Source: Haloferax marinisediminis
GTDB taxonomy: Archaea > Halobacteriota > Halobacteria > Halobacteriales > Haloferacaceae
Length of the DNA: 64,000 bases
Assembly (NCBI RefSeq): GCF_009674585.1
Contig: NZ_WKJP01000001.1
Span: forward strand, 1,116,001 to 1,180,000
Reading direction: 5' to 3'
Below the pieces are notes generated by a model that saw only the letters and a program-made list of their open reading frames with translations, had not been told where the DNA came from and searched no databases. This document shows, in pieces, positions 1 to 64,000 of the stretch. The translations under genes and the position numbers were made by a program. The number at the start of each line of letters is the position of its first letter. Position 1 is the first letter of the stretch.

Positions 1-70
1 CGTAATTCACATCACCAGACGACAGGTCTACCCGCGCAATTCTGTCGTTATAACCACCGAGTTCTGTCAT
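1..70 (-). CDS. N-terminus of a probable aldehyde:ferredoxin oxidoreductase (runs off the window)
   Basis: Only the first 23 codons are inside the window, read leftwards from an ATG at 70-68. The peptide begins MTELGGYNDRIARVDLSSG. The pattern 'G-x-x-x-R-I/V-x-R-V-D-L-S-S-G' resembles the N-terminal strand of tungsten aldehyde:ferredoxin oxidoreductases, which typically start with a G-x-x-L-R-V-D-L-[ST]-x-G segment. An AT-rich, TATA-like stretch (gtatataatc on the minus strand, 84-93) lies just upstream of the ATG and supports a real gene start. With so little protein visible the family call is an inference from a short motif. Confidence 0.5.
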   Translation of the reverse strand, partial: MTELGGYNDRIARVDLSSGDVNY

Positions 71-196
71 TGTAATCCTCGTTGATTATATACGGTTGCT
101 AGTGGGTTAGTGATTCCCACACTGATGTAATTGAAATTGGTTACGTGTTCGAGAGACAACACTGTACCGTCGCTAGATTGCGGCAATCTGTGCGAC

Positions 197-1264
197 TCAT
201 CCCGGTTTCGGCCCTGCCGTCCGCAGGGCAAGGCTTCCAGTGGCGTCGACGACAATACTTGCGGGCCCTCGCGGCGGGCACGACCACCACGTTCCCGACG
301 TCTCCGCACCGGTCTCGAGACTCGCGAACACCTGCTTCGGTCCCGACTCGGTGACCGTCACGAGGTCACGGGTCTCACCGGGTGCGAGCTCGATACTCTG
401 CTCGAACGTGTCTGTCTCCGTCTCGATTCGGACCGTGAGTTGGTGCGGTTCGTCGTCTCGGTTCGCTACGGTGAGCGTCGAATTCGCCGGACCGCATCCA
501 ACGGTACCGCTCTCCGTGTCGATGTACTTCGTCGGTTCGTCGGGGACGGACCACGTCGTCTCCAGCGTTCGTTCGTCCGTCTCCACGACGACACTGTACT
601 CTCCCGTCCTGTACGTCACCGGCACTGACAGGCGGGTGCGGGCAGGTACTCGGTAGGTGCGGTCGAGAAGTGGCGACCCAGACAGTCCGATTCGAAGTCG
701 AGTCGCGGTCTCACTGCCAGGGTTTTCGACGACGACGCCAGCGGGCGCATACCAGCGGCCAGACCCGTCTCCGACGAGTGGAAGGTCGACTGCCTCTCCA
801 CCTTGGTCGACCGAACACGCACGGCCCGGCGGGCACGAGACCATTCCCCAGAACTCGGCAGACTCGCGGCTGAGGACGACTTCGAGTCCGTCACGGGCGT
901 CGTCGACGGTCCACGCCGAACTCGCTCGGACTCCGGTATCTGTCTCGATGAGGACCTCGGCGTCACCCAGCGGAACGTCGACTCGACTGGTGCTTCGCTC
1001 GCCGGGAACGAGGTCGAGATTCTCGAAGTAGACGTCGCGCCCGTCGCGACTGACGACGAGCGTCGTGAACACGGAGTCTGGTGTCGGATTCCAGACCGAG
1101 AGCACGCGTTCTACTCGCTCTTGTGCGGGCGTCGTCACGGTCGAGTCTCCGGTTCCCTCCTCTGGCGTGGGTGTTTCTGTCTCCGTCTCTCCCTCGGGTG
1201 ACCCACATCCCGCGAGACCGGTGACACCGGCCGCGACGAGCGAGAGGAGGGCGCGGCGATTCAT
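197..1264 (-). CDS. Tat-exported lipoprotein of unknown function
   Basis: A 355-residue protein. The N-terminus has a twin-arginine (MNRRALLS), a short hydrophobic stretch and a lipobox ending LAGC at about residue 20. Together these predict Tat export followed by lipid attachment, the usual route for haloarchaeal lipoproteins. A Thr/Glu-rich linker follows, then a body rich in beta-type sequence (repeated V-x-V-x-T strands) with several NP-x-P and GE-T/S-R turns, which suggests tandem immunoglobulin-like or beta-sandwich domains on the cell surface. A CPP-G-A/R-A cysteine motif occurs twice, at mid-protein and near the C-terminus. The open frame continues upstream as an antisense shadow of the next gene; I chose the start at 1264 because the signal peptide begins exactly there. 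It is divergent from RaSEA. Function unknown. Confidence 0.85.
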   Translation of the reverse strand: MNRRALLSLVAAGVTGLAGCGSPEGETETETPTPEEGTGDSTVTTPAQERVERVLSVWNPTPDSVFTTLVVSRDGRDVYFENLDLVPGERSTSRVDVPLGDAEVLIETDTGVRASSAWTVDDARDGLEVVLSRESAEFWGMVSCPPGRACSVDQGGEAVDLPLVGDGSGRWYAPAGVVVENPGSETATRLRIGLSGSPLLDRTYRVPARTRLSVPVTYRTGEYSVVVETDERTLETTWSVPDEPTKYIDTESGTVGCGPANSTLTVANRDDEPHQLTVRIETETDTFEQSIELAPGETRDLVTVTESGPKQVFASLETGAETSGTWWSCPPRGPASIVVDATGSLALRTAGPKPG

Positions 1265-1390
1265 ACCACAGGGTACGAACTCGAAATATATGAACGTCGG
1301 CGCCCGAGTACGGCGAGGTGAGTGGTTTCTCACGTCGCAGGCGCACGCCAGACGAAGCGGCTTTACGCACCCATCCGATAGGAGACTCCA

Positions 1391-2473
1391 ATGAGTAAGC
1401 CGAGCCCCGAGGTCTACGAGCGGGGACGCGGGATGGACGCGCACAACAAGGTGATGCGTGACATCCGTTCGCGGAAGCAGAAGACCTACGACCCTCACGA
1501 GCCGACGCGGGTGTGGATTGACGAGGACAACACGCCCGACGGCGTCTACGACTCGCTGACGATTATCCTCAACACCGGTGGCTGTCGCTGGGCGCGTGCC
1601 GGTGGCTGTACGATGTGTGGCTACGTCGCCGAGTCCGTCGAAGGCGGAACCGTCTCTCACGAGGCGCTCATGGACCAGATTCAGGTCTGTCTCGACCACG
1701 AAGCTGAGAACATGGACGACGGTGAGAAAGCGGGCCTCATCAAAATCTACACCTCTGGCTCGTTCCTCGACGAGCGCGAAGTGCCCGCCGAGACGCGTGA
1801 CGCCATCGCCGAGACGTTCGCCGACCGAGACCGGATGGTCGTCGAGTCGCTCCCGGACTTCGTCACGCGCGAGAAACTCGCCGACTTCACCGAGCGTGGT
1901 CTGGAGACGGACGTCGCAATCGGCCTCGAAACCGCGACCGACCGCGTCCGCCACGACTGCGTCAACAAGTACTTCGACTTCTCCGACTTCGAAGACGCCT
2001 GTGACGAGGCGGCCGCAGCAGGCGGTGGCGTGAAAGCCTATCTGCTGATGAAGCCGCCGTTCCTCTCGGAACCGGAAGCACTCGAAGACATGAAATCGTC
2101 TATCCGACGCTGTGCCGCAGTGGACAACTGCCACACCGTCTCGATGAACCCGACCAACGTCCAGCGCTACACGATGGTGGACGAACTCTTCTTCAACGGT
2201 GGCTACCGGCCGCCGTGGCTCTGGTCGGTTGCCGAGGCGCTCCGCGACACGGCCGACGTCGACGCGATCGTCGTCTCGGACCCCGTCGGTGGCGGCCAAG
2301 AACGCGGCGCGCACAACTGTGGCGAGTGCGACGAACTCGTGTTCAAGGCAGTCAAAGACTTCAACCTCCGGCAGGACCCGAGCGTCTTCGACCAGGTGTC
2401 CTGTGAGTGTGAATCCACCTGGGAGTTCGTCCTCGACGCGGAGACGAGTTACAACATGCCGCTCGTTCGATAA
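1391..2473 (+). CDS. raSEA: Archaeosine biosynthesis radical SAM protein RaSEA
   Basis: A 360-residue radical SAM enzyme. In this family RaSEA works with ArcS: ArcS attaches lysine to preQ0 at tRNA position 15, and RaSEA cleaves it to give archaeosine (G+). The cluster cysteines are visible as C65, C73 and C76 in CRWARAGGCTMCGY, the spaced C-x7-C-x2-C typical of this Elp3-like subfamily rather than the common CxxxCxxC. A second set of cysteines (C-x-E-C near 327 and C-E-C near 349) is near the C-terminus. The length matches the family. The start sits 9 bases after a GGAG-like sequence. ArcS is not adjacent in this window. The family call is confident; the partner role comes from family knowledge. 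Confidence 0.88.
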   Translation: MSKPSPEVYERGRGMDAHNKVMRDIRSRKQKTYDPHEPTRVWIDEDNTPDGVYDSLTIILNTGGCRWARAGGCTMCGYVAESVEGGTVSHEALMDQIQVCLDHEAENMDDGEKAGLIKIYTSGSFLDEREVPAETRDAIAETFADRDRMVVESLPDFVTREKLADFTERGLETDVAIGLETATDRVRHDCVNKYFDFSDFEDACDEAAAAGGGVKAYLLMKPPFLSEPEALEDMKSSIRRCAAVDNCHTVSMNPTNVQRYTMVDELFFNGGYRPPWLWSVAEALRDTADVDAIVVSDPVGGGQERGAHNCGECDELVFKAVKDFNLRQDPSVFDQVSCECESTWEFVLDAETSYNMPLVR

Positions 2474-2546
2474 CCGCGGCCGCGAACCACTATACGTTCG
2501 TCCAATTTGTGACGCAAACGTGTTTATTTTCTCTCACTGTGTTCCG

Positions 2547-2583
2547 GTTAGGACGACCCAATCGACGGTAAGACCGTCCTAAC
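2547..2583. repeat. Inverted repeat downstream of RaSEA
   Basis: Perfect 9-bp arms gttaggacg (2547-2555) and cgtcctaac (2575-2583) are separated by 19 bases. They lie about 75 bases after the RaSEA stop and 90 bases before the small protein at 2673. This could be a transcript-end hairpin or an operator for the small gene; a T-rich run (gtttattttctctc) lies upstream of it rather than downstream, so a terminator is not clear. Confidence 0.4.
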
Positions 2584-2672
2584 AACGAGATAGGATATTC
2601 GTATCAAAGAGGGTGTAACTCGTTCTCATATTCGGGAGTTCGGACACGTGCCCACCCGGACTGCCCGCCATC

Positions 2673-2789
2673 ATGACGAAACACACGTACAAGACCGTCT
2701 ACTATGCGGATGGGTGGTTCGAGATCCGCGAGGAAGAGAACACCGAGGCGTGGATCGCCACGGACGCTCCTCGCGCTCTCATGCCATAG
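2673..2789 (+). CDS. Small conserved-type haloarchaeal protein (38 aa)
   Basis: A 38-codon gene running from ATG at 2673 to TAG at 2787-2789. The peptide contains YYADGWFEIRE followed by ENTEAWIATD. This 'Y-x-D-G-W-F-E-I-R ... A-W-I-x-x-D' pattern is what I recall from a family of tiny haloarchaeal proteins of unknown function (DUF7331-like). Codon use is normal for the genome (GC-rich third positions). A clear stem-loop followed by a T-run lies 86 bases downstream, so it appears to be a separate transcription unit. The tryptophans and acidic residues suggest a small folded or binding peptide. No function can be assigned. Confidence 0.7.
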   Translation: MTKHTYKTVYYADGWFEIREEENTEAWIATDAPRALMP

Positions 2790-2874
2790 CACGCGGTACG
2801 CGGGTCGGAAAATAACTCCAACCATCGCTCATCGTGTACGCTGCTACATTCGCCCATCCGACCCTGTACCGCTC

Positions 2875-2898
2875 ACCGCCGCTGCGGCGGTCTTTTTT
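2875..2898 (+). terminator. Intrinsic-type terminator after the 38-aa gene
   Basis: Perfect 7-bp stem accgccg (2875-2881) and cggcggt (2885-2891) with a ctg loop, followed by C and a run of six T (2893-2898). On the plus strand this would end the small gene at 2673-2789; on the other strand there is no matching T-run. Confidence 0.7.
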
Positions 2899-2940
2899 AT
2901 CGAAAAACGAAGCTCGAACGCGAGCCTCGGCCGTAGAACG

Positions 2941-3615
2941 CTACCCCTCGAAACCCGACAGCACGCCTCTTCCGTCGGTGTTGCCGAGTTGCGGCAGCGA
3001 TGCTCGTTCTGGGTGTGGCATCAAGACTGCGACAGATTTGGAGTCACCGAGGATACCAGCGACGTTTCCGCGCGACCCGTTGGGGTTCGCCTCGTCGGTG
3101 ATGTTTCCGTCTTCGTCACAGTAGCGGAACAGAATACGGTCTTCTGCTTCGAGTTCTTCGTAGCCTTCGTCGTCGATTTCGAAGCGGCCCTCACCGTGTG
3201 CGATGGGCAGTTCGATGACGTCGCCTTCGTCGTAGGCACGGGTCCACTGCGTGTCGGCGTTTTCGACACGGAGGTAGACGTGCTCACACTGGAAGCGAGC
3301 GCTCGCGTTCGTCGTGAACGCACCGGGTGTCAGTCCAGCCTCACAGCCAACCTGGGCACCGTTACAGACGCCGAGGACGGGGATTCCTTCGTCGATCGCC
3401 TCGCGTACAGCGTTCATCACTGGCGACCGGGCGGCCATCGCGCCACCGCGAAGGTAGTCGCCGTACGAGAAGCCACCGGGGAGCATGATACCCGTCGTCT
3501 CCTCTGGGAGCGGGTCTTCGTGCCAGACGCGTTCGGCCTCGAACCCGAGGTCGGTGAGCGCGCGGACGGCGTCTCGGTCACAGTTCGACCCGCCAAACTG
3601 CACAACTGCAATCAT
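2941..3615 (-). CDS. purQ: Phosphoribosylformylglycinamidine synthase, glutaminase subunit PurQ
   Basis: 224 residues, the normal length for stand-alone PurQ. It hydrolyses glutamine and channels ammonia to PurL for conversion of FGAR to FGAM in purine synthesis. The class I glutamine amidotransferase triad is visible: the nucleophile C84 in GVCNGAQ, and H201/E203 in PHPE. The N-terminus (MIAVVQFGGSNCDRD) is characteristic. The start at 3615 follows the purS stop by a single base, so purS and purQ are translationally linked. The large subunit gene purL is not in the window, so the three-part complex is encoded at two places. Confidence 0.96.
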   Translation of the reverse strand: MIAVVQFGGSNCDRDAVRALTDLGFEAERVWHEDPLPEETTGIMLPGGFSYGDYLRGGAMAARSPVMNAVREAIDEGIPVLGVCNGAQVGCEAGLTPGAFTTNASARFQCEHVYLRVENADTQWTRAYDEGDVIELPIAHGEGRFEIDDEGYEELEAEDRILFRYCDEDGNITDEANPNGSRGNVAGILGDSKSVAVLMPHPERASLPQLGNTDGRGVLSGFEG

Positions 3616-3616
3616 C

Positions 3617-3868
3617 TCAAGCCTCGACGACCTCGACCTCGTAGTCGTGAATGGTCGGGTTCGCCAGCAAGCGTTCGGCCATCTCGTCGGCACGGTCGGC
3701 CGCCGCGTCGGCGTCCGCCGCGTCGAGGTCGACTTCGTACCGTTCGGTAAAGCGCAACGCGTCGAGTTCGAACCCGAGTCGTTCCAGTGCACGCTTCGTG
3801 GTCTCCGCCTCCGGGTCGAGCACGCCACGCTTGAGGCGCACCGTCACCGTCGCGGTGTAGGTGGTCAT
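3617..3868 (-). CDS. purS: Phosphoribosylformylglycinamidine synthase subunit PurS
   Basis: 83 residues, typical for PurS, the small dimeric bridge between PurQ and PurL in the FGAM synthase complex. The motif 'V-T-V-R-L-K-R-G-V-L-D-P-E' near the N-terminus and the central 'RLGF' are hallmarks, and the fold is a compact alpha/beta ferredoxin-like unit. It is the first gene of the purS-purQ pair, with one base between the purS stop and the purQ start. The upstream 86 bases (3869-3954) contain AT-rich stretches on the minus strand and probably hold its promoter. Confidence 0.95.
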   Translation of the reverse strand: MTTYTATVTVRLKRGVLDPEAETTKRALERLGFELDALRFTERYEVDLDAADADAAADRADEMAERLLANPTIHDYEVEVVEA

Positions 3869-3954
3869 CGGATGACGATGCGTGGTGATGTGCAAAAACG
3901 GTTTTGGGTCGCGTTTGATATGCACGAATGTGCGCAACAATCGGAGAACAGTGT

Positions 3955-4893
3955 CTACGAGGCCGGAGAGCGTTCTACGTCGTGGACGGCGAGTGTCTCG
4001 TCGATGACGAGGGTGAGCGTGTCTTCGTCGACGACAAAATCCACGGTGGCCCGAAGTGGGTCGTCCGAGACGACAGTGAGCGTCGGCTTGTCTCGCCACG
4101 CAGTGCCCCAGAGATTTGGTTGCGAGAGGTCCACACCGTGGTCGTAGTAGAACGAGACGACTGCAGGGTGGTCGAGGAAGGCCATGCCGATGCCAGCGAT
4201 GAGCTCCTCCCTGCAACGCGTGCAACTGTAGATGGCCTGAGCCTCTTCGCAGACGTCTGACGGGGCGAGTTCGTCCGTGTTCGTCACGAGGCGTGGTTCC
4301 ATCCGGCCTCGACAACTCGCGCAGAATCCGTCGCGTGCCTGTGAGAACAACGACAGGACGAATCGCTCTGCGACTTCGGGGAAGGACGCGTCGTCATAGC
4401 CTTCTAACACGCCTGGCGGGATACCCGCGTCTAAAATCGTCTTGTCGCAGTCGGCACACCGGACTGTGACATGCTCGTCTACGTAGGTCGCTTCGACCTG
4501 CCCGTCACACGCTGGGCAAGGAGGGTCCACCGGGACGGGGCCGATGTCGTCGCCGCGGGTGTACGCCCCACCGAGGATGGCACCGACGATATTCCACCCT
4601 GCGAGTCGAATCTCGTACCCAGCGTCGGACTTCTTGACGAAGCGACCGGTGAGTTTGCCGAGGTGGTAGTTGAATCGACCGCTGTCGGGGACGCCAACAC
4701 GCTCACGGAGTTCCGAGAAGGTGAGTGGTTCGTTCGGGGAGTCGGCGAGAACGCGGAGGATGGCGAGTCGCGTCTCGTCGGCGAGCAGGGAAAACGCCTG
4801 CTCGCTGTCGGAATCCACGGAAACCGGCGCATCACGGGAATGCATAGGTACCGATACGTCGGTATCGGAGTTAACTGAATCGCGCGGTGACAT
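3955..4893 (-). CDS. ArsR-type winged-helix regulator with C-terminal zinc-binding domain
   Basis: 312 residues from ATG 4893. Residues of about 35-115 form a winged helix (LADETRLAILRVLADS, LTFSELRERVGV, FNYHLGKL), the haloarchaeal ArsR/DUF7347 type. The C-terminal two thirds has paired cysteines (CPAC, CADC, CASC, CTRC), which fit zinc-ribbon-like elements, and matches the haloarchaeal DUF7351-type domain. It probably binds DNA as a transcription factor; ligand unknown. The ATG at 4893 lies only 2 bases beyond the stop of the membrane protein gene at 4896-5120, so the two are likely coupled. A later ATG at 4845 (MHSRDAPV) is an alternative start that would lose the coupling. Confidence 0.82.
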   Translation of the reverse strand: MSPRDSVNSDTDVSVPMHSRDAPVSVDSDSEQAFSLLADETRLAILRVLADSPNEPLTFSELRERVGVPDSGRFNYHLGKLTGRFVKKSDAGYEIRLAGWNIVGAILGGAYTRGDDIGPVPVDPPCPACDGQVEATYVDEHVTVRCADCDKTILDAGIPPGVLEGYDDASFPEVAERFVLSLFSQARDGFCASCRGRMEPRLVTNTDELAPSDVCEEAQAIYSCTRCREELIAGIGMAFLDHPAVVSFYYDHGVDLSQPNLWGTAWRDKPTLTVVSDDPLRATVDFVVDEDTLTLVIDETLAVHDVERSPAS

Positions 4894-4895
4894 TA

Positions 4896-5120
4896 TCAGG
4901 CAACCACCCATGCGATGACGGTGACAACCGTGAATGGGAGGAACATCGCCAGTCCCAGACCGATAATCCAACTAGCGACGAGCAGTGGGATGGCGACGAT
5001 TGGCGCGGGCGAGGAGACTACGAACTGCGCCGCCAACACGAGGGCCACGACGGCAACGAAGCGGCCGAGGACCCGCCCAACGGCGTCGATTCGACGGTTG
5101 TGTGCGACGTTCGGGTTCAT
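4896..5120 (-). CDS. Small two-helix membrane protein
   Basis: 74 residues from ATG 5120 (MNPNVAHNRRIDAVGR). Two hydrophobic segments (about residues 17-40 and 44-72) predict a membrane hairpin with a short basic N-terminus. It lies immediately upstream of the winged-helix regulator at 3955-4893 with a 2-base gap, so the two genes probably form one transcript. An AT-rich element (ttactattat, minus strand, about 5149-5158) lies 30-35 bases before the ATG. The frame stays open upstream to 5204, but that stretch has no haloarchaeal protein character. Function unknown. Confidence 0.7.
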   Translation of the reverse strand: MNPNVAHNRRIDAVGRVLGRFVAVVALVLAAQFVVSSPAPIVAIPLLVASWIIGLGLAMFLPFTVVTVIAWVVA

Positions 5121-5317
5121 CAGTTCACACGACACACCACGACTGCATAATAGTAAGCAGAATGATATTTTTGTACGCTCGCGAACAGAAATCTCGTTCA
5201 CCACCTGATGATACCGGATTCGTCTCGAAATGAACTCACCTCCGAGTTAATTGCGGAGAACGACAGCGGTTTACCGCTTGCCCTCCCACGACGGTATATG
5301 TTCAGCATCGAACAGCT

Positions 5318-5325
5318 GGAGGTGA
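5318..5325 (+). promoter_or_regulatory. Shine-Dalgarno sequence of purU
   Basis: GGAGGTGA sits 4 bases before the purU ATG at 5330. It is a strong anti-16S match in a genome where many genes are leaderless, and it fixes the start codon. A TATA-like tatatg (5295-5300) lies only about 30 bases upstream of the ATG, so the leader would be very short. Confidence 0.7.
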
Positions 5326-5329
5326 CGGT

Positions 5330-6313
5330 ATGACGCGAGAACTAACCGAGATCACGGTCATCGGAGGAGACAAGACCGGACTCATCGCGAATGTGACCAC
5401 CCTGCTGTTCGAACGCGGAATCAACGTCGAGGACCTCGACCAGGCCGTCCGTGAAGGAATCTTCCGGATGACCCTCCACGCGGACACCTCGGAGATGACC
5501 TGCACGCGCGACGAGCTCCGTGAGGCACTCTCCGACCTCGGTGACGACCTCGGCGTCGAGGTGCAGGTTCGGTTCCCGTCGGACCGCGAGACCCGCGAGA
5601 TTGCCGTCCTCGTCACGAAGGAGTCACACTGTCTCGAAGCACTGTTCGAGGCGTGGGCGAACGACGACCTCGGCGCGGAGATTTCGGTCGTCATCGGGAA
5701 CCACGACACACTCGAACCGCTCGCGAGTCACTACGACGTCCCCTTCCACGACATCGGTGACGAGAAGGGTACGTCGAACGAAGACCGACTCCTCGAACTC
5801 CTGGCGGAGTACGACGTCGACCTCATCGTGCTCGCGCGGTACATGCGTATTCTCGGGCCGAAGGTCGTCTTCCGCTACGAAGACCGCATCATCAACATCC
5901 ACCCGTCGTTGCTCCCCGCCTTCCCCGGCGCGGCCGCCTACCGACAGGCCAAAGAGAAGGGTGTCCGCATCGCCGGCGTCACTGCCCACTACGTGACGAC
6001 CGACCTCGATCAAGGCCCGGTCATCACCCAACGGGCGTTCGACGTCCCTGACGACGCGAGCATCGACGAAATCAAGAACCGCGGGCAACCGCTCGAAGCG
6101 GACGCGCTCCTCGAAGCCGTGAAACTCCACCTCGACGACGCGCTCACGGTCCACCGTGGTCGCACCAGTCTCCGCGAGGAAGTTGACCCCGACAATCGTC
6201 AACTCGGACTCTCCCGCGAGGCGCAAGCATCCAACCCCGACCGTCCCGTCGACGGCATCATCGACGCACTCGGGACGAAGAAACTGGCCGCCCCCGAACA
6301 GTCCGAGGACTGA
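5330..6313 (+). CDS. purU: Formyltetrahydrofolate deformylase PurU
   Basis: 327 residues. PurU hydrolyses 10-formyl-tetrahydrofolate to formate and tetrahydrofolate; in haloarchaea it can supply formate or balance C1 units. An ACT domain occupies about residues 5-80, and the formyltransferase fold about 88-270. Catalytic residues are visible as N189 and H191 in NIHPSLLPAFPG and an aspartate in DLDQGPVI (about 227). The C-terminus extends about 45 residues beyond bacterial PurU (roughly 280), ending in an acidic-basic tail without recognisable motif. The strong SD at 5318 sets the start. It is divergent from the membrane/ArsR pair. Confidence 0.95.
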   Translation: MTRELTEITVIGGDKTGLIANVTTLLFERGINVEDLDQAVREGIFRMTLHADTSEMTCTRDELREALSDLGDDLGVEVQVRFPSDRETREIAVLVTKESHCLEALFEAWANDDLGAEISVVIGNHDTLEPLASHYDVPFHDIGDEKGTSNEDRLLELLAEYDVDLIVLARYMRILGPKVVFRYEDRIINIHPSLLPAFPGAAAYRQAKEKGVRIAGVTAHYVTTDLDQGPVITQRAFDVPDDASIDEIKNRGQPLEADALLEAVKLHLDDALTVHRGRTSLREEVDPDNRQLGLSREAQASNPDRPVDGIIDALGTKKLAAPEQSED

Positions 6314-6347
6314 CCACTTTTTGTCGTCGCCCTGCGCAGTTGGGGCG

Positions 6348-6824
6348 ATGACCGACACTTCTGCTCCTGACTTCGACGGTCGACCGAACGGACCCGGTGC
6401 GGCCCGCGCACTCGGCGAGTTCGCCCTTCGTGTCGAAGACCTCCCGGCGATGCGCGCCTTCTACCGCGACGTCGTCGGTCTCGGCGGCCCCATCGGTGAC
6501 TACGACACGGCGACGTTCTTCGGCCTCGGTGAGAGCCACGCCGGTCACGAAGCTGTCTTCGTGCTCTTCGACCGAACTGCCGAGTCAGGGTACGAAGGTA
6601 TCGACCAAGACACGACGACTATCGACCACTTCGCGTTCAGTATCGACCCCGACGACTTCGACGCTGAAGTCGAACGCCTCCGTGAACACGGTCTCGACCT
6701 CGACTTCGCCTACCACGAGTGGGTCGAGTGGCGCTCTCTGTACTTTTCGGACCCGGAGGGGAACAGAGTGGAGTTGGTCTGTTTCGACCCAGAGGGGATG
6801 GAGAAGAACGAACAGTACGAGTGA
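6348..6824 (+). CDS. Glyoxalase/VOC-family protein
   Basis: 158 residues from ATG 6348. A single VOC (vicinal oxygen chelate) module is visible: 'LGEFALRVEDLPAMRAFYRDVVGL' at the start (metal ligand positions around Ala/Leu-x-V), 'IDHFAFSI' in the middle (His ligand) and 'SLYFSDPEGNRVELVCF' at the end (Glu ligand). Many such proteins are dioxygenases, lyases or resistance proteins; no substrate can be named here. It follows purU by 34 bases in the same direction, after a T5 run at 6318-6322. It could be co-transcribed. Confidence 0.85.
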   Translation: MTDTSAPDFDGRPNGPGAARALGEFALRVEDLPAMRAFYRDVVGLGGPIGDYDTATFFGLGESHAGHEAVFVLFDRTAESGYEGIDQDTTTIDHFAFSIDPDDFDAEVERLREHGLDLDFAYHEWVEWRSLYFSDPEGNRVELVCFDPEGMEKNEQYE

Positions 6825-6895
6825 CCTGACACGTGAACCACCCCGACCGCGACGAACCGTAACTGCCTGTTGTTCGTGAACGTCCAGAGCAACGT

Positions 6896-6905
6896 AAAAA
6901 TATTA
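6896..6905 (+). promoter_or_regulatory. TATA-like promoter of the DoxX gene
   Basis: The AT-rich aaaaatatta is centred about 30 bases before ATG 6931, in a locally AT-rich stretch. This is the spacing expected for a leaderless haloarchaeal transcript. Confidence 0.6.
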
Positions 6906-6930
6906 ACGATTTTTCGGGACAAATATCTAC

Positions 6931-7461
6931 ATGGCTATGTCGGGAGAAGTTGGGACGCGACTCTTTGGCCGTGACGTGACGTTAGCGGTGTCGTGGCCGT
7001 GGGCCGTGTATTGGATTGCATTCCTTCGAGTGCTCGTCGGGACGGTATTCCTCCACGCGGGGATGGACAAGTTACTGGCAGACCAGCCGTTTACCGCTGG
7101 GTGGTGGCTCACCGGAACGGCCAGTGAGGGAGTCCTCGGGACGGTGATGGTCTGGTTCGGACAAAACGCGCCGTGGTTCGTGGATTTCGTGATTCCGTTC
7201 GGTGAACTCTTCATCGGAATCGGACTCATCGTCGGTGGATTGACTCGTCTCGCGTCGTTCTTCGGAGCGACGTTGATGTTCTTCCTCTACTTCGGAAATG
7301 CCGACTGGGAACACGGATTCGTGAACGGTGACTTGCTCCTCCTCGTCCTCTTTATCACACTCATCATCTTTGGGGGTGGACGGATCTGGGGACTCGATTC
7401 GTACTTAGAGAAGACCGAGACGGTGCAGAAATACCCACGACTCAGATACCTTCTGGGGTGA
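6931..7461 (+). CDS. DoxX-family integral membrane protein
   Basis: 176 residues with four hydrophobic segments. It has the DoxX signature: 'W-x-x-A-F-L-R-V-L-V-G-x-x-F-L-H-A-G-x-D-K' in helix 1, 'PFGELFIGIGLIVGGLTRLAS' in helix 2/3, and 'GNADWEHGFVNGDLLLLVLF' before helix 4. DoxX/DoxD proteins are membrane subunits linked to quinone- or thiosulfate-related redox reactions; the substrate here is unknown. A second in-frame ATG lies at 6937. The next gene starts within or just after its stop codon, so the pair is coupled. Confidence 0.88.
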   Translation: MAMSGEVGTRLFGRDVTLAVSWPWAVYWIAFLRVLVGTVFLHAGMDKLLADQPFTAGWWLTGTASEGVLGTVMVWFGQNAPWFVDFVIPFGELFIGIGLIVGGLTRLASFFGATLMFFLYFGNADWEHGFVNGDLLLLVLFITLIIFGGGRIWGLDSYLEKTETVQKYPRLRYLLG

Positions 7462-7466
7462 TTCTA

Positions 7467-7802
7467 ATGAGCATTACAACGTCAGAAACAGCAGACGAAA
7501 TCGGTGCGGTGAACAGAATGCAACTGGCAGACAAGATTGCGATGATAGTCGGTGGGGGACTCATCCTCCTCGGCACGACGGTCATGGGCATCTTCGAATC
7601 GTTCTTCACCGGCCACACGGTGAGTCCGAACGGAAATCTCGGGGACGTGGTCATTCACACCTCGTTTGACCCGACACTTCGGGCGTACGCAATCGCCCTC
7701 GGATTACTCATCTTGTTCCTCTACGGCCTGTTCCGGTTCACGACTCAGCACCAGTGGGGTGGACAGGAGTCAGGTGGTGACGAGGTGGTCACACCTGAGT
7801 GA
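7467..7802 (+). CDS. Small membrane protein coupled to DoxX
   Basis: 111 residues from ATG 7467. A GTG at 7458 overlapping the DoxX stop would add three residues. Two transmembrane segments are visible (about 27-48 and 76-95) with a polar extracellular or cytoplasmic loop between them and a charged tail. It follows DoxX with 5 bases between, and probably forms a membrane complex with it or shares its expression. Haloarchaeal genomes often carry such DoxX-adjacent small membrane proteins. I do not recognise a named family. Confidence 0.75.
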   Translation: MSITTSETADEIGAVNRMQLADKIAMIVGGGLILLGTTVMGIFESFFTGHTVSPNGNLGDVVIHTSFDPTLRAYAIALGLLILFLYGLFRFTTQHQWGGQESGGDEVVTPE

Positions 7803-7878
7803 ACCTGAACCGCCAACTCAGTACAACCAATTTTCTGCACTCGTGATAACTGGCTGAGTGGGTTGTCTCGGCCGGCAG

Positions 7879-7890
7879 CTTATTACATAT
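7879..7890 (+). promoter_or_regulatory. TATA-like promoter of the 39-aa gene
   Basis: The AT-rich cttattacatat is centred about 25 bases before ATG 7909 in an otherwise GC-rich stretch. This is the leaderless spacing and supports the tiny gene downstream. Confidence 0.55.
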
Positions 7891-7908
7891 GTGGACTATC
7901 TCGAATCC

Positions 7909-8028
7909 ATGAACGTTCTCAAGATACTGTTAGAAGCAATCGAAGGCTACCGCGAGGGTGGCGTCGAAGAAGCGGTTTCGGAAGGCGTCGAAGAAGTTGC
8001 GGAAGAAGCGACCGGGAGAGACTTCTAA
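7909..8028 (+). CDS. Small acidic helical protein (39 aa)
   Basis: A 40-codon frame from ATG 7909 to TAA 8026-8028. The peptide starts MNVLKILLEAIEGYREGG and continues with a repeated V-E-E-A-V / V-E-E-V-A pattern. The heptad-like spacing of Val/Ala and Glu predicts a single amphipathic, acidic helix after a short hydrophobic start. A TATA-like box at the right distance and clean third-position G/C bias argue for a real gene. I do not recognise the family; it may interact with the membrane or with a partner protein. Confidence 0.6.
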   Translation: MNVLKILLEAIEGYREGGVEEAVSEGVEEVAEEATGRDF

Positions 8029-8097
8029 GAGGCCGTCTCCACGACGCTGATTTTTGCTGTTCGCTGCGGCCCAGTGGGATGCTGTGGGTGAGACAGC

Positions 8098-8607
8098 TTA
8101 GCCCAACTGTCCGCGGATTTCACCGCTGGGAGTTCCAACCGTGTGCACGTTGACGTACGCATTGCCACTCTGGATTGCGTCGTACACGTCTTCTATCGAC
8201 TCCCAACCACACACGTTCCCGGGGTTGGGTTCTGTAACCGTCTCTTTCGCGAGGATACCGCTTGCTGAGGTTTGCTCGCCCCCGAACAGCGTAACTCCAA
8301 CCGGTCCGTTCTGACCCGCAGGACCGCAATGGATGTGTGCGGCAAAGACATCGTCAATGTTGGCGACGATTAAGGTGTAACTGAATTGTGTGAGGTCGTC
8401 GTCGAACTTGACGAGCAGTTGTCCCTGTGCCTTCGTCTCGACTGGTGGTACCTCTTCGTCACCCCTGAGGTGTGTACGGAAGTTCCGCTTGCGTGGGGAC
8501 GAGTTGCTTTTTGCAGTGGCTGGGTTTACACCGAGTCCACCCAACAACACTCCTGTCACCCCGAGTGAGACCAGAAACCGTCGTCTCCCGACGTTCGTTT
8601 GTCGCAT
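8098..8607 (-). CDS. Tat-exported CHRD-domain protein
   Basis: 169 residues from ATG 8607. The N-terminus has a twin-arginine signal (GRRRFLVSLGVTG) followed by a hydrophobic stretch and an Ala-x-Ala-type cleavage region (about residue 34). The rest is one CHRD (chordin-like) domain: 'HLRGDEEVPPVET', 'AHIHCGPAGQNGPVGVTLF', 'YVNVHT...GEIRGQL'. CHRD domains are extracellular; microbial ones are found in surface or periplasmic proteins of unknown role. It ends convergently with the 39-aa gene, 69 bases away, and is upstream-neighboured by purC on the same strand. Confidence 0.9.
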   Translation of the reverse strand: MRQTNVGRRRFLVSLGVTGVLLGGLGVNPATAKSNSSPRKRNFRTHLRGDEEVPPVETKAQGQLLVKFDDDLTQFSYTLIVANIDDVFAAHIHCGPAGQNGPVGVTLFGGEQTSASGILAKETVTEPNPGNVCGWESIEDVYDAIQSGNAYVNVHTVGTPSGEIRGQLG

Positions 8608-8708
8608 CTCGTCTAGAAGAACGACCGATACAGCTTTTGTTAGTCGCAGATGGGCCCCAGGAAATAGACTATTAATTCGAGAGGACCGCCAGCGCGGGAT
8701 TCGCGAGC

Positions 8709-9728
8709 TTACAGGTCGCGAACCGTCGCAACCGCGTCCTCGATGGACGGTGCGTCGAACCACTCGAAGTCGACGTACGCGTTCGTGCCTGCGCAGTAGA
8801 CGTCCGAGAGTGCCTCGACGATTTCGTCGGGGAGGTTCTCTGGTTCGATTTCGCACTGCTCGCGCCAGTTAGGCTCGCCCGTCTCGATGGCTTCCTGCTT
8901 CGCGGCGGAGACGGCGTCGACCCACTCGGGTTGGACGCGCTTGTAGTACTGGCGGACGACCTCTTTCGAGACCTGCTGGCCGTCGTACGAGAAGCGGTTC
9001 TCGTCGAACGTGCCGACCACGTCTGCGACCTTCACGGTCCCGTCGTGGTACAGACACTCGATTTTCCCGTCTTCGTGGTCGAACCCGGCGCGGGCGGCGT
9101 GGTCGGTCAGAATGTGGTTCACCGCGAGTGCGAGTTCTTCGAGCTGGTCGAGGTCGACGAGACCCGCAATCTCGTCTGCCTCCTCGCGGTCGAGATAGCG
9201 GTCCTGTTCTTCGTACTTCGTCGAGAACTCGACGACGGGCTGGGGGAGGTCGACCGCTCCATCGGGCCACTCGTCGACGTCGAGGCCGTAGTCTGCGGGC
9301 TCGCCACGCTTTCTGAGACTCGACCCCACGGGGACGGTGTTGCGGAAGACGATCTCGAGCGGGATGAGGTAGTTCTCTCCGGCGGCCTCGTGGTAGGCGT
9401 CGTAGTCGTACTCGCCGTCTTCGTGCGGGAGGTCAGGTACTTGCGTGAGTTCGATAGCCATCTCGGTCGGCGGCGACTCGCACTCACCGAGGTCTTTGAC
9501 TTCACCGTCTTCGACGACGCCGACGTAGTGCGTCGGGACGTGGTTCACGTCCAGAAGTTCGAAGTTGTACGCCCCCATCAGACAGAGACTCGCACCCTTG
9601 TTCGGGATGTGGTCGGGCATCTCGCCCCAGTCGAAGACAGAGTATCGGTCAGAGAAGACGAACCGGCCCCGGCCGAGGTCGGTCGCCGTCGGTTCCTCCT
9701 CGACGCGGAAGTCCTTCACGCTGGTCAT
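8709..9728 (-). CDS. purC: Phosphoribosylaminoimidazole-succinocarboxamide synthase PurC
   Basis: 339 residues, the longer haloarchaeal form of SAICAR synthase. It joins CAIR with aspartate using ATP in purine synthesis. Motifs: '[27 protein letters not shown]' (nucleotide-binding N-lobe with the S-D-R-Y-S-V-F-D core), 'P-x-E-I-V-F-R-N' (PLEIVFRN) in the middle and 'HEDGKIE' (substrate/metal region). Third purine gene in the window after purS and purQ, but in a separate unit. It is divergent from sir2, with 150 bases between the starts (9729-9878) holding both promoters. Confidence 0.95.
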
Positions 9729-9878
9729 GGTCGTCCCTGTGCGCTCTTCCCACTAAGAACCTTCCACTTCTGTGTGTATCTTGGCTCGAAACATCGGTGA
9801 TGTATGCACGTATTCGCATAACTGGGACGATTAGGTGCAATCGGGCCGCTTTTTCGGTGCCCGACCGTCTTGTCGGCT

Positions 9879-10637
9879 ATGAACGCCGACCTCGACGCCG
9901 ATGCAGAGTGGGTTGCCGACCTGCTCCGCGAGGCGGACGTCGCCGTCGCGCTCACGGGTGCGGGGATGAGCACCGCCTCTGGCATCCCGGATTTCCGCGG
10001 CGACGACGGTATCTGGAACACCGAGTTCGACCCCCAGTCGTTCCACCGGAGCAGATTTGTAACCGACCCCGACGGCTTCTGGCGAGACCGACTCCGCCTC
10101 CACGAGCGAATGTTCCCCGACGGTGTCAGTCCGAACGCCGGCCACGACGCGCTCGCAGCACTCGAATCGAAGGGGGTTCTCGACGCCGTGGTGACCCAGA
10201 ACACCGACGGCCTCCACCGAGAGTCGGGGTCAGACCACGTCGTCGAACTCCACGGAAACGCGGCGGAGGTCGTCTGCAAGGACTGTGACTCACGATTCGA
10301 CGCCGACATGGCGTTCGAGCAGGTGAGAGCAGGGACGGCTCCGGCGACGTGTCCCGACTGTGGCGGCATCGTGAAACCCGCAGTCGTCCTCTTCGGCGAA
10401 CGACTCCCGCGTGTCGCCTACGCCGAGGCGAAACAGCTAGCCGACGACGCGGACGTGTTCCTCGCCCTCGGGTCGTCGCTGACGGTTCACCCGGCCGCAG
10501 GACTGGCCGACCGGGCCGCAGAAGATGGGTCGCTCGTCGTCGTCAACTTCGACCCGACGCAGTACGACGACAAGGCCGACAGAGTCGTTCGGTCGGACCT
10601 CACGGAGTTTTTGCCAGCGGTCGAAAAACGAATCTGA
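9879..10637 (+). CDS. sir2: NAD-dependent protein deacylase (Sir2 family)
   Basis: 252 residues from ATG 9879 (a TTG at 9870 is less likely). Sirtuin motifs are complete: 'GAGMSTASGIPDFRG' for NAD binding, 'TQNTDGLH', the catalytic His in 'ELHGN', a zinc site with paired CKDC and CPDC, 'VVLFGE' and 'GSSL-x-V-x-P'. It would remove acetyl or longer acyl groups from lysines, for example of chromatin protein Alba or metabolic enzymes, using NAD. Single gene, divergent from purC. Confidence 0.95.
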   Translation: MNADLDADAEWVADLLREADVAVALTGAGMSTASGIPDFRGDDGIWNTEFDPQSFHRSRFVTDPDGFWRDRLRLHERMFPDGVSPNAGHDALAALESKGVLDAVVTQNTDGLHRESGSDHVVELHGNAAEVVCKDCDSRFDADMAFEQVRAGTAPATCPDCGGIVKPAVVLFGERLPRVAYAEAKQLADDADVFLALGSSLTVHPAAGLADRAAEDGSLVVVNFDPTQYDDKADRVVRSDLTEFLPAVEKRI

Positions 10638-10736
10638 GTCCCGAGTGCGCCCGGGCCAACGTTGGTTCTTCGGTATCTACGCACGTCTCTTGCAGGTACC
10701 ACGATGAACTGTTCTTACGAGTAGCCGTGGGAGAAC

Positions 10737-11186
10737 TCAGGAACTGCCGAACTCCTCGTGGAGATACGCGCCCACGTACCCGCCCAGTGCGCCGAGGCCA
10801 ACGGTGTAGAGGAGGACGAAGGAGAGGCCGATGAGTCCAATGAGGGCGAATCCGAGGATTCCGAAGCCGATACCCATCCGGGGCGCGCCGACGATAGCGA
10901 AGAGACTGAAGAATCCGAAGACGACCAGTGCGAGAAGGACGGCGACGAGACTGACGAACAGTCCCGAGAGCGCACCCGACTTCACGCCGAGGTCACGGTC
11001 GGTCCCGGTGAGGTACCCCGCGAGTGCCCCGCCGAGAATCGTCGACCCCGGAAGCGGAGAGAGGACGATACTGGCGATTGCACCGACGAGTGCTGAAAAG
11101 AGAAGGCTTTCATCCTCCACACCGGTTGACTGCTCCCGGTCGTCGATGGACGCCTCTGACGCGTTTGGGGACGTGGAGTGTTCCAT
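10737..11186 (-). CDS. DUF5518-like haloarchaeal membrane protein
   Basis: 149 residues from ATG 11186. After a polar acidic N-terminus of about 28 residues there are four or so glycine-rich hydrophobic segments, including 'IVLSPLPGSTILGGALAGYL' and two long runs around residues 65-130. The 'P-G-x-x-x-L-G-G-x-x-A-G-Y-L' pattern is typical of the haloarchaeal DUF5518 family of membrane proteins of unknown role. It is divergent from cofH, with 154 bases between starts. Confidence 0.75.
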   Translation of the reverse strand: MEHSTSPNASEASIDDREQSTGVEDESLLFSALVGAIASIVLSPLPGSTILGGALAGYLTGTDRDLGVKSGALSGLFVSLVAVLLALVVFGFFSLFAIVGAPRMGIGFGILGFALIGLIGLSFVLLYTVGLGALGGYVGAYLHEEFGSS

Positions 11187-11340
11187 ACACGGCACAACTC
11201 GGTCTGAGCGGGTAATCCTTTCTCCGACTCGGACTGTTCGTGACCGACCACTCCGCGTGGACGTGGGCACGACATTCCGGCGAGGAAATCCCCTTCCGGG
11301 ACCACCCAGTTTTTAGGACCGTAGCACGTTCCTCACGACC

Positions 11341-12711
11341 ATGACCGGTGCCGCCCGCGACGACTTCGGGTTCGACCACGTCCCGGAGACCGACCAATCG
11401 TTTGAGAACGCCTTAGCGAAGGCACGAACGGGCGAGCGCCTCACCATCGCCGACGGCGTCGAGCTCATGACGACGGGAACCGACCACGAGGGCATCGACC
11501 CGGTTCGGAAGGAACTCGTCTTGGAGGCGGCCGACCGCCGGCGCGCCGAGATGGTCGGTGACGAGGTGACCTTCGTCGCCAACCTCAACAACAACGTGAC
11601 GACGGCGTGTACCACGGGCTGTCTCTTCTGCAACTTCAAGAACACCGCTCACCTCTTCGAGTCCGACTCTGACGTAGACCACGGTGGGTTCACCAAGACC
11701 CCTGAAGAGTCCCGGGACATCGTCTCGGATGCGGTCGAGATGGGTATCTACGAAGTCACCTCTGTCTCTGGGCTCCACCCTGCACTCGTCCTCGACGAGG
11801 AACACCGCGAGATTCTCGAATCGTACGACAACCCCGCGGCCGAAGTGAACTACAAACCGCCCGAGGCGTACGACGTCGACCCCAGCACCTACGCGGCCCA
11901 ACTCGACGCGATGTCGGTCGACGGGGTCCACGTCCACTCGATGACGCCCGAAGAGGCCCACCACGCGAAGCGCGGGACCGACTGGAGTTACGAAGAGGTC
12001 TACCGTCGACTCGCCGACGCCGGACTCGACAGCGCCCCCGGAACCGCGGCTGAAATTCTCGTCCCTGAAGTGAGAGACGTCATCTGTCCCGGGAAAATCG
12101 GCACCGACGAGTGGGTCGCTGGGATGGAAGGGGCGATGGAAGCCGGATTAGACGTGACGGCGACCATCATGTACGGCCACGTCGAAAACGAGATGCACCG
12201 CGTGATGCACCTCGACGTCGTCCGCGACCTCCAGGACCGCTACGGCGGCATCACCGAGTTCGTCCCGCTCTCGTTCATCTACCAGAACACGCCGTTGTAC
12301 GACCGTGGTCTCGTCACCGGCGGTGCCTCGGACGACGAAGACGAACTCATGATTGCCGTCTCACGACTCTACCTCGACAACATCGACCACATCCAGTCGT
12401 CGTGGGTGAAGTTCGGGAACGCGAAGGCGCTCAAACTCCTCAACTGCGGCGCAGACGACCTGATGGGGACGATTCTCTCCGAAGAGATTACGAAACGCGC
12501 CGGTGGCGAGTTCGGTGAGTTCCGGTCGTTCGACGAGTACGTCGACATGATAACGGCCATCGGACGCCAACCAGTCGAACGCTCGACCGACTATCGGACG
12601 CGCCGCCCACTCGACCCGGACGGTGGCCCACACGGCCCGATGCTCGGCCCCCGTGCGGATGGAACACCGATGCTCGAACGCCGCGGTAATTCGGCGACAG
12701 CCGACGATTGA
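11341..12711 (+). CDS. cofH: FO synthase subunit CofH (radical SAM)
   Basis: 456 residues. CofH couples tyrosine with the pyrimidine from the riboflavin pathway; CofG then closes the ring to give FO, the deazaflavin of coenzyme F420. The radical SAM cysteines C90, C94 and C97 are in CTTGCLFCNF. Downstream 'GLHP', 'DGVHVHSMTPEE' and 'IMYGHVE' are family features. The gene starts an operon-like pair with the membrane hydrolase at 12713, whose start lies one base after the cofH stop. CofG lies convergently about 600 bases further on. Confidence 0.95.
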   Translation: MTGAARDDFGFDHVPETDQSFENALAKARTGERLTIADGVELMTTGTDHEGIDPVRKELVLEAADRRRAEMVGDEVTFVANLNNNVTTACTTGCLFCNFKNTAHLFESDSDVDHGGFTKTPEESRDIVSDAVEMGIYEVTSVSGLHPALVLDEEHREILESYDNPAAEVNYKPPEAYDVDPSTYAAQLDAMSVDGVHVHSMTPEEAHHAKRGTDWSYEEVYRRLADAGLDSAPGTAAEILVPEVRDVICPGKIGTDEWVAGMEGAMEAGLDVTATIMYGHVENEMHRVMHLDVVRDLQDRYGGITEFVPLSFIYQNTPLYDRGLVTGGASDDEDELMIAVSRLYLDNIDHIQSSWVKFGNAKALKLLNCGADDLMGTILSEEITKRAGGEFGEFRSFDEYVDMITAIGRQPVERSTDYRTRRPLDPDGGPHGPMLGPRADGTPMLERRGNSATADD

Positions 12712-12712
12712 G

Positions 12713-13261
12713 ATGATGGCGACGACCCACGCCGCAGTGGGCCTCAGTCTCGCCGCCCCACTCACGTGGGTGGCACCGGAACTCGCAGGTGTCGCTGCGG
12801 TTGGCGCACTTCTCGGCGGTATCTTCCCCGACATCGACCTCTTCGTCGGCGTGCATCGAAAATCGCTGCACTTCCCGGTCTACTACACCGTCGCCGCTGG
12901 ACTGGTGGGGCTCGCTGTTCTCGCCGCGCCCACGGCCCTCACCGTCGCACTGGCGTTTTTCTTCCTCTCTGCCGCCCTCCACTCTATCTCGGATTGGCTC
13001 GGCGCAGGTGACGAACTGCGGCCGTGGGACCGAACTTCTGACCGCGCCGTCTACGTCCACCCGGCGAAACGCTGGCTTCGTCCGCGCTATCTCGTTCGCT
13101 ACGACGGTGCCCCCGAGGACCTCGTGTTGACGCTGGTGTTTGCCATTCCCGGACTGCTCGTCTTCACCGGAGGGATTCGCGTCGCGATCGTCCTCGGCAT
13201 CACTATCGCCCTGTTCTACACCGGGTTCAGAAGGCGCATGCCCGACTGGTTCGGTATCTGA
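12713..13261 (+). CDS. YdjM-like membrane protein (annotated as metal-dependent hydrolase)
   Basis: 182 residues from ATG 12713, or 181 from the adjacent second ATG. The family signature is present: 'T-T-H-A-A-V-G' at the N-terminus, 'GGIFPDIDL', 'KSLHFPVYY' and 'HSISDWLGAG', whose conserved His and Asp suggest a metal site at the membrane. Several transmembrane helices alternate with these motifs. Such proteins (DUF457/YdjM) are linked to membrane maintenance or DNA damage response in bacteria; the activity is unproven. The start is one base after the cofH stop, so translation is coupled. Confidence 0.85.
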   Translation: MMATTHAAVGLSLAAPLTWVAPELAGVAAVGALLGGIFPDIDLFVGVHRKSLHFPVYYTVAAGLVGLAVLAAPTALTVALAFFFLSAALHSISDWLGAGDELRPWDRTSDRAVYVHPAKRWLRPRYLVRYDGAPEDLVLTLVFAIPGLLVFTGGIRVAIVLGITIALFYTGFRRRMPDWFGI

Positions 13262-13296
13262 GCGGCAGCAGAACCAGTCGGTCAGTGAGTGCGGCG

Positions 13297-14505
13297 TTAC
13301 GTCTCCGGCGTCGAAAGTGGTCCGTCGCCGTGAGCGACGTGTCGGAGACGCTCACTGTGAACGTCCCCGCCCCGAAGTCGGTCTGCGATTGGTTCCCGAA
13401 TCCACGTCTCTCGGTTTCGCGGAGCGGGTGCAGCCTCGATACCAGACGGACGGAACTCGTCGGGCAAGTAGCGCGCGTAGACAGGCAAGCGTTCGCGGAG
13501 CGGAACACCCGATTCCTCGGCAATGTCGGCGAGTTCTTGGAGCGCAGGCCACGCGTACTCTGGGTTCACGTAGTCGTCGGTGACTGGTGAGACACCACCC
13601 AAGTCGTCGACACCGCAGTCGACGAGCCTGGCGGCCTCCGAGAGGTTCGGCGGGACCTGGACCGATATCTCCTCGGGGAGAGCCACACGGGCCATCGAGA
13701 CCACACGGCGCATCGTCTCTATCGAGGGGCGTTCGTAGTCAGACCGGTCGTTCGGAACGACGTTCTGGACGATGACTTCCTGGATGTGGCCGTATCGCTC
13801 GTGGAGTGCGCGAATCGCGAGGAGACTCTCTGCCCGGTCACGCCACGTCTCTCCGATACCGACGAGGATGCCCGTGGTGAACGGGACACCTTCTTCACCG
13901 GCGGCGCGAATCGTGTTGAGTCGTTGCCCCGGCGTCTTGCGGCGGTTTCCAGCGTGGGCGGCGACGTCTGCCGTCGTCTCGAGCATCACGCCCATGCTCG
14001 CGTTCACTGGCGCGAGGGATTCGAACTGTTCGCGAGTCAGGTCGCCGGGATTCGAGTGCGGAAGCAGTCCCTCGTCGAGCGCGACCTCGCACGCGGCGAC
14101 GAGATACTCCAGAATGTCGTCGTAGCCCCACTCGTCGAGTTGGCGGTGAATCTCGGTGTATCGCTCGTCTGGCGCGTCACCGAAGGTGAACAGTGCTTCC
14201 GTGCACCCAGCGTCTGCGCCCATCTGAACCACGTCTCGGACCTCGTCGAGCGACATGAGCGTCGCCTCGCCGGGGACGTCGTAGTACGTACAGTAGGTGC
14301 ACGTGTACCGACACGCGGTGGTCAGCGGGAGAAACACGTTGCGAGAGAACGACAGCGACGACGGTGCGTCGACGTCACCGGACTGTGTCCGGTGGGCCGA
14401 CGAGCGTTGCTCGTCGACGTCGTCGGGGCCGACTGCGAGGAGTCTGTCGACGGCAGCGTCGTCGATGTGAACCTCGACTCCGTACTCGTCGGCACCCGGG
14501 AACAT
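13297..14505 (-). CDS. cofG: 7,8-didemethyl-8-hydroxy-5-deazariboflavin synthase CofG
   Basis: 402 residues from ATG 14505. This radical SAM enzyme completes the FO ring after CofH. The SAM-cluster cysteines C65, C69 and C72 are in CRYTCTYCTY; 'EALFTFGDAPDE' and 'GILVGIGET' follow as expected for CofG. CofG and CofH are separate proteins here, as in other archaea, rather than the fused FbiC of actinobacteria. It is convergent with the cofH unit and downstream of cofC on the same strand, but 299 bases away, so it likely has its own promoter. Confidence 0.95.
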   Translation of the reverse strand: MFPGADEYGVEVHIDDAAVDRLLAVGPDDVDEQRSSAHRTQSGDVDAPSSLSFSRNVFLPLTTACRYTCTYCTYYDVPGEATLMSLDEVRDVVQMGADAGCTEALFTFGDAPDERYTEIHRQLDEWGYDDILEYLVAACEVALDEGLLPHSNPGDLTREQFESLAPVNASMGVMLETTADVAAHAGNRRKTPGQRLNTIRAAGEEGVPFTTGILVGIGETWRDRAESLLAIRALHERYGHIQEVIVQNVVPNDRSDYERPSIETMRRVVSMARVALPEEISVQVPPNLSEAARLVDCGVDDLGGVSPVTDDYVNPEYAWPALQELADIAEESGVPLRERLPVYARYLPDEFRPSGIEAAPAPRNRETWIREPIADRLRGGDVHSERLRHVAHGDGPLSTPET

Positions 14506-14804
14506 ACCGCTTGGTGTGCGACGGACTACTAAAAACGTATCACTCGCGGTCGATTCGGGAGACAGAAGTCGAGAGTGAGTCGGGGTTTTGGTGCCAGACA
14601 CGACCCCGACCTGTCCGAAGATGCGTCAGACGTTCGTAACCCATCGCGTCGGTTACGCTCGGTCACCGTGACGTTCGGACTCCACTTCGTTGCCCGCAGC
14701 GTCTCGAAAGACGGCACGGGTGCGCGCGGCGCACGTTGCCTCAGTTCCCGCCGGGCACACGAAGACACCGCGCCTGTCAATGTATATCGTGAACTGTTAT
14801 GGTC
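14506..14804. other. Gap between cofC and cofG
   Basis: No convincing gene on either strand. The frames that are open have arginine-rich shadow composition. It probably holds the end of the cofC transcript and the promoter of cofG. Confidence 0.5.
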
Positions 14805-15425
14805 CTATCGGCACTCGCGTGTGACGCTTACCCGGCCGCGACCACGTTCGAGACGGACGCCATGCTCTTCTATCCAGTCTCGTGTTCGCCCCTGACTGTG
14901 TAGGAGTACCTCGACGAGGTCAGTCGGTTCGTCCACGTCGACGGCGAGGCGCATCGAGTCGACCTCGACGAACGACGCGCCCGCGTCTGCAGCGATAGCC
15001 CGGTGGTCGGCGATAGACGCACCGTGATAATCGACGGTAAACGACGGAGTGCGGACGACGAGCGCGTTCGTCCCGCCACCGAGTCCCGGTGCGGCTACGA
15101 CGTCGCCTGCGGTCTCGAACAGTCTCGTGAGCGCCTCCGGTGTCGCGAGTGCGAGGTCTGCCATGACGATGGCGACCGGTTCGTCACCGCCGAGTTCGTC
15201 GTTGACCACCTCGGTCAGCGGCCGGTCGTCGACGATGACTGGCACGTCGACGTCGACGTCGACTGCGGTGTCTGCGAGAACAACCGGGTCACCACCTGCA
15301 CGGTCGATGGCGTCGAGAACGTCACGGAGCATCACGAGTGCAAACTCGCGTCGCTCGTCGGCGTCGAAAAGCGGGGCGAGTCGCGACTTCGGAGAACGTC
15401 CCCCGAAGGGAACGGCGACTCGCAT
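14805..15425 (-). CDS. cofC: 2-phospho-L-lactate guanylyltransferase CofC
   Basis: 206 residues. CofC activates 2-phospholactate (or phosphoenolpyruvate) with GTP to make the side-chain donor of coenzyme F420. Nucleotidyltransferase features are visible: '[34 protein letters not shown]' at the N-terminus (the P-K-S-R-L nucleotide loop) and 'VMADLAL' and 'GGGTNAL' motifs. It begins only 6 bases after the stop of the exported protein at 15432-16226, which itself overlaps the 3' end of cetZ1, so cofC appears to be the last gene of a cetZ1-led run. Confidence 0.95.
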
Positions 15426-15431
15426 GAGAAG

Positions 15432-16226
15432 TTAGCCCAGTTTGTCGTAGGTCTGCTGCTGGGACTTCCAGTAGAGGAAGCCACCTGCGAGCAGCGCGAC
15501 GACTACGAGTCCACCGGCGGCGTAGATGAGTAGTTGCGTCGTCTGACTCGACTGCTTCGCCTGGTTCGCGCGGGTCTCGGCTTCCTCTGCGAGGGTGGTC
15601 GCGAGGCCGAACTCGGCGCCTTCGTAGGCTTCGACAGCGTTGTTGAACGACTGCTGTGCTTCTTGGGTGTTGGAACCACTGGCGGCCGCGATGGCTGCCT
15701 TCGCACTGTCGAGTGAGTCGCGTGCGGCGGCGCTCTCTTCAGTGTAGTGGGTCGCGTTCCACGTGCCGATATCGTTACTGGAGCCTCCTTCGCGGGTCTG
15801 AGCGAGCGAGAGGACGGTGAACTCCTGTGCCGGGTCGTAGGTGAACTCCTCGACCTCGGGCACCGTTCCGGTCACCGAGACTTCGACTTCGCTCGTTCCG
15901 TCGTCAGCGGCGATTTGCGCCCCGCTGAAGTTCTGCCCGTCGAAGGACTGCTGGTCGACTTTCGCGCCCGTCTGGTCGTAGTACGTGACGGTCCACGTCA
16001 CGTCTTCGAGGTGGGTCTGTCCTGCAAGCGTCCACGCTTCGAGTTGCGGGTCCTTGTACAGTTCATCGAGGGTGACCGATGCGGTCACCTTCGAATCGAC
16101 CTGCGCCTCGGAGGGCGTGTCCTCAGAGGCGACGCTCACGGCGCCTGCCGGAATCGCAGCGACCGACAGGAGCACGACGAGCGCGAGCGCCAGCTTAGAA
16201 AAGCGACTCCAGTTCGTCCTCGTCAT
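15432..16226 (-). CDS. Exported, C-terminally anchored protein of unknown function
   Basis: 264 residues from ATG 16226. A hydrophobic Sec-type signal (about 10-29, ending A-G-A-V) is followed by an extracellular region: first a beta-rich part (about 35-140), then an Ala/Gln/Glu-rich helical part (about 170-225). A single transmembrane helix (about 231-252) precedes a short basic tail, giving type I topology with most of the protein outside. The helical part looks like a coiled coil. Its start lies inside the last 32 bases of cetZ1, and its stop is 6 bases before cofC, so it is tightly linked to both. Family unknown to me; conserved haloarchaeal type by appearance. Confidence 0.75.
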   Translation of the reverse strand: MTRTNWSRFSKLALALVVLLSVAAIPAGAVSVASEDTPSEAQVDSKVTASVTLDELYKDPQLEAWTLAGQTHLEDVTWTVTYYDQTGAKVDQQSFDGQNFSGAQIAADDGTSEVEVSVTGTVPEVEEFTYDPAQEFTVLSLAQTREGGSSNDIGTWNATHYTEESAAARDSLDSAKAAIAAASGSNTQEAQQSFNNAVEAYEGAEFGLATTLAEEAETRANQAKQSSQTTQLLIYAAGGLVVVALLAGGFLYWKSQQQTYDKLG

Positions 16227-17382
16227 CGTTTATGAGGTTCTCCAAATTGGACTCGCTCTCCTGACGAATCTCCTCGATGTTGTCTTGCGCCTCGATGGCG
16301 ACCTGCTGCAGTTCCTTGATGCGGGGCACGTTTGCCACTCCAGAGAGGAGGATGACACTCGCGACCTTTCCGGCGCCCGGAATCGGGTAGTCCCCACCGC
16401 GAACTTCCATGGAACCGGTCTGCTCCTCGATCCATTTCCGCCCGCGCTCTATGCCTTTCCGGTTCAGATGCTCCGGCGGGCCAGCGAGGACGAGCAGTGC
16501 GCGTTCGGCGCCTTCGATCTCACAGGGGAGGGTGAGGCGGCCGAGCGCTGCCTTGCGGACGAGGCTGGTGATACGGTTCGTCGTGTGTGCGGTGTCGAGG
16601 TTGTCGTCTGGCTCGTCACCGCCGGTGAGTCGCGACAGGAGGCCGCCACTCTTCTTCTTCCGTGGTTCGACGCCTTCGGACGCGTAGCCGACAGTCGAGA
16701 CGCCGCCGCCGGCCAGCGTGTTGATGATCTCAGACGAGTCGACGACGGACTCTGCGACTTCCTGTCCGTCTTTGACTTCGCCAGCACCGAAGAGGACGCC
16801 GAAGCGGTTGACGATCTCGTCGTTGATTTCGTCGTAGCCGCCCTGGACGGACTCGCCGGTCTTCCGCCACGCGTCGTTGTCGAACACGAGCAGATTGTCG
16901 ACCTCGCGGACGAACGTCTGGAACGACCGTGCGGCGTTCAGGGTGTAGATGCCACCCTCGTCCGATCCCGGCAGGATGCCGAGACCGTAGACAGGTTCAG
17001 TGTAGATACGTTTGAGATGTTTCGCAAGGACTGGCGCGCCACCGGACCCGGTACCGCCACCGAGACCGGAGACCACGAGGAAGGCATCGACTTCGTGGAC
17101 AGGGATGCTGTCGATGGCACCCTGTACCTCATCGATGTCTTCTTCGGCGATTTCCGCACCGAGTTCGTTGTCCGCACCGACACCATGTCCCTTTACGCGG
17201 GACTGGCCGATGAGAACGCGCTGGTCCTTCGGGATATTCTTCAATCCGAGCAAGTCGGCTTTCGCAGAGTTAACTGCGACGGCGGCGCGAACGATTCCGG
17301 CGTTTCGTTCGCGGTCGTACTCGACGAATTTGTCGACTACTTTTCCCCCGGCTTGCCCGAATCCGATCATTGCGAGCTTCAT
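16195..17382 (-). CDS. cetZ1: Tubulin-like cell-shape GTPase CetZ1
   Basis: 395 residues. CetZ1 is the haloarchaeal tubulin/FtsZ-superfamily protein needed for rod shape and motility in Haloferax; it polymerises under the membrane. The GTP-binding T4 loop GGGTGSG is intact at about 108-114, and the T7 catalytic region VDSSEIINTL places a glutamate at residue 218, the position I recall as the catalytic acid of Haloferax CetZ1. The C-terminal tail is acidic. The sequence is very close to Haloferax volcanii CetZ1 as I remember it. Its last 32 bases overlap the next gene on the same strand. Confidence 0.93.
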   Translation of the reverse strand: MKLAMIGFGQAGGKVVDKFVEYDRERNAGIVRAAVAVNSAKADLLGLKNIPKDQRVLIGQSRVKGHGVGADNELGAEIAEEDIDEVQGAIDSIPVHEVDAFLVVSGLGGGTGSGGAPVLAKHLKRIYTEPVYGLGILPGSDEGGIYTLNAARSFQTFVREVDNLLVFDNDAWRKTGESVQGGYDEINDEIVNRFGVLFGAGEVKDGQEVAESVVDSSEIINTLAGGGVSTVGYASEGVEPRKKKSGGLLSRLTGGDEPDDNLDTAHTTNRITSLVRKAALGRLTLPCEIEGAERALLVLAGPPEHLNRKGIERGRKWIEEQTGSMEVRGGDYPIPGAGKVASVILLSGVANVPRIKELQQVAIEAQDNIEEIRQESESNLENLINDDEDELESLF

Positions 17383-17622
17383 AGGTTCGGTCCCCTCGCC
17401 ATTGCGTGAAAGCCAGTACGAACGCGGACATAAGCGTTGTGGGATGTACGTGTAATAACAGAAACAGGTCCGACGAAAAAAAGAGCAACGACGGAGGGAT
17501 GTTAATCGGACATTATGCCGGTAGAGCCCACTCAGCGGAGTGAACTATCGCGTTTCATAATCAATTAACTAATAACTTATTCGTATCTCACCTGTTCGTT
17601 TCGATGAATCACTTTCACCCAG

Positions 17623-18528
17623 TTAGTTCCGTTCCGAGAGGTATGCCCCAAGTGTCTTCATCGACTCCACGTCGACACCGAAACTGCCCACATCGTTGTC
17701 GTCAGTGGTGTTATCGAACTTGAGCGACCGGTACTGGTCGGAACCCATCGGGAATCCGGGAACTGCGCCGAGGACGCTGAGTCCGACGCCCGCGAGCCCC
17801 ATCGGGAGGGGGACGATGGTGATCGATTTGCCTTCGGCATCGTACACCATCTCGGTGATGTCGCGCAGCGTGAGTTTCTGTGGCCCACCGATGGTGTACG
17901 TCTTCCCGACGTGGTCGTCGCCTTCGACGGCGTCGGCGAGCATCGGCACGAGGTCGCCCACCCAGATGGGTTGGAACCGCGTCTTTCCGTTTCCGGGGAG
18001 TGGGTACAGTGGAACACCCGGGGCGAACATGCCTTTGAGCCGTTTGGTGAACGAGACGAACTCACCGCCGTCACCGAAGACGACCGATGGCCGGAAGATG
18101 ACCCAGTCGAGCGACGACGACTTGACTGCCTGTTCTGCGTTTCCTTTCGACCTGATGTAGGCCGTGTCGCCGTCGGGGTCCGCGCCGAGGGCGCTCATCT
18201 GCACGAGACGCGGAACGTCGTGTACCTCGGCCGCTTTCACGACGTTCTCGGTGCCCTGCCAGTGGATGATGTCGTGCATCCGATTGCCTCCCTTCGGTTC
18301 GAACAGTGGCGAGAGTGCGACGAGGTTGACGACGGCGTCTTTCCCCTCGAACGCGTCGGCCATGGAGTCGTAGTCGGTGACGTCTCCCATCACCGTCTCG
18401 ACGCCATCCGGGAGGTCCTCGCTGGACGGACTCCGCGACATCGCAGTCACGCTGTGTCCACGCGACTCCAACTCACGGCAGAGGTGGCTACCGATGAATC
18501 CGCTTCCGCCGACGACAAGGACGTTCAT
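17623..18528 (-). CDS. NAD(P)-binding NDUFA9-like atypical SDR protein
   Basis: 301 residues. It has a Rossmann start MNVLVVGGSGFIGSHLCREL (G-x-G-F-I-G), 'GDVTDYDSM', 'SALGAD' and 'YIRSKGNAEQAV' with Y-x-x-x-K, and 'FRPSVVFGDGG'. This is the complex I NDUFA9-like group of atypical short-chain dehydrogenases. Members bind NAD(P)H and are often near respiratory or quinone genes; the reaction is not known. It stands alone between cetZ1 and tmk. The 240 bases between it and cetZ1 (17383-17622) are AT-rich around 17541-17600 but show no gene. Confidence 0.88.
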   Translation of the reverse strand: MNVLVVGGSGFIGSHLCRELESRGHSVTAMSRSPSSEDLPDGVETVMGDVTDYDSMADAFEGKDAVVNLVALSPLFEPKGGNRMHDIIHWQGTENVVKAAEVHDVPRLVQMSALGADPDGDTAYIRSKGNAEQAVKSSSLDWVIFRPSVVFGDGGEFVSFTKRLKGMFAPGVPLYPLPGNGKTRFQPIWVGDLVPMLADAVEGDDHVGKTYTIGGPQKLTLRDITEMVYDAEGKSITIVPLPMGLAGVGLSVLGAVPGFPMGSDQYRSLKFDNTTDDNDVGSFGVDVESMKTLGAYLSERN

Positions 18529-18711
18529 AACGTCGTAATATTCGGCGGAATGAGGGTAAAGCTAACGGGGGGTTTCGGTCGATTTCGCCGGTTATTGCTC
18601 CGATGAGAATCATCTTCGAGGAGCGAGTGACGGACCCCGTCACAGCTGATGACTGACACGACTGCCGCGATAGTTCGGGTGCTTTTTCGTCGGGGCCGAG
18701 TCAGTAGTCGT

Positions 18712-19305
18712 ATGCTCGTCACGCTCGAGGGACTCGACGGAAGCGGCAAGACCACCGTCTGGGAGGCCCTCCACGACGTCTATCCGGATGCTGTCTTCAC
18801 TCGCGAACCGACCGACGATTCGTGGTACGGTGACGCGGTCAACCGTGCAATCGGCGACGACGACGCCGACCCGCTTGCGACGCTGTTTCTGTTTACTGCC
18901 GACCACGCCGACCACCTCTCGCGTGTCGTTCGTCCTGCACTCGCCGAGGGCGACCTCGTCATCTCTGACCGATACTCGGACTCTCGATACGCCTACCAGG
19001 GTGCCTCACTCCGCGACAGCGACCTCAAGCGCCCGATGGAGTACATCATGGGCATCCACGCAGCGTTCACTCGACCTCCGGACAAGACCATCTACCTCGA
19101 CGTCGACCCCGAGACGGCGGCCGCTCGAAGCGGCAAGACCAACAAGTTCGAACAGGCGGCGTATCTCGCCGAGGTTCGCGCGAACTACGAGCGCCTCATC
19201 GAAGCCGAGCCGGAGCGGTTCGTGCGGGTCGACGCGACCCAACCGCCGGAAGACGTGCTCGACGACGTCGAAGCGGCGCTCGAAGAGATTCTCAGCGAAG
19301 CCTAA
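18712..19305 (+). CDS. tmk: dTMP kinase
   Basis: 197 residues from ATG 18712. Thymidylate kinase makes dTDP from dTMP for DNA synthesis. Motifs: P-loop 'GLDGSGKTT' (about 7-15), 'TREPTD', the DRY-like '[14 protein letters not shown]', and the lid region 'RSGKTNKFE'. The open frame extends upstream to 18649, but that part has no family match. It is divergent from the NDUFA9-like gene. Confidence 0.95.
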
Positions 19306-19332
19306 GCAATCAAGCTCGCGGCGTCTCCCGTG

Positions 19333-19653
19333 TCACCGGGAGTCGGGGAGGTTCTCGAACTCTTCTGGCGGCGGGACGTAGAGCGTGTCGATGGTGAATC
19401 CGAGTGCGAGTGGCATCCCAATCATCACGCCGAGCGCGGCGGCGGGACTGCCGAGATTCACGCCGATGCCGAAGACACCGGTGAACACGAGTGTCGAGAA
19501 GAACAACACCAGCGGTATCAGAAAGAGGGCGTACAGGACGTAGCCCCACTGCGTCTTCAGTCGGAGGCGGAAGAAGCGCGTCATCACCGCCGCGATGAGC
19601 GTGTGGAGACCGATGACGACGACCATGAGCGCGAGGTTGACCACCGAGACCAT
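19333..19653 (-). CDS. Small membrane protein, three transmembrane helices
   Basis: 106 residues. Hydrophobic segments at about 4-26, 38-62 and 68-92, with 'MTRFFRLRLKTQWGYVLYALFLIPLV' between the first and second. A short polar tail with PPPEEFENLP ends it. It is convergent with tmk (27 bases between stops) and divergent from the E1-alpha gene at 19755. Family not recognised; the composition is typical of conserved haloarchaeal membrane proteins. Confidence 0.75.
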   Translation of the reverse strand: MVSVVNLALMVVVIGLHTLIAAVMTRFFRLRLKTQWGYVLYALFLIPLVLFFSTLVFTGVFGIGVNLGSPAAALGVMIGMPLALGFTIDTLYVPPPEEFENLPDSR

Positions 19654-19754
19654 GCGCTGCCTAGGGAGGCAATGGTCTTTGGCCTGTCGCTCTCGGCGAC
19701 TGAGGAGGCATGCGAACGGGGGACGTTTATCACGAAGGACCGTGACGCTCCGCC

Positions 19755-20801
19755 ATGCATCGACTCATCGCAGAACGCGGGTTGGACAGCACGGGGTTCT
19801 CCGAGGAAGACGCCCGCGCAGCCCTCCGCGATATGATCCGAGCGCGACGGTTCGACGAGCGTGCACTCGCCCTCCAGCGACGTGGGTGGATGAGCGGCTA
19901 CCCACCCTTCCACGGGCAGGAAGCCTCGCAAATAGGTGCCGCCCACGCGATGCGTGAGGACGACGTACTCTTACCCACCTATCGGTCGAACGCGCTCCAG
20001 ATTGCTCGCGGCGTCCCGCCGAGCGACATCTTCCTCTTCCGCCGTGGCTACGCCGAATACCACTCGGACCACGACGTGCCGGTCTTCCCACAAGCGGTTC
20101 CGATTGCCAGTCAAATACCCCACGCCGCCGGGGTCGGCATGGCCGCCAACTACCGTGACGACGACTACGCGGCGCTAGTCTGCTTCGGTGACGGTGCGAC
20201 CTCTGAAGGCGACTTCCACGAAGGACTCAACTTCGCCGGCGTCTTCGACGCGCCGGTGGTCTTCTTCTGTGAGAACAACGGATACGCCATCTCGCTCCCA
20301 CGCGAACGCCAGACGGCCAGTGAGTCGATTGCCGGGAAGGCCGAAGCCTACGGTATCGACGGGATGCAAGTCGATGGCAACGACCCACTCGCCGTCAGGG
20401 AGGCCGTCGAAGAGGGGCTTGAAAAGGCCCGAAACGGTGAGCCGGTACTCATCGAGGCGCTTACCTACCGACAGGGACCACACACCACTGCCGACGACCC
20501 GTCACGCTACCGGGACGACGACCCGGACCTCCCCGAGTGGCGGATTCGTGACCCCCTCGAACGATTCGAGGAGTACTGTCGTGAGCAAGGCGTCGTCGAC
20601 GACGACCTCGTCGAGTCGATGTACGAAGACGCCGACGACGAGTTACGTGAGGCAGTCGAGACAGCGGAAGCGGTCCCAGAACCGGGGCCGGAAGAGCTGT
20701 TCGACTACGTGTACGACGACCTGCCGCCAGAACTCGCTCGTGAACGTGAAGAACACATGGCGTTCGTCGAGGAACACGGTCCGTTCGAACTCGACCGCTG
20801 A
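19755..20801 (+). CDS. 2-oxoacid dehydrogenase E1 alpha subunit (orphan)
   Basis: 348 residues. The E1 alpha subunit binds thiamine diphosphate and decarboxylates a 2-oxoacid together with E1 beta. The TPP/Mg motif 'GDGATSEGDFHEGLNFAGVF...NN' is present (about 150-180), as are 'FHGQEA', 'YRSNALQIARG', and the phosphorylation-loop-like 'YRQGPHTTADDPSRYR'. No E1 beta, E2 or E3 gene is adjacent, which is unusual because these are normally in operons. The substrate could be pyruvate or branched-chain 2-oxoacids; haloarchaea have several paralogues and mainly use ferredoxin oxidoreductases for pyruvate. Confidence 0.9.
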   Translation: MHRLIAERGLDSTGFSEEDARAALRDMIRARRFDERALALQRRGWMSGYPPFHGQEASQIGAAHAMREDDVLLPTYRSNALQIARGVPPSDIFLFRRGYAEYHSDHDVPVFPQAVPIASQIPHAAGVGMAANYRDDDYAALVCFGDGATSEGDFHEGLNFAGVFDAPVVFFCENNGYAISLPRERQTASESIAGKAEAYGIDGMQVDGNDPLAVREAVEEGLEKARNGEPVLIEALTYRQGPHTTADDPSRYRDDDPDLPEWRIRDPLERFEEYCREQGVVDDDLVESMYEDADDELREAVETAEAVPEPGPEELFDYVYDDLPPELAREREEHMAFVEEHGPFELDR

Positions 20802-20847
20802 GGGGTCGCTCCTCCGACTCTCCTCCCCGCCTTCGAGAGACACTGAG

Positions 20848-21081
20848 TCAGTCGTCTAACGAGATGTACGTCTTCGTGTCGGCGACGCCTTGGAGCCCTT
20901 GAATTCGACTCGACGCCGTCTTCAGTACCTCGTACACTGCTTCGGTGTCGACCTCCGCGATGATGTCGTACGCACCGGCGACGATGTGCGCCTCCGACAC
21001 CGTTTCGAGTTCGCGGATTGGCCCGAGTAACTGTTCGGACTCCCCAGCGCCAGTCTTCACCATGATGAAGGCGTGAACCAT
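20848..21081 (-). CDS. Stand-alone Lrp/AsnC ligand-binding (RAM) domain protein
   Basis: 77 residues forming one RAM domain without a DNA-binding part. Pattern: 'MVHAFIMVKTGAGE', 'EAHIVAGAYDIIAEVDT', 'IQGLQGVADTKTYISL'. Such proteins bind amino acids or other small ligands and assemble into rings. It is divergent from trkA (109 bases between starts), and a second RAM protein follows trkA, so both are probably tied to K+ transport control. The two RAM proteins share the MVHA-x-IMVK start and T-K/Q-T-Y-I-S/A end. Confidence 0.9.
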   Translation of the reverse strand: MVHAFIMVKTGAGESEQLLGPIRELETVSEAHIVAGAYDIIAEVDTEAVYEVLKTASSRIQGLQGVADTKTYISLDD

Positions 21082-21190
21082 GCGTGAGATATTCTACCAC
21101 ATGATGCAAAAGCCTTGCTTCCGCCGAGTACGGCAGATTCGTCCGAAACCGGGGTAAGGTTATTTGCCTCCCCCGTCATACCGTATTCGT

Positions 21191-21874
21191 ATGCGGTTCG
21201 TTATCATTGGTTCTGGACGGGTTGGTCTGCGCACTGCCCGTGTCCTTCGGGAGGAAGGACACGACATCACCCTCGTCGAATTGGACCCCAACCGCGTCAC
21301 GCAGGCGCAAGAGCAGGGTTTCGAGGTAATCGAAGGAGACGGTTCCCACGAGGACGTACTCCTCGAGGCTGGAATCGAGGAGGCCGACGCACTCGGGGCA
21401 CTCACGGCGGACCTCAACGTGAACTTCGCGGCGTGCATGATTGGCAAGCACTTCGGGTGCCGGACGGTCATTCGCATCGACGAAGACTACCGCGAAGAGG
21501 TGTACAAGAAGTACGCCCGGGAAGTGGACGAAATCGTCTACCCAGAGCGGCTCGGTGCCATCGGTGCGAAGAACGCGCTGCTCGGCGGGTCGATTCGCGC
21601 AATCGCAGATATCGCCCAACACCTCCAGGTCATCCTCGTGACGGTGACCGACAGTTCGCCGATGAACGGCTACAGTATCGAAGAGGTTGCACTCCCGGCG
21701 AACGCCCGTCTCCTCGCGTTCGGCAAGAAAGACAAACCCATGGGTATCCCACTACAGAACGACTCACTCGAGACTGGTGACCGGGTTGCCGTCCTCGCCG
21801 ACTTCGACGTCCTCCACGACGTTCGACAACTGCTCGTCGGCGATGAAGCGGCCGTCGCGGCAGGGGGTGCGTGA
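21191..21874 (+). CDS. trkA: TrkA-type K+ uptake regulatory protein
   Basis: 227 residues from ATG 21191. The N-terminal RCK domain (about 1-135) has the NAD-binding 'MRFVIIGSGRVGLRTARVL' and 'EGDGSHEDVLLEAGIEEADAL'. The C-terminal RCK_C domain (about 140-220) has 'LPANARLLAFGKKD...GDRVAVLAD'. TrkA is the cytosolic gating subunit of TrkH/KtrB-type potassium transporters, central to salt-in haloarchaea. No TrkH gene is adjacent here. The RAM-domain gene follows with a 2-base gap, so they are co-translated. Confidence 0.93.
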   Translation: MRFVIIGSGRVGLRTARVLREEGHDITLVELDPNRVTQAQEQGFEVIEGDGSHEDVLLEAGIEEADALGALTADLNVNFAACMIGKHFGCRTVIRIDEDYREEVYKKYAREVDEIVYPERLGAIGAKNALLGGSIRAIADIAQHLQVILVTVTDSSPMNGYSIEEVALPANARLLAFGKKDKPMGIPLQNDSLETGDRVAVLADFDVLHDVRQLLVGDEAAVAAGGA

Positions 21875-21876
21875 CG

Positions 21877-22113
21877 ATGGTTCACGCGTACATCATGGTC
21901 AAAGCGGCTGCGCTGACCGACGGCATCGACGAACTGAAAGAACAGCTCCTCGCCGTCGACCACGGAATCGAGAGCGCCCACATCGTCGCTGGCGACGTCG
22001 ACTTCATCGTGAAGGTGGACGTCGGCACACCTGCAGAGGTCAAAGACGTGGCAGGTGGGATTCAGGCAGTCGACGGTATCGAAGACACCCAGACGTACAT
22101 CGCCATGGACTGA
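21877..22113 (+). CDS. Lrp/AsnC ligand-binding (RAM) domain protein coupled to trkA
   Basis: 78 residues from ATG 21877; an in-frame GTG at 21871 overlaps the trkA stop. One RAM domain: 'MVHAYIMVKAAALTDGIDELKEQLL', 'AHIVAGDVDFIVKVDV', 'GIQAVDGIEDTQTYIAMD'. It is a paralogue of the protein at 20848-21081. Tight spacing after trkA suggests that it senses a small molecule and modulates K+ transport, or simply shares expression. Confidence 0.9.
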   Translation: MVHAYIMVKAAALTDGIDELKEQLLAVDHGIESAHIVAGDVDFIVKVDVGTPAEVKDVAGGIQAVDGIEDTQTYIAMD

Positions 22114-22271
22114 CGCTCGGCGAGACTGCCACCCAGTTCTGACGCACACCCGTCGCGTCCCGTTCGACACTCGTTTCGCCTTCTCGGTATCTTACTCGGC
22201 CTCGTTTCCCCGAACACAGACTGTTCACGCTCCGTTCGGCGACACAGAAGCAGTCCGAATAGAATTCCGCT

Positions 22272-22772
22272 TCAGAAGCCTGTTCCTGCAGCGTCGCGTG
22301 CACGACTCAGGATGCTCGTCACCGGTTCGGTGTACTCGTATCCGGGGATGATTCCCTCGACGTACGTCCCTTCGACGTAGTCGATGACTGCACCGGCGTC
22401 GTCGACACCGCGTCGCTCGTTGATGTCGACGAACGTCGTCTGGACGACTGCTTCCTCGCCGACGCGTCGAACGTCCGGGTCGAGATCGTGACTTCCCGCG
22501 ATGACGCCGTTTACGTCTTCGATGCGAAGTTCGAACGTCTCGTACCAGCCATCCTCGACGATTTCGGCGACGTCGTCGGCGACGACGGCCGACAGCATCG
22601 GAACACGAACCTCGACGTCGAACTCGACGTGTCCGCTCTCCTGTGTACTGACACTGACGACTCCGTCGAACGGTGTCGTCACCGACTCGAACGTCCGGTC
22701 GTCGACCTGTTCGAACGACTTGTGGTCGCCGAACGCCCGGCGGACGCGGCCCGGAATCTCGTGGTCGCTCAT
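22272..22772 (-). CDS. DUF5813-like haloarchaeal protein
   Basis: 166 residues from ATG 22772. It is soluble and acidic, starting MSDHEIPGRVRRAFGDHKSFEQ, with 'TPFDGVVSV', 'VPMLSAVVADDVAEIVEDGWYETFELRIEDV' and 'VDINERRGVDDAGAVIDYVEGTYVEGIIPGYEY'. This matches a haloarchaeal family of unknown function (DUF5813-like, from memory). No catalytic motif is obvious. The upstream frame to 22889 is not coding in character. It converges with the trkA-RAM pair, 158 featureless bases away. Confidence 0.75.
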   Translation of the reverse strand: MSDHEIPGRVRRAFGDHKSFEQVDDRTFESVTTPFDGVVSVSTQESGHVEFDVEVRVPMLSAVVADDVAEIVEDGWYETFELRIEDVNGVIAGSHDLDPDVRRVGEEAVVQTTFVDINERRGVDDAGAVIDYVEGTYVEGIIPGYEYTEPVTSILSRARDAAGTGF

Positions 22773-22865
22773 AGCCAGACGAACGGCCTCACGAGAGAAA
22801 AGCCCATTGCGTTGAAGTCTCCTCGAATCGCTATAGGGCGCTGTATTCGGCGGAATGGCGGCACG

Positions 22866-22874
22866 TTTAAGTAT
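22866..22874 (+). promoter_or_regulatory. Possible TATA box for a small RNA
   Basis: tttaagtat on the plus strand lies about 27 bases before the first hairpin of the RNA candidate at 22895. The region contains no gene start on this strand, so a coding use is not apparent. Confidence 0.35.
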
Positions 22875-22894
22875 CTCGCCGCACTCCATTCAGG

Positions 22895-22990
22895 TGACGC
22901 TTCGCTTTGGAGGGCCGAAGCGTCAGCGGGGACCAATCTAGGGCGGCATTTCCGCACGGGCCGCTCCCGTGCGGTTGCCTATCCCTTTCT
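22895..22990 (+). ncRNA. Candidate structured RNA with two perfect hairpins
   Basis: In a 352-base gap (22773-23124) without a gene, two strong stem-loops lie close together. The first has 10-bp arms tgacgcttcg (22895-22904) and cgaagcgtca (22916-22925) with an 11-base loop. The second has 9-bp arms ccgcacggg (22952-22960) and cccgtgcgg (22966-22974) with a 5-base loop, followed by a pyrimidine-rich ttgcctatccctttctg. A TATA-like tttaagtat lies about 27 bases before the first stem. This fits a ~100-nt small RNA on the plus strand. Alternatively, the hairpins may end the minus-strand transducer transcript, which stops at 23125. The strand is inferred. Confidence 0.35.
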
Positions 22991-23124
22991 GACGAAACCA
23001 ACGCTTCGAGCCCGCAGTCTGTCGGTTTCTATACGTCTCGCACGGTGAGAGACTTCGCTCGACTCCCGTGATACTGTTGTGTGAATCCGCTCTGTCTATC
23101 GAAAAACGAGTGCCGACTACGCCG

Positions 23125-25461
23125 TCACTCGTGGTCCGCGCCCGACCCGTCGGTCGCAAGTTCGGCCATCGTGGGCGACGACACCGTCTCTGCTGTGCTC
23201 GCGCTCCGTGTTTCTCTGTCTTCTTGCCTGCTCACGGCATCGCTGTCGTCGCCGTCTGCTTCTGACTCGCGACTCGGTTCAGTCTCGGCTCCCTCGGTTC
23301 GGACCTCGAACCGGTCCGCGAGCGACCGAAGTTTGTCCGTGGTCGTCGAAAGCTCCTGCATCTGGCCGGCGACGCCAACCATCACGTCGTTCTGGTCGCG
23401 TGCAGCACTGGCGACGTCTGCCGCGTCGGTCTGCGTCTCGGACGCGATTTCGGCCGCTTCGTCGGCGAGACGAGCGACCGATTGTGCGGCCGTCGCCTGC
23501 GAGGCAGTCGCTTCGTCGATTGCAGCGACGCCGTGGTCGACTTCTTCGAGCCGTTCGACTGCTTCGTCGATAGCGTCGACACTCTCGGCGACCGTCTCAG
23601 CACCAGTCGAGACGCGCTCTCGTGCGGCGCGAACGTCGGCGACAGTCCCGTCTGCTGCCGTCTCGACTGCCTCGATGGACTCTGCGATTTCATCCGTCGC
23701 CTCGCTCGTCTCCTCTGCGAGGGCTTTCACACTGTCGGCGACGACGGCGAATCCTGCGCCGGCCTCGCCCGCCCGTGCGGCCTCGATAGACGCGTTCAGT
23801 GCGAGCAAGTTGGTCTGGTCTGCGATGTCGCCAATGAGGTCCACCACGTCGGCGATGTCGGCGACGTCTTCGCGGAGCGTCTCAGCACCAGTTGCCGCGG
23901 CGGCGACTCGGTTGTCGATGGCGTCCATCTCTTCGTGGACGGCAGCGCTCGCGTTACGCCCGGTCTGGCCGTACTCACTGGCGTCACTGGAGAGCTTGGC
24001 GAGTTCGTCGGCGGAGGCCGCAACCTCTTCGACAGTCGCCGACAGGTCTTGCATCTCCGCAGAGACGTCGTCGAGAAGCGCCGCCTGCTCGGCTGCCCCT
24101 TCGGAGATGTCCGCAGTTCCGTGTTCGACTCGATCGGATGCTGCAGTGACCTCTTCGGTTCCGGCAGTGACGCGTTCACCGGCGGTGTCGACGGTGGTCG
24201 CGAACGTCGCAACCTGTCCAATCGTCTCTTCGAGGTCGGTGAGCATCGCGTCGATCCCGTCGCCGACGCCGGCCATCGCCTCGTCGTCGGGCGTGACCGA
24301 CGTGCGGACCGTCAGGTCGCCGTCCGCGGCGTGGTCCATCGTCTCTCGGTAGTCGGCCGCGGCGACTTCGAGGTCACGCCGAGCGTCCTCAGCGGCTTCG
24401 ATACGGTCTCGAAGTGTGTCGCGCATGTCTGCAAACGCGTCAGTCAGTGCACCGAACTCGTCGAGTCGGGTGGTCGTGAGGTCGACGTCGAGGTCACCGC
24501 CCGCGAGCATGTCTGCCCGGGTTTGGAGACGGCGTAGCGAGACGACCGTCCCGCGACCGATGACGAGTCCCACGAGGCCGAGGCCACCGAGTGCGACGCC
24601 GATGAGGATGACGATGTCGCGCTCGACGAGCTGTGCGACTGCGTACGCGTTCTCGGGCGGTGTTTCGACGAGGACGGCCCATTCGGTTCCATCGACGGGT
24701 GCGTGTGCGACCACAGCACCGTCTCGTTCGACCACGCCAGCGCTCCCACCCATCGCGGCATCGAGCGCCGGTGTCTCGTCTCCGCCACGGTACTGCGTGA
24801 GGACGTTGCTGCCGTACTTGTCGAAGGCGACGACGCCCTCGGCGGTGACGACTCTCGTTCGCGACCCTTCGATTGGTTCGCTGAGCGTCTCGGCGTGTTG
24901 TGTCGCATCGACGACGACCATCACGGCGGCGTCTCGACCAGCGACGGGACTGAGGAAGGCGAGTCGTTCGCCACCACCGTACCGGTACACTTCGGAGATT
25001 GCGACTCCGTTCGGGTCGAGCATCGTCAGCGACCCGGTCGTCCACGACACGTCGAGGTCCTCGACAGTCTTGGACTCTAACACGCCGTCGGTGCTTCTGG
25101 TGATGTGACGATTCGACGGCTTGATGTAGTGAATCGCGAGAACTTCGTCTGGAAGATTCTTCTTCTCATAGCTGAGAGTGGTGTCGATTTCTTCTTCGCT
25201 TCCAGACCGGATTGCGTCGTACTCAGAGAGCATTCGGGCCGTCCTTGAGTATCCATCTAACCAACTCGACAACTCTTCTGCCTCCAAGGTTGCGGCCGTC
25301 TCGAGTTCGCTGTGCGCGTCTGCTCTGACCTCTTCTCCGACCATGTCGGTCACGTAGAGGCCAAATCCGCCCATTACCCCGGCGACGACCAATAGAACGA
25401 ACAGAAACTTCCGAAGGTAACTCCGTCTGAGTACCGCCGGCACTAACGTGGCGAGTCTCAT
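23125..25461 (-). CDS. Methyl-accepting chemotaxis-type transducer (Htr)
   Basis: 778 residues from ATG 25461. Membrane helix 1 is at about 18-38 ([19 protein letters not shown]), followed by an extracellular sensor of about 240 residues (Cache-like, with '[22 protein letters not shown]'), then helix 2 at about 285-305. A HAMP region, a second HAMP-like segment and a long methyl-accepting coiled coil follow, with the signalling tip '[32 protein letters not shown]'. It would sense an external signal and control CheA. The sensor type suggests small-molecule binding; the ligand is unknown. The C-terminal tail is acidic and Ser-rich. Confidence 0.93.
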
Positions 25462-25572
25462 GTTATTCGTTCGCAAGCAAATAGGACGTAAAGTGTTGAC
25501 CCGTCGGCTATCAAGCGTGATAATGTTGCACTCTCGAAGGAGCACAGCGAGTCGTCGCTCCCCGAAGTGCCG

Positions 25573-25752
25573 TTAGAGCAGTTCGTTCACAGTTACACCG
25601 AGTGCAACTGCTGCTGCCCCCGTCGCACCACCCCCCGTTGCGATGTACGTCGGGAGTGCCGACACGACACCGCCACCGGCACCCGCGACTAAACAGAGTG
25701 CCATCCCAAAGAGTGCGGCGTCGAACCGGGAGGGTGCGTCCTGCGGGAACAC
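25573..25752 (-). CDS. Small glycine-rich membrane protein (59 aa, GTG start)
   Basis: A 60-codon frame read from GTG 25752 to TAA 25575-25573. The peptide starts V/M-F-P-Q-D-A-P-S-R-F-D-A-A-L-F-G and continues with two Gly/Ala-rich hydrophobic segments separated by A-L-P-T-Y, ending V-N-E-L-L. It looks like a two-helix hairpin and has good haloarchaeal codon use. An ATG lies 18 bases further upstream in the same frame but is cut off by an in-frame TAG, so GTG is the only workable start. It sits between the transducer and the TPR gene on the same strand. Confidence 0.6.
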   Translation of the reverse strand: MFPQDAPSRFDAALFGMALCLVAGAGGGVVSALPTYIATGGGATGAAAVALGVTVNELL

Positions 25753-25804
25753 GTTCTAATTAGATGTCATTACAGCCACCGACAAATGGTTTGTGGAGGC
25801 GGGA

Positions 25805-26542
25805 CTACTCGCCTCGCTCTTCGACGCCGTCCCCGTCTGTTTCGAGCGCACGCTCGACACCTTCCGACTCGAGGTCTTCCAGCTCGGTTGGCGCGATTTT
25901 CTCTAGCGCACGTTCGCGTTCGCTGGTCACCGAGATATCGCGCATCCCGAGCGCGATGGCGGCGTCGAAGCACCGAATCGCCTCTTCGTACTGTCCCCGT
26001 TCTGCGAGGAAGAAACCCCGATTGTACCACGCGTGTGGGTGGCGCGGGTCGAGTTCGACCGCTCGCTCTGCGTGGTCGAGCGGTTCTGACGAGTCGCCGA
26101 ACTCCCAGAGTGCGTACGCGAGGTTCATCTCCGCCGTCGCGGCGTGTTCGTTGTCGTCGTCGATGCGCAGTGCCTCTCGCGCGGCACCGACTGCCTCGTC
26201 GTACTCTGCTAACTGGGCGTGGGCGACGCCTTTGTTCACCCACGCCTCCTGCGCTTCGGGAGAATCTTCGTCGGCGTACGCAATCGCACGTGCGAAACTA
26301 TCGACCGCCTGTTCGTACTCCTCGATCGCGACGTAAGCCAACCCGACTTCGATGAGTGCCGGGATGTCGACGTGCTCGGGGACGACCTGCGACTCGTCTA
26401 CGATGTCGGCGAGCACGTAGTCGTCGGTCGGGTCGACGAGTCGCGTGTTCTGCCGGAGTTCGGGAGGGTCGAGGTCGAATCCCTCGTACGGGTCGCCGAA
26501 CCCCGCTCCCTCAGAGTATCGGTGGTCACGTGTCGAGGCCAT
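25805..26542 (-). CDS. TPR-repeat protein
   Basis: 245 residues from ATG 26542 (a further ATG lies upstream). After about 60 acidic residues there are four or more tetratricopeptide repeats between about 63 and 205: 'LIEVGLAYVAIEEYEQAVDSFARAIAY', 'AWVNKGVAHAQLAEYDEAVGAAREAL', 'AEMNLAYALWEFGDSSEPLDHAERAVELDP', 'AWYNRGFFLAERGQYEEAIRCFDAAIAL'. TPR proteins act as scaffolds for protein complexes. The C-terminal 40 residues are acidic and probably disordered. Partners unknown; it lies 272 bases from the CetZ operon, divergently transcribed. Confidence 0.88.
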   Translation of the reverse strand: MASTRDHRYSEGAGFGDPYEGFDLDPPELRQNTRLVDPTDDYVLADIVDESQVVPEHVDIPALIEVGLAYVAIEEYEQAVDSFARAIAYADEDSPEAQEAWVNKGVAHAQLAEYDEAVGAAREALRIDDDNEHAATAEMNLAYALWEFGDSSEPLDHAERAVELDPRHPHAWYNRGFFLAERGQYEEAIRCFDAAIALGMRDISVTSERERALEKIAPTELEDLESEGVERALETDGDGVEERGE

Positions 26543-26677
26543 CCGTGAGTATTGGTGCGGAGACGACATAACGTGGTCGGACACCCAGTGAAAGCGGAGA
26601 GATACGTCTGTCGAGGACGTTCTGGGTCGGGTGAAAAATCACAATCCTGTCAGAAATCATGTCAATCGGCCACACGG

Positions 26678-26687
26678 CTTAAATACT
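26678..26687 (+). promoter_or_regulatory. TATA-like promoter of the tandem CetZ operon
   Basis: cttaaatact lies in a GC-rich stretch 128-137 bases before ATG 26815. If used, transcription would start near 26710 and leave a leader of about 105 bases, long for this organism. The leader contains short complementary segments (ggtg/cacc near 26692-26701) and a ggccctccgggc block that could fold. Confidence 0.5.
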
Positions 26688-26814
26688 GTCGGTGAGCACC
26701 GAAAATCAACTGGGTGGACTCTAATCCGCAGGGGGGTGACGGGTCGAAGCAATCGAACGGCCCTCCGGGCACGCGGGCAGTCGTAGAGACCAGACCTAGT
26801 GCAGGAACTTCACC

Positions 26815-27987
26815 ATGAAATTAGGCACAATCGGTGTCGGCAATGCGGGCAGCAAGATTGTCGACAAGATGGTCGAATTCGAATCGCTCACGAACCGAAA
26901 GCTCTGTCGTCACGTGATGGTCATCAACACCGCTCGGACAGACCTCACCAAACCGGACCACATCCCGGAGAACAGACGGGTGTTGATTGGTGATACGCAT
27001 CAGAAAGCCAAAGGTCACGGTGTCGGTGGCGACGTGGACGTTGGCGCGGAAGTCGCCAAGAACGACATGGACGAGATTCGGCGTGCGTTCGACGACGTAG
27101 ACATCCACGAAGTCGACGCGATTCTCGTCTGTGCGTCCCTCGGCGGTGGCACCGGCAGTGGTGCGGCACCAGTCGTCATCAAAGAGTTGCAGAAGATGTA
27201 CGACGAACCGGTGTACGGTCTGGGCGTTCTCCCCGGAAAGTACGAAGGTGGCCGTCCGGCACTCAACGCCGCCCGGTCGCTCCAGTCGTTCGTCAACAAC
27301 ACTGACAACTTCATCGCTTTCGACAACGACGCGTGGCGCTCGAAAGGCCAGACCGTCGGTGAAGGATACGAAGGGATGAACCGCGAACTGGCGACTCGTA
27401 TCGTCACCCTCCTCGGTGCAGGAGAGTACGACGAGGCCACCACCGCCGAGAACGCGATGGACTCCAGCGACATCATCCGAACGCTCGACACCAACGGCAT
27501 CTCGTCGATTGGCTACGCGTCGACGACGGTGAACAACAACGGAGATGGCCTGTTGAACCGTTTCCGCGAAGAACACGAAATCGAGGACACGACGAACTCC
27601 GCGGCGAAGATAAACGGGCTCGTCCGACGGGCCGTCAACTCCCGACTCACGCTCCCGTGTGAAGTCTCGAGCGCCGACCGGGCGTTGATCGTTCTCTCTG
27701 GACCACCGTCGGAACTCTCTCGGAAGGGGCTCGAGAGTGCCCGCGAGTGGATCGAAAAGGAAGTCGACACGGTGGAAGTGCTGGCCGGCGACGACCCCCG
27801 AGAGAACGCCTCTGCACTCTCGGCCGTGGTGTTGCTGTCGAACGTCACCGAGACGCCTCGAATCAAAGCGATTCAGGAGCAGGCGGTCGAAGCACAAGAA
27901 AAGATTGCCGAGCAGGAGGCCGTGCGCGAGGAAGAGATCGCGAACCTGATCAAGGATAAGGACGGCAAAATCGACCCGGTCATCTGA
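26815..27987 (+). CDS. CetZ-family tubulin-like GTPase, tandem paralogue A
   Basis: 390 residues. Same family as cetZ1 in this window: MKLGTIGVGNAGSKIVDKMVEF at the N-terminus, an intact GTP signature loop GGGTGSG (about 110-116), 'GLGVLP', 'LNAARSLQSFV', 'FDNDAW', and the T7 region MDSSDIIRTL with an aspartate at 219 where cetZ1 has catalytic Glu218. An acid is therefore kept. The C-terminal tail is a charged helix (EQAVEAQEKIAEQEAVREEEIANLIKD) rather than the acidic tail of CetZ1. It is the first gene of a three-gene unit with a second CetZ and a membrane protein. Not CetZ1; its role, such as positioning or shape control, is unknown. Confidence 0.9.
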   Translation: MKLGTIGVGNAGSKIVDKMVEFESLTNRKLCRHVMVINTARTDLTKPDHIPENRRVLIGDTHQKAKGHGVGGDVDVGAEVAKNDMDEIRRAFDDVDIHEVDAILVCASLGGGTGSGAAPVVIKELQKMYDEPVYGLGVLPGKYEGGRPALNAARSLQSFVNNTDNFIAFDNDAWRSKGQTVGEGYEGMNRELATRIVTLLGAGEYDEATTAENAMDSSDIIRTLDTNGISSIGYASTTVNNNGDGLLNRFREEHEIEDTTNSAAKINGLVRRAVNSRLTLPCEVSSADRALIVLSGPPSELSRKGLESAREWIEKEVDTVEVLAGDDPRENASALSAVVLLSNVTETPRIKAIQEQAVEAQEKIAEQEAVREEEIANLIKDKDGKIDPVI

Positions 27988-28039
27988 CCATGACTCCCGT
28001 CAATCGGGGGGGAGTGTACACCCTCCAGGGAGTGACGCG

Positions 28040-29317
28040 ATGAAGCTGGCAGTCATCGGAGTCGGTAATGCAGGTAGCCGAATCGTCAATCAGATGCTGG
28101 ACATCGAGCAGTCGTCCGGTCGGAACCTCTGTAACGGGAACACGCTGCTCGTCAACTCGACCAAACCGGCGTTCGACGCGCCCGAGCACGTGCCCGAAGA
28201 GCGCCGACTGACTATCGGCGACGTCTACTGGGAAGCAGACGGGTCTGATATCGATGGGAATCCCGACCTCGCGGCCGAAATCGCACGCGAAGAGAAGAAC
28301 GACCTCATCCGTGCGTTCGACCTCATCGAGTTCCACCAGATTCACGGCATCTTGGTCGTCGCTGGCCTCGGCCGCGGCACCGGTGGCGGTGCAGGTGCGG
28401 TCGTGATAGAGCAGCTGAAAGAGATTTGTGACGACCCAGTGTACGCCGTTGGCGTCCTCCCCAGCGATTCAGAGGGTGAGCAATCGTCGCTGAACGCGGC
28501 CCGGTCACTCCAGTCGTTCGTCGCCGCGGCAGACAACGTGATTGCCTTCGACAACGACGCCTGGGAAGACGACGACCACCCCGACGACGGGACACCGGAC
28601 TCGGCAGTCGACGAAGCGGAGTCTGGCGACGACGCATCAACTGACGACGATGCACCCGTCGCCAAAGACGACGCTGCCGGTGGAGACTACACACGCATGA
28701 ACGTCGAACTCGCCAAGCGACTCGTCACCCTGTTCGCAGCAGGGGAGATTCGCGGGAGTTCGGGCTCGGAGAATCTGATGGACCCGAGCGACATCATGCG
28801 GACACTCGACACCGGCGGCGTCTCGTCTATCGGATACGCGTCGGTGGACCTGCCACAACCCGGCGGCGTTCGTTCGTTGCTTCGGTCGGTCCAAGACCGG
28901 TTCTCCTGGATGCCGGAAGGCGATTGGGGCTCGGACCCCGAAATCGACGGTGACGACGGGGCGACTGACGCGGCGAAGATTAACAACCTCGTCCGACAGG
29001 CGGCCGATTCGAAACTCACGCTTCCGTGCGAAATCACGAGCGCCGACCGCGCTCTGATACTGCTCTCTGGCCCCTCTCGAACGCTCTCCCGGAAGGGCTT
29101 CGAGGGCGGCCGGTACTGGCTCGAACAGGAAGCGGACATCGTGGACGTGATGGCCGGAGACGAGCCACACGACCGAGCGACCGAACTCACCGTCGTAATC
29201 CTGTTCTCGAACGTAACCGACGTCGCCAGAATCGACGCGATTCAAGAGCGGGCCGTCGAGTATCAACACTCCCTCCGTACCGAAGGGACGCCAACCGGTA
29301 CGACCAACTCACAATGA
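28040..29317 (+). CDS. CetZ-family tubulin-like protein, tandem paralogue B, with altered GTP loop and acidic insertion
   Basis: 425 residues. It aligns along its length with the preceding CetZ (MKLAVIGVGNAGSRIVNQML, LNAARSLQSFV, FDNDAW, MDPSDIMRTL with Asp251 in the T7 region, KINNLVRQAADSKLTLPCEI). Two things differ. The GTP signature loop reads GRGTGGG (about 111-117) instead of GGGTGSG. About 35-40 extra residues, mostly Asp/Ser/Thr (roughly 176-215), are inserted just after FDNDAW. It may bind GTP weakly or act as a non-polymerising regulator of its partner. It starts 52 bases after paralogue A and ends in an ATGA overlap with the membrane protein. Confidence 0.9.
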   Translation: MKLAVIGVGNAGSRIVNQMLDIEQSSGRNLCNGNTLLVNSTKPAFDAPEHVPEERRLTIGDVYWEADGSDIDGNPDLAAEIAREEKNDLIRAFDLIEFHQIHGILVVAGLGRGTGGGAGAVVIEQLKEICDDPVYAVGVLPSDSEGEQSSLNAARSLQSFVAAADNVIAFDNDAWEDDDHPDDGTPDSAVDEAESGDDASTDDDAPVAKDDAAGGDYTRMNVELAKRLVTLFAAGEIRGSSGSENLMDPSDIMRTLDTGGVSSIGYASVDLPQPGGVRSLLRSVQDRFSWMPEGDWGSDPEIDGDDGATDAAKINNLVRQAADSKLTLPCEITSADRALILLSGPSRTLSRKGFEGGRYWLEQEADIVDVMAGDEPHDRATELTVVILFSNVTDVARIDAIQERAVEYQHSLRTEGTPTGTTNSQ

Positions 29318-30135
29318 GCGACCCAATCGACGAAGACTGGAATCAGACACCGTCGTGGCTTCCGAACTGGGTCGCCACTACGGCCACTGCAATGCGTATC
29401 GACCTGCGATGGATGCACGCGACGTGGATGGAGGTCGCATTCGCTCGGGGGCTCGAAGTCGACCACTCAGTGGTCGAAAACCGCAAACCCGAGAGTCCCG
29501 GTGGCGCGGTCGCCTACCGACTCTGGGCCGCAGTCGGCTTGCTCTTCCTCGCCGTCGCGTACCCAGTGTTCGTCTTGGGGCTCGCGATTCGATTCTACTC
29601 CCACCGAATCGACCGAATAACTGCGGGACTCGGCTTCGCCGGCGTCGCGCTGCTCTCGGTCGTCGTCTGGGGACTCTTCACCGCAGCGACGTACATCTCT
29701 CCCATCGCGTTCGAGGGGTTCGTCGCCGTCGCGGTTGCAGGTGTCGTCGCGACCATCGCTGCCGTCCTCGCGTTGTTCTTCACCAATAGTGGGGGACGAC
29801 CAACGACCGTCGCGCTCGGCTATCCGTTAGCTGTGACTGCGTTCTTCCTTCCGCCAGTCGTCGCGTCGCTCTACTCGCCGACCTTGGCGTCTATCGTCTT
29901 CCCGAGTTCGACGTCGCTCGCAATCTGGCTGTTGAACAACGTCCTCAATTTCGCCGGCATCGCCGCGTTCATTCGAGCGTCGTTCGAGTTGCAGGGGCTG
30001 GCGTACGTCGGAATGTGGTTCGGCCTCGCGGTTCCAGTCGGCTGGGTTCTCGGTGGCCTCGTCACACTCGTCGACAGCGTTCGGGAGTCCGGACCCTCGA
30101 ACCCAGTCGACGACGGCGGGTCCAGACTGTACTGA
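29314..30135 (+). CDS. Multipass membrane protein translationally coupled to the CetZ pair
   Basis: 273 residues from ATG 29314, which overlaps the TGA of CetZ paralogue B as ATGA. The first 60 residues are soluble and rich in Trp/Met (NQTPSWLPNWVATTATAMRIDLRWMHATWMEV). About six transmembrane helices follow between residues 70 and 250, and the short tail is polar. The soluble N-terminus is a natural place to bind a cytoskeletal partner under the membrane. The overlap and operon position suggest that it anchors or works with the CetZ pair; this is inference. No enzyme motif or transporter signature is visible. Confidence 0.85.
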   Translation: MSDPIDEDWNQTPSWLPNWVATTATAMRIDLRWMHATWMEVAFARGLEVDHSVVENRKPESPGGAVAYRLWAAVGLLFLAVAYPVFVLGLAIRFYSHRIDRITAGLGFAGVALLSVVVWGLFTAATYISPIAFEGFVAVAVAGVVATIAAVLALFFTNSGGRPTTVALGYPLAVTAFFLPPVVASLYSPTLASIVFPSSTSLAIWLLNNVLNFAGIAAFIRASFELQGLAYVGMWFGLAVPVGWVLGGLVTLVDSVRESGPSNPVDDGGSRLY

Positions 30136-30180
30136 CACCGGCTTTTCGGAGACTCTTCCCCTTTCGACTCTCGTCCCGAT

Positions 30181-30302
30181 GCATCGCTCTGCACGACGTT
30201 GTTCGCAGAGTCGAATGTGGAGAGACGAGAGTTGAACCTCACTCGCAACGAGTTGCTCGCTGGTTCAACTCTCTCTGGACGCATCGCTCTCTGCACGACG
30301 TT
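30181..30302. repeat. Direct repeat marking a duplicated tRNA-Leu 3' flank
   Basis: gcatcgctctgcacgacgtt at 30181-30200 recurs at 30281-30302 as gcatcgctctctgcacgacgtt. Similarity continues to the right of both copies: copy 1 reads tcgaatgtggagagacgaga then gttgaac, and copy 2 reads tcgatgcgggggacgaga then tttgaac, where copy 2 is the real tRNA 3' end. Copy 1 is thus a decayed copy of the tRNA 3' end plus about 35 bases of its downstream flank, displaced by about 100 bases. Confidence 0.65.
30227..30273. repeat. Perfect 12-bp inverted repeat between the duplicated flanks
   Basis: Arms gagagttgaacc (30227-30238) and ggttcaactctc (30262-30273) are fully complementary, with a 23-base loop that holds a smaller gcaac/gttgc pair (30245-30249 and 30252-30256). 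It lies downstream of tRNA-Leu on its strand and downstream of the CetZ-operon membrane gene on the other, so it could serve as a transcript end for either. The left arm includes part of the decayed tRNA T-arm. Confidence 0.6.
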
Positions 30303-30313
30303 CAGAGAATCGA

Positions 30314-30398
30314 TGCGGGGGACGAGATTTGAACTCGCGAACCCCTACGGGAGCGGATCTTAAGTCCGCCGCTTTTGGCCTGGCTCAGCCACCCCCGC
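30314..30398 (-). tRNA. tRNA-Leu (anticodon TAA)
   Basis: An 85-base class II tRNA read on the minus strand. Acceptor stem GCGGGGG pairs with CCCCCGC, discriminator A, no encoded CCA. Anticodon stem GCGGA/TCCGC encloses loop CTTAAGA, giving anticodon TAA. The long variable arm (CCC-GTA-GGG core) is expected for leucine. The T-arm has TTCAAAT in its loop. No intron. The sequence immediately downstream of its 3' end is duplicated about 100 bases away (30181-30237). Confidence 0.96.
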
Positions 30399-30439
30399 GC
30401 AGTTGACCGTATTCCGAGGGGAAGAAAAGTGCTTTCGTT

Positions 30440-30784
30440 TTACCAGTCGACAGAGAGGGACCCGTCGCCGTGTGGGTCCGGGGAGAGTTCCTCGTCGGTT
30501 CGGCGGTCGATGACGTGAATGACGCCGCGGCCTTTCTTCGCCGGACAGACCTCTGCAGCACGGATGTTCTCGTCGAGTTCGTCCTCGCCGATGAAGTACG
30601 ACTTGGCCCGCGCGAGGCCGGTTTCGAGATCCATCTCCCAGTTGTCGGCGACTTCCGCGCATCGACCGGCCCCGAAGCACTTGTTGGCCTCGAAGATTAT
30701 CTTGTACGGCTTTTCTTCGACTGGTGGGGCGTTCTCGTCGGTCCCGAAGTCGCTCGGCTTCGGTCGGTCGGACTCCTCGCTCAT
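30440..30784 (-). CDS. Ferredoxin with a three-cysteine cluster site
   Basis: 114 residues. The core 'YKIIFEANKCFGAGRCAEVADNWEMD' and 'AAEVCPAKKGRGVIHV' is a bacterial-type ferredoxin with only three cysteines: C36, C42 and C80. The spacing C-x5-C...C-P is that of 3Fe-4S ferredoxins (or a 4Fe-4S cluster with a non-Cys ligand), as in P450-associated ferredoxins. The N-terminal 25 residues are an acidic haloarchaeal extension. It is a small soluble electron carrier; partners are not adjacent. It lies downstream of the tRNA in the same orientation. Confidence 0.88.
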   Translation of the reverse strand: MSEESDRPKPSDFGTDENAPPVEEKPYKIIFEANKCFGAGRCAEVADNWEMDLETGLARAKSYFIGEDELDENIRAAEVCPAKKGRGVIHVIDRRTDEELSPDPHGDGSLSVDW

Positions 30785-30877
30785 CGCCGGTGGTTACAAC
30801 CCGGCGGACTTTGCGCTGTCGGTCGGTGGGCGCACACCCCCGGTGGGACTATCGGCACACAGACCCTACACAGAACG

Positions 30878-32158
30878 ATGGACGGTACCCCCCGCGAACG
30901 GTTCGGTGACCTCGTCCGCGCGGCCACGGCGAGCGAACGCCGCCGGCTCGTCGCCGACATCTGGGCCGCCCGTGGGTGGGAGACGACCGTCGAAAACTCA
31001 CTCGTCGTCGCTCGTCGTGGCCCCCAGACCGAACACGTCGCCATCGTCTCTGGGCGGTGGTTCGGTGTGCGCCCCTCGGTTCCAGACGACGCCGACGTGG
31101 TCGTCGCACTCGATACCATCCCAGCGTCCTCACCCGATGTTCGGATATTCTCGCTCGACGACCTCTACGAACTCGTCCGCTATGGCCTCCCCCTGGAGAC
31201 CGGTGACCACCTCGTCGAAACTCACTTCGGGGTGACGCTGGACGACGCTCCCAGTTCGGGACGCGGGGCGCGTTCGTCGTTCTCGGCGCGTTTCGATTCG
31301 TCTCGGTCCGTGCTCGTCGTCGTCGCCGTCGTCGCGCTCCTCGTCTTCGCCATCGTTGCGACTGCTGGCGTTCCGGGTATCGCTCCGCGACTGGGCGGTG
31401 GAACCGACGAGACGCAGCAGACGCAGCCCACGACACCGGTTCCGACAGCGACGCCCGAACCACGGGCCATCGCCCCCGGCGTGACGACGGCAGGCGTCGA
31501 GAACGCAACACTACTTGCCGATGCGCATCGGCGAGTCGTAGCGAACGAGTCCTATCGGTGGACGATTGGCTATCGTGAGTCGATCGCTGGCGACGAGACT
31601 GGCCGCGAAGTCGAAGTCGTCCACGTCGAAGAACCACACGTGTACAACTCGGAGGTCCAGCGCGTCAGTTGGTCTGGGCTCAGGGCGTATCCGCGGCCGA
31701 CTGCCTCCGAAGATTCCTACGCCGACGGGGCGATGCGGTACTCTCGACGACCAAACGAACCCGACGGCGTTGCCATCCGCGTTCTCGACCCAGAAGTGCT
31801 CGACGGACCGGGGAGGCATGCGATTCGTGCCGAACGCTACATCGGGTGGTATCTCTCGACAGAACGTTCTCGAGTGGTGAACTCGACAGTCGAAGATGGC
31901 GTCGAAGTCACCCGAATCGAAGGCAGTGGAAACGATTTCCCGCGCTCTCGTGACTACGAGTTCGTCGCATTCGTCGAAGAAAGTGGGTTCGTCCGGTCCA
32001 TGCAAGTCTCCTACGAGACGCGCGACGGACTCGGCGTCACCGTCTGGTTCGAATACGACGCAATCGGCAACACGACGGTGGAACCACCGGCGTGGCTTGG
32101 TCCCGAAGACCGGCAGACGACGCCGACCGGAGACCAACCGACGAATCAGACCGAGTGA
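30878..32158 (+). CDS. Membrane-anchored protein with nuclease-like N-terminus and extracellular C-terminal domain
   Basis: 426 residues from ATG 30878. Residues of about 1-125 ('RRLVADIWAARGWETTVENSLVVARRG...VAIVSGRWFGV...DVVVALDTIP...FSLDDLYELVRYG') resemble the Mrr/restriction-endonuclease-like fold found in other haloarchaeal proteins, but I cannot see a full D-x-n-(D/E)xK site. One transmembrane helix (about 146-167) follows, then a Thr/Pro-rich linker and an extracellular beta-rich domain of about 220 residues with 'WTIGYRES' and 'GWYLSTERSRVVNSTVEDGVEVTRIEG'. The outer part resembles haloarchaeal lipoprotein-type beta domains. The combination is unusual and the function unknown. Confidence 0.75.
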   Translation: MDGTPRERFGDLVRAATASERRRLVADIWAARGWETTVENSLVVARRGPQTEHVAIVSGRWFGVRPSVPDDADVVVALDTIPASSPDVRIFSLDDLYELVRYGLPLETGDHLVETHFGVTLDDAPSSGRGARSSFSARFDSSRSVLVVVAVVALLVFAIVATAGVPGIAPRLGGGTDETQQTQPTTPVPTATPEPRAIAPGVTTAGVENATLLADAHRRVVANESYRWTIGYRESIAGDETGREVEVVHVEEPHVYNSEVQRVSWSGLRAYPRPTASEDSYADGAMRYSRRPNEPDGVAIRVLDPEVLDGPGRHAIRAERYIGWYLSTERSRVVNSTVEDGVEVTRIEGSGNDFPRSRDYEFVAFVEESGFVRSMQVSYETRDGLGVTVWFEYDAIGNTTVEPPAWLGPEDRQTTPTGDQPTNQTE

Positions 32159-32164
32159 GGTCGC

Positions 32165-32683
32165 TTACTGTTCGATGTCGACGGATTCGAGGACGACGTC
32201 CGACACTGGCTTGTCCTGACGGTCGGTCGGGACCGAGCCGATGTCTTCGACGACGTCCATGCCGTCGGTGACTTTTCCGAAGACGGCGTGCTTGCCGTCG
32301 AGGTGTGGCTGTGCGCCGAGTGTGATGAAGAACTGCGACCCGTTCGTGTTGGGTCCGCGGTTTGCCATCGACAGGACGCCGGCACCATCGTGGCTGAGGT
32401 CCGAGTCGAACTCGTCGTCGAAGGTGTAACCCGGGCCACCGCGGCCGGTTCCGGTCGGGTCGCCGCACTGAATCATGAAGTTGTCAATGATGCGGTGGAA
32501 GAGGATGTCCTCGTAGAGGGGTTCGCCTTCCATCGTCTCGTCGGTCTCGGGGTGGACCCACGTCTTCTCGCCTGTCGCGAGGCCGATGAAGTTCTCGACC
32601 GTGTTCGGAACCTTGTCTTCGAAGAGTTCGACCGTGATGTCGCCCTTGTTCGTGTGGAGCGTGGCGGTTGGGTTGTCGCTCAT
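32165..32683 (-). CDS. Cyclophilin-type peptidyl-prolyl isomerase
   Basis: 172 residues from ATG 32683. It catalyses cis-trans isomerisation of X-Pro bonds during folding. The active-site pattern is intact: '[32 protein letters not shown]' (Arg in FHR), '[22 protein letters not shown]' and '[11 protein letters not shown]'. No signal peptide, so cytoplasmic. It ends 6 bases from the convergent membrane protein stop. The 215 bases upstream (32684-32898) are shared with the divergent DUF2892 gene. Confidence 0.95.
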
Positions 32684-32898
32684 AGTTCCCACGTCGGGCG
32701 GGCGAGTGAAAACCGTGCCGCCTTCGGGACACCTCTCGGACGACAGACAGTCTGGACGGTCGCAGTGTCACTGCCTGCTCGCAGGAGCGAGTGTGGGTGC
32801 CCAGAGCAACATCAAAGAAGGAAACAGGCTGTTATCAGCAGACAAGAACGGCCACTGGGATTATTGTCTTGCGGCCCAAAGGCACAACTGAAATTCAC

Positions 32899-33126
32899 AT
32901 GAATCACAACGTCGGCAGTCTCGACCGGACGGTTCGTCTCGCACTCGGAGCACTCCTCGTCGTCATCGGCATCGGCGCGTTCGCGGGTGCGGTCCCGCTC
33001 GGACCGCTTCCGCCGACACTCGGCGCAGCACTCGCCGTCGTCTTCGGTGCCGTCTTCCTCGTTACCGGCTACCGGCAGGCGTGCCCACTGTACCTCCCGT
33101 TCGGTATCGACACCTCGGATACGTAG
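32899..33126 (+). CDS. DUF2892-type small membrane protein
   Basis: 75 residues from ATG 32899. The family pattern 'N-V-G-x-L-D-R-x-V-R-L-A-L-G' leads into two transmembrane helices (about 14-31 and 38-58) and ends in 'C-P-L-Y-x-P-F-G-I-D-T', the usual C-terminal signature of this YgaP-like membrane module. In other organisms the module is often fused to a rhodanese domain; here it stands alone. A TATA-like ttattg lies about 37 bases upstream. Confidence 0.85.
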   Translation: MNHNVGSLDRTVRLALGALLVVIGIGAFAGAVPLGPLPPTLGAALAVVFGAVFLVTGYRQACPLYLPFGIDTSDT

Positions 33127-33224
33127 TCGCGACCTTCCTCCGTCGGTCGACAACACCGTCTATTCTTTCTACGTCGCGGTGCGGCCCCACTACCTACAAG
33201 GCACCCGACCGCGATGCGTCGAAT

Positions 33225-34253
33225 ATGCACACTGCGGAGACCGTGACGCTCGCCCGGTTGCCCTCTGGCGTCCCGGTGCAGACGACGGTTCACATCTACG
33301 AACCCGACGACGAACCGGACGGACCGACGCTCTACGTGCAGGCCGCCCAACACGGCCGCGAGATAAACGGGACCGAGGTGCTTCGCCGACTCCACGGTCG
33401 ACTCGAACGCGCGGAGCTGACGGGTCGCGTGGTCGCCGTACCTGTCGCCGACCCCCTGACGTTCGACCGCGTGTCGTACGTCACGCCAGAAGCCATCGAC
33501 TCGGTCAACTCCAACATGAACCGCGTCTGGCCAGGTGACGCTGACGGCAGTCTCCACGAGCGCATGGCTGCCTCTCTGTGGGAGTACGCCAGTGACGCCG
33601 ACGCCATCGTCGACCTCCACACCGGCAGTCCCGACATGCTCACTCACACTGTCTACCGCAAGAACGACGACGCCTCGCGTGACCTCGCGGAGGCGTTCGG
33701 CGTGAGCCTGCTCCTCGCTGAGGCCGCGGGCGAAGACGCCGAAGAGGAGTGGACCAAGCGCAACTTCGGCGGGAAACTCCGTGTCGCGGCCACGGAAGCA
33801 GACATCCCATCTATCACACCTGAACTCGCACACAACAAGCAACTCGTCGAGTCGGCTATCGTCGCCGGCGTCGACGGACTACTCAACGTCTGTCGGAGTC
33901 TCGGCATACTTCCCGGTGCCGTCGAGTCGTGGGACGGCCAGACCTATCGGAACCACCTCGGGCGCGTCACCGCCGACACCTCGGGCCTCTTCGTCGCCCG
34001 CGAAGACCTCGAACTCGGTCAGGAAGTCCGCCCCGGCGACCACCTCGGGTGGGTGTACGACCCAACCAAGTACACCGTCCTACAGGAAGTCGAAGTAGAG
34101 CGCGCGGGTATCATCTACTCCATCGCCCGTGAGGCAACCGTTACAGCCGGGAAGACGCTCGTCGGCGTGGCGCTTCCGCTGGACGGCGGAGTGGACGACG
34201 AGTTAGACACAGACGACGTGTTCGGTGACGCGGACGACGAACTCGACATATAG
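33225..34253 (+). CDS. Succinylglutamate desuccinylase/aspartoacylase-family enzyme
   Basis: 342 residues from ATG 33225. M14-type zinc hydrolase: ligands H43 and E46 in AAQHGREINGTE and H132 in DLHTGSPD, with 'N-S-N-M-N-R' as the substrate-binding loop. The C-terminal half has a barrel-like domain ('ADTSGLFVAREDLELGQEVRPGDHLG'), as in aspartoacylase relatives that deacylate N-acyl amino acids or small amides. The last 20 residues are very acidic. The substrate is unknown; in ectoine users similar genes are DoeB, but no ectoine genes are nearby. Confidence 0.88.
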   Translation: MHTAETVTLARLPSGVPVQTTVHIYEPDDEPDGPTLYVQAAQHGREINGTEVLRRLHGRLERAELTGRVVAVPVADPLTFDRVSYVTPEAIDSVNSNMNRVWPGDADGSLHERMAASLWEYASDADAIVDLHTGSPDMLTHTVYRKNDDASRDLAEAFGVSLLLAEAAGEDAEEEWTKRNFGGKLRVAATEADIPSITPELAHNKQLVESAIVAGVDGLLNVCRSLGILPGAVESWDGQTYRNHLGRVTADTSGLFVAREDLELGQEVRPGDHLGWVYDPTKYTVLQEVEVERAGIIYSIAREATVTAGKTLVGVALPLDGGVDDELDTDDVFGDADDELDI

Positions 34254-34299
34254 GCTCTCGCACTCTGAAAGCTCCAGATTCGACGTTTTTCCGGCAACA

Positions 34300-34308
34300 A
34301 ATTATATC
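34300..34308 (+). promoter_or_regulatory. TATA-like element upstream of the Tat propeller gene
   Basis: aattatatc lies about 130 bases before ATG 34433 in a GC-rich context. Use of this box would give a leader of about 105 bases. Confidence 0.4.
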
Positions 34309-34432
34309 GCCTCACACGTCGTCGAAGTAACACGTACCCATACTCTCGATTCTCGAGTCGTAGTGTCGAGTAAACCCACAGCGTCGCACGAGGCTCAGTC
34401 TGTGGGAGTCGATGGGCCAATAGGAGAACCGA

Positions 34433-35386
34433 ATGTCATCGAAACAGGACGGAGACGGACGAATTGATTACAACCGACGTGCCTTACTGAAGGCGCTTCC
34501 CATCGCTGGACTTGCGGTAGTCGGAACTGGCACTGCCGCAGCGAAGTCGGCGTTCCCAGCGGTCATCCCACTGCCCATTGGATTCCAACCGGAAGGTATC
34601 GTCACTGGCCTCGGTACCGACTTTTTCGTGGGGTCGCTCGCCGGTGGGGCCATCTACCGGGGGGACTTACGAACTGGAAGCGGGGACGTCTTCGTCCCAC
34701 CCACGGGGGGTCCTGCAGTCGGTCTCTCACACGACGCTCGAAGCAACTACCTCTTCGTCGCCGGCGGCCCGACTGGGCGGGCGTCCGTGTACGACGCGGA
34801 CACGGGTGCGCTGGTTGCTGACTACGAACTGCAGGACTCGCAGTTCGTGAACGACGTCGTGGTGACGAGGACGGCGGCGTACTTCACCGATTCGGCCCGG
34901 CCATCGCTGTACCGGATTCCACTGGGTGCGGGTGGAGACGTCCCCAACCAGAGCGCAGTCGAGGAGATTCCACTCAGTGGCGACTTCACGTCGGTGGCTG
35001 GGTTCAACGCGAACGGTATCGACGCACCGCCAAACGGGAAGTACCTCATCGTGGTAAATACGAGCACGGGACTACTCTACAAAGTCGACCCTGCGTCGGG
35101 CGACGCGACCGAAATTGACCTCGGAGGGGAGACTGTAACGGCGGGTGACGGTATCTTGCTGGCGGGCAGAACGCTCTACGTCGTCCGAAACCAACTCAAC
35201 CAAATCGCTGTCGTGACACTCGACCCGGACGCGACTGCGGGCGAAGTCGTCGATGTGATAACCAACCCACTGTTCGACGTGCCGACGACGGTGACGGGGT
35301 TCGGGAACTCCCTCTACGCGGTGAATGCACGGTTCGGAACCCCACCAGCGAACGCAGAGTACGACGTGGTTCGGGTATCGAAGTAA
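34433..35386 (+). CDS. Tat-exported beta-propeller protein (SMP-30/NHL-like)
   Basis: 317 residues. A long polar N-terminus is followed by a twin-arginine signal (NRRALLKALPIAGLAVVG) and an Ala-rich cleavage site near residue 37. The mature part has repeated blades: 'FFVGSLAGGAIYRGDLRTG', 'VAGGPTGRASVYDADTG', 'AYFTDSARPSLYRIPLG', 'NTSTGLLYKVDPASG', which is the pattern of six-bladed SMP-30/gluconolactonase-like propellers. It could be a calcium-dependent lactonase or a binding protein; catalytic acids cannot be settled by eye. It acts outside the membrane. Confidence 0.88.
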   Translation: MSSKQDGDGRIDYNRRALLKALPIAGLAVVGTGTAAAKSAFPAVIPLPIGFQPEGIVTGLGTDFFVGSLAGGAIYRGDLRTGSGDVFVPPTGGPAVGLSHDARSNYLFVAGGPTGRASVYDADTGALVADYELQDSQFVNDVVVTRTAAYFTDSARPSLYRIPLGAGGDVPNQSAVEEIPLSGDFTSVAGFNANGIDAPPNGKYLIVVNTSTGLLYKVDPASGDATEIDLGGETVTAGDGILLAGRTLYVVRNQLNQIAVVTLDPDATAGEVVDVITNPLFDVPTTVTGFGNSLYAVNARFGTPPANAEYDVVRVSK

Positions 35387-35458
35387 TCGAACCGTTACTC
35401 AGAACCAGAGGCGAAGAAGAGAGATACGGAGTGCATGTCACTCCGATTTCTTCGACCC

Positions 35459-36538
35459 TCAGAAGTCGCGCAGGTCTTCGAGAACCGCGGCCGCGGCACC
35501 GGACTCGATAGCCTCGCGTGCCATCTCCAGACCCTCGTCGATGGAGTCGGCGTCTTCGCGGGCGTAGATACGGAGCGCCGCGTTCAGCGCGACGGCGTCG
35601 GCGAAGCGGTCCGTGCGCTCGCCAGAGAGAACTTCTTCGGTAATCGTCGCTGAGTCGCCGGCGACGTCGTCTTCGTTCACGCCGAGGTCGTCGTACTCGA
35701 AGTCCATGCCGTAGTTGGCCGTCTCGATTTCGAAGTCGTCGAAGGTACCGTCGGCGCCGTCGGCGGTCCACTCGGCGACCTTCGTGTACCCGGGGCGGAT
35801 GTCGTCGTAGCCTTCCATGCCCTGGAACATGACGACGCGACGGAGGTCGTGGTGGTGGCTTTCTTTGAGCGTGTCCGTCATCTTCTTCGCAAAGGCGAGG
35901 TGGTAGAACGACCCGAGGTGGACCGAGGCGTTCGCCGGGTTCGCGATGGTCTCGATGGTGTTGATGAACGTCCGAACGCCCATGTTGTCACGGCGCTCCC
36001 AGAGGGCGTGGATAGCTGGGTTGAACTTCGGCTGGTAGTAGAAGCCGAAGCCAGTGTCGTCCACCATGTCGGCGGATTCGTCGGGTTCGAGTTCCGTGCG
36101 AACGCCGAGTGCGTCGAGGACGTGTTTGTAGGCGTCCTGCTTCTGGGTCGGGACGCGGTCACCAGAGTGAACGACGACGGGCGTGCCGGCGGCCGCAGCG
36201 GTGACACCCGCAGCGACGCCGAGGATGGCCGTCTTGCCCTTACCGTCGTAGTTCGCGCCACAGTCGACGGGGTCGACTTTCGGCTCGGCGTAGTTGACGT
36301 GTTCGGCCATCACGTCGGTGTACGCGGCGAGTTCTTCGGCGTTGTTGTGTTTCCAGCGGTTGGCGAGCCAGAACGCCCCGAGCGTCGTGTGGTCGGGTTC
36401 GTCCGCGAGGATGCGCCGCATCGCTTCCATCGCCTGCGCTCGCGTCATGTCCTCGGCGGACTTCGTTCCCGTGCCGACGACTTCTGTCATCAGACGTTTC
36501 AGCGGCCACTCCCCGAACTCACTGTCGACTGCTGCCAT
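35459..36538 (-). CDS. TrpD-like (TrpD2) glycosyl transferase family protein
   Basis: 359 residues from ATG 36538. N-terminal helical domain ('TKSAEDMTRAQAMEAMRRILADE...TTLGAFWLANRWKHNNAEELAAYTDVM') followed by the nucleoside-phosphorylase/anthranilate-phosphoribosyltransferase fold. The usual PRPP loop GTGGD is replaced by 'YDGKGKTAILGVAAGVTAAAAGTPVVVHSGDR', typical of TrpD2/YbiB-type paralogues, which bind nucleic acid rather than make tryptophan. No trp genes are nearby. It is divergent from the siroheme decarboxylase with 108 bases between starts. Confidence 0.85.
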   Translation of the reverse strand: MAAVDSEFGEWPLKRLMTEVVGTGTKSAEDMTRAQAMEAMRRILADEPDHTTLGAFWLANRWKHNNAEELAAYTDVMAEHVNYAEPKVDPVDCGANYDGKGKTAILGVAAGVTAAAAGTPVVVHSGDRVPTQKQDAYKHVLDALGVRTELEPDESADMVDDTGFGFYYQPKFNPAIHALWERRDNMGVRTFINTIETIANPANASVHLGSFYHLAFAKKMTDTLKESHHHDLRRVVMFQGMEGYDDIRPGYTKVAEWTADGADGTFDDFEIETANYGMDFEYDDLGVNEDDVAGDSATITEEVLSGERTDRFADAVALNAALRIYAREDADSIDEGLEMAREAIESGAAAAVLEDLRDF

Positions 36539-36646
36539 GCCTGTGTCTTCGAGTGAGCGTGCAAAAAACGTCCTGTTCGGTCCCGCTGAACGAGAGGACT
36601 CTCGCGGTCCGAAAGCGATAGGCCCACCGACTCCTAAGCCGGGGTA

Positions 36647-37690
36647 ATGACCGCGCTGTCGGACGACTGGCGGGCCGACCTCGACGAGGTCGATGCCACG
36701 CTCATCGACGAGTATCAAAGCGGATTCCCCGTCGAAGCACACCCCTTCTGCGTCGTCGCCGAGGAGCTGGGTATCGACGAAGCGGAGGCTCTCGACCGAG
36801 TCCGTCGACTCCGCGAGAAGGGTATCTTCCGACGGTTCGGTGCCGTCCTCAACCCGCCCGTCATCGGGAGTTCGACCCTCGCGGCGGTCTCGGCACCAGA
36901 GGACCGATTCGACGAGGTGGCCGAAATCATCAACGGCTACCAGCAAGTGAACCACAACTACCGCCGCGCCCACGAGTGGAACATGTGGTTCGTCGTCACC
37001 GCCGGGTCGCGGGAGACACGCGACCGTATCCTCTCGGAAATCGAAGACCGAACCGGGTGTGAGGTGCTCAACCTCCCGATGCTCACGGACTACTACATCG
37101 ACCTAGAGTTCCCCGTGATGAACGACGACCGGTTCGCCCGCGAGAGTCTCGAAGAGACCGAGGTGAGTGCGACGCGAATTTCCGAGGATGCGACGGGCGA
37201 CCTCTCGGACCTCGATGCACGCCTCCTCGTGGAGATTCAAGATGGCTTCCCGCTGACGAAGACACCGTATGCGGACGTTGCCGCCGCCATCGACGCCGAC
37301 ACCGACGAGGTCATCGACGCAATCGAGCGCCTCCTCGACGATGGCTGTATCAAACGCATCGGCTGTATCGTCAACCACGTCGTCACCGGCTTTCGGAACA
37401 ACTGCATGGTCGTCTGGAACGTCCCGGACGACGAACTCGACGCTCGTGGCGAAGTCGTCGGGAGTCTCCCGTACGTGACGCTCTGTTATCACCGACCCCG
37501 TCGACCAGAACAGGACTGGCCGTACAACCTGTTCACGATGATTCACGGCCGCGACGCCGACGCCGTCGATGCGAAGATAGACGAACTCGCCGACGAGTAT
37601 CTCCCGTTCGACCACGAGCGACTCTACTCGACAGAGACGCTGAAGCAGACCGGCGCGCAGTACGAAGAGCTAGTGAGTTCGAGCGAGTAA
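36647..37690 (+). CDS. Siroheme decarboxylase, AhbA-AhbB fusion
   Basis: 347 residues made of two related Lrp/AsnC-type halves. Half 1 (about 1-165) has 'LIDEYQSGFPVEAHPF', 'LREKGIFRRFGAVLNP' and 'NHNYRRAHEWNMWFVV'. Half 2 (about 180-340) has 'LLVEIQDGFPLTKTPY', 'LLDDGCIKRIGCIVNH' and 'CYHRPRRPEQDWPYNLFTMIHG'. These match AhbA and AhbB, which convert siroheme to 12,18-didecarboxysiroheme in the alternative haem pathway. In many organisms they are separate genes. No other haem gene is in the window, so the pathway is dispersed. Confidence 0.9.
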   Translation: MTALSDDWRADLDEVDATLIDEYQSGFPVEAHPFCVVAEELGIDEAEALDRVRRLREKGIFRRFGAVLNPPVIGSSTLAAVSAPEDRFDEVAEIINGYQQVNHNYRRAHEWNMWFVVTAGSRETRDRILSEIEDRTGCEVLNLPMLTDYYIDLEFPVMNDDRFARESLEETEVSATRISEDATGDLSDLDARLLVEIQDGFPLTKTPYADVAAAIDADTDEVIDAIERLLDDGCIKRIGCIVNHVVTGFRNNCMVVWNVPDDELDARGEVVGSLPYVTLCYHRPRRPEQDWPYNLFTMIHGRDADAVDAKIDELADEYLPFDHERLYSTETLKQTGAQYEELVSSSE

Positions 37691-37906
37691 CGTTCCGTCT
37701 TCGGCCACTCTTCTCCGACGAGACGGTCAGGTCGTGTTCGATTTCGGCTGTCGGGACGAATACTCCCATCCCGCCCCAAGCACGATTCAGACTCCTATTT
37801 CCAGTGGAATTTGGGTCTAACTTGTGCCCCTCTGATGTCCGTCTCGTGCCCAAGTTCGGCAAATTTCCTTAGTATCCCTCGTCCTCCGATTTGTCGGGTG
37901 ATTCCC

Positions 37907-38512
37907 ATGCGAACAAAGACACTCATCGGTGCGCTCCTCGCAGTGCTCGTGGTGACCGGCGGCGTCGTCGGACTCGCCGGAGCACAGGAGACGACCACCG
38001 ACCAACCGCCGACCGACGAAGCACCGACCGACGACCGGCTAACTGACCGTTCATCCGACGTCCCCACTGACGCCCAGTTGAGCACGTTCCTCGACCAACT
38101 GAACCTCACCGACGACCAGCGCGAAGCCATCGAAGACGAAGTCGCCGAGATGCGCGCAGACGGTGCGTCTACACACGCAATTCGACTCGTGGTCCACGGC
38201 CGCCTCCACCAGTACGGTGTCACTGACGCGGAACTGCGTGAACTCCGCTTCGAGCATCGTCTCGACCAGAAACTCGACCGCTTGCAGGACCACTACGGCC
38301 TGAGCGAGAGCGACGTCGAAGCAGTTCGTGACGCGGTCGAAACTGCTCGTGCAGACGGTGCGAACCCCGGCGAACTCCGAGAAGTCGCACTCGACACGCT
38401 CGAAGAACGTGGCTACGACGTGAGTGACCTGCGGGAACGCTGGAACGAACGCTCCGCGGCCAACTGGCACCGACACACCGGTCACGACCACCGACACGGA
38501 CCACACCGGTGA
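37907..38512 (+). CDS. Exported acidic helical protein with histidine-rich tail
   Basis: 201 residues from ATG 37907. Sec signal of about 26 residues (MRTKTLIGALLAVLVVTGGVV) with cleavage near GLAGA-Q. A low-complexity Thr/Asp/Pro linker follows, then several helices with alternating charge ('DDQREAIEDEVAEMRADGAST', 'LDQKLDRLQDHYGLSESDVEAVRDAVETARADGAN'). The tail has several H-x-H/H-x-x-H (HRHTGHDHRHGPHR), suggesting metal binding at the cell surface. Reminiscent of CpxP/Spy-type helical proteins, but the family is not clear. Confidence 0.75.
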   Translation: MRTKTLIGALLAVLVVTGGVVGLAGAQETTTDQPPTDEAPTDDRLTDRSSDVPTDAQLSTFLDQLNLTDDQREAIEDEVAEMRADGASTHAIRLVVHGRLHQYGVTDAELRELRFEHRLDQKLDRLQDHYGLSESDVEAVRDAVETARADGANPGELREVALDTLEERGYDVSDLRERWNERSAANWHRHTGHDHRHGPHR

Positions 38513-38640
38513 GGCCCCACGAGACCTCGCCAACCCGTAGGTCACTCCGCGGTCAGCCATCCATCACAGGTCCCCGCTGATGCGCCGAGAACTCTCCCAG
38601 CCCGTGCCGTTTTTATACCAGAGCTGAGTGTTTCGAACAG

Positions 38641-38922
38641 ATGCGTCGGGTGCTCTGGTGGCTCATCGGCGGTGGTCGTGGGGGGAAAAACCGCCTGCGT
38701 ATCATCCGAACGCTCTCGGACACACCGATGAACGCCAACCAACTCGCCGACGAACTGGATTTGAACTACAAGACGGTGCGGCATCATCTCGAACTCCTCG
38801 AAGAAAACGGGGTACTGACCACCATGGGTGACGGCTACGGCAAGACGTACTTTCTCTCAGACCGGATGGAACAGAACGTCGACCTGCTCGACACGATCGC
38901 ATCGGAGGCTGACCTCGAATGA
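38641..38922 (+). CDS. Winged-helix transcription regulator (ArsR-like)
   Basis: 93 residues: 'RLRIIRTLSDTPMNANQLADELDLNYKTVRHHLELLEENGVLTTMG' is a complete winged helix with the recognition helix at NYKTVRHHLELL. The preceding segment has a basic start (MRRVLWWLIGGGRGGKN). The stop overlaps the start of the membrane protein at 38919 as ATGA, so the pair is one unit. This HTH/DUF7521-like membrane gene pair is common in haloarchaea, and the regulator probably controls its own pair in response to a membrane signal. Target unknown. Confidence 0.88.
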   Translation: MRRVLWWLIGGGRGGKNRLRIIRTLSDTPMNANQLADELDLNYKTVRHHLELLEENGVLTTMGDGYGKTYFLSDRMEQNVDLLDTIASEADLE

Positions 38923-39329
38923 GTGAGTCCAGCCCCGACCCAACGACGCCGACGTTGCTCCTGACGCTCGTGGGGGTGCTCGTCGCGCTCGTCGTGACGT
39001 TGGCCGTTCCGGCACTCCTCGGACGTGACCTTCGCCCCCGACTCGCGTTGTTCTTGCAGGTGAAACTCTTCGTCTCGACGTTCAACGTCGCGCTCCTCGT
39101 CGCCCTCGCGTACAACTACGTCCGCGTCTACCGCGACCTCCCGAACCCGTTTACGATGAGTCTCGTCGTGTTCACGTTCGCCTTACTGCTGTACGCACTC
39201 ACGTCGAACCCACTCGCAGCAGTTGTGTTCGGCTTCCGTCCGGCGGTGAGTATCGGCCCGTTCACGTTCCTTCCAGACCTGTTCGCGGCCGTCGCTGTCG
39301 TCGTCTTACTGTATCAGAGCTACCGGTGA
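38919..39329 (+). CDS. Four-helix membrane protein paired with HTH regulator (DUF7521-like)
   Basis: 136 residues with four transmembrane segments (about 12-32, 42-66, 76-95 and 108-130). The central part reads 'FLQVKLFVSTFNVALLVALAYNYVRVYRD'. Translation is coupled to the winged-helix gene through an ATGA overlap. I identify it by context and hydropathy with the haloarchaeal DUF7521 family, often paired with such regulators. It may act as a membrane sensor for the regulator. No catalytic residues are visible. Confidence 0.8.
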   Translation: MSESSPDPTTPTLLLTLVGVLVALVVTLAVPALLGRDLRPRLALFLQVKLFVSTFNVALLVALAYNYVRVYRDLPNPFTMSLVVFTFALLLYALTSNPLAAVVFGFRPAVSIGPFTFLPDLFAAVAVVVLLYQSYR

Positions 39330-39517
39330 GCTATTCCGCTGACTGGGAGTGTCTTCTTGTCAGATATAAGAAATTCATATACCCTCTCCCCGCGTACTTT
39401 TGTCTAGCACTTATCACAACAGTTGCATCGCCGCTGAGAATTTCCTGAGAGCAGGCGACGAGCGTTCCACGAGTGTGGAGTTCGACATCGTAGGTCTCAT
39501 CCCCAGTATCCTCCGTT

Positions 39518-40060
39518 ATGGGTCACCAGTCACGACGGTCAATACTTCGGTTACTCGGCCTCGGTTTGACCGGAGGGCTCGCGGGATGTACAGGAGACGA
39601 ACCGAGCGGGAGAGACGAAGAGACGATGCACGAGGCACCGAAACGAACGCCGACGCTCCCTCAATCGCCTGTCTGGACCTCTCCGACCGCGTCTCCGACG
39701 GCTTCAGCGACTCCTGTTCCGCACCCACGAGACACGCAGCGATTGGTGTTCAAGGGGTGTACCGCGACGATGTTTCTGAGTTGTTCGGAATTCTGGATAG
39801 ATGTGGACCCACCCGGTGTTGCGTACTATCTCGTCCTCCTCTACGTCGACAGGTCGGCAGAGAAACTGTACAAATTCGCCGCCGGGCCACTCAGGGGGCG
39901 ATTCGTCGATACGTTCGGTGACACCCGATTCGACCTCCTCGAAGTCTCCATCAAAGTCCCGCGTGAACCGTCGGCCACTATCTACCTCCCGTCGCGGTGC
40001 TTCGGTGACTCTGACCATCCACGCAGTCGACTGTCAGGATTCCCCGCCGAAGAGCACTGA
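39518..40060 (+). CDS. Tat lipoprotein of unknown function
   Basis: 180 residues. 'MGHQSRRSILRLLGLGLTGGLAGC' combines a twin-arginine pair with a lipobox, so it is exported by Tat and lipid-anchored. A Thr/Pro/Ser-rich linker (about 25-75) is followed by a small domain with cysteines at about 83, 91 and 164. Two AT-rich stretches (gatataag and ttcatatacc, 39363-39381) about 140-155 bases upstream might be its promoter. The protein ends 7 bases from the convergent panE. No family recognised. Confidence 0.75.
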   Translation: MGHQSRRSILRLLGLGLTGGLAGCTGDEPSGRDEETMHEAPKRTPTLPQSPVWTSPTASPTASATPVPHPRDTQRLVFKGCTATMFLSCSEFWIDVDPPGVAYYLVLLYVDRSAEKLYKFAAGPLRGRFVDTFGDTRFDLLEVSIKVPREPSATIYLPSRCFGDSDHPRSRLSGFPAEEH

Positions 40061-40067
40061 GTATTCG

Positions 40068-40991
40068 CTACCGTTCGTTTCGGTCGGCCCACGGACTGAG
40101 TATCGCGTAGACTGCTTCGTTCATCGGTACCTCGACGCCGACCTCGTCAGCGTGCCGAACGACAGACCCGTGGAGCGCTTCGAGTTCCATCGGTTTGCCG
40201 TGTGTGAGGTCGTAGTGGAGCGACGAGTACATCTCCGGGTCGAGGTCGCGTGCGAAGTCGAGCCACGTCGGGACGAGGTCGTCGGGGAGGCCGACGCCCT
40301 CCGCCCGAGCGACTGCAGCCACCTCTTCGATGATTGCACGAAACATCTCCCACGAGGCGTCACTCTCGCGGACGTCACCGATTGGAAGCCGAGTCGTTGC
40401 CGTCATCCCGGCCTGTGCACAGATGAACGCGAACTTGCGCCAGAGTTCGACGGCGATGTCGTCTGCGAGTACCGCGTCGATGCCGTCGCTCTCGGACATC
40501 GCGTCGTGGAGCGCCTCGATTCGAGGCGAGGTTCGACCGTCGAGTTCACCGTAGATGAACCGTGCCGGACCGCCAGTGTGTTCGACGACACCCGGTTCCT
40601 TGATAGTCGAGAAGATGTACGCGACACCGCCGACCACGTGTGCCTCGCCAATTTCGTCTGCAACCCACCGTTCGCTGTCGACGCCGTTCTGGAACGACAC
40701 GACTGCCGTGTCGTCTCCGATGAGGGGTGAGAGGTCGGCGGCCGCGCTCTTCACGTCGTGCGCTTTCGTGCACAGTAACACGTACTCGCACGGGCCGATG
40801 TCGCTCGGGTCGTCGGTCGCAGGGAGGTCGACTGCCGTGTCGCCGGCGACGCTCTCGACGCGCAACCCGTCGGACTGGAGGGCAGCAAGATGCGCCCCGC
40901 GCGCAATGAGGTGTACCTCGTGTCCTGCGTCTGCAAGTCTGGCACCGAGATATCCACCGACACCACCGGCACCGAAAATCGCGAATTTCAT
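40068..40991 (-). CDS. panE: 2-dehydropantoate 2-reductase (ketopantoate reductase)
   Basis: 307 residues from ATG 40991. It reduces ketopantoate to pantoate with NADPH for CoA synthesis. 'MKFAIFGAGGVGGYLGARLADAGHEVHLIARG' is the nucleotide-binding fold; 'CTKAHDV' and 'FQNGVDSE' (catalytic-region N) and 'ELWRKFAFICA' (catalytic Lys) complete the family set. 'SSLHYDLTHGKPMELEALHGSVVRHA' is the conserved C-terminal segment. Family paralogues that reduce related ketoacids exist, so the substrate is likely but not certain. Confidence 0.92.
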   Translation of the reverse strand: MKFAIFGAGGVGGYLGARLADAGHEVHLIARGAHLAALQSDGLRVESVAGDTAVDLPATDDPSDIGPCEYVLLCTKAHDVKSAAADLSPLIGDDTAVVSFQNGVDSERWVADEIGEAHVVGGVAYIFSTIKEPGVVEHTGGPARFIYGELDGRTSPRIEALHDAMSESDGIDAVLADDIAVELWRKFAFICAQAGMTATTRLPIGDVRESDASWEMFRAIIEEVAAVARAEGVGLPDDLVPTWLDFARDLDPEMYSSLHYDLTHGKPMELEALHGSVVRHADEVGVEVPMNEAVYAILSPWADRNER

Positions 40992-41130
40992 GCGTCGGGT
41001 ACAGCCGGTGTGATAAAAGAAATTTGGGAGGAGAGTCGTATCGGTGGGTGAACGCCTCGTGTGGTTCTCTCGCAGGGAGAATCGTCGCTCTAGATTATCG
41101 ATGGGTGACACGAACCGCTAGTGAGTACCC

Positions 41131-42033
41131 ATGCCCTCCATTCAAACGCGGATTACTGCGCACCCAGTCGCGGCGTTCTTCTTCCTCGCGTACGCGATTA
41201 CGTGGACCATCAATGCGCCAGTCCTTCTGTTCGACATGGCGCCGTCGTGGTCGACGTGGGGTCTCTTCACGCTCGGCGCGCTCGGCCCGTTCCTCGCCGC
41301 TGTGGTCGTCCTGTGGGTCAGTGGTGAGTCGGTTCGTGAGTGGTACAAACCACGGCTTCGCTGGCGCCTCCGTCTCCGGTGGTACGCCATCGTCGTCGTG
41401 CTCCCGCTCGTGTTCGTCGCACTCGGAACGGTGCTGTACGGGCTTCTCGGCTACCCAATCGACCTCGGAGTTCTCGACCTGGGCGTGATGTTCTACCTCA
41501 CGCTCCCGGCTTTCATCGTGTTCGAAGCCATCGTCGGCGGTGGGAAAGAAGAACTCGGCTGGCGCGGATTCGCCCTCCCCCGGTTGCAGGCTCGATACGG
41601 GGCACTCCAGTCCGGTGTGTTCATCGGTGTTCTGTGGGCACTCTGGCACCTCCCGATGTTCTTCACGGCGTCGGCACCCCACGGGACGTGGCCACTCGGA
41701 CAGCAAGTGCTCTGGGGCGTCAGTGTCGTCGGGTTCTCGGTCGTCCTGACGTGGCTGTACAACGAGACGGGGAGCGTCTGGCTCGCGATGCTCGGCCACG
41801 GTGCGATAAACCTGCTGAGTGGACTCGTCCCAATCGACGCCGCCGTCGTGGGCACGCCCATCTACGACGAAGTTCGCGTGGCCGCGATTGGGACGTTCGC
41901 CGTGGCCGTGTGGGTGGTTGCACTCGTGCTCGTCGCCACGCGCGGGATGGACCGGCTCTCCCGTGAACCAGCATCGACCAGTGGGTTCCCGGACACTACG
42001 TCACCCGCAGGGAACCCTCGCCGGGCCGACTAA
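41131..42033 (+). CDS. CPBP-family intramembrane metalloprotease
   Basis: 300 residues, eight or so transmembrane helices. The glutamate protease motifs are all visible: 'EELGWRGFALPRLQ' (motif 1, E-E-x-x-x-R), 'GVLWALWHLPMFF' (motif 2, F/W-x-x-x-H), and 'AMLGHGAINLLSG' (motif 3, H-x-x-x-N). The family includes CAAX-processing proteases and bacteriocin-immunity relatives. The natural substrate is unknown. It is divergent from panE (139 bases) and convergent with the PHP gene. Confidence 0.9.
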   Translation: MPSIQTRITAHPVAAFFFLAYAITWTINAPVLLFDMAPSWSTWGLFTLGALGPFLAAVVVLWVSGESVREWYKPRLRWRLRLRWYAIVVVLPLVFVALGTVLYGLLGYPIDLGVLDLGVMFYLTLPAFIVFEAIVGGGKEELGWRGFALPRLQARYGALQSGVFIGVLWALWHLPMFFTASAPHGTWPLGQQVLWGVSVVGFSVVLTWLYNETGSVWLAMLGHGAINLLSGLVPIDAAVVGTPIYDEVRVAAIGTFAVAVWVVALVLVATRGMDRLSREPASTSGFPDTTSPAGNPRRAD

Positions 42034-42079
42034 CTACAGAAAGGTCGCGTCCAGCGACCTGCAACCGCCAAACTGCGGC

Positions 42080-42943
42080 CTACAACGGCGATAGCCGAGC
42101 CAACAACTGTGCTCCGAGTGCGGCGCCGCGTTTCGCGAGATAGCCGCTCTTGAGTGCGCCGACCTTCGCGACGGACGCCGATTTGAAGGCACCTTTCTTG
42201 GCCAACACGCTGCTCGTCAGCGCGCCCCGTTTGGCGTAGTACGCGGACTTTCGGCCTGCGGCACCGACGTAGTGTTTCGTACTCGTTGGAATCGGCGTCC
42301 TGCGCCCCTGGACCCGTGTCGAGCCACTGCGGATTGCATCGAGAATATCGTCAGCCGAGAGTGAGGCTCGAGACATGTCAGGAATCTCGATTTCGGTGTA
42401 CGCACGGCCGACGTACCCGACTTTGTGGGCGTCGCTGCCGGCGACACCGGGGTACTGACGGTTCGTAGCGAAGCGCCGAGCGCGACGGTTCTTGTAGCCA
42501 GTGAAGAGCCACGAGTTGTACGTCTCGATGGCGTCGAAGGCGTCGCCACCGGAGGTGTCGTGGTATCTTCCGAGTCGCTTGCGTCGGATGCCGTGGCGAC
42601 TCCGCTGGAAGGGGTGTGGAACGATTGCGACACCGCCTTTGTCGCGGACCCACTGGGCAGTCTCGTCGAGGGGGCGACGCCGGGGCGGAAGCTCTTCGAC
42701 ACCGAGTGCGAGGAGGTGGCCGTCGGCCGTCGAGACTTCCACACCGGGAATTCCGACGAGGCCGTACATCGGTGCCAGTTGCGCCGCTCGGATAGACTCG
42801 TGGATGACGTCGTGGTCGGTGATGACGACGGCATCCAGCCCGATCTCTGCGGCCTGCTCTAAGATGAGTTCGACCGGGTCGTGGGCGTCGTACGAGCCCT
42901 CCGAGTGGACGTGCGGGTCGATTCGGACTGTCAGCGCAGACAC
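42080..42943 (-). CDS. PHP-domain phosphoesterase with C-terminal 11-residue repeats
   Basis: 287 residues. The PHP domain fills about 1-215, with metal-binding 'DPHVHSEGSYDAHDP', 'VITDHDV', 'GVEVST...HLLAL', 'VPHPF' and 'GSDAHKV', a full set of His/Asp/Glu ligands for a trinuclear phosphoesterase site. This resembles the YciV/RNase AM group that acts on nucleoside 3',5'-bisphosphates or RNA ends. Unusually, the last 55 residues are five consecutive 11-residue units of the form S-x-x-x-A-K-x-G-A-x-x. They make a basic, glycine/alanine-rich amphipathic helix not normal for this family. Confidence 0.92.
   Translation of the reverse strand: MSALTVRIDPHVHSEGSYDAHDPVELILEQAAEIGLDAVVITDHDVIHESIRAAQLAPMYGLVGIPGVEVSTADGHLLALGVEELPPRRRPLDETAQWVRDKGGVAIVPHPFQRSRHGIRRKRLGRYHDTSGGDAFDAIETYNSWLFTGYKNRRARRFATNRQYPGVAGSDAHKVGYVGRAYTEIEIPDMSRASLSADDILDAIRSGSTRVQGRRTPIPTSTKHYVGAAGRKSAYYAKRGALTSSVLAKKGAFKSASVAKVGALKSGYLAKRGAALGAQLLARLSPL
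42083..42247 (-). repeat. 11-residue coding repeats at the end of the PHP gene
   Basis: Residues 233-287 split exactly into 11-mers: SAYYAKRGALT, SSVLAKKGAFK, SASVAKVGALK, SGYLAKRGAAL and a weaker GAQLLARLSPL. The A-K-x-G-A core is in the same place in the first four. The 11-residue periodicity matches helices with three turns per repeat, as in synuclein or apolipoprotein membrane-binding segments. Confidence 0.85.
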
Positions 42944-43150
42944 AAGCAGTGGTTAGTCGCCGGTCACGAAAAAGGCACGCCCGAATCGTGCTAGCGTCAC
43001 TCCCACCACGTCCCGGTGCACTCGTTGGCCAGCGATTGGCGGCACGACTCCTGACGGCACGGAACTCGTCAGAACCGACACACAGGTCAGTTCAGTTACC
43101 TAACCTCGTTTCAGCGAAGCTTTACGAATTTCTCAGTCGTGTGTTAAGAC

Positions 43151-44896
43151 ATGGCAACCACAGATGGATTCGTCCCCACTATCGGCGTTCGAGACCTTCG
43201 TGAGTCTGGTCGTGAACTCGTCTCGGTCGACGGACGTGCAGTCGCGCTCTTCGTCCACGAAGGTGAGGTTCGAGCGGTCGACAACGCGTGCCCGCACATG
43301 GGGTTTCCCCTGATACAGGGGAGTGTCGACGATGGTGTCCTCACCTGCCACTGGCATCACGCACGATTCGAACTCACGTGCGGAGACACGTTCGACCCGT
43401 GGGCCGACAACGTCCTCACCTACCCAGTCGATATCCGCGACGGCACCGTCTACGTCGACCCACACCCCGAATCGAGCGACTCGCCACACGTCCACTGGTC
43501 GAACAGACTCGAAGACGGTCTCGAACAGAACCTCAGACTGGTCGTCGCCAAGTCGGTTATCGGCCTCCTCGACGCCGGCGTCGATGCCACGGACCCGTTG
43601 GAGACCGGCATTCAGTTTGGCTGCCGATACCGGAGACAGGGGTGGGGACCGGGCCTCACCATCCTGACCGCGATGGCGAACGTGCTCCCAGACCTCACAC
43701 CAGACGACCGAAAGCGCGCACTCTACCACGGCCTCATTCAGGTCGGCAACGACGTGTCGAACGAACCGCCACAGTTCGAACAGGACGCGCTGGGTGCGAC
43801 AGAAACCGACTACGACCGCCTCTTGTCGTGGTTCCGTGAGAACGTCGAAGTCCGAGACCCTGCGGGTGCAGAGCGAGTTCTCAGGACCGCTATCGACGCC
43901 GGCTACGACGACGAACACCTCGCACGACTGCTCGCCACGGCGGCGACAGACCACCGGTACATCCAGACCGGCCACGTCCTCGACTTCGTCAACAAATCCT
44001 GCGAGGCGCTCGACCACATCGGGTGGGGCCACGCGGACGACGTTCTCCCGAGTCTCGTCCGCGGACTGGCGACCGCAGACCGGGGTGAAGAATCCGCACA
44101 GTGGCGTCGTCCAATCGACCTCGCAAGCCTCCTCGACGACACGTTCGACGAACTGCACCGGTTCGTCGAGTTCGGTGCAAAAAAGACGTGGTCACGACCC
44201 GACTGGATGCTCGACACACTCCTCGGCGACGACCCAGACGCCATCGTCGACGTACTCGTCGAAGCGATTCGCGATGGGGCGACCCCCGAAGAACTCGCCG
44301 ACGTCGTCGCGCTCGCGGCCGGAACGCGGGTCGCACAGTTCGCGACGAGTAACGAGTTCAGCGATTGGAACACCGTCCACCACACGTTCACGTACGCCAA
44401 CGCGGTCCACCAACTCGCGAAGCGAACAGACGCGATGGAGCTCTACCGCGGCGTGTTCGACGCCGCTATCAACGTCTACCTCGACCGCTTCCTGAACACG
44501 CCGCCAGCACCGCTCCCTGACGCGAATCCCGATGCAAATCCGAGCGTCGAACTCGATACGCTCAGAGACGCGTTCGACACGGAAGGCCGAGTGAACGATG
44601 CCGGGCGAGCAGCCGCCCACTTCCTCGATGCGGGAGGTGACCTCCACACACTCAGAAGTGAACTCGGCAAAGCACTCCTCGAAGAGGACGCTGGGTTCCA
44701 CACCTACCAGGCCCTCGAAGCTGGGTTTTCGCAGGCAGCGAGCCGCCCGCCAGAAGAAGCACGGGTGCTCTTGGTCGGCGTCGCGCGATACCTCGCCGCA
44801 CACTCGCCGACGCGTCGCGAGCGCGAACAGACGTTCTCTATCGCCGCACGTCTCCAGCGCGGGGAGTCAGTTCACGAATCGCCGTCGGCGGAGTGA
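43151..44896 (+). CDS. Rieske 2Fe-2S protein with long helical C-terminal domain
   Basis: 581 residues. The Rieske domain is at about 5-105: cluster ligands C47, H49, C66 and H69 in 'ACPHMGFPL' and 'CHWHHARF', close to nitrite-reductase/ferredoxin-type Rieske domains. About 470 residues of helical sequence follow, with repeats of the type 'RKRALYHGLIQVGND', 'HLARLLATAATDHRYIQTGHVLDFVNKSCEALDHIGW', 'VAQFATSNEFSDWNTVHHTFTYANAVHQLAKR' that include many His. The long part resembles a helical domain found fused to Rieske proteins in actinobacteria; its function is unknown to me. It is probably soluble (no signal or TM). Confidence 0.85.
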   Translation: MATTDGFVPTIGVRDLRESGRELVSVDGRAVALFVHEGEVRAVDNACPHMGFPLIQGSVDDGVLTCHWHHARFELTCGDTFDPWADNVLTYPVDIRDGTVYVDPHPESSDSPHVHWSNRLEDGLEQNLRLVVAKSVIGLLDAGVDATDPLETGIQFGCRYRRQGWGPGLTILTAMANVLPDLTPDDRKRALYHGLIQVGNDVSNEPPQFEQDALGATETDYDRLLSWFRENVEVRDPAGAERVLRTAIDAGYDDEHLARLLATAATDHRYIQTGHVLDFVNKSCEALDHIGWGHADDVLPSLVRGLATADRGEESAQWRRPIDLASLLDDTFDELHRFVEFGAKKTWSRPDWMLDTLLGDDPDAIVDVLVEAIRDGATPEELADVVALAAGTRVAQFATSNEFSDWNTVHHTFTYANAVHQLAKRTDAMELYRGVFDAAINVYLDRFLNTPPAPLPDANPDANPSVELDTLRDAFDTEGRVNDAGRAAAHFLDAGGDLHTLRSELGKALLEEDAGFHTYQALEAGFSQAASRPPEEARVLLVGVARYLAAHSPTRREREQTFSIAARLQRGESVHESPSAE

Positions 44897-44921
44897 GTGG
44901 GGTAAATCCACTCCCTGCGTC

Positions 44922-45956
44922 TCACTTGCCGGCGATTCGTTCACCTGCTTCGATACCACTCCACAGCGCCGCGTGAACTCGCCCTTCACCGACCGTCCAA
45001 TCGCCGGCGAAGAACAGCCCGTCAGGTTCGCCGCGTCGGATGACCTCTCGGTTGGCGACGCCGTCGGGGAGGGCGTATCGCCAGCCCTGGTCGTCCACCC
45101 AGTCCGGGTCGCGCAGTCTCTCGTCGTCGAGCAGGTCTGCGACCATGTTCGCCACGTCGTCCGCCGCGTCGTCGAGCGGGTCGTCGTAGTGTTCTTCCGA
45201 CCACTCGGGACTTGGTTGGACGACGAGCAGACTCTCGCCGTCGGGGACGTGGCCGTCTTTGCACTCTTCGCGTGCGACCCATCCGAGCGGGTGTTGTTTG
45301 TCCGGATTGACGAGGGCGTACCACGGGTCGTCGCGCTCGAACGGGTAGTGGAGTATCACCGAGCGAATCGTTCGATACTCGACGCTCCCAATCGCTTCAC
45401 GGAGGCCAATCATACACTCGTCTCCCCACCCCATCTCGGTGAGGAGGCCCGCAGTCTGCGGTGCAGGCGGTGTCAACAAGACCACGTCGTACGGCCCGTG
45501 TCGGGTGCCCTCCTCGTCGACGACAGACCAGTAGCTCGTATCTGGATTGTGGTCGATAGCCGCGACTCGGGTCCCGCGTTCGACGGTGGCGTCAGTCTGG
45601 GCGAGCAGTCGCTTCGCCAGTTGGGTGATTCCCTCTGTCCACGTCCACTTGTGTTGGTCGCGCCCGTCGCCTTCGGCGATGACGCCGTCGGCGTCGAACG
45701 TCCAGACCGGTTCGTCGATATCGACGAGTCCCGTTTCGCCGAGGTCACGAATCAGTCGTTCAGTCCGGTGGTCGTAGTCTTTGACGTAGTTTGCCCCGTG
45801 GTCGTACCGACACCCGTGTTTGCGACGTGTCGCCGCGCGCCCGCACACGCCACGACTCTTCTCCAGAATCGTCACGTTCGCGTTCGCGTCACGGAGCGCA
45901 TATGCCGCCCCTGCCCCTGCGGCGCCTGCCCCGACAATACACACGTCACGCGTCAT
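44922..45956 (-). CDS. FAD-dependent oxidoreductase (renalase-like amine oxidase fold)
   Basis: 344 residues. The dinucleotide-binding start 'VCIVGAGAAGAGAAYALRDANANVTILEKSRGVCGRAATRR' contains G-x-G-x-x-G and the E-K-S-R-G-V-C-G-R motif of renalase-like proteins. The C-terminal 'GLFFAGDWTVGEGRVHAALWSGIEAGERI' is the FAD-binding 'GD' motif. Renalases oxidise dihydronicotinamide isomers; these relatives may do likewise or act on other amines. Convergent with the Rieske gene (25 bases between stops), divergent from the HAD gene. Confidence 0.88.
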   Translation of the reverse strand: MTRDVCIVGAGAAGAGAAYALRDANANVTILEKSRGVCGRAATRRKHGCRYDHGANYVKDYDHRTERLIRDLGETGLVDIDEPVWTFDADGVIAEGDGRDQHKWTWTEGITQLAKRLLAQTDATVERGTRVAAIDHNPDTSYWSVVDEEGTRHGPYDVVLLTPPAPQTAGLLTEMGWGDECMIGLREAIGSVEYRTIRSVILHYPFERDDPWYALVNPDKQHPLGWVAREECKDGHVPDGESLLVVQPSPEWSEEHYDDPLDDAADDVANMVADLLDDERLRDPDWVDDQGWRYALPDGVANREVIRRGEPDGLFFAGDWTVGEGRVHAALWSGIEAGERIAGK

Positions 45957-46087
45957 GTCGACACCCCGTGTGCGAGTCCAGCCAGCATCGTCTACACCAG
46001 TGTTTTGGAGGCGCTAAAAGACTCGCAACGCGGCGGTATGAGTCGGAGAGGCGAAAACGATTCACGTCTCGCACCCACAGACCTCGT

Positions 46088-46789
46088 ATGTACGATTCGG
46101 TCATCTTCGACCACGACGGCGTGTTGACCACGCTCGTCGATATCTCGCTCCTCCAGGATGCCACGTGGGCAGCCTTCGACGAACTTGGCGTCGTCGACCC
46201 GGACCCCGACCACGTCAGACAGATGGTCATCAACGTCAGTCTCGAAGACGTCCACACTGTCGCCGGCGCGTACGACCTCGACCCAGAGACGCTGTTCCGT
46301 GTCCGAGACGAGTTCTCCTCTTCGTACCAGTGTGACGCCGTCGCCGACGGACGAAAAGTCCCCTACGACGACTTCGACGCGATTCGGCGAATCGACGCGC
46401 CCATGGGGATCGTCTCCAGCAACCAGCAGGCGACGATCGACTACGTTCTCGACCACCTCGACGCCGCCGAGTTGTTCGGAACGGCCTACGGGCGCGAACC
46501 CTCGCTCACGAGTCTCCACCGCAAGAAACCCGAACCCTACTATCTCGAACTGGCGATGTCCGATCTCGGCGTCGAATCGCCGCTGTTCGTCGGCGACAGT
46601 GACAGCGACATCGCCGCTGCCAATGCAGCGGGTGTCGATTCGGCGTTCATCCGTCGCGACCACCGTGCGGACCACACGCCCTCGCCCGACCCGACACACG
46701 AAGTGTCCGGCCTCGACGACTTGCTCGCCATCGACGGCGTTCCCGTCGTCGACGACGTGACCGCTGCTGACGGGGAGGCGCTCCGATGA
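46088..46789 (+). CDS. HAD-family hydrolase
   Basis: 233 residues from ATG 46088. Nucleophile motif 'FDHDGVLTT' with D8 and D10, motif II 'IVSSNQQ' (Ser), motif III Lys in 'HRKKPEPYY' and motif IV 'FVGDSDSDIAAANAAG'. A helical cap lies between 15 and 90, as in phosphoglycolate or sugar phosphatases. Substrate unknown. Its stop overlaps the next gene's start as ATGA, which suggests that it acts with the aldo-keto reductase, for example in sugar or polyol phosphate turnover. Confidence 0.9.
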   Translation: MYDSVIFDHDGVLTTLVDISLLQDATWAAFDELGVVDPDPDHVRQMVINVSLEDVHTVAGAYDLDPETLFRVRDEFSSSYQCDAVADGRKVPYDDFDAIRRIDAPMGIVSSNQQATIDYVLDHLDAAELFGTAYGREPSLTSLHRKKPEPYYLELAMSDLGVESPLFVGDSDSDIAAANAAGVDSAFIRRDHRADHTPSPDPTHEVSGLDDLLAIDGVPVVDDVTAADGEALR

Positions 46790-47559
46790 CTCGCGTCCCG
46801 CACGTCGGACTCGGAACGATGGGTCTCGACACGCCCGCCGAGGCAACTGCTGTGACGACGGCACTGGAGATGGGCTATCGCCACGTCGACACGGCCCAGA
46901 TTTACGAGAACGAGGCCGTGGTTGGTGACGCCATCGAGGCCGCCGAGACACCGCGCGACGATGTGTTTCTGGCGACCAAAGTGTGGGCAGACAGCCTCGC
47001 ACCCGACGACGTGCTCCGGACGACTCGTGAGAGTCTCGACCGACTCGGAACCGACTACGTGGACCTGCTGTACGTGCACCGCCCGATAGAGACGTACGAC
47101 CCACCCGAGACGCTGGCCGCGTTCGACGAACTCGTCGACGACGGACTCGTGCGCGCCGTTGGCGTGAGCAACTTCACCGTCGCCGAACTGGACGAGGCAC
47201 TCGACCTGTTGGACGCGCCGCTGGTCGCCCACCAGACAGAGTACCACCCGTTGTTCCAGCGCCCCGAACTCCTCGAACACGCCGAAGAACACGGCTACAG
47301 CGTCGTTGCGTACTCACCGCTCGCGGGTGGACAGGTCCGCGACGTTGCGGAAGTCGTCTCGGTTGCAGAGAAACACGACGTCACTCCTGAGTCTGTGAGT
47401 CTGGCGTGGTTGGCCGCAAAGGGTGTCTGTGTCATCCCGAAAGCATCGAGTGAGCGACACCTGAGAGCGAATCTCGAAGCAGTCGATATCGACCTCGATG
47501 CAGAAGATATCGCCGCCATCGACGCTGTGGAGCGCGAAGTCGAACTCTACCCTGAGTGA
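46786..47559 (+). CDS. Aldo/keto reductase
   Basis: 257 residues, somewhat shorter than typical (about 270-290). The catalytic tetrad is visible: Asp in 'HVDTAQIYENE' (with Tyr), Lys in 'FLATKVW' and His in 'LLYVHRP'. NADPH-binding 'IPKASSERHLRANL' follows at the C-terminus. It starts in the ATGA overlap with the HAD gene. It reduces aldehydes or ketones with NADPH; the partner gene suggests a sugar phosphate-related substrate, but this is an inference. Confidence 0.92.
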   Translation: MTRVPHVGLGTMGLDTPAEATAVTTALEMGYRHVDTAQIYENEAVVGDAIEAAETPRDDVFLATKVWADSLAPDDVLRTTRESLDRLGTDYVDLLYVHRPIETYDPPETLAAFDELVDDGLVRAVGVSNFTVAELDEALDLLDAPLVAHQTEYHPLFQRPELLEHAEEHGYSVVAYSPLAGGQVRDVAEVVSVAEKHDVTPESVSLAWLAAKGVCVIPKASSERHLRANLEAVDIDLDAEDIAAIDAVEREVELYPE

Positions 47560-47646
47560 GCGACGTGACACTCCGTTCGGGCTGGAAATATCATCGATGA
47601 TACCTGTCCCGGAACGGTTATAATAGGAGGTACGGTGTGTCCGACC

Positions 47647-48351
47647 ATGCGGATTCCGAGTGGGGTAAGCGGGTTCGACGAACTCATCCAGGGTGGCTTC
47701 CTTCCACGACGCCTGTACGTGCTGAGTGGACCGCCGGGGAGTGGAAAGACGACGTTCACGGCGCAGTTCATCGCCGAAGGACTTCGAAATGGCGAGCAGT
47801 GCATGTACATCACCATGCACGAGACCGAAGACGAACTTGTCAACGACATGTCTAGCTTCGACTTCGGCTTCGAGACGCTCACGAATTCAGATGGCTTCCG
47901 ATACATCAACCTCGTGAGCCCCAAGGGGAAACATCTCCTCAATCAGTTCTCACAGAGTGGCAGCACATCGAGTGTCCAGAGTCTCACAGACAAGATTGTC
48001 GCCTTCGTCAACTCTCGACAGGTCGACCGTCTCGTCATCGACTCGACGATGCTTCTTCGACTGTTCTTCGCCAACGGGTCCGAAGAGATGACGCGGTTCC
48101 TCACCGCACTCAAACAGGGCGACGCGACGACGCTCCTCATCTCGGAGATGACCGACCCGTCGTCGTACGCCGACGAGCACTTCCTCGCACACGGTGTCAT
48201 CTTCTTCCACAACTACCTCGAAGCGACGGGGATGACCCGAGGGATTCAGGTCATCAAGATGCGCGGGACGAACATCGACTGCGATATCCGGTCGCTTTCC
48301 TTCACCGACAACGGGCTCGTCGTAGACCCCCGGTCGAAGGTCGACCTCTAA
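47647..48351 (+). CDS. KaiC/RAD55-family ATPase
   Basis: 234 residues from ATG 47647; a GTG at 47635 is an alternative. A single RecA-like core: 'GVSGFDELIQGGFLPRRLYVLSGPPGSGKTT' with Walker A at about 28-36, catalytic Glu in 'MHETEDEL', Walker B 'RLVIDS' and 'LISEMTD'. Such small KaiC-like ATPases are numerous in haloarchaea, often near signal transduction genes, and switch the activity of partner proteins. The following gene begins 6 bases after its stop and is the most likely partner. Confidence 0.9.
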   Translation: MRIPSGVSGFDELIQGGFLPRRLYVLSGPPGSGKTTFTAQFIAEGLRNGEQCMYITMHETEDELVNDMSSFDFGFETLTNSDGFRYINLVSPKGKHLLNQFSQSGSTSSVQSLTDKIVAFVNSRQVDRLVIDSTMLLRLFFANGSEEMTRFLTALKQGDATTLLISEMTDPSSYADEHFLAHGVIFFHNYLEATGMTRGIQVIKMRGTNIDCDIRSLSFTDNGLVVDPRSKVDL

Positions 48352-48357
48352 GGACCC

Positions 48358-48774
48358 ATGTACGAACGGACTTTCGGCACAGATTGGCGAACGATATCGG
48401 ACGAAGAGGGGATTCGACGGATGTACGCTCTCGGTGTCTCCACCGCGCTTGGCTCACCGAATCCGGGTGAGTTCGAGCGAATTCGTCGGCAGGCGAGCAC
48501 CGCCTACGGGCGGAGCGTCCTCCAACTCTCGTTCGAAGAGGGAAAGCAGCGTGTCGCCCGCAACAGAGGCGAGTACGACACGAAACAGGACTTGTGGGAC
48601 GCGCTCGTCGACGAAGAGACCACACCCGCCACGACGGGACGTGCCGACGTCGGCATGCGAACGCCCACGGACAAACAGGGCGTTCCCGAGGCCGTCAGTC
48701 GAATCGACGTGCTCGACGCGCAGTCAGACGAGTTCGCTCGGCTTCGACTTCCTGACTTCCTCCGGCGCGAGTAG
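48358..48774 (+). CDS. Unknown protein downstream of KaiC-like ATPase
   Basis: 138 residues, soluble, with Arg/Glu-rich helical sequence: 'WRTISDEEGIRRMYALGVSTALG', 'FERIRRQASTAYGRSVLQLSFEEGKQRVARNRG', and a C-terminal 'LRLPDFLRR'. I do not recognise a family. The 6-base spacing after the ATPase gene supports joint translation and a physical or functional link. No cysteine pairs or membrane segment. Confidence 0.75.
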   Translation: MYERTFGTDWRTISDEEGIRRMYALGVSTALGSPNPGEFERIRRQASTAYGRSVLQLSFEEGKQRVARNRGEYDTKQDLWDALVDEETTPATTGRADVGMRTPTDKQGVPEAVSRIDVLDAQSDEFARLRLPDFLRRE

Positions 48775-48812
48775 CCGACGCGGCTTTCTTTCTTCGCTCC
48801 GTCTGTTTACGT

Positions 48813-49220
48813 ATGAGCGACGCTGAATTCACCCTCTCCGAGTCTGAGTGGCGAGATCGACTCTCGAAAGACGCGTATCGCGTCCTCCGAGAGCAGGGGA
48901 CCGAACCGCGGTTCTCCGGCGAACACGTCGACCGTTCCGACGACGGCGTCTACCGATGTGTCGGGTGCGGGGCCGAGTTGTTCACTTCGGACACGAAGTA
49001 CGACTCTCACTGTGGGTGGCCGAGTTTCTACGCCGCCAACGACTCGAACATCGAACTTCGCCGCGACCTGAGTCACGGCATGGACCGCACTGAAGTCGTG
49101 TGTTCGTCGTGTGGTGGCCACCTCGGCCACGTCTTCGACGACGGTCCACAACCGACGGGAAAGCGCTACTGTATCAACTCGGTGGTGCTCGACTTCGACC
49201 CCGACGCAGACGACGCGTAG
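48813..49220 (+). CDS. msrB: Peptide-methionine (R)-S-oxide reductase MsrB
   Basis: 135 residues. It repairs methionine-R-sulfoxide in proteins. Catalytic Cys120 is in 'RYCINS'; the zinc site is C49/C52 (CVGC) and C97/C100 (CSSC); 'SHCGWPSF' (Cys67, a possible resolving residue) and 'GHLGHVFDDGP' are family motifs. The length is normal. MsrA is not adjacent. Confidence 0.96.
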   Translation: MSDAEFTLSESEWRDRLSKDAYRVLREQGTEPRFSGEHVDRSDDGVYRCVGCGAELFTSDTKYDSHCGWPSFYAANDSNIELRRDLSHGMDRTEVVCSSCGGHLGHVFDDGPQPTGKRYCINSVVLDFDPDADDA

Positions 49221-49353
49221 GCAGAGACTCCCGACCCAACGGTCCGGCGATACGAACGAAACACGTCGAATTCGGGCGGTTAGGACACGTCTAACCACGA
49301 GAATGTCACGGTAGCCGACTCGTACCAAACAGGGATACCGACGTAGGAGTAGC

Positions 49354-49629
49354 ATGTCTCGTGGCTACTCCACCACCTACCACGCTCCTCGGCGACGCTC
49401 CTCGTTCACACCGTACGTACTCGTCGTCGGTGGACTCCTCCTGTTTTGTGTGGCTATCCTCGCACCGGTCGCCGACCTCTCTGCTGGACTCTCCGTCGCG
49501 AGTCTAACGACCAACGCCGGCGCCATCGCACTCGATGGCCGAACCCTCGTCGTCAGTGGTGGGCTCTTACTCATCAGCGCTGTGTCCACGCTGTTTGGAC
49601 TCCTCCTCTTGCTGATTCGACTCAAGTAG
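49354..49629 (+). CDS. Small membrane protein
   Basis: 91 residues with two transmembrane helices (about 19-40 and 66-88) after a basic N-terminus with 'HAPRRRSS'. Between them lies a polar loop rich in Ser/Thr. No family recognised. An ATG start preceded by ggagtag gives a plausible ribosome site. It converges with the UspA gene across 148 bases without other features. Confidence 0.7.
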   Translation: MSRGYSTTYHAPRRRSSFTPYVLVVGGLLLFCVAILAPVADLSAGLSVASLTTNAGAIALDGRTLVVSGGLLLISAVSTLFGLLLLLIRLK

Positions 49630-49777
49630 CCGGCAGAGGGCGCTCGGAACGTAGCCACCGCGCACGGGTCACAGACTCACAAATCGAGACGTAGAACGAC
49701 GCCCTGTCGCAGGAAAACGGAAGTCTCTGTACTCGTCGCACCCGGTCCACTCGTGGGATGCCGTCCGTGGTGTGTGG

Positions 49778-50206
49778 TTAGTTGGCTTTGATTGGAGTCG
49801 CCAGAACCGGAATGTCCGACTCGATGACGACCGACCGCGAGACACTCCCGAGGATGTTGTCTTCGAAGCGGGCGTGCGTTCCCATGGCGATGAGGCCCGC
49901 GTCGATCTCGCTGGCGTAGTCGAGAATCTCGTCGGCCGGGTCTCCACGGCGAAGCGAAAGTTCGGCGTCGACTCCGAACTCCGTCATCGTCTCTTGTGCC
50001 GTTTCGAGTGCGGCCGAACCCTTCGCTTCGAGTTCCTCGCACACCTCGTCTTGTCGCTCTTGGGCGAGCGTCAAGAACGCACGCTTGTCGACGACGTAGA
50101 GAAGATGGACCGACGCACCACGCTCAGCGGCGAACGCGGCGGCGTCTTCCACGATGGGCGTCATCGAATCGCTCCCGTCGATTGGCACGAGGATGGTGTC
50201 GTACAT
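49778..50206 (-). CDS. Universal stress protein (UspA family)
   Basis: 142 residues from ATG 50206. 'MYDTILVPIDGSDSM' at the start and 'GLIAMGTHARFEDNILGSVSRSVVIESDIPVLATP' at the end contain the ATP-binding G-x2-G-x9-G(S/T) pattern in slightly modified form (G-T-H...G-S-V-S-R). Haloarchaea have dozens of these paralogues. Alone on the minus strand after the HhH gene. Role in stress response is by family only. Confidence 0.92.
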   Translation of the reverse strand: MYDTILVPIDGSDSMTPIVEDAAAFAAERGASVHLLYVVDKRAFLTLAQERQDEVCEELEAKGSAALETAQETMTEFGVDAELSLRRGDPADEILDYASEIDAGLIAMGTHARFEDNILGSVSRSVVIESDIPVLATPIKAN

Positions 50207-50373
50207 CAACTGGAGATTAGACTGCAGGCGTATCAACCCCCTTCGTCGGTTCCCGAATCGTGGGAACTTCCAACCGCTCAACAATCGAAGACGCTGTCGC
50301 CGTCCCGAACTCTTGTGGACTGACCCGAGCCGAACTTACGACCACACGAACGAACTCACGACTGCACGAATCC

Positions 50374-51333
<960 letters not shown>

Positions 51334-51416
51334 GAACAATAGTAGGCTGGCTAACAGAATGAGTGTTTTTAGCACGCTCGTTGGGGTTTATCACCTCGCG
51401 GGGCGCCCATCGACCA

Positions 51417-52436
51417 ATGAAGGTATTCGTCATCGGCGGAACAGGACTGCTCGGTCGAGCAATCGTCCGACGACTCGTCGACGCCGGCCACGACGTGACG
51501 AGTTTCCAACGCGGCGAGACCGACGGTGTCCTCCCCGACGCAGTCACTCGTGTCACCGGTGACCGCGAAGACGGCGACGCACTCCACGCGGCGATTCACG
51601 ACGCTGACCCATCCGTCGTCGTCGACTTGGCGTGCTTCGATGCCGCGACTGCCCGTGCCGCCGTCGAACGCTGTGCGGACGTGGTCGACCGATACGTCTT
51701 CTGCAGTACAATCGACGTGTATCACCGCCCTCCCCCGAAGAACCCCGTCACGGAGTCGAGCCCCCGCAATCCCCCGGTGAGCGACTACGCGGCCGGCAAA
51801 ATCGCTGCCGAGGACGTATTCTTCGACGCACACGACCCCGACGACTTCGACGTCGTCGTCTTGCGTCCGTGGAACACCTACGGCGAAGGTGGGACGCTCG
51901 TCCACTCACTCGGGATGGGGTCGTACTACATCGACAGAATCCGCGCGGGGAAGCCTATCATCGTCCACGGCGATGGGACGTCGCTGTGGGGTCCGTGCCA
52001 CACCGACGATGTCGCGCGCGCGTTCCGTGGTGCAGTCGAACGCTCCGACGTCGGTGGCCGGGCCTACAACGTCACGAGCGAAGAGACGATGACGTGGAAC
52101 CAGTACCACCGGCGCGTCGCGTCCGCCCTCGACGCACCCGACCCGACGTTAGTTCACGTCCCGACCGACGTTCTCCGGCGGGTCGCACCAGACCGGACGC
52201 GGATGCTCCGCGACCACTTCCAATACAGCACCGTCTTCGACAACACACGTGCCATCTCCGACCTCGGCTTTCGCTACACGGTCGATTTCGAGACGGGCGT
52301 CCAGCGAACGGTGGAGTGGCTAGACGAACACGACGGCGTTGACAGCTGGGAGACCGAACCATTCGACGACGCGCTCGCCACGGCGTGGACGGAGACGACC
52401 GAGTCGTTCGTCGACCAGTTCGACGGGGCTGTCTAA
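51417..52436 (+). CDS. NAD-dependent epimerase/dehydratase family protein
   Basis: 339 residues from ATG 51417. Extended SDR fold: 'MKVFVIGGTGLLGRAIVRRLVDAG' (G-x-x-G-x-x-G), 'FCSTIDVYHRP' with the Y in the catalytic S-x-n-Y region, 'VSDYAAGKIAAEDVFF' giving Y-x-x-x-K, and 'RPWNTYGEGG'. Likely a nucleotide-sugar epimerase or related enzyme. The C-terminal 60 residues are typical of the substrate domain. Single gene, divergent from the HhH gene (83 bases). Confidence 0.88.
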   Translation: MKVFVIGGTGLLGRAIVRRLVDAGHDVTSFQRGETDGVLPDAVTRVTGDREDGDALHAAIHDADPSVVVDLACFDAATARAAVERCADVVDRYVFCSTIDVYHRPPPKNPVTESSPRNPPVSDYAAGKIAAEDVFFDAHDPDDFDVVVLRPWNTYGEGGTLVHSLGMGSYYIDRIRAGKPIIVHGDGTSLWGPCHTDDVARAFRGAVERSDVGGRAYNVTSEETMTWNQYHRRVASALDAPDPTLVHVPTDVLRRVAPDRTRMLRDHFQYSTVFDNTRAISDLGFRYTVDFETGVQRTVEWLDEHDGVDSWETEPFDDALATAWTETTESFVDQFDGAV

Positions 52437-52457
52437 CGTCGCTCGTCAGTTACTTCA

Positions 52458-53075
52458 CTATCCTAACTCCGGCTTTCGAAGAATCAGTTCCTCGCAGGCG
52501 TGTTGGTGCGGTTCGCCTGCTGAGTCGTCGTCGAAGACGTAGTCGTCGGCGTGGAGGACTGTCCAGCCATCGTAGTACGACCGCAGTTCACCGGGCTCGT
52601 ACAGATGCTCGTTGTCACCCCAGTCGGGTGCTGGTGCGACGTCTGGATGGTCGACGAAGGCCCACACTGCGTGGACGCCACCGGGACGAGTCACGTCGCG
52701 GAAGTGCTCGAACTGTGACGCTCGGTTCGCTGGACGAATGTACTGCAGTGTGCCAATCGAGTAGACGAGATCCCACTGTGTCTCGAACGTGAGGTCGTTT
52801 ACGTCGCCTCGGCGAGTGTCGAGTTCGACGCCCCGGTCTGCTGCGAGTCGTTCTGCTTTGTCGAGTCCGTTCGGTGCGATGTCGACTGCAGTCGTGTCGA
52901 ATCCCTGTTCGGCGAAGTACACCGCGTCGCGTCCCTCTCCTGCACCGATGTCGACGACAGATGGGGCTGCCTCGTCCGAGAGGGCTTCGACGGCACGGGT
53001 CGCCAGCCCGTTTGGCTCGGTACCCCAGTAGTAGTCGTCACCGGCGTAGATTCGTTGTAACTCCTCGAATCGCAT
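52458..53075 (-). CDS. Class I SAM-dependent methyltransferase
   Basis: 205 residues. SAM-binding motif I 'VVDIGAGEGRDAVYFAEQG', 'AVDIAPNGLDKAERLA' (acidic end of strand 2), and 'WDLVYSIGTLQYI' (motif post-II). The pattern is the TehB-like group acting on small molecules such as tellurite or thiols. Substrate unknown. It is convergent with the epimerase gene. Confidence 0.9.
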   Translation of the reverse strand: MRFEELQRIYAGDDYYWGTEPNGLATRAVEALSDEAAPSVVDIGAGEGRDAVYFAEQGFDTTAVDIAPNGLDKAERLAADRGVELDTRRGDVNDLTFETQWDLVYSIGTLQYIRPANRASQFEHFRDVTRPGGVHAVWAFVDHPDVAPAPDWGDNEHLYEPGELRSYYDGWTVLHADDYVFDDDSAGEPHQHACEELILRKPELG

Positions 53076-53116
53076 GACTGAAGCGACTCTATCGTGTCGA
53101 ATAACGATTGGGTTTC

Positions 53117-53629
53117 TTAGATATCGTCGAACGGTTCGGGGTACGAAAGCGCCCCGCCCGTCTCCGGGTCGTCGCCGATGGTTGCGACCATGAAGACCTC
53201 CGGCGGCGTCTCGAACGGGTTCTCGAACCCGCGAATACCCGCAGGATGAAAACCGAACTGAGAGTAGAATTCGGGTGCCCCGTGGAGGAAGACGAGGTCG
53301 AATTCGGCCTCCGAAGCAGCATCGAGTGCTGCTTCGACCAGCGAACTCCCGATTCCACGGCCCTGTTCGTCAGGAAGCACGGCAACCGGTGCGAGGGTGA
53401 GCGCCCGAATCGACGGGTCGTCTTCGACCGTAATTCGAGTACAGAGAACGTGGCCGACGACCTCGTCGTCGTCGCCGTCCCGGGCGACGAGAGAGAGCGA
53501 CGGCTCGAACGCGTCGGTCTCGCGGAGGGCGTCGACTAACACTGCTTCGTCTTCGGTCGGGAAGGCAGCAGCGTGGACCGCTGCGACGGTGTCGGTGTCT
53601 GCTGCGGATTCCTGTGTGATGAGGACCAT
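53117..53629 (-). CDS. GNAT-family N-acetyltransferase
   Basis: 170 residues. Acetyl-CoA binding 'LAPVAVLPDEQGRGIGSSLVEAAL' (R/Q-x-x-G-x-G/A) is intact; 'FYSQFGFHPAG' is the common downstream motif. This type (YhbS-like) acetylates small molecules; substrate unknown. It lies 41 bases upstream of the methyltransferase on the same strand and may be co-transcribed. Confidence 0.92.
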   Translation of the reverse strand: MVLITQESAADTDTVAAVHAAAFPTEDEAVLVDALRETDAFEPSLSLVARDGDDDEVVGHVLCTRITVEDDPSIRALTLAPVAVLPDEQGRGIGSSLVEAALDAASEAEFDLVFLHGAPEFYSQFGFHPAGIRGFENPFETPPEVFMVATIGDDPETGGALSYPEPFDDI

Positions 53630-53729
53630 TGGGATAGTTCTCGGCGGACCCGACGGTTAGCTCACTCGTTTCTCTCGAACCGCGAGAATCGACAGTGGAT
53701 TTTCAGTACGTGCGAGTCGACAACAGAGT

Positions 53730-53948
53730 ATGCTTCCAGCACTGATTGCTGCCTTCGGCCTCGTCGAACTGCTGTTTCCCGACCGGTTCCTCGACGTGGT
53801 GACTCGCATGGCCTACGAAGGCGACGGCGACATGACACCGAAGTCGTGGGTGCGGACTGTAGTGAGAATCGAGGGTGCTGTTCTCGTCCTTCTCGCGTTG
53901 TTCATCGTCGGTCGGCGGTCCAGTGGCGGGGACGAAGCGGACGACTAA
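53730..53948 (+). CDS. Small membrane protein (72 aa)
   Basis: One hydrophobic N-terminal segment (MLPALIAAFGLVELLFP) and one at about 46-62 (VRIEGAVLVLLALFIVG), separated by 'DRFLDVVTRMAYEGDGDM'. The P-x-R-x-L-D and W-x-R-x-V-R-I-E-G pattern is common in small haloarchaeal proteins of unknown role. Upstream, a plausible promoter lies in 53685-53700 (gattttcagtac). Confidence 0.7.
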   Translation: MLPALIAAFGLVELLFPDRFLDVVTRMAYEGDGDMTPKSWVRTVVRIEGAVLVLLALFIVGRRSSGGDEADD

Positions 53949-54074
53949 GCGCGTCCTGTTCTGTGGTCGCTGAGTGACTCACAGCTCGTTGCGACTGCTG
54001 CAGCTGTCCCAGTGAGTGAGCCAACCGGGAAACGTAGAAGTTGAGAACCGAGACGAGAGACGTTCTGAACGCGA

Positions 54075-54683
54075 TTATGCGAGTTCAGCGAACGCGAGCG
54101 ACCCGCTCGTGTTCTTGATGTAGACGCGGACAGTCTGGCCTTCCTGGGCGCCGGGGACGAAGATGGTGTACTTCCCGCGCTGGGCGACACCGTCGCCTTT
54201 GCGGCCAGTGCCGGTGATTTCGACCTCGTAGGTGCGGCCTTCTTCCACTGCTTCGCGCTGGCGCGTCTTGCTCGCACTGGAGCGCTTCTGAACCGGACGG
54301 AAGGCACCACATGCCTCACAGCGGAGCATGTCGACGCCGTCTTCGGTCACGAGACGGGTGTCGGGGAGGCCACACTCCGAGCAGGTGACGTACTCTTCGA
54401 CGTAGTCGTCGAGCGCCTCTTGGAAGTCCTTGATGGAGAACGACCCACTGTAGCGGGCGCGGTCGCCCTCGAGTTGGCCACTCGTACCGAAGGTGCGCTG
54501 GATGGCACTGTGGAGGTGTTCCGTCGTTCGCGAGAGTGCGTCGGCGATTTCACCGAGGTTGGTGAGTCGAGTGAACGCGCCGTCGGTCTCGCCTTCGGGG
54601 TCTGGTATTTTCAGACGTTCTTGTTCGACGTTTCGTTCCGGAAGGATATCGAGCGCTCGGTCAAGCGCAGACTGATACTCCAT
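54075..54683 (-). CDS. Translation initiation factor aIF2 beta with C-terminal TRAM domain
   Basis: 202 residues. The aIF2-beta part (about 1-135) has the N-terminal helix, the alpha/beta core 'LTNLGEIADALSRTTEHLHSAIQRTFGTSGQLEG' and a zinc ribbon with C101, C104, C122 and C125. A TRAM domain (about 145-202: 'GRTYEVEITGTGRKGDGVAQRGKYTIFVPGAQEGQTVRVYIKN') is fused, likely binding RNA. aIF2 delivers initiator tRNA to the ribosome. Haloarchaea have more than one aIF2-beta paralogue; the TRAM version is a haloarchaeal feature. Confidence 0.93.
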   Translation of the reverse strand: MEYQSALDRALDILPERNVEQERLKIPDPEGETDGAFTRLTNLGEIADALSRTTEHLHSAIQRTFGTSGQLEGDRARYSGSFSIKDFQEALDDYVEEYVTCSECGLPDTRLVTEDGVDMLRCEACGAFRPVQKRSSASKTRQREAVEEGRTYEVEITGTGRKGDGVAQRGKYTIFVPGAQEGQTVRVYIKNTSGSLAFAELA

Positions 54684-54885
54684 AGGCCTTCGAGAATCTG
54701 GCGACGTATAGCCGTTCCGTGAGCGTCTTTCCCGCGGGCGCGACGAGAGGCCCCCGATTCGGATGCTCGATTACGGCACGAGAGGCCCGAAACGGGGCCA
54801 CTCGGCGACAACTGTCTTCGTTTCACAATCGGTCGCCTCGGAACCGGACGCCACCCCTTCAGTGCTGGCGCTCGAAGCGTGGGCT

Positions 54886-55104
54886 ATGGGATACACGTGG
54901 CAGTACTACGACCTCGTCCTCGCCGGAATCTTCGGGAGTCTGGCCGCCGGTGTACTCGTCGGACAGTTCACGGCAGTACAACCGACGACGGCAATCGTCG
55001 GATTCAGTTTCGTCGCGGCCGCGGTGATGGGCCACGGACTGTTCGTCAACGGCCCTGTCGACCAACCCACGGACCTCACCGACGAAGTCGACGCGCTGAA
55101 CTGA
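54886..55104 (+). CDS. Small membrane protein (72 aa)
   Basis: From ATG 54886. Two transmembrane helices (about 8-28 and 36-53), 'YYDLVLAGIFGSLAAGVLVG' and 'TAIVGFSFVAAAVMGHGLFVNGP', then an acidic tail. Haloarchaeal small membrane protein; family not named. Divergent from aIF2 beta across 202 bases, and convergent with FAH hydrolase. Confidence 0.72.
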   Translation: MGYTWQYYDLVLAGIFGSLAAGVLVGQFTAVQPTTAIVGFSFVAAAVMGHGLFVNGPVDQPTDLTDEVDALN

Positions 55105-55154
55105 CCGGTGACGTCCACTCGTCACCGTCTGATTTTCGACCGGGTGCCGCCTGC

Positions 55155-55877
55155 TCACTCCGACGGCGAGACGACGCGGTTCGTCAGCGTTCCGACGCCC
55201 TCGTACCAGATTTCGACCTCGTCACCGGGTTCGACGAGACCGGGGTTCGCCGGACTGCCGAACGAGATGACGTCACCGGGTTTGAACGTGTAGCGCTCCG
55301 AGAGGAACGAGACGACTTCGGCGGGTGAAAACAGCATCTGCTGTGTGTTCGCTTCCTGCCGTAACTCACCGCCGACGTGGGTCGTCATGTCGAGGTCCGA
55401 CGGGTCGACGTCGGTCTCTATCCACGGGCCGAGCGGCCCCGAGCCGTCGAAAGCCTTCCGAGCGGTCCGACCCGGTTGGTCGAGCGCGTCGAGGTCGTTC
55501 ATGATGGTGTATCCGCGGACGACGTCGGACACCTCGTCTTCGGACACGTTCGTACATTCGCGGTCGATGACCGCGGCCAACTCGCCGGCGTAGGTCAGTT
55601 CGTCTGTCCACGCGGGATACTCGATGTCTGCTCCCGGGTCGAGAACCGAGACGGGTGGCTTGATGAACCAATCCGGTTGGTCGGGAATGTCGTAGTCCAT
55701 CTGGTCGACCGTCGCAGCGTAGTTTCGACCGACGCAGTAGAGCGCAGACGGGTCGCACGGTGCGAGTAGGTCGGCGTCGTCACCGAGGTCGTACTCGTCG
55801 CCGTCGGCCGTCACGACGCCATCTTCGTACTCACCGGTCACCACGCCTTCGTCGGTTCGAATCCGTGCCAATCGCAT
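55155..55877 (-). CDS. Fumarylacetoacetate hydrolase family protein
   Basis: 240 residues. 'YCVGRNYAATVDQMD' near residue 47, metal-binding E-x-E-like 'YAGELAAVIDRECTNVSEDE', 'GYTIMNDLDALD', 'PLGPWIETDVDPSDLDM' and the final 'GDVISFGSPANPGLVEPGDEVEIWYEGVGTLTNRV' match the FAH superfamily, which cleaves C-C bonds in 2-keto acids (e.g. fumarylpyruvate, oxaloacetate) with Mg. Substrate unknown. Confidence 0.92.
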   Translation of the reverse strand: MRLARIRTDEGVVTGEYEDGVVTADGDEYDLGDDADLLAPCDPSALYCVGRNYAATVDQMDYDIPDQPDWFIKPPVSVLDPGADIEYPAWTDELTYAGELAAVIDRECTNVSEDEVSDVVRGYTIMNDLDALDQPGRTARKAFDGSGPLGPWIETDVDPSDLDMTTHVGGELRQEANTQQMLFSPAEVVSFLSERYTFKPGDVISFGSPANPGLVEPGDEVEIWYEGVGTLTNRVVSPSE

Positions 55878-55943
55878 CGCTCTGATGTCTCTCGGCCACG
55901 TACTTCAACAGACGTGTCTCCGCAAGATGGCGACGCCGGGAGC

Positions 55944-56132
55944 TCAGTCCATCTTCGGCATCGACTGGTTCTCCCGGTCGAAGAGGTTGTGAATGCGCTC
56001 GGTTCGGTGGGAGTCGAACTGACGTTGACACAGAGCGACCCACGAGTCGGTCTCGGTGTCGTCAGTGGTGTGTGTCGAAGGGCGGTCTGTTTGCAGGGTC
56101 GGTTCGTACGTCGGGTGTGTATGTGTGCTCAC
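55944..56132 (-). CDS. Possible small protein (62 aa)
   Basis: MSTHTHPTYEPTLQTDRP at the N-terminus, Thr/His/Asp-rich, ending 'ERIHNLFDRENQSMPKMD'. Codon use on this strand is normal and the composition (Asp, Glu, Thr, His) is haloarchaeal, whereas the opposite-strand frame is Val/Arg-rich. A TATA-like tttattatag lies about 115 bases upstream (56243-56252, minus strand). The long spacing to the promoter and the lack of known relatives keep confidence low. Confidence 0.45.
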   Translation of the reverse strand: MSTHTHPTYEPTLQTDRPSTHTTDDTETDSWVALCQRQFDSHRTERIHNLFDRENQSMPKMD

Positions 56133-56330
56133 GGGTGGTGGGTGGTTCGGGTCGAATCGGTCGGTCGGACGGCGATGCTGCGGCGAGGAGAGTTAGTGGT
56201 GTACGCGTACGACCGACATGTGTACCCGGCAGTACAAACTAGTCTATAATAAATGTTAATGATTAATCTTCGTCGGCTGTCTGATTGCCCGCCTCGACGT
56301 GGAAAACGGAGGGCTGTCGCGCGACTGCGC

Positions 56331-57302
56331 TTACTCGTGACCCGAAACCCGAACCGGCTGGTAGGGTTCTTCCAGATACTCGATATCCGAAGCTGAGAGT
56401 TTGATGTCCAGCGCTTCGACGGCGTCTTCGAGGTGTTCGATGCTCGACGTCCCGACGATTGGGGTGGTGACCCACTCTTTGTGGAACTGCCACGCGAGGG
56501 CGATTTGGGCCATCTTCACGTCTTTCTCGGCCGCGAGTTCTTGGACGCGTTCGTTCACCTCGGGACCACCACCTTCCCCGTACGGACGGCCGACATCTGC
56601 TTCGTGTTCGCCACGCGTCGTCGATTCGAACTCTTCGTGTGGCCGTGTGAGGAAGCCAGCGGCCATCGGACTCCACGGCATCACGGCGATATCTTCGTTG
56701 GCGCAGAACGGCAGCATCTCGCGCTCTTCTTCGCGGTAGGCGAGGTTGTAGAGGTTCTGCATGGAGACGAACCGGTCGAGACCGAGTTCGTCCGACGTGT
56801 GGAGTGCGTCGGCGAACTGGTACGCCCACATCGACGAAGCGCCGACGTGTCGGACCTTCCCGCGACGAACTGCGTCGTCGAGGGCACGGAGTGTCTGTTC
56901 GATGGGCGTGTCGTAATCCCACCGGTGAATCTGGTAGAGGTCGACGGTGTCCATTCCGAGGCGGTCGAGTGAGTTGTCGAGTTCCTGCTCGATGGTCTTC
57001 CGTGAGAGGCCACCCGAGTTCGGGTCGTCGTCGCGCATCTGCCCGTACACCTTCGTGGCGACGACCATCTCGTCGCGGTCGTAGTCGGCGAGGACCTCGC
57101 CGAGAATCTCTTCGGACTCGCCGTACGAGTAGACGTTCGCGGTGTCGAAGAAGTTGATACCGAGGTCGATGGCGCGTTCGATGAGTTCACGGCTCTCGTC
57201 TCGGTCGAGTGTCCAGTCGTCCCAGTTGGTCCCGAAACTCATACAGCCGAGACAGATTTCACTCACGGTGGTCCCAGTCGACCCGAACGTTGTGTAGTCC
57301 AT
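56331..57302 (-). CDS. Aldo/keto reductase (AKR-like oxidoreductase)
   Basis: 323 residues. Begins 'MDYTTFGSTGTTVSEICLGCMSFG', the common start of the Tas/YajO-type AKRs. Catalytic Asp-Tyr in 'FFDTANVYSYGESEE', Lys in 'VVATKVYG', His in 'YQIHRWD'. NADP-site 'VGTSSIEHLEDAVEAL'. It oxidises or reduces aldehydes; substrate unknown. Independent of the AKR at 46786, which is of another subgroup. Confidence 0.93.
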   Translation of the reverse strand: MDYTTFGSTGTTVSEICLGCMSFGTNWDDWTLDRDESRELIERAIDLGINFFDTANVYSYGESEEILGEVLADYDRDEMVVATKVYGQMRDDDPNSGGLSRKTIEQELDNSLDRLGMDTVDLYQIHRWDYDTPIEQTLRALDDAVRRGKVRHVGASSMWAYQFADALHTSDELGLDRFVSMQNLYNLAYREEEREMLPFCANEDIAVMPWSPMAAGFLTRPHEEFESTTRGEHEADVGRPYGEGGGPEVNERVQELAAEKDVKMAQIALAWQFHKEWVTTPIVGTSSIEHLEDAVEALDIKLSASDIEYLEEPYQPVRVSGHE

Positions 57303-57767
57303 ACGGGACGTTCGACGACAGACTAGTTAACGTTCGGTGGGTGACGACAATCGACATCGAGTCGATAGTGGTGCCTTCAATGAACAATATCGTTCGTGAT
57401 AGTACGGTGTGTGTACGACTCAAGACAGATGAACGCTGTCAACAACGCCAAATTAAAATAGCTCGGCACATTACTGGCCGCGAGGGCTTGTCAGAAGGGC
57501 ACAATACAGCTCTCGAAAGACGGACCAACCACCACACACCAAGCTCCTGGCGCTCGTGGACGTGCTCACCTCTTGAGTACGCTTCACTCGTCAATGGGAG
57601 TCCTCTGTCAGACTCCCCTTCCACCACTCGAGACCGGTTCACCACATCCGTCGCCGGTCTTCCACCAACCACCACGTGGCCCGCAACCTCACCATCGGGC
57701 CACCACCACCACCACCATTTGTGCGGAATACTGACCAAATAGCACCTGCTCCGGCGAACCCGCTCCT
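57303..57767. other. 465-base gene-free stretch with low-complexity sequence
   Basis: No convincing gene. The left part (57360-57470) is AT-richer than the average. The right part is pyrimidine/CA-rich and ends in a (CAC)n run (57699-57717). A hairpin with 7-bp arms gggagtc/gactccc is at 57596-57617. Composition and lack of any reading frame with protein character suggest a decayed region. Confidence 0.5.
57596..57617. repeat. Short hairpin
   Basis: Perfect arms gggagtc (57596-57602) and gactccc (57611-57617) with an 8-base loop, followed by cttcc. It may end the minus-strand K+ channel transcript (its stop is at 57768), but without a T-run this is uncertain. Confidence 0.4.
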
Positions 57768-58610
57768 TCACTCGCGCGAGTCGTACTCCTGATAGATGAC
57801 GTGCCCACACGACTTGCAGTGTGATGCATCGCGGTCGTGGTGGGCCAACCCGCAGTTCGGGCAGACGACGTTGACTTTGTCTCTGTACGCCCACTCTTTG
57901 ACGATTTTACTGGCCTGCCACGGGATGAGGATGATGCCGGCCAAGATTGCGGCGACGGTGACCCATCGACCACCCTGCGTGACGGGGACGATGTCGCCGA
58001 ATCCGACCGTGGTCAGGGCGACGACGACGAAGTAAAACGCGTCACCGAAATTATCGACTGTCGGGTTCACCCGGAACTCGAACGAGTAGAACATCCCCGC
58101 GGCGACGAAGAAGATAGTAACCACGGTCAATAGTAACTTCATGACGCGAAGCGTCCCGACCGAGACGGTCCCGAAGAAGAACTCCTCGTCCTGCGTGAAG
58201 CGGTAGAACCTGAGGAACCGGATCACGCGTATCGCTCGAAGGAACCCGATGTTCGCCGTGATGACTGCTGCTGGTGAGACGAACACGACGAGCGTCGGCA
58301 GAATCGCAAGCAGGTCGACTATCGAGTATGGATTGAAGAGTTCCTTGAGCCGGTTTCTCGCGCCGTACAACCGAAGCACGTACTCTGCGAGGAAGATGAG
58401 CGAGATTGCAACCTCGACGTACCAGAACATCGTCTGCATCGCTTCGGAGAACGGATAGGTCTCCAGAACGAACACGACGACGAACACGACGTTGAGTACG
58501 AGGAGAGCGATGTCGATGGCTTTCCCGACGACTGTCTGGTGGTCGAGAAGGTAGAACCTGACGACGTCTCTCGGAGTCTCCCCGTGGCCGGTAGACGCGT
58601 GGCCTGCCAT
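57768..58610 (-). CDS. Voltage-gated-type K+ channel with C-terminal zinc ribbon
   Basis: 280 residues, six transmembrane helices. S4 'FLRAIRVIRFLRFYRF' (about 123-138) has the regularly spaced arginines of voltage sensors. The pore has selectivity filter T-V-G-F-G-D at 201-206. After S6 a short cytoplasmic end carries a zinc ribbon with C250, C253, C265 and C268 (CPNC, CKSC), ending ...EYDSRE. The ribbon replaces the usual cytoplasmic regulatory domain. Likely gates K+ conductance; the ribbon may sense metal or redox state or bind a partner. Confidence 0.92.
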   Translation of the reverse strand: MAGHASTGHGETPRDVVRFYLLDHQTVVGKAIDIALLVLNVVFVVVFVLETYPFSEAMQTMFWYVEVAISLIFLAEYVLRLYGARNRLKELFNPYSIVDLLAILPTLVVFVSPAAVITANIGFLRAIRVIRFLRFYRFTQDEEFFFGTVSVGTLRVMKLLLTVVTIFFVAAGMFYSFEFRVNPTVDNFGDAFYFVVVALTTVGFGDIVPVTQGGRWVTVAAILAGIILIPWQASKIVKEWAYRDKVNVVCPNCGLAHHDRDASHCKSCGHVIYQEYDSRE

Positions 58611-58745
58611 AGGACACGTTGGTGTCGGTGGGTATTCATACCGTCGCCGAAGCGGGCGTCGCCCTCGCGAACGATGCGTTGTTTCCGCTGACTCTGCTCC
58701 GACAGCAGTGTCCTGTGTTTCTGCCAGTTTGTTTCCCCGACAGCG

Positions 58746-59561
58746 TTAGATGACGATACACCCATCGGGAAGCAACTCGCGCTCGGTGCGCGCTGCTTCT
58801 GGCCCTTCGTCGACGAGCGTGGGTTGGTCGACCGGTTCAGAAAATCGGTCCGGGTCGGGTTCGACGCGCTGGAGCATCGACGAGAACACAGACCCCTTTC
58901 GACCGGCAGCGGAGACGATCCCACCGTACTTGCGCTCGTCGAAAGAGACCTCGTCGGGGTTTTGGAACTCTTCGCGGATTATCTGTGCAGTCTCGCGAAT
59001 GTTCTTTGCGGCCGCTTTCTGTGAGTACAGGCTATCGTTGTAGTACCGCTCGACGTACTTGTCGTCGAGTTCTTCGTCGGAGTGTTCGGGTGACTCGTAG
59101 AACACCGAGTCCGTCGTCTTGTACCCGCTCGCGAACCGGATGTTCACGGTGAAACTATCGGGGTACCGGAGGATGATAGGGAAGAACAGCATGTCTGTGA
59201 CGGTGATGCGCTGTTGCATCCGCCACAGCCCTTCGAAGTAGTACGCAGTCAACGCGCCGACGTGGTCGTCGCGCTCCCCTCGTTGGTACGCGTGCGCAAC
59301 CTCCTCGTAGTCGTCACCTGCGATGTGACGACAGCGGCGTTTGTAACTCGCGGCGATGCGGTCGAGTTGCTTCTCGTGTGCCTCCAGGTTCGAGACGTCG
59401 GGGTCTGCGAGCATCTCCGCTTTCCACTCTTGTGCGTCAGCGACGTTCATCATGTTCTCGTAGAACACTCGTTCGGCATCTTCGTCTGGAAGCGGCGTAC
59501 GCACTGCTTGCCGATACAGTACCTCCGTGTCTCCGTTGAACGTCACCTGCCGCTCGCTCAT
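58746..59561 (-). CDS. Unknown protein, paralogue of the gene at 63240
   Basis: 271 residues from ATG 59561, soluble and Tyr/Arg/Glu-rich. Key segments: 'DEDAERVFYENMMNVADAQEWKAEMLADPDVS', 'YQRGERDDHVGALTAYYFEGLWRMQQ', 'FFPIILRYPDSFTVNIRFASGYKTTDSVFYESPEHS' and 'DERKYGGIVSAAGRKGSVFSSMLQRVEPDPDRF'. I cannot name the family. Highly similar segments recur in the partial gene at the right edge. An AT-rich element gatttatattttatg (59634-59648, minus strand) gives a leader of about 50 bases. The C-terminus is hydrophobic: LLPDGCIVI. Confidence 0.8.
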   Translation of the reverse strand: MSERQVTFNGDTEVLYRQAVRTPLPDEDAERVFYENMMNVADAQEWKAEMLADPDVSNLEAHEKQLDRIAASYKRRCRHIAGDDYEEVAHAYQRGERDDHVGALTAYYFEGLWRMQQRITVTDMLFFPIILRYPDSFTVNIRFASGYKTTDSVFYESPEHSDEELDDKYVERYYNDSLYSQKAAAKNIRETAQIIREEFQNPDEVSFDERKYGGIVSAAGRKGSVFSSMLQRVEPDPDRFSEPVDQPTLVDEGPEAARTERELLPDGCIVI

Positions 59562-60115
59562 CTGGGCGCACCGTTCGTGATGGAAAGAAATGAATTCGTC
59601 GGTCAAACATCTGAAAAACCGACATACTGTGGACATAAAATATAAATCGTCTTGAAAATCCATACCGAATCGACATATCTTGGTTCAGTTCAGTCGTCCG
59701 CTCGAATCACAGACTCCAACGGTCTGTCGACGTCAGAAACAGTGACCTCCGAGAATAACCCTTCCTCTGGTCCAATTCCGTGACAATCTGTCGCTGAGTA
59801 GTATCTGTCGCCCTTAGAGGCTCGTCGTCGGTGTGGGTTGTTGCTCCTACAGCTGACGGAAAGACTCCGAGTCTGCCGGTTTGGTACAATCGGCGTCGTG
59901 CCGACGTCCCGAACTCGACTGCAGTGTCGAACTGTGGATACCACAGAACCTGATGCTCTCGTCGTCGAAGTGGCGGGTGAGCGTCGGTAAAGCCGACTTT
60001 GTGTGTACAAATGTCTACGGTAGGCTCTAGAAAAGAAATAGTTTCAAAATATCCACCCACTAGCGAAACAAATCTCGGAAGTCTTATCCCTCTACTTCGA
60101 TTGTGTCCAAAAGCA
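59562..60115. other. 554-base gene-poor stretch between the unknown protein and csp
   Basis: No confident gene. A minus-strand frame at 59690-60010 ends with 'GDRYYSATDCHGIGPEEGL...VDRPLESVIRADD', which has the look of a real but truncated or decayed protein, preceded by Arg/Ser-rich sequence without gene character. The AT content is locally high (59630-59660 and 60005-60060). The last 50 bases hold the csp promoter region (tcttatcc near 60082). Confidence 0.45.
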
Positions 60116-60310
60116 ATGGCGAAAGGAAACGTTGATTTCTTCAACGACACAGGCGGCTACGGTTTCATCTCGACGGACGACGCGGACGACGACGTGTTCT
60201 TCCACATGGAAGACATCGGCGGCCCGGACCTCGAAGAGGACCAAGAAGTGGAGTTCAGCATCGAATCGTCCCCCAAGGGACCACGCGCAGCGAACCTGAC
60301 GCGTCTTTAA
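60116..60310 (+). CDS. Cold-shock protein (CspA family)
   Basis: 64 residues. A single OB-fold CSD: 'GNVDFFNDTGGYGFISTDDADDDVFFHMEDIGG' with RNP1 (G-Y-G-F-I) and RNP2 (V-F-F-H) motifs, ending 'GPRAANLTRL'. Binds single-stranded RNA/DNA as a chaperone. Acidic as in other haloarchaeal Csp. ATG at 60116 is about 30 bases after a TATA-like element, consistent with a leaderless mRNA. Confidence 0.96.
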   Translation: MAKGNVDFFNDTGGYGFISTDDADDDVFFHMEDIGGPDLEEDQEVEFSIESSPKGPRAANLTRL

Positions 60311-60463
60311 AACTAGTTTAGTACACCGCTTCACGGCGGCGAAAGACACTGATTTTACGTACGACTACCGCTCACGAGCGGTCGCGATATTCTCACGAAG
60401 GACGCTCTCACATCGGTTCACGAGTGTGCTGTCCCGACTCGATTCGCGAGTGACGACTCGTCG

Positions 60464-60787
60464 TCACCCAATCGTGACGACCTTGTCTGTGTGTTCGACG
60501 ATTCCGAGCAGGTCCCTCATCGTCGAGTGTGGACGGAGTTCGTCCGGTTCGAGGCCTCGCGAATCTAGACACGTCCCACAGGCGAACAGTTCGCCACCCT
60601 TCTGAACGTACTGCTGCATCACACCGTGCGGGTTGAACGACGCAGTCTCGACGTCCGGTGCTTCGACACCGTCGCCCAGCAAGAACACCTCGACGAGGTT
60701 GTCTTCCTCGAGCGCCGTGTTGGCTAACCGGAACGCGTTCCAGATCTGCTCTGCGTTGTTCGTCTCGATGATGAGTCCGAGGTGCAT
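60464..60787 (-). CDS. DsrE-family sulfur-relay-like protein
   Basis: 107 residues. 'MHLGLIIETNNAEQIWNAFRLANTALEEDNLVEVFLLGDGVEAP' and 'GGELFACGTCLDSRGLEP...STMRDLLGIVEHTDKVVTIG' are the DsrE/YchN fold with a cysteine pair C-G-T-C that could carry persulfide. Related proteins move sulfur or act in redox sensing. It stands alone on the minus strand, upstream 136 bases of the flavodoxin gene's end. Partner not adjacent. Confidence 0.88.
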   Translation of the reverse strand: MHLGLIIETNNAEQIWNAFRLANTALEEDNLVEVFLLGDGVEAPDVETASFNPHGVMQQYVQKGGELFACGTCLDSRGLEPDELRPHSTMRDLLGIVEHTDKVVTIG

Positions 60788-60923
60788 AGTTCACGATTCG
60801 TCGTGTCGACTCTTAACCACGTTCTCGATTCTCAATGTACGACAACTGCGCGCTCTGGTCGGCGCCCAGCGCGTCCTCGTCCAGTACTCCCCGACGGGCG
60901 AGTGCTGAGAGCGTATTTGGTGC

Positions 60924-61604
60924 CTAGCACTCCGCTGGGACGAACTGTCGAGCGGCCGCCCAGTAGGCGAACGCCATCACTCCGAGGAGGAGTACGACGC
61001 CTGTGGCCGCCCACGTGAAGCGTCGCGTCCCGGCGTGTCTGCGCGTTGCAGTGTCACGTTCGAGACGTGCTTCGACGTCGTCCGCAAACGCGGTGGCGAA
61101 CGCGTCGACGTCGTCCCAGTCGGTGTACTCGTAGTCACGGGACGTATCGGTGTCACCGGTCGTCACCGCCGCAAGGAGTTTGAACACCATCCGCTCGACT
61201 GGGTTGTATTGGGAGTACGTCACTGCACCAGCGAAGCGCCCTACGTGGTCTGGCTGCCACCCGGTTTTTGTGACGAGCGAGTCGACGTAGGCGTCGTCCC
61301 CTCGCTGGGCAACCTTGAGCGGGATCGTCGACGCCAGCGACAACTGGAAGAACCCGTTCGGCCGTGCGGAGAGCGCCTCCAGATTCGCCTCGATGAACTC
61401 GACGACCTCTGGCAGGTGCGTCCTATAGTGGACTGGAGACCCGACGAGAACGGCATCGTACAGGGTGACGTCCACGTCGGCGGCGTCGGCGACGCGTCTC
61501 ACTGTGACGTCGTGGCCTCGCGCTGTCAGCACGTTCTCGACGTACTCGGAAACTTTCGCTGTCTGTCCCTCACCGGATTCGTACACGACCAGTATCGACA
61601 CCAT
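60924..61604 (-). CDS. Flavodoxin-domain protein with C-terminal membrane anchor (HemG-like)
   Basis: 226 residues. Flavodoxin fold: 'ILVVYESGEGQTAKVSEYVENVL' (FMN phosphate loop), 'DAVLVGSPVHYRTHLPEVVEFIE' and 'FFQLSLASTI'. This matches HemG-type protoporphyrinogen oxidases. A long extension (about 150-195) with 'RDYEYTDWDDVDAFATAFADDVEARLERD' and a single C-terminal transmembrane helix (about 199-219) follow, tying it to the membrane. HemG needs quinones; anchoring would fit. The archaeal haem pathway does not pass through protoporphyrin, so the substrate here is probably different. Confidence 0.87.
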   Translation of the reverse strand: MVSILVVYESGEGQTAKVSEYVENVLTARGHDVTVRRVADAADVDVTLYDAVLVGSPVHYRTHLPEVVEFIEANLEALSARPNGFFQLSLASTIPLKVAQRGDDAYVDSLVTKTGWQPDHVGRFAGAVTYSQYNPVERMVFKLLAAVTTGDTDTSRDYEYTDWDDVDAFATAFADDVEARLERDTATRRHAGTRRFTWAATGVVLLLGVMAFAYWAAARQFVPAEC

Positions 61605-61832
61605 CTGGAATCACGGTGTGAGATACGCTCGCGACGGTATTAACTGACAGTCGAAGGATGGATACCAACAGTCTAGGAACGGATATCGACAGTCGAACGG
61701 ACCGTTCCACCAGTCGCCGACCGGGAGGCTCAGTTCGTGTGGTTGACTCCATCCCGAAGCCGCTCGTCCGAACGCTGCAAACATCTATCCTTATGATATT
61801 TGCTAGCATACTTATCTCAGGCAGGGGTTCCG

Positions 61833-63089
61833 ATGGCGTCCAACACGCAGGGAATGAGGCGATGGCTCAAGCGGTCGCCATCGGTCTACACGGCAGAGGG
61901 TAGTCCACGTCACGCGTCTTGGCTCGAACTGTTCTTCGACCTCGTTTTCGTCGTCGCAATCGCAGAGATTGGGACGAATCTCCACCACAACCTGACGCTC
62001 GAAGGACTTCTGTACTTCACCGGTATCTTCGCACTGGTGTGGTGGGTGTGGCTCGACTTCAGCTACTACGCAGACCTCTACGCCGACGAAGACGCCTTCT
62101 CTCGAATGAGTCTCATCGCCGTCATGTTCGTCATCATCTTCCTCTCGCAGACCATCGACGGCGTCTTCCACGGTGATACGTTCACCTTCGGGGCTATCGT
62201 CCTGTTCTTGCGCTTAGTGCTCACTGCCCTCTATCTCCGTCCGGGGCCGACCGTCGCAGACGCGGAAACGAAGTGGTTCGTCGCGACGTGGGCGACGTCA
62301 GAACTGCTCACGACGTCCGTCTGGGCGGCCTCGCTGTTCGTTCCCGATCCACTGCGGTTCGGGTTGTGGATGGTCGCCTTCGGCATCAACATGGTCGGCG
62401 TCGCCGTCATGTACGTCGTCTTCGACAACGTCCTCGTTCAGGTCTCACACTTCCCCGAGCGTCTCGGACTCATCACTATCATCGTTCTCGGCGAGACGAT
62501 TCTCGCAGTCTCGTTCGGCACCTCGATTGCGACGACCGGGCTCCACGTCCGGCCCGGACCGTTGCTCGTCGGCCTCGCTGGGTTCGTCGTCGCCGTGGGG
62601 GCGTGGTGGCTCTACTTCGAACAGTTCGACGAGGACGTCATCGACCGGGCACTCACGGCACCTCCCGACCGACTCTACCGTGCGAGACAGGCGGCGCTCA
62701 CCTACGTGTTCAGTCACTTCCTCGTCCATATCGGTATCGTCGCTGCCGGCGTTGGTGTCGTGTTCGCAATCGAAGCCACTACCGAAGGAATCCCCTTGGA
62801 AGCGGACAGTCGGTTGGTTCTCTGTGGCGGTGCTGCTGCGTTCCTCGCTGGCTGTCTCATCATTCACCGGGCGATTCTGCAGGTCTCCCACGACAATCCG
62901 TTCGACACGCACGTTCTGGTGGCACGACTCGCGGCCATGGCCATACTGGTGGCTCTCATCCCATACGGAGGAATGTTCTCCCCACTCGGGTTGATTAGCG
63001 TCGTGGCAGTGGTGTTCGTCTTCCTCGTCGGGTTCGAGACGCTGATTCACCCGTGGGCGGACACTGCGCTCGACCTGTCTGGAGCCTGA
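61833..63089 (+). CDS. LtrA (low temperature requirement A) family membrane protein
   Basis: 418 residues from ATG 61833, about twelve transmembrane helices. The N-terminal 'ASWLELFFDLVFVVAIAEIGTNLHHN' and 'LVWWVWLDFSYYADLYADED' and central 'ERLGLITIIVLGETILAVSFG' are signature motifs. The family is found across bacteria; its biochemical role is unknown despite the name. An ATG 33 bases after the long frame start is preferred because the motif begins there; ggcagggg lies just upstream. Confidence 0.9.
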   Translation: MASNTQGMRRWLKRSPSVYTAEGSPRHASWLELFFDLVFVVAIAEIGTNLHHNLTLEGLLYFTGIFALVWWVWLDFSYYADLYADEDAFSRMSLIAVMFVIIFLSQTIDGVFHGDTFTFGAIVLFLRLVLTALYLRPGPTVADAETKWFVATWATSELLTTSVWAASLFVPDPLRFGLWMVAFGINMVGVAVMYVVFDNVLVQVSHFPERLGLITIIVLGETILAVSFGTSIATTGLHVRPGPLLVGLAGFVVAVGAWWLYFEQFDEDVIDRALTAPPDRLYRARQAALTYVFSHFLVHIGIVAAGVGVVFAIEATTEGIPLEADSRLVLCGGAAAFLAGCLIIHRAILQVSHDNPFDTHVLVARLAAMAILVALIPYGGMFSPLGLISVVAVVFVFLVGFETLIHPWADTALDLSGA

Positions 63090-63239
63090 CGTGGTCGCGC
63101 ACGCGCGACAGCTACTATTGGGCAGACAATTGAACAGATAATTGAACAGGCGAGTTTCCCTCGGCACCACGTCGAATAGGACGTGCGAACCCACGCCGGT
63201 TCAGCGGAAGCACGCTACGCGAGTCCCAGTGCTGTCCCG

Positions 63240-64000
63240 TCAGACGACGAACGAATCGTCGGGAAGTAACTCGCGTTTGGTCTGTTTGGCTTCCGGCCCT
63301 TCGTCGACGAGCATCGGGTGGTCTGGCGGTCCAGAAAACCGGTCTGGGTCGGGTTCGACGGGTTCGAGCATCGTCGAGAACACGGGTCCGTTCCGCCCGA
63401 TGGCGGAGACGATTCCCCCGTATTTTCGCTCCTCGAAGGGGACCTCGTCAGGGTTGGGGAACTGTTCTCGGACAGTCTGTGCGTACTCTCTGATGGCCTT
63501 CGCAGCCTGCTTCTGCGAGTACAGCCCCTCGTTGTAGTACCGTTCGGCGTACTTGTCGTCGAGTTCCTCCGTCGAGTGCTCCGGTGACTCGTAGACGAGC
63601 GATTTGGTCGTGGTGTGTCCGCTCGCGAACCGGATGTTGACGGTGACGCAGTTCGGATACCGAAGGATGATGGGGAAGAACATCGTGTCCGTAATCGTCG
63701 CGTACTGCTGCATCCGCCACAGTCCCTCGAAGTAGTAGGCCGTCAACGCGCCGACGTGGTCGTCGCGCTCCCCGCGTTGGTACGCCATCGCGGTCTCTTC
63801 GTAGTCGTCCCCGGCAAGCTGGCGACACCGCCGTTCGTAACTCGTTGCGATTCCTTCTAACTGCCGCTCGTGTGCCTCGAAAACCGAGATGTCGGGGTCA
63901 GAGAGCATGTCCGCTTTCAGCTCCTGGGCCTCCGCGACAGTCATCATGTTCTCGTAGAACAGCCGTTCTGTCTCCTCGTCGGGCAGCGGAACCAAGTCTG
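63240..64000 (-). CDS. Unknown protein, paralogue of the gene at 58746 (5' end beyond window)
   Basis: About 253 residues visible; the start lies beyond the right edge because the frame remains open through 64000. It matches the protein at 58746-59561 along the full length: 'ERLFYENMMTVAEAQELKADMLSDPDIS', 'YQRGERDDHVGALTAYYFEGLWRMQQ', 'FFPIILRYPNCVTVNIRFASGHTTTKSLVYESPEHS', 'EERKYGGIVSAIGRNGPVFSTMLEPVEPDPDRF', ending LLPDDSFVV. By eye roughly two thirds of residues are identical. Two copies 4 kb apart suggest a local duplication. Function unknown. Confidence 0.8.
   Translation of the reverse strand, partial: DLVPLPDEETERLFYENMMTVAEAQELKADMLSDPDISVFEAHERQLEGIATSYERRCRQLAGDDYEETAMAYQRGERDDHVGALTAYYFEGLWRMQQYATITDTMFFPIILRYPNCVTVNIRFASGHTTTKSLVYESPEHSTEELDDKYAERYYNEGLYSQKQAAKAIREYAQTVREQFPNPDEVPFEERKYGGIVSAIGRNGPVFSTMLEPVEPDPDRFSGPPDHPMLVDEGPEAKQTKRELLPDDSFVV

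What the first reader, a model, noticed from the sequence alone, without database searches (positions are those of the whole stretch)
26815..30135. Operon of two tandem CetZ-type tubulin homologues plus a coupled membrane protein
Seen: two CetZ genes in a row (52 bases apart) and a multipass membrane protein whose ATG overlaps the second CetZ stop as ATGA. They are distinct from cetZ1 in the same window. Known: CetZs shape haloarchaeal cells by polymerising under the membrane. Inference: a heteromeric tubulin-like pair, perhaps analogous to alpha/beta tubulin or FtsZ1/FtsZ2 specialisation, with its own membrane anchor. The Trp/Met-rich soluble N-terminus of the membrane protein could be the contact site.
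Basis: partly seen in the sequence, partly recalled or inferred. Interest (0 to 1): 0.78.

Follow-up and report, generated by a model that had tools for sequence, protein, structure and literature searches.

The report
Paired CetZ tubulins plus membrane protein
Many salt-loving archaea carry two always-adjacent tubulin-like genes that arose by one old duplication and have since become unequal, and in this Haloferax they are joined to a membrane protein whose family is present, with rare exceptions, only in species that have such tubulins, which makes it a candidate membrane partner for this cytoskeleton.

Summary
The three genes are real and exactly where described. A (26815-27987) and B (28040-29317) are CetZ proteins, distinct from cetZ1 (16195-17382). 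C (29314-30135) overlaps B by ATGA. A and B stay together in all 48 A-bearing haloarchaeal genomes found among 391, always in the order A-B on one strand, while most flanking genes change. The tree makes A and B sister clades from one duplication; single-copy A' relatives sit outside them. The two are asymmetric: A is slow-evolving, with an intact GTP pocket and a CetZ1-like tail; B evolves about three times faster, keeps both T7 acids in every sequence, has lost several pocket residues, and lacks the tail. I infer a heteromeric CetZ in which B's T7 loop completes A's GTPase site. C is not the pair's private anchor: its family occurs in 326 of 391 genomes, usually elsewhere. It nevertheless tracks CetZ: all seven CetZ-less genera lack C, two CetZ-less species carry only C remnants, and C sits next to CetZ genes in four arrangements. 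Interaction, polymerisation and anchoring are untested. I found no description of the tandem pair or of C; A may be an uncharacterised subfamily noted by Brown and Duggin (2023).

The parts
26815..27987 (+). A: CetZ protein, 390 aa, intact GTP-binding motifs (T1 GNAG) and conserved C-terminal tail
   Evidence: CetZ_C 219 bits; motifs and tail; clade A
27460..27471 (+). T7 catalytic-loop motif of A, DSSD (D216 to D219)
   Evidence: Both acids invariant in all A proteins
27925..27984 (+). Conserved C-terminal tail of A, residues 371-390, resembling that of CetZ1
28040..29317 (+). B: fast-evolving CetZ paralogue, 425 aa, always directly behind A; T7 kept, nucleotide pocket partly eroded, no CetZ1-like tail
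   Evidence: CetZ_C 166 bits; fold match to CetZ1
28568..28675 (+). Acidic low-complexity insert of B between T6 and H7, residues 177-212
   Evidence: Length 5 to 67 among B proteins, fixed at 10 in A and CetZ1; low confidence in the model
28781..28792 (+). T7 motif of B, DPSD (D248 to D251)
   Evidence: Both acids invariant in all B proteins
29314..30135 (+). C: integral membrane protein, 273 aa, about 6 TM segments, ATGA overlap with the end of B
   Evidence: family distribution
29365..29439 (+). N-terminal helix of C (residues 18-42) before the first TM segment, holding conserved D30 and W38
   Evidence: Model; invariant columns
16195..17382 (-). cetZ1 of the same genome, a separate clade, for comparison
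30314..30398 (-). tRNA-Leu(TAA) bordering the trio; present at the site with or without the trio in Haloferax

Best explanation
A and B are the two halves of a heteromeric CetZ system born by tandem duplication of a single A'-type CetZ. Shown: they are always encoded together in the order A-B, form reciprocal sister clades, and are asymmetric. Inferred: A is the GTP-binding, filament-forming subunit; B binds on top of A through its fully conserved T7 loop and helps hydrolyse A's GTP, but has a weakened nucleotide pocket of its own, so it acts either as the alternate subunit with one weak interface per repeat (as in alpha/beta tubulin, but by a different defect) or as an end cap that controls A filaments. 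The C family is a CetZ-dependent integral membrane protein shared by most haloarchaea, inferred to tether or regulate CetZ filaments at the membrane. In some Haloferax its only copy has become translationally coupled to the pair.
For: A-B tandem in 48/48 genomes, gap mostly -1 to 60 bases, most neighbours otherwise changing. Tree: A 99, B 100, A+B 99, A' 95 SH-aLRT; tree length 13.3 for B, 4.1 for A. Both T7 acids invariant in A and B, while T2/T3/T5 residues invariant in A and CetZ1 vary in B; log(B/A) rate is higher on the nucleotide face than on the T7/H8/H10 face, p 0.004. A keeps the CetZ1-like tail, B does not. C with CetZ: 324 both, 41 CetZ only, 2 C only, 24 neither; genus level p 6e-7. 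C occurs only with an A, A' or divergent CetZ in Halobacteriaceae (12/12 against 0/11), adjacent in 11, and only with the pair in Haloferax (5/5 against 0/9). C remnants at the ancestral site behind the aldo/keto reductase in two CetZ-less species with intact congeners.
Against: No interaction, structure of a complex, expression or phenotype was tested. B retains T1 glycines and most of T4, so it may still bind nucleotide; a plain count of degenerate invariant sites does not differ between the faces (20/41 against 7/20, p 0.41). C is adjacent to the pair in only 16/48 genomes, was not found in 41 genomes with CetZ including nine pair-less Haloferax, and is intact in G226, which has no CetZ. 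C's topology is unresolved and its fold matches nothing solved.
Confidence: 0.5

Rival explanations
1. A and B are two independent CetZ homopolymers kept side by side only for co-regulation; B is diverging under weak constraint and is not a partner of A.
For: CetZ copy number is high and varied in haloarchaea; B evolves about three times faster than A. Brown and Duggin 2023 (PMC9856176) consider many extra CetZs weakly conserved or redundant.
Against: B is never lost while A stays in 48 genomes, the order never changes, and the T7 acids and H10 region are conserved in B. The pair seems to move between families as a unit: G037 (f3) nests in g13, and G017/G061 (f1) nest with the Halobacterium pairs, in both halves of the tree.
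Confidence: 0.25
2. B is a dedicated end cap or nucleator of A rather than a lattice subunit (a sub-case of the best explanation).
For: B's nucleotide face is relatively less constrained than its T7 face, and it lacks the C-terminal tail.
Against: T1 glycines and most of T4 persist in B, and the face difference is moderate. The sequence data do not separate a cap from an alternating subunit.
Confidence: 0.2
3. C is unrelated to CetZ function; it is lost together with CetZ because both belong to a rod-shaped or motile lifestyle, and its position beside CetZ genes is chance or hitch-hiking.
For: Halococcus lacks CetZ, is coccoid and not reported motile (PMC9856176); the g41 and g69 genomes tested lack CetZ, C and archaellins.
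Against: Seven CetZ-less genomes keep archaellins, and C is gone or decayed in five of them; six CetZ-bearing genomes without archaellins keep C. Adjacency occurs in at least four arrangements, and the linked Cs fall in several separate lineages of the C tree.
Confidence: 0.25

Closest known systems
CetZ1 and CetZ2 of Haloferax volcanii (PDB 4b46, 4b45)
   Same: Same fold and Pfam CetZ_C domain; A shares T-loops and a C-terminal tail with CetZ1
   Different: A and B form a separate clade with A'; A and A' have GNAG instead of GQAG in T1, and the A/A'/B clade has Asp instead of Glu in T7; A and B are encoded as an obligate tandem pair
The third, uncharacterised haloarchaeal CetZ subfamily of Brown and Duggin 2023 (PMC9856176)
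   Same: Probably contains A: diverse Halobacteria, short branches (my inference; their member table was not readable here)
   Different: The paper's main text reports no tandem partner B and no linked membrane protein
Alpha/beta tubulin and BtubA/BtubB (comparison from general knowledge)
   Same: Duplication giving two fixed, asymmetric partners; one interface probably fully catalytic
   Different: In eukaryotic tubulin the silent interface comes from a changed T7 residue in beta; here both partners keep T7 and B's own pocket is eroded; no co-assembly shown
FtsZ1/FtsZ2 with SepF in haloarchaea (comparison from general knowledge)
   Same: Two tubulin-family paralogues plus a membrane-linked partner
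   Different: C is an integral membrane protein with about 6 TM segments that matched no Pfam or NCBIfam family; the CetZ paralogues are adjacent genes

Membership tests
CetZ family | CetZ_C (PF21011) and tubulin GTPase domains above cut-off | tested here: met
   A 219 and 112 bits; B 166 and 77 bits
CetZ family | Tubulin/FtsZ fold closest to CetZ | tested here: met
   B model against 4b46: TM 0.93 on target, E 1e-36; A by sequence to 4b46, E 1e-113
CetZ family | GTP binding, GTPase activity and polymerisation | not testable with these tools
   Motifs intact in A, partly eroded in B
CetZ1 or CetZ2 subfamily | Clusters with CetZ1 or CetZ2 in a tree | tested here: not met
   A, B and A' form a clade apart from both
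Alpha/beta-type obligate heteromer | Two reciprocally monophyletic partners always present together | tested here: met
   48/48 genomes; sister clades, SH-aLRT 99 and 100
Alpha/beta-type obligate heteromer | One interface catalytically silent | tested here: inconclusive
   B pocket residues drift while T7 is kept; rate test p 0.004 but site count p 0.41
Alpha/beta-type obligate heteromer | Physical co-assembly | not testable with these tools
   Only single chains could be predicted
Dedicated membrane anchor of the pair | C confined to genomes and loci with the pair | tested here: not met
   C in 326/391 genomes, adjacent to the pair in 16/48
CetZ-associated membrane protein (proposed here) | Presence depends on CetZ and genes are linked | tested here: met
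   Genus level p 6e-7; remnants after CetZ loss; four arrangements of adjacency; exception G226

The most novel reading that the evidence does not exclude
Haloarchaea evolved their own two-component tubulin: an obligate A-B CetZ heteropolymer with one nucleotide-dependent and one nucleotide-weak interface, independent of alpha/beta tubulin, and the C family is an integral membrane partner of the CetZ cytoskeleton, missed so far because the Haloferax lineages without the pair do not have it.
Probability: 0.3. Interest if true: 0.85.

Novelty: new variant of a known kind. Interest (0 to 1): 0.62.

Why it matters
How CetZ filaments attach to the membrane, and why haloarchaea keep several CetZs, are open questions (my own knowledge of the field). 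The pair offers a separate case of a tubulin-family protein splitting into two unequal partners. The C family gives a concrete candidate for a CetZ membrane partner; it was not found in the nine pair-less Haloferax genomes, so it may be invisible in the usual genetic model. Single-copy A' relatives still exist, so the step from one subunit to two can be tested directly.

Tried and rejected
C as a part specific to the pair: rejected, because the family is nearly universal. A known fold for C: no PDB match better than E 2, and Pfam hits to DUF2070 are weak (best E 0.025). A count of degenerate invariant sites as proof of a dead pocket in B: not significant, so only the rate comparison and specific residues are used. 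Placing C's N-terminus by the positive-inside rule: ambiguous. Direct repeats of the tRNA end around the trio as a sign of integration: none found. Motility as the cause of the C-CetZ correlation: checked with archaellins and not sufficient. Pairs on plasmids in PLSDB: no close B homologue, best 38% identity. Literature searches for CetZ with tandem/paralogue, heterodimer and membrane anchor gave no description of the pair or of C; the 'Halo.Tub' genes in quasi-tandem (PMC9871819) are reported not to match CetZ by C-terminal models, whereas B matches CetZ_C strongly.

Full report
Observation. A spans 26815-27987, B 28040-29317 and C 29314-30135, with a 52-base A-B gap and an ATGA overlap between B and C. 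A and B pass the Pfam cut-offs for CetZ_C and the tubulin GTPase domain; C matches no Pfam or NCBIfam family. cetZ1 is a separate gene at 16195-17382. The genus is Haloferax: A is 93-94% identical to genes of H. marinum and H. profundi.

Conservation of the pair. B searched against 391 Halobacteria genomes, followed by reading the loci, gave 48 genomes with an A gene, counting the window. B follows A on the same strand in every one, with gaps mostly between -1 and 60 bases. In G262 the contig ends inside B. Neighbours beyond the pair mostly change between lineages. The genera include Haloferax, Halorubrum, Halobacterium, Natrinema, Halovenus, Halohasta, Halonotius, Halopenitus and Halarchaeum. 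Nine of fifteen Haloferax genomes lack the pair.

Origin. In a tree of 87 CetZ proteins, A and B are reciprocal sister clades (SH-aLRT 99 and 100). Nine single-copy A' proteins (support 95) are their sister, and CetZ1 and CetZ2 fall outside. So one duplication of an A'-like gene made the pair. In both halves of the tree G037 (family f3) nests with the g13 pairs (family f1), and G017/G061 (f1) nest with Halobacterium pairs (f2), which suggests transfer of the pair as a unit (inference).

Asymmetry. Total tree length is 13.3 for B and 4.1 for A over nearly the same set of loci. The T7 acids (D216 and D219 in A numbering) are invariant in A and B. Residues invariant in A and CetZ1 in T2 (N38, D43), T3 (G67, H68, G71) and T5 (G145, G146) vary in B, while T1 glycines and most of T4 persist. 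The log ratio of B to A site rates is higher on the nucleotide face (mean 1.13) than on the T7/H8/H10 face (0.28), p 0.004; a simple count of degenerate sites is not significant (20/41 against 7/20, p 0.41). The faces were assigned from knowledge of FtsZ/tubulin structure, not from a modelled complex. A, A' and CetZ1 share a conserved acidic C-terminal tail that B lacks; B has an acidic insert between T6 and H7 of up to 67 residues. The AlphaFold model of B (mean pLDDT 81) matches CetZ1 best.

The membrane protein. C is beside the pair in 16 of 48 genomes: co-directional with a 4-base overlap in five Haloferax, convergent in eleven others. The family is much wider: 326 of 391 genomes have it, usually as one copy, and in most of the 20 free loci examined it follows an aldo/keto reductase with no CetZ nearby. 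It is therefore not specific to the pair.

C tracks CetZ. Presence across genomes: both 324, CetZ only 41, C only 2, neither 24. At genus level, all seven CetZ-less genera lack C, against seven of 79 CetZ-bearing genera (p 6e-7). Rechecking the 26 CetZ-less genomes with the Pfam model left 25 without CetZ; G216 keeps a fragment of cetZ1 with a stop, in the usual cetZ1 neighbourhood. With a C profile, G130 and G195, whose congeners have both genes, carry only remnants of C just behind the aldo/keto reductase. G226 is an exception: intact C without CetZ. In Halobacteriaceae, 12 of 12 C-bearing genomes have A, A' or a divergent CetZ, adjacent in eleven and 28 kb away in G035, and 0 of 11 C-less genomes do. 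In Haloferax, C occurs only with the pair (5 of 5 against 0 of 9; G262 left out because its contig ends in B). Linked Cs lie in several separate places of the C tree, whose base is poorly resolved. An archaellin control shows that C does not simply follow motility.

Unit of gain or loss in Haloferax. In pair-less Haloferax the genes that flank the trio here are still in order around the site; in one (L173) the TPR gene and the 114-residue ferredoxin are neighbours, so the trio comes and goes as a block. A tRNA-Leu(TAA) is found in this region in the window and in all ten other Haloferax loci examined, with or without the trio.

Mechanism. Established from sequence: obligate pairing, one duplication, unequal constraint. 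Inferred: B's T7 loop docks on A's nucleotide face and completes its GTPase site, while B's own pocket is weaker, making B an alternate subunit or a cap. Inferred with less certainty: C holds or regulates CetZ filaments at the membrane, perhaps through the tail shared by A and CetZ1. C's topology is unresolved: its model has a helix at 18-42 and about six membrane helices (mean pLDDT 76), matches nothing in the PDB, and charge counts do not settle orientation.

Relation to known work. Brown and Duggin 2023 (PMC9856176) describe CetZ1, CetZ2 and an unnamed third haloarchaeal subfamily, which A may belong to; the passages of their main text read here mention neither a tandem partner nor this membrane protein. 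Deletions of single cetZ genes change cell shape in H. volcanii biofilms (PMC10606840). The searches made here found no report of the pair or of C, but subscription papers and preprints are not covered.

Noticed in passing
L177:7427-7588 and L178:6549-7055: Remnants of the C gene behind the aldo/keto reductase in two species (G130, G195) that have lost all CetZ while congeners keep both.
   Followed up: yes
L179:7085-7468: Fragment of cetZ1 with a stop in G216, in the usual cetZ1 neighbourhood (epimerase-like and thymidylate kinase-like genes).
   Followed up: partly
L151:5582-7914: A highly divergent CetZ (35% to A, T1 GNGG) followed by a C homologue in G346, a possible deep branch of the A/B/A' clade.
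   Followed up: partly
window 26000-30800; L171-L176: In pair-less Haloferax the site between the TPR gene and the ferredoxin/tRNA-Leu is either empty (L173) or holds other genes, including a second transducer-like gene 38% identical to the one at 23125-25374, hinting at a variable spot beside the tRNA.
   Followed up: partly
L152:6191-10854: In G384 a CetZ2-like gene lies about 3 kb from the free C gene.
   Followed up: no
window 30470-32158: The long ORF downstream of C overlaps a ferredoxin-like gene on the minus strand (30440-30784), so its true start is probably near 30790.
   Followed up: no
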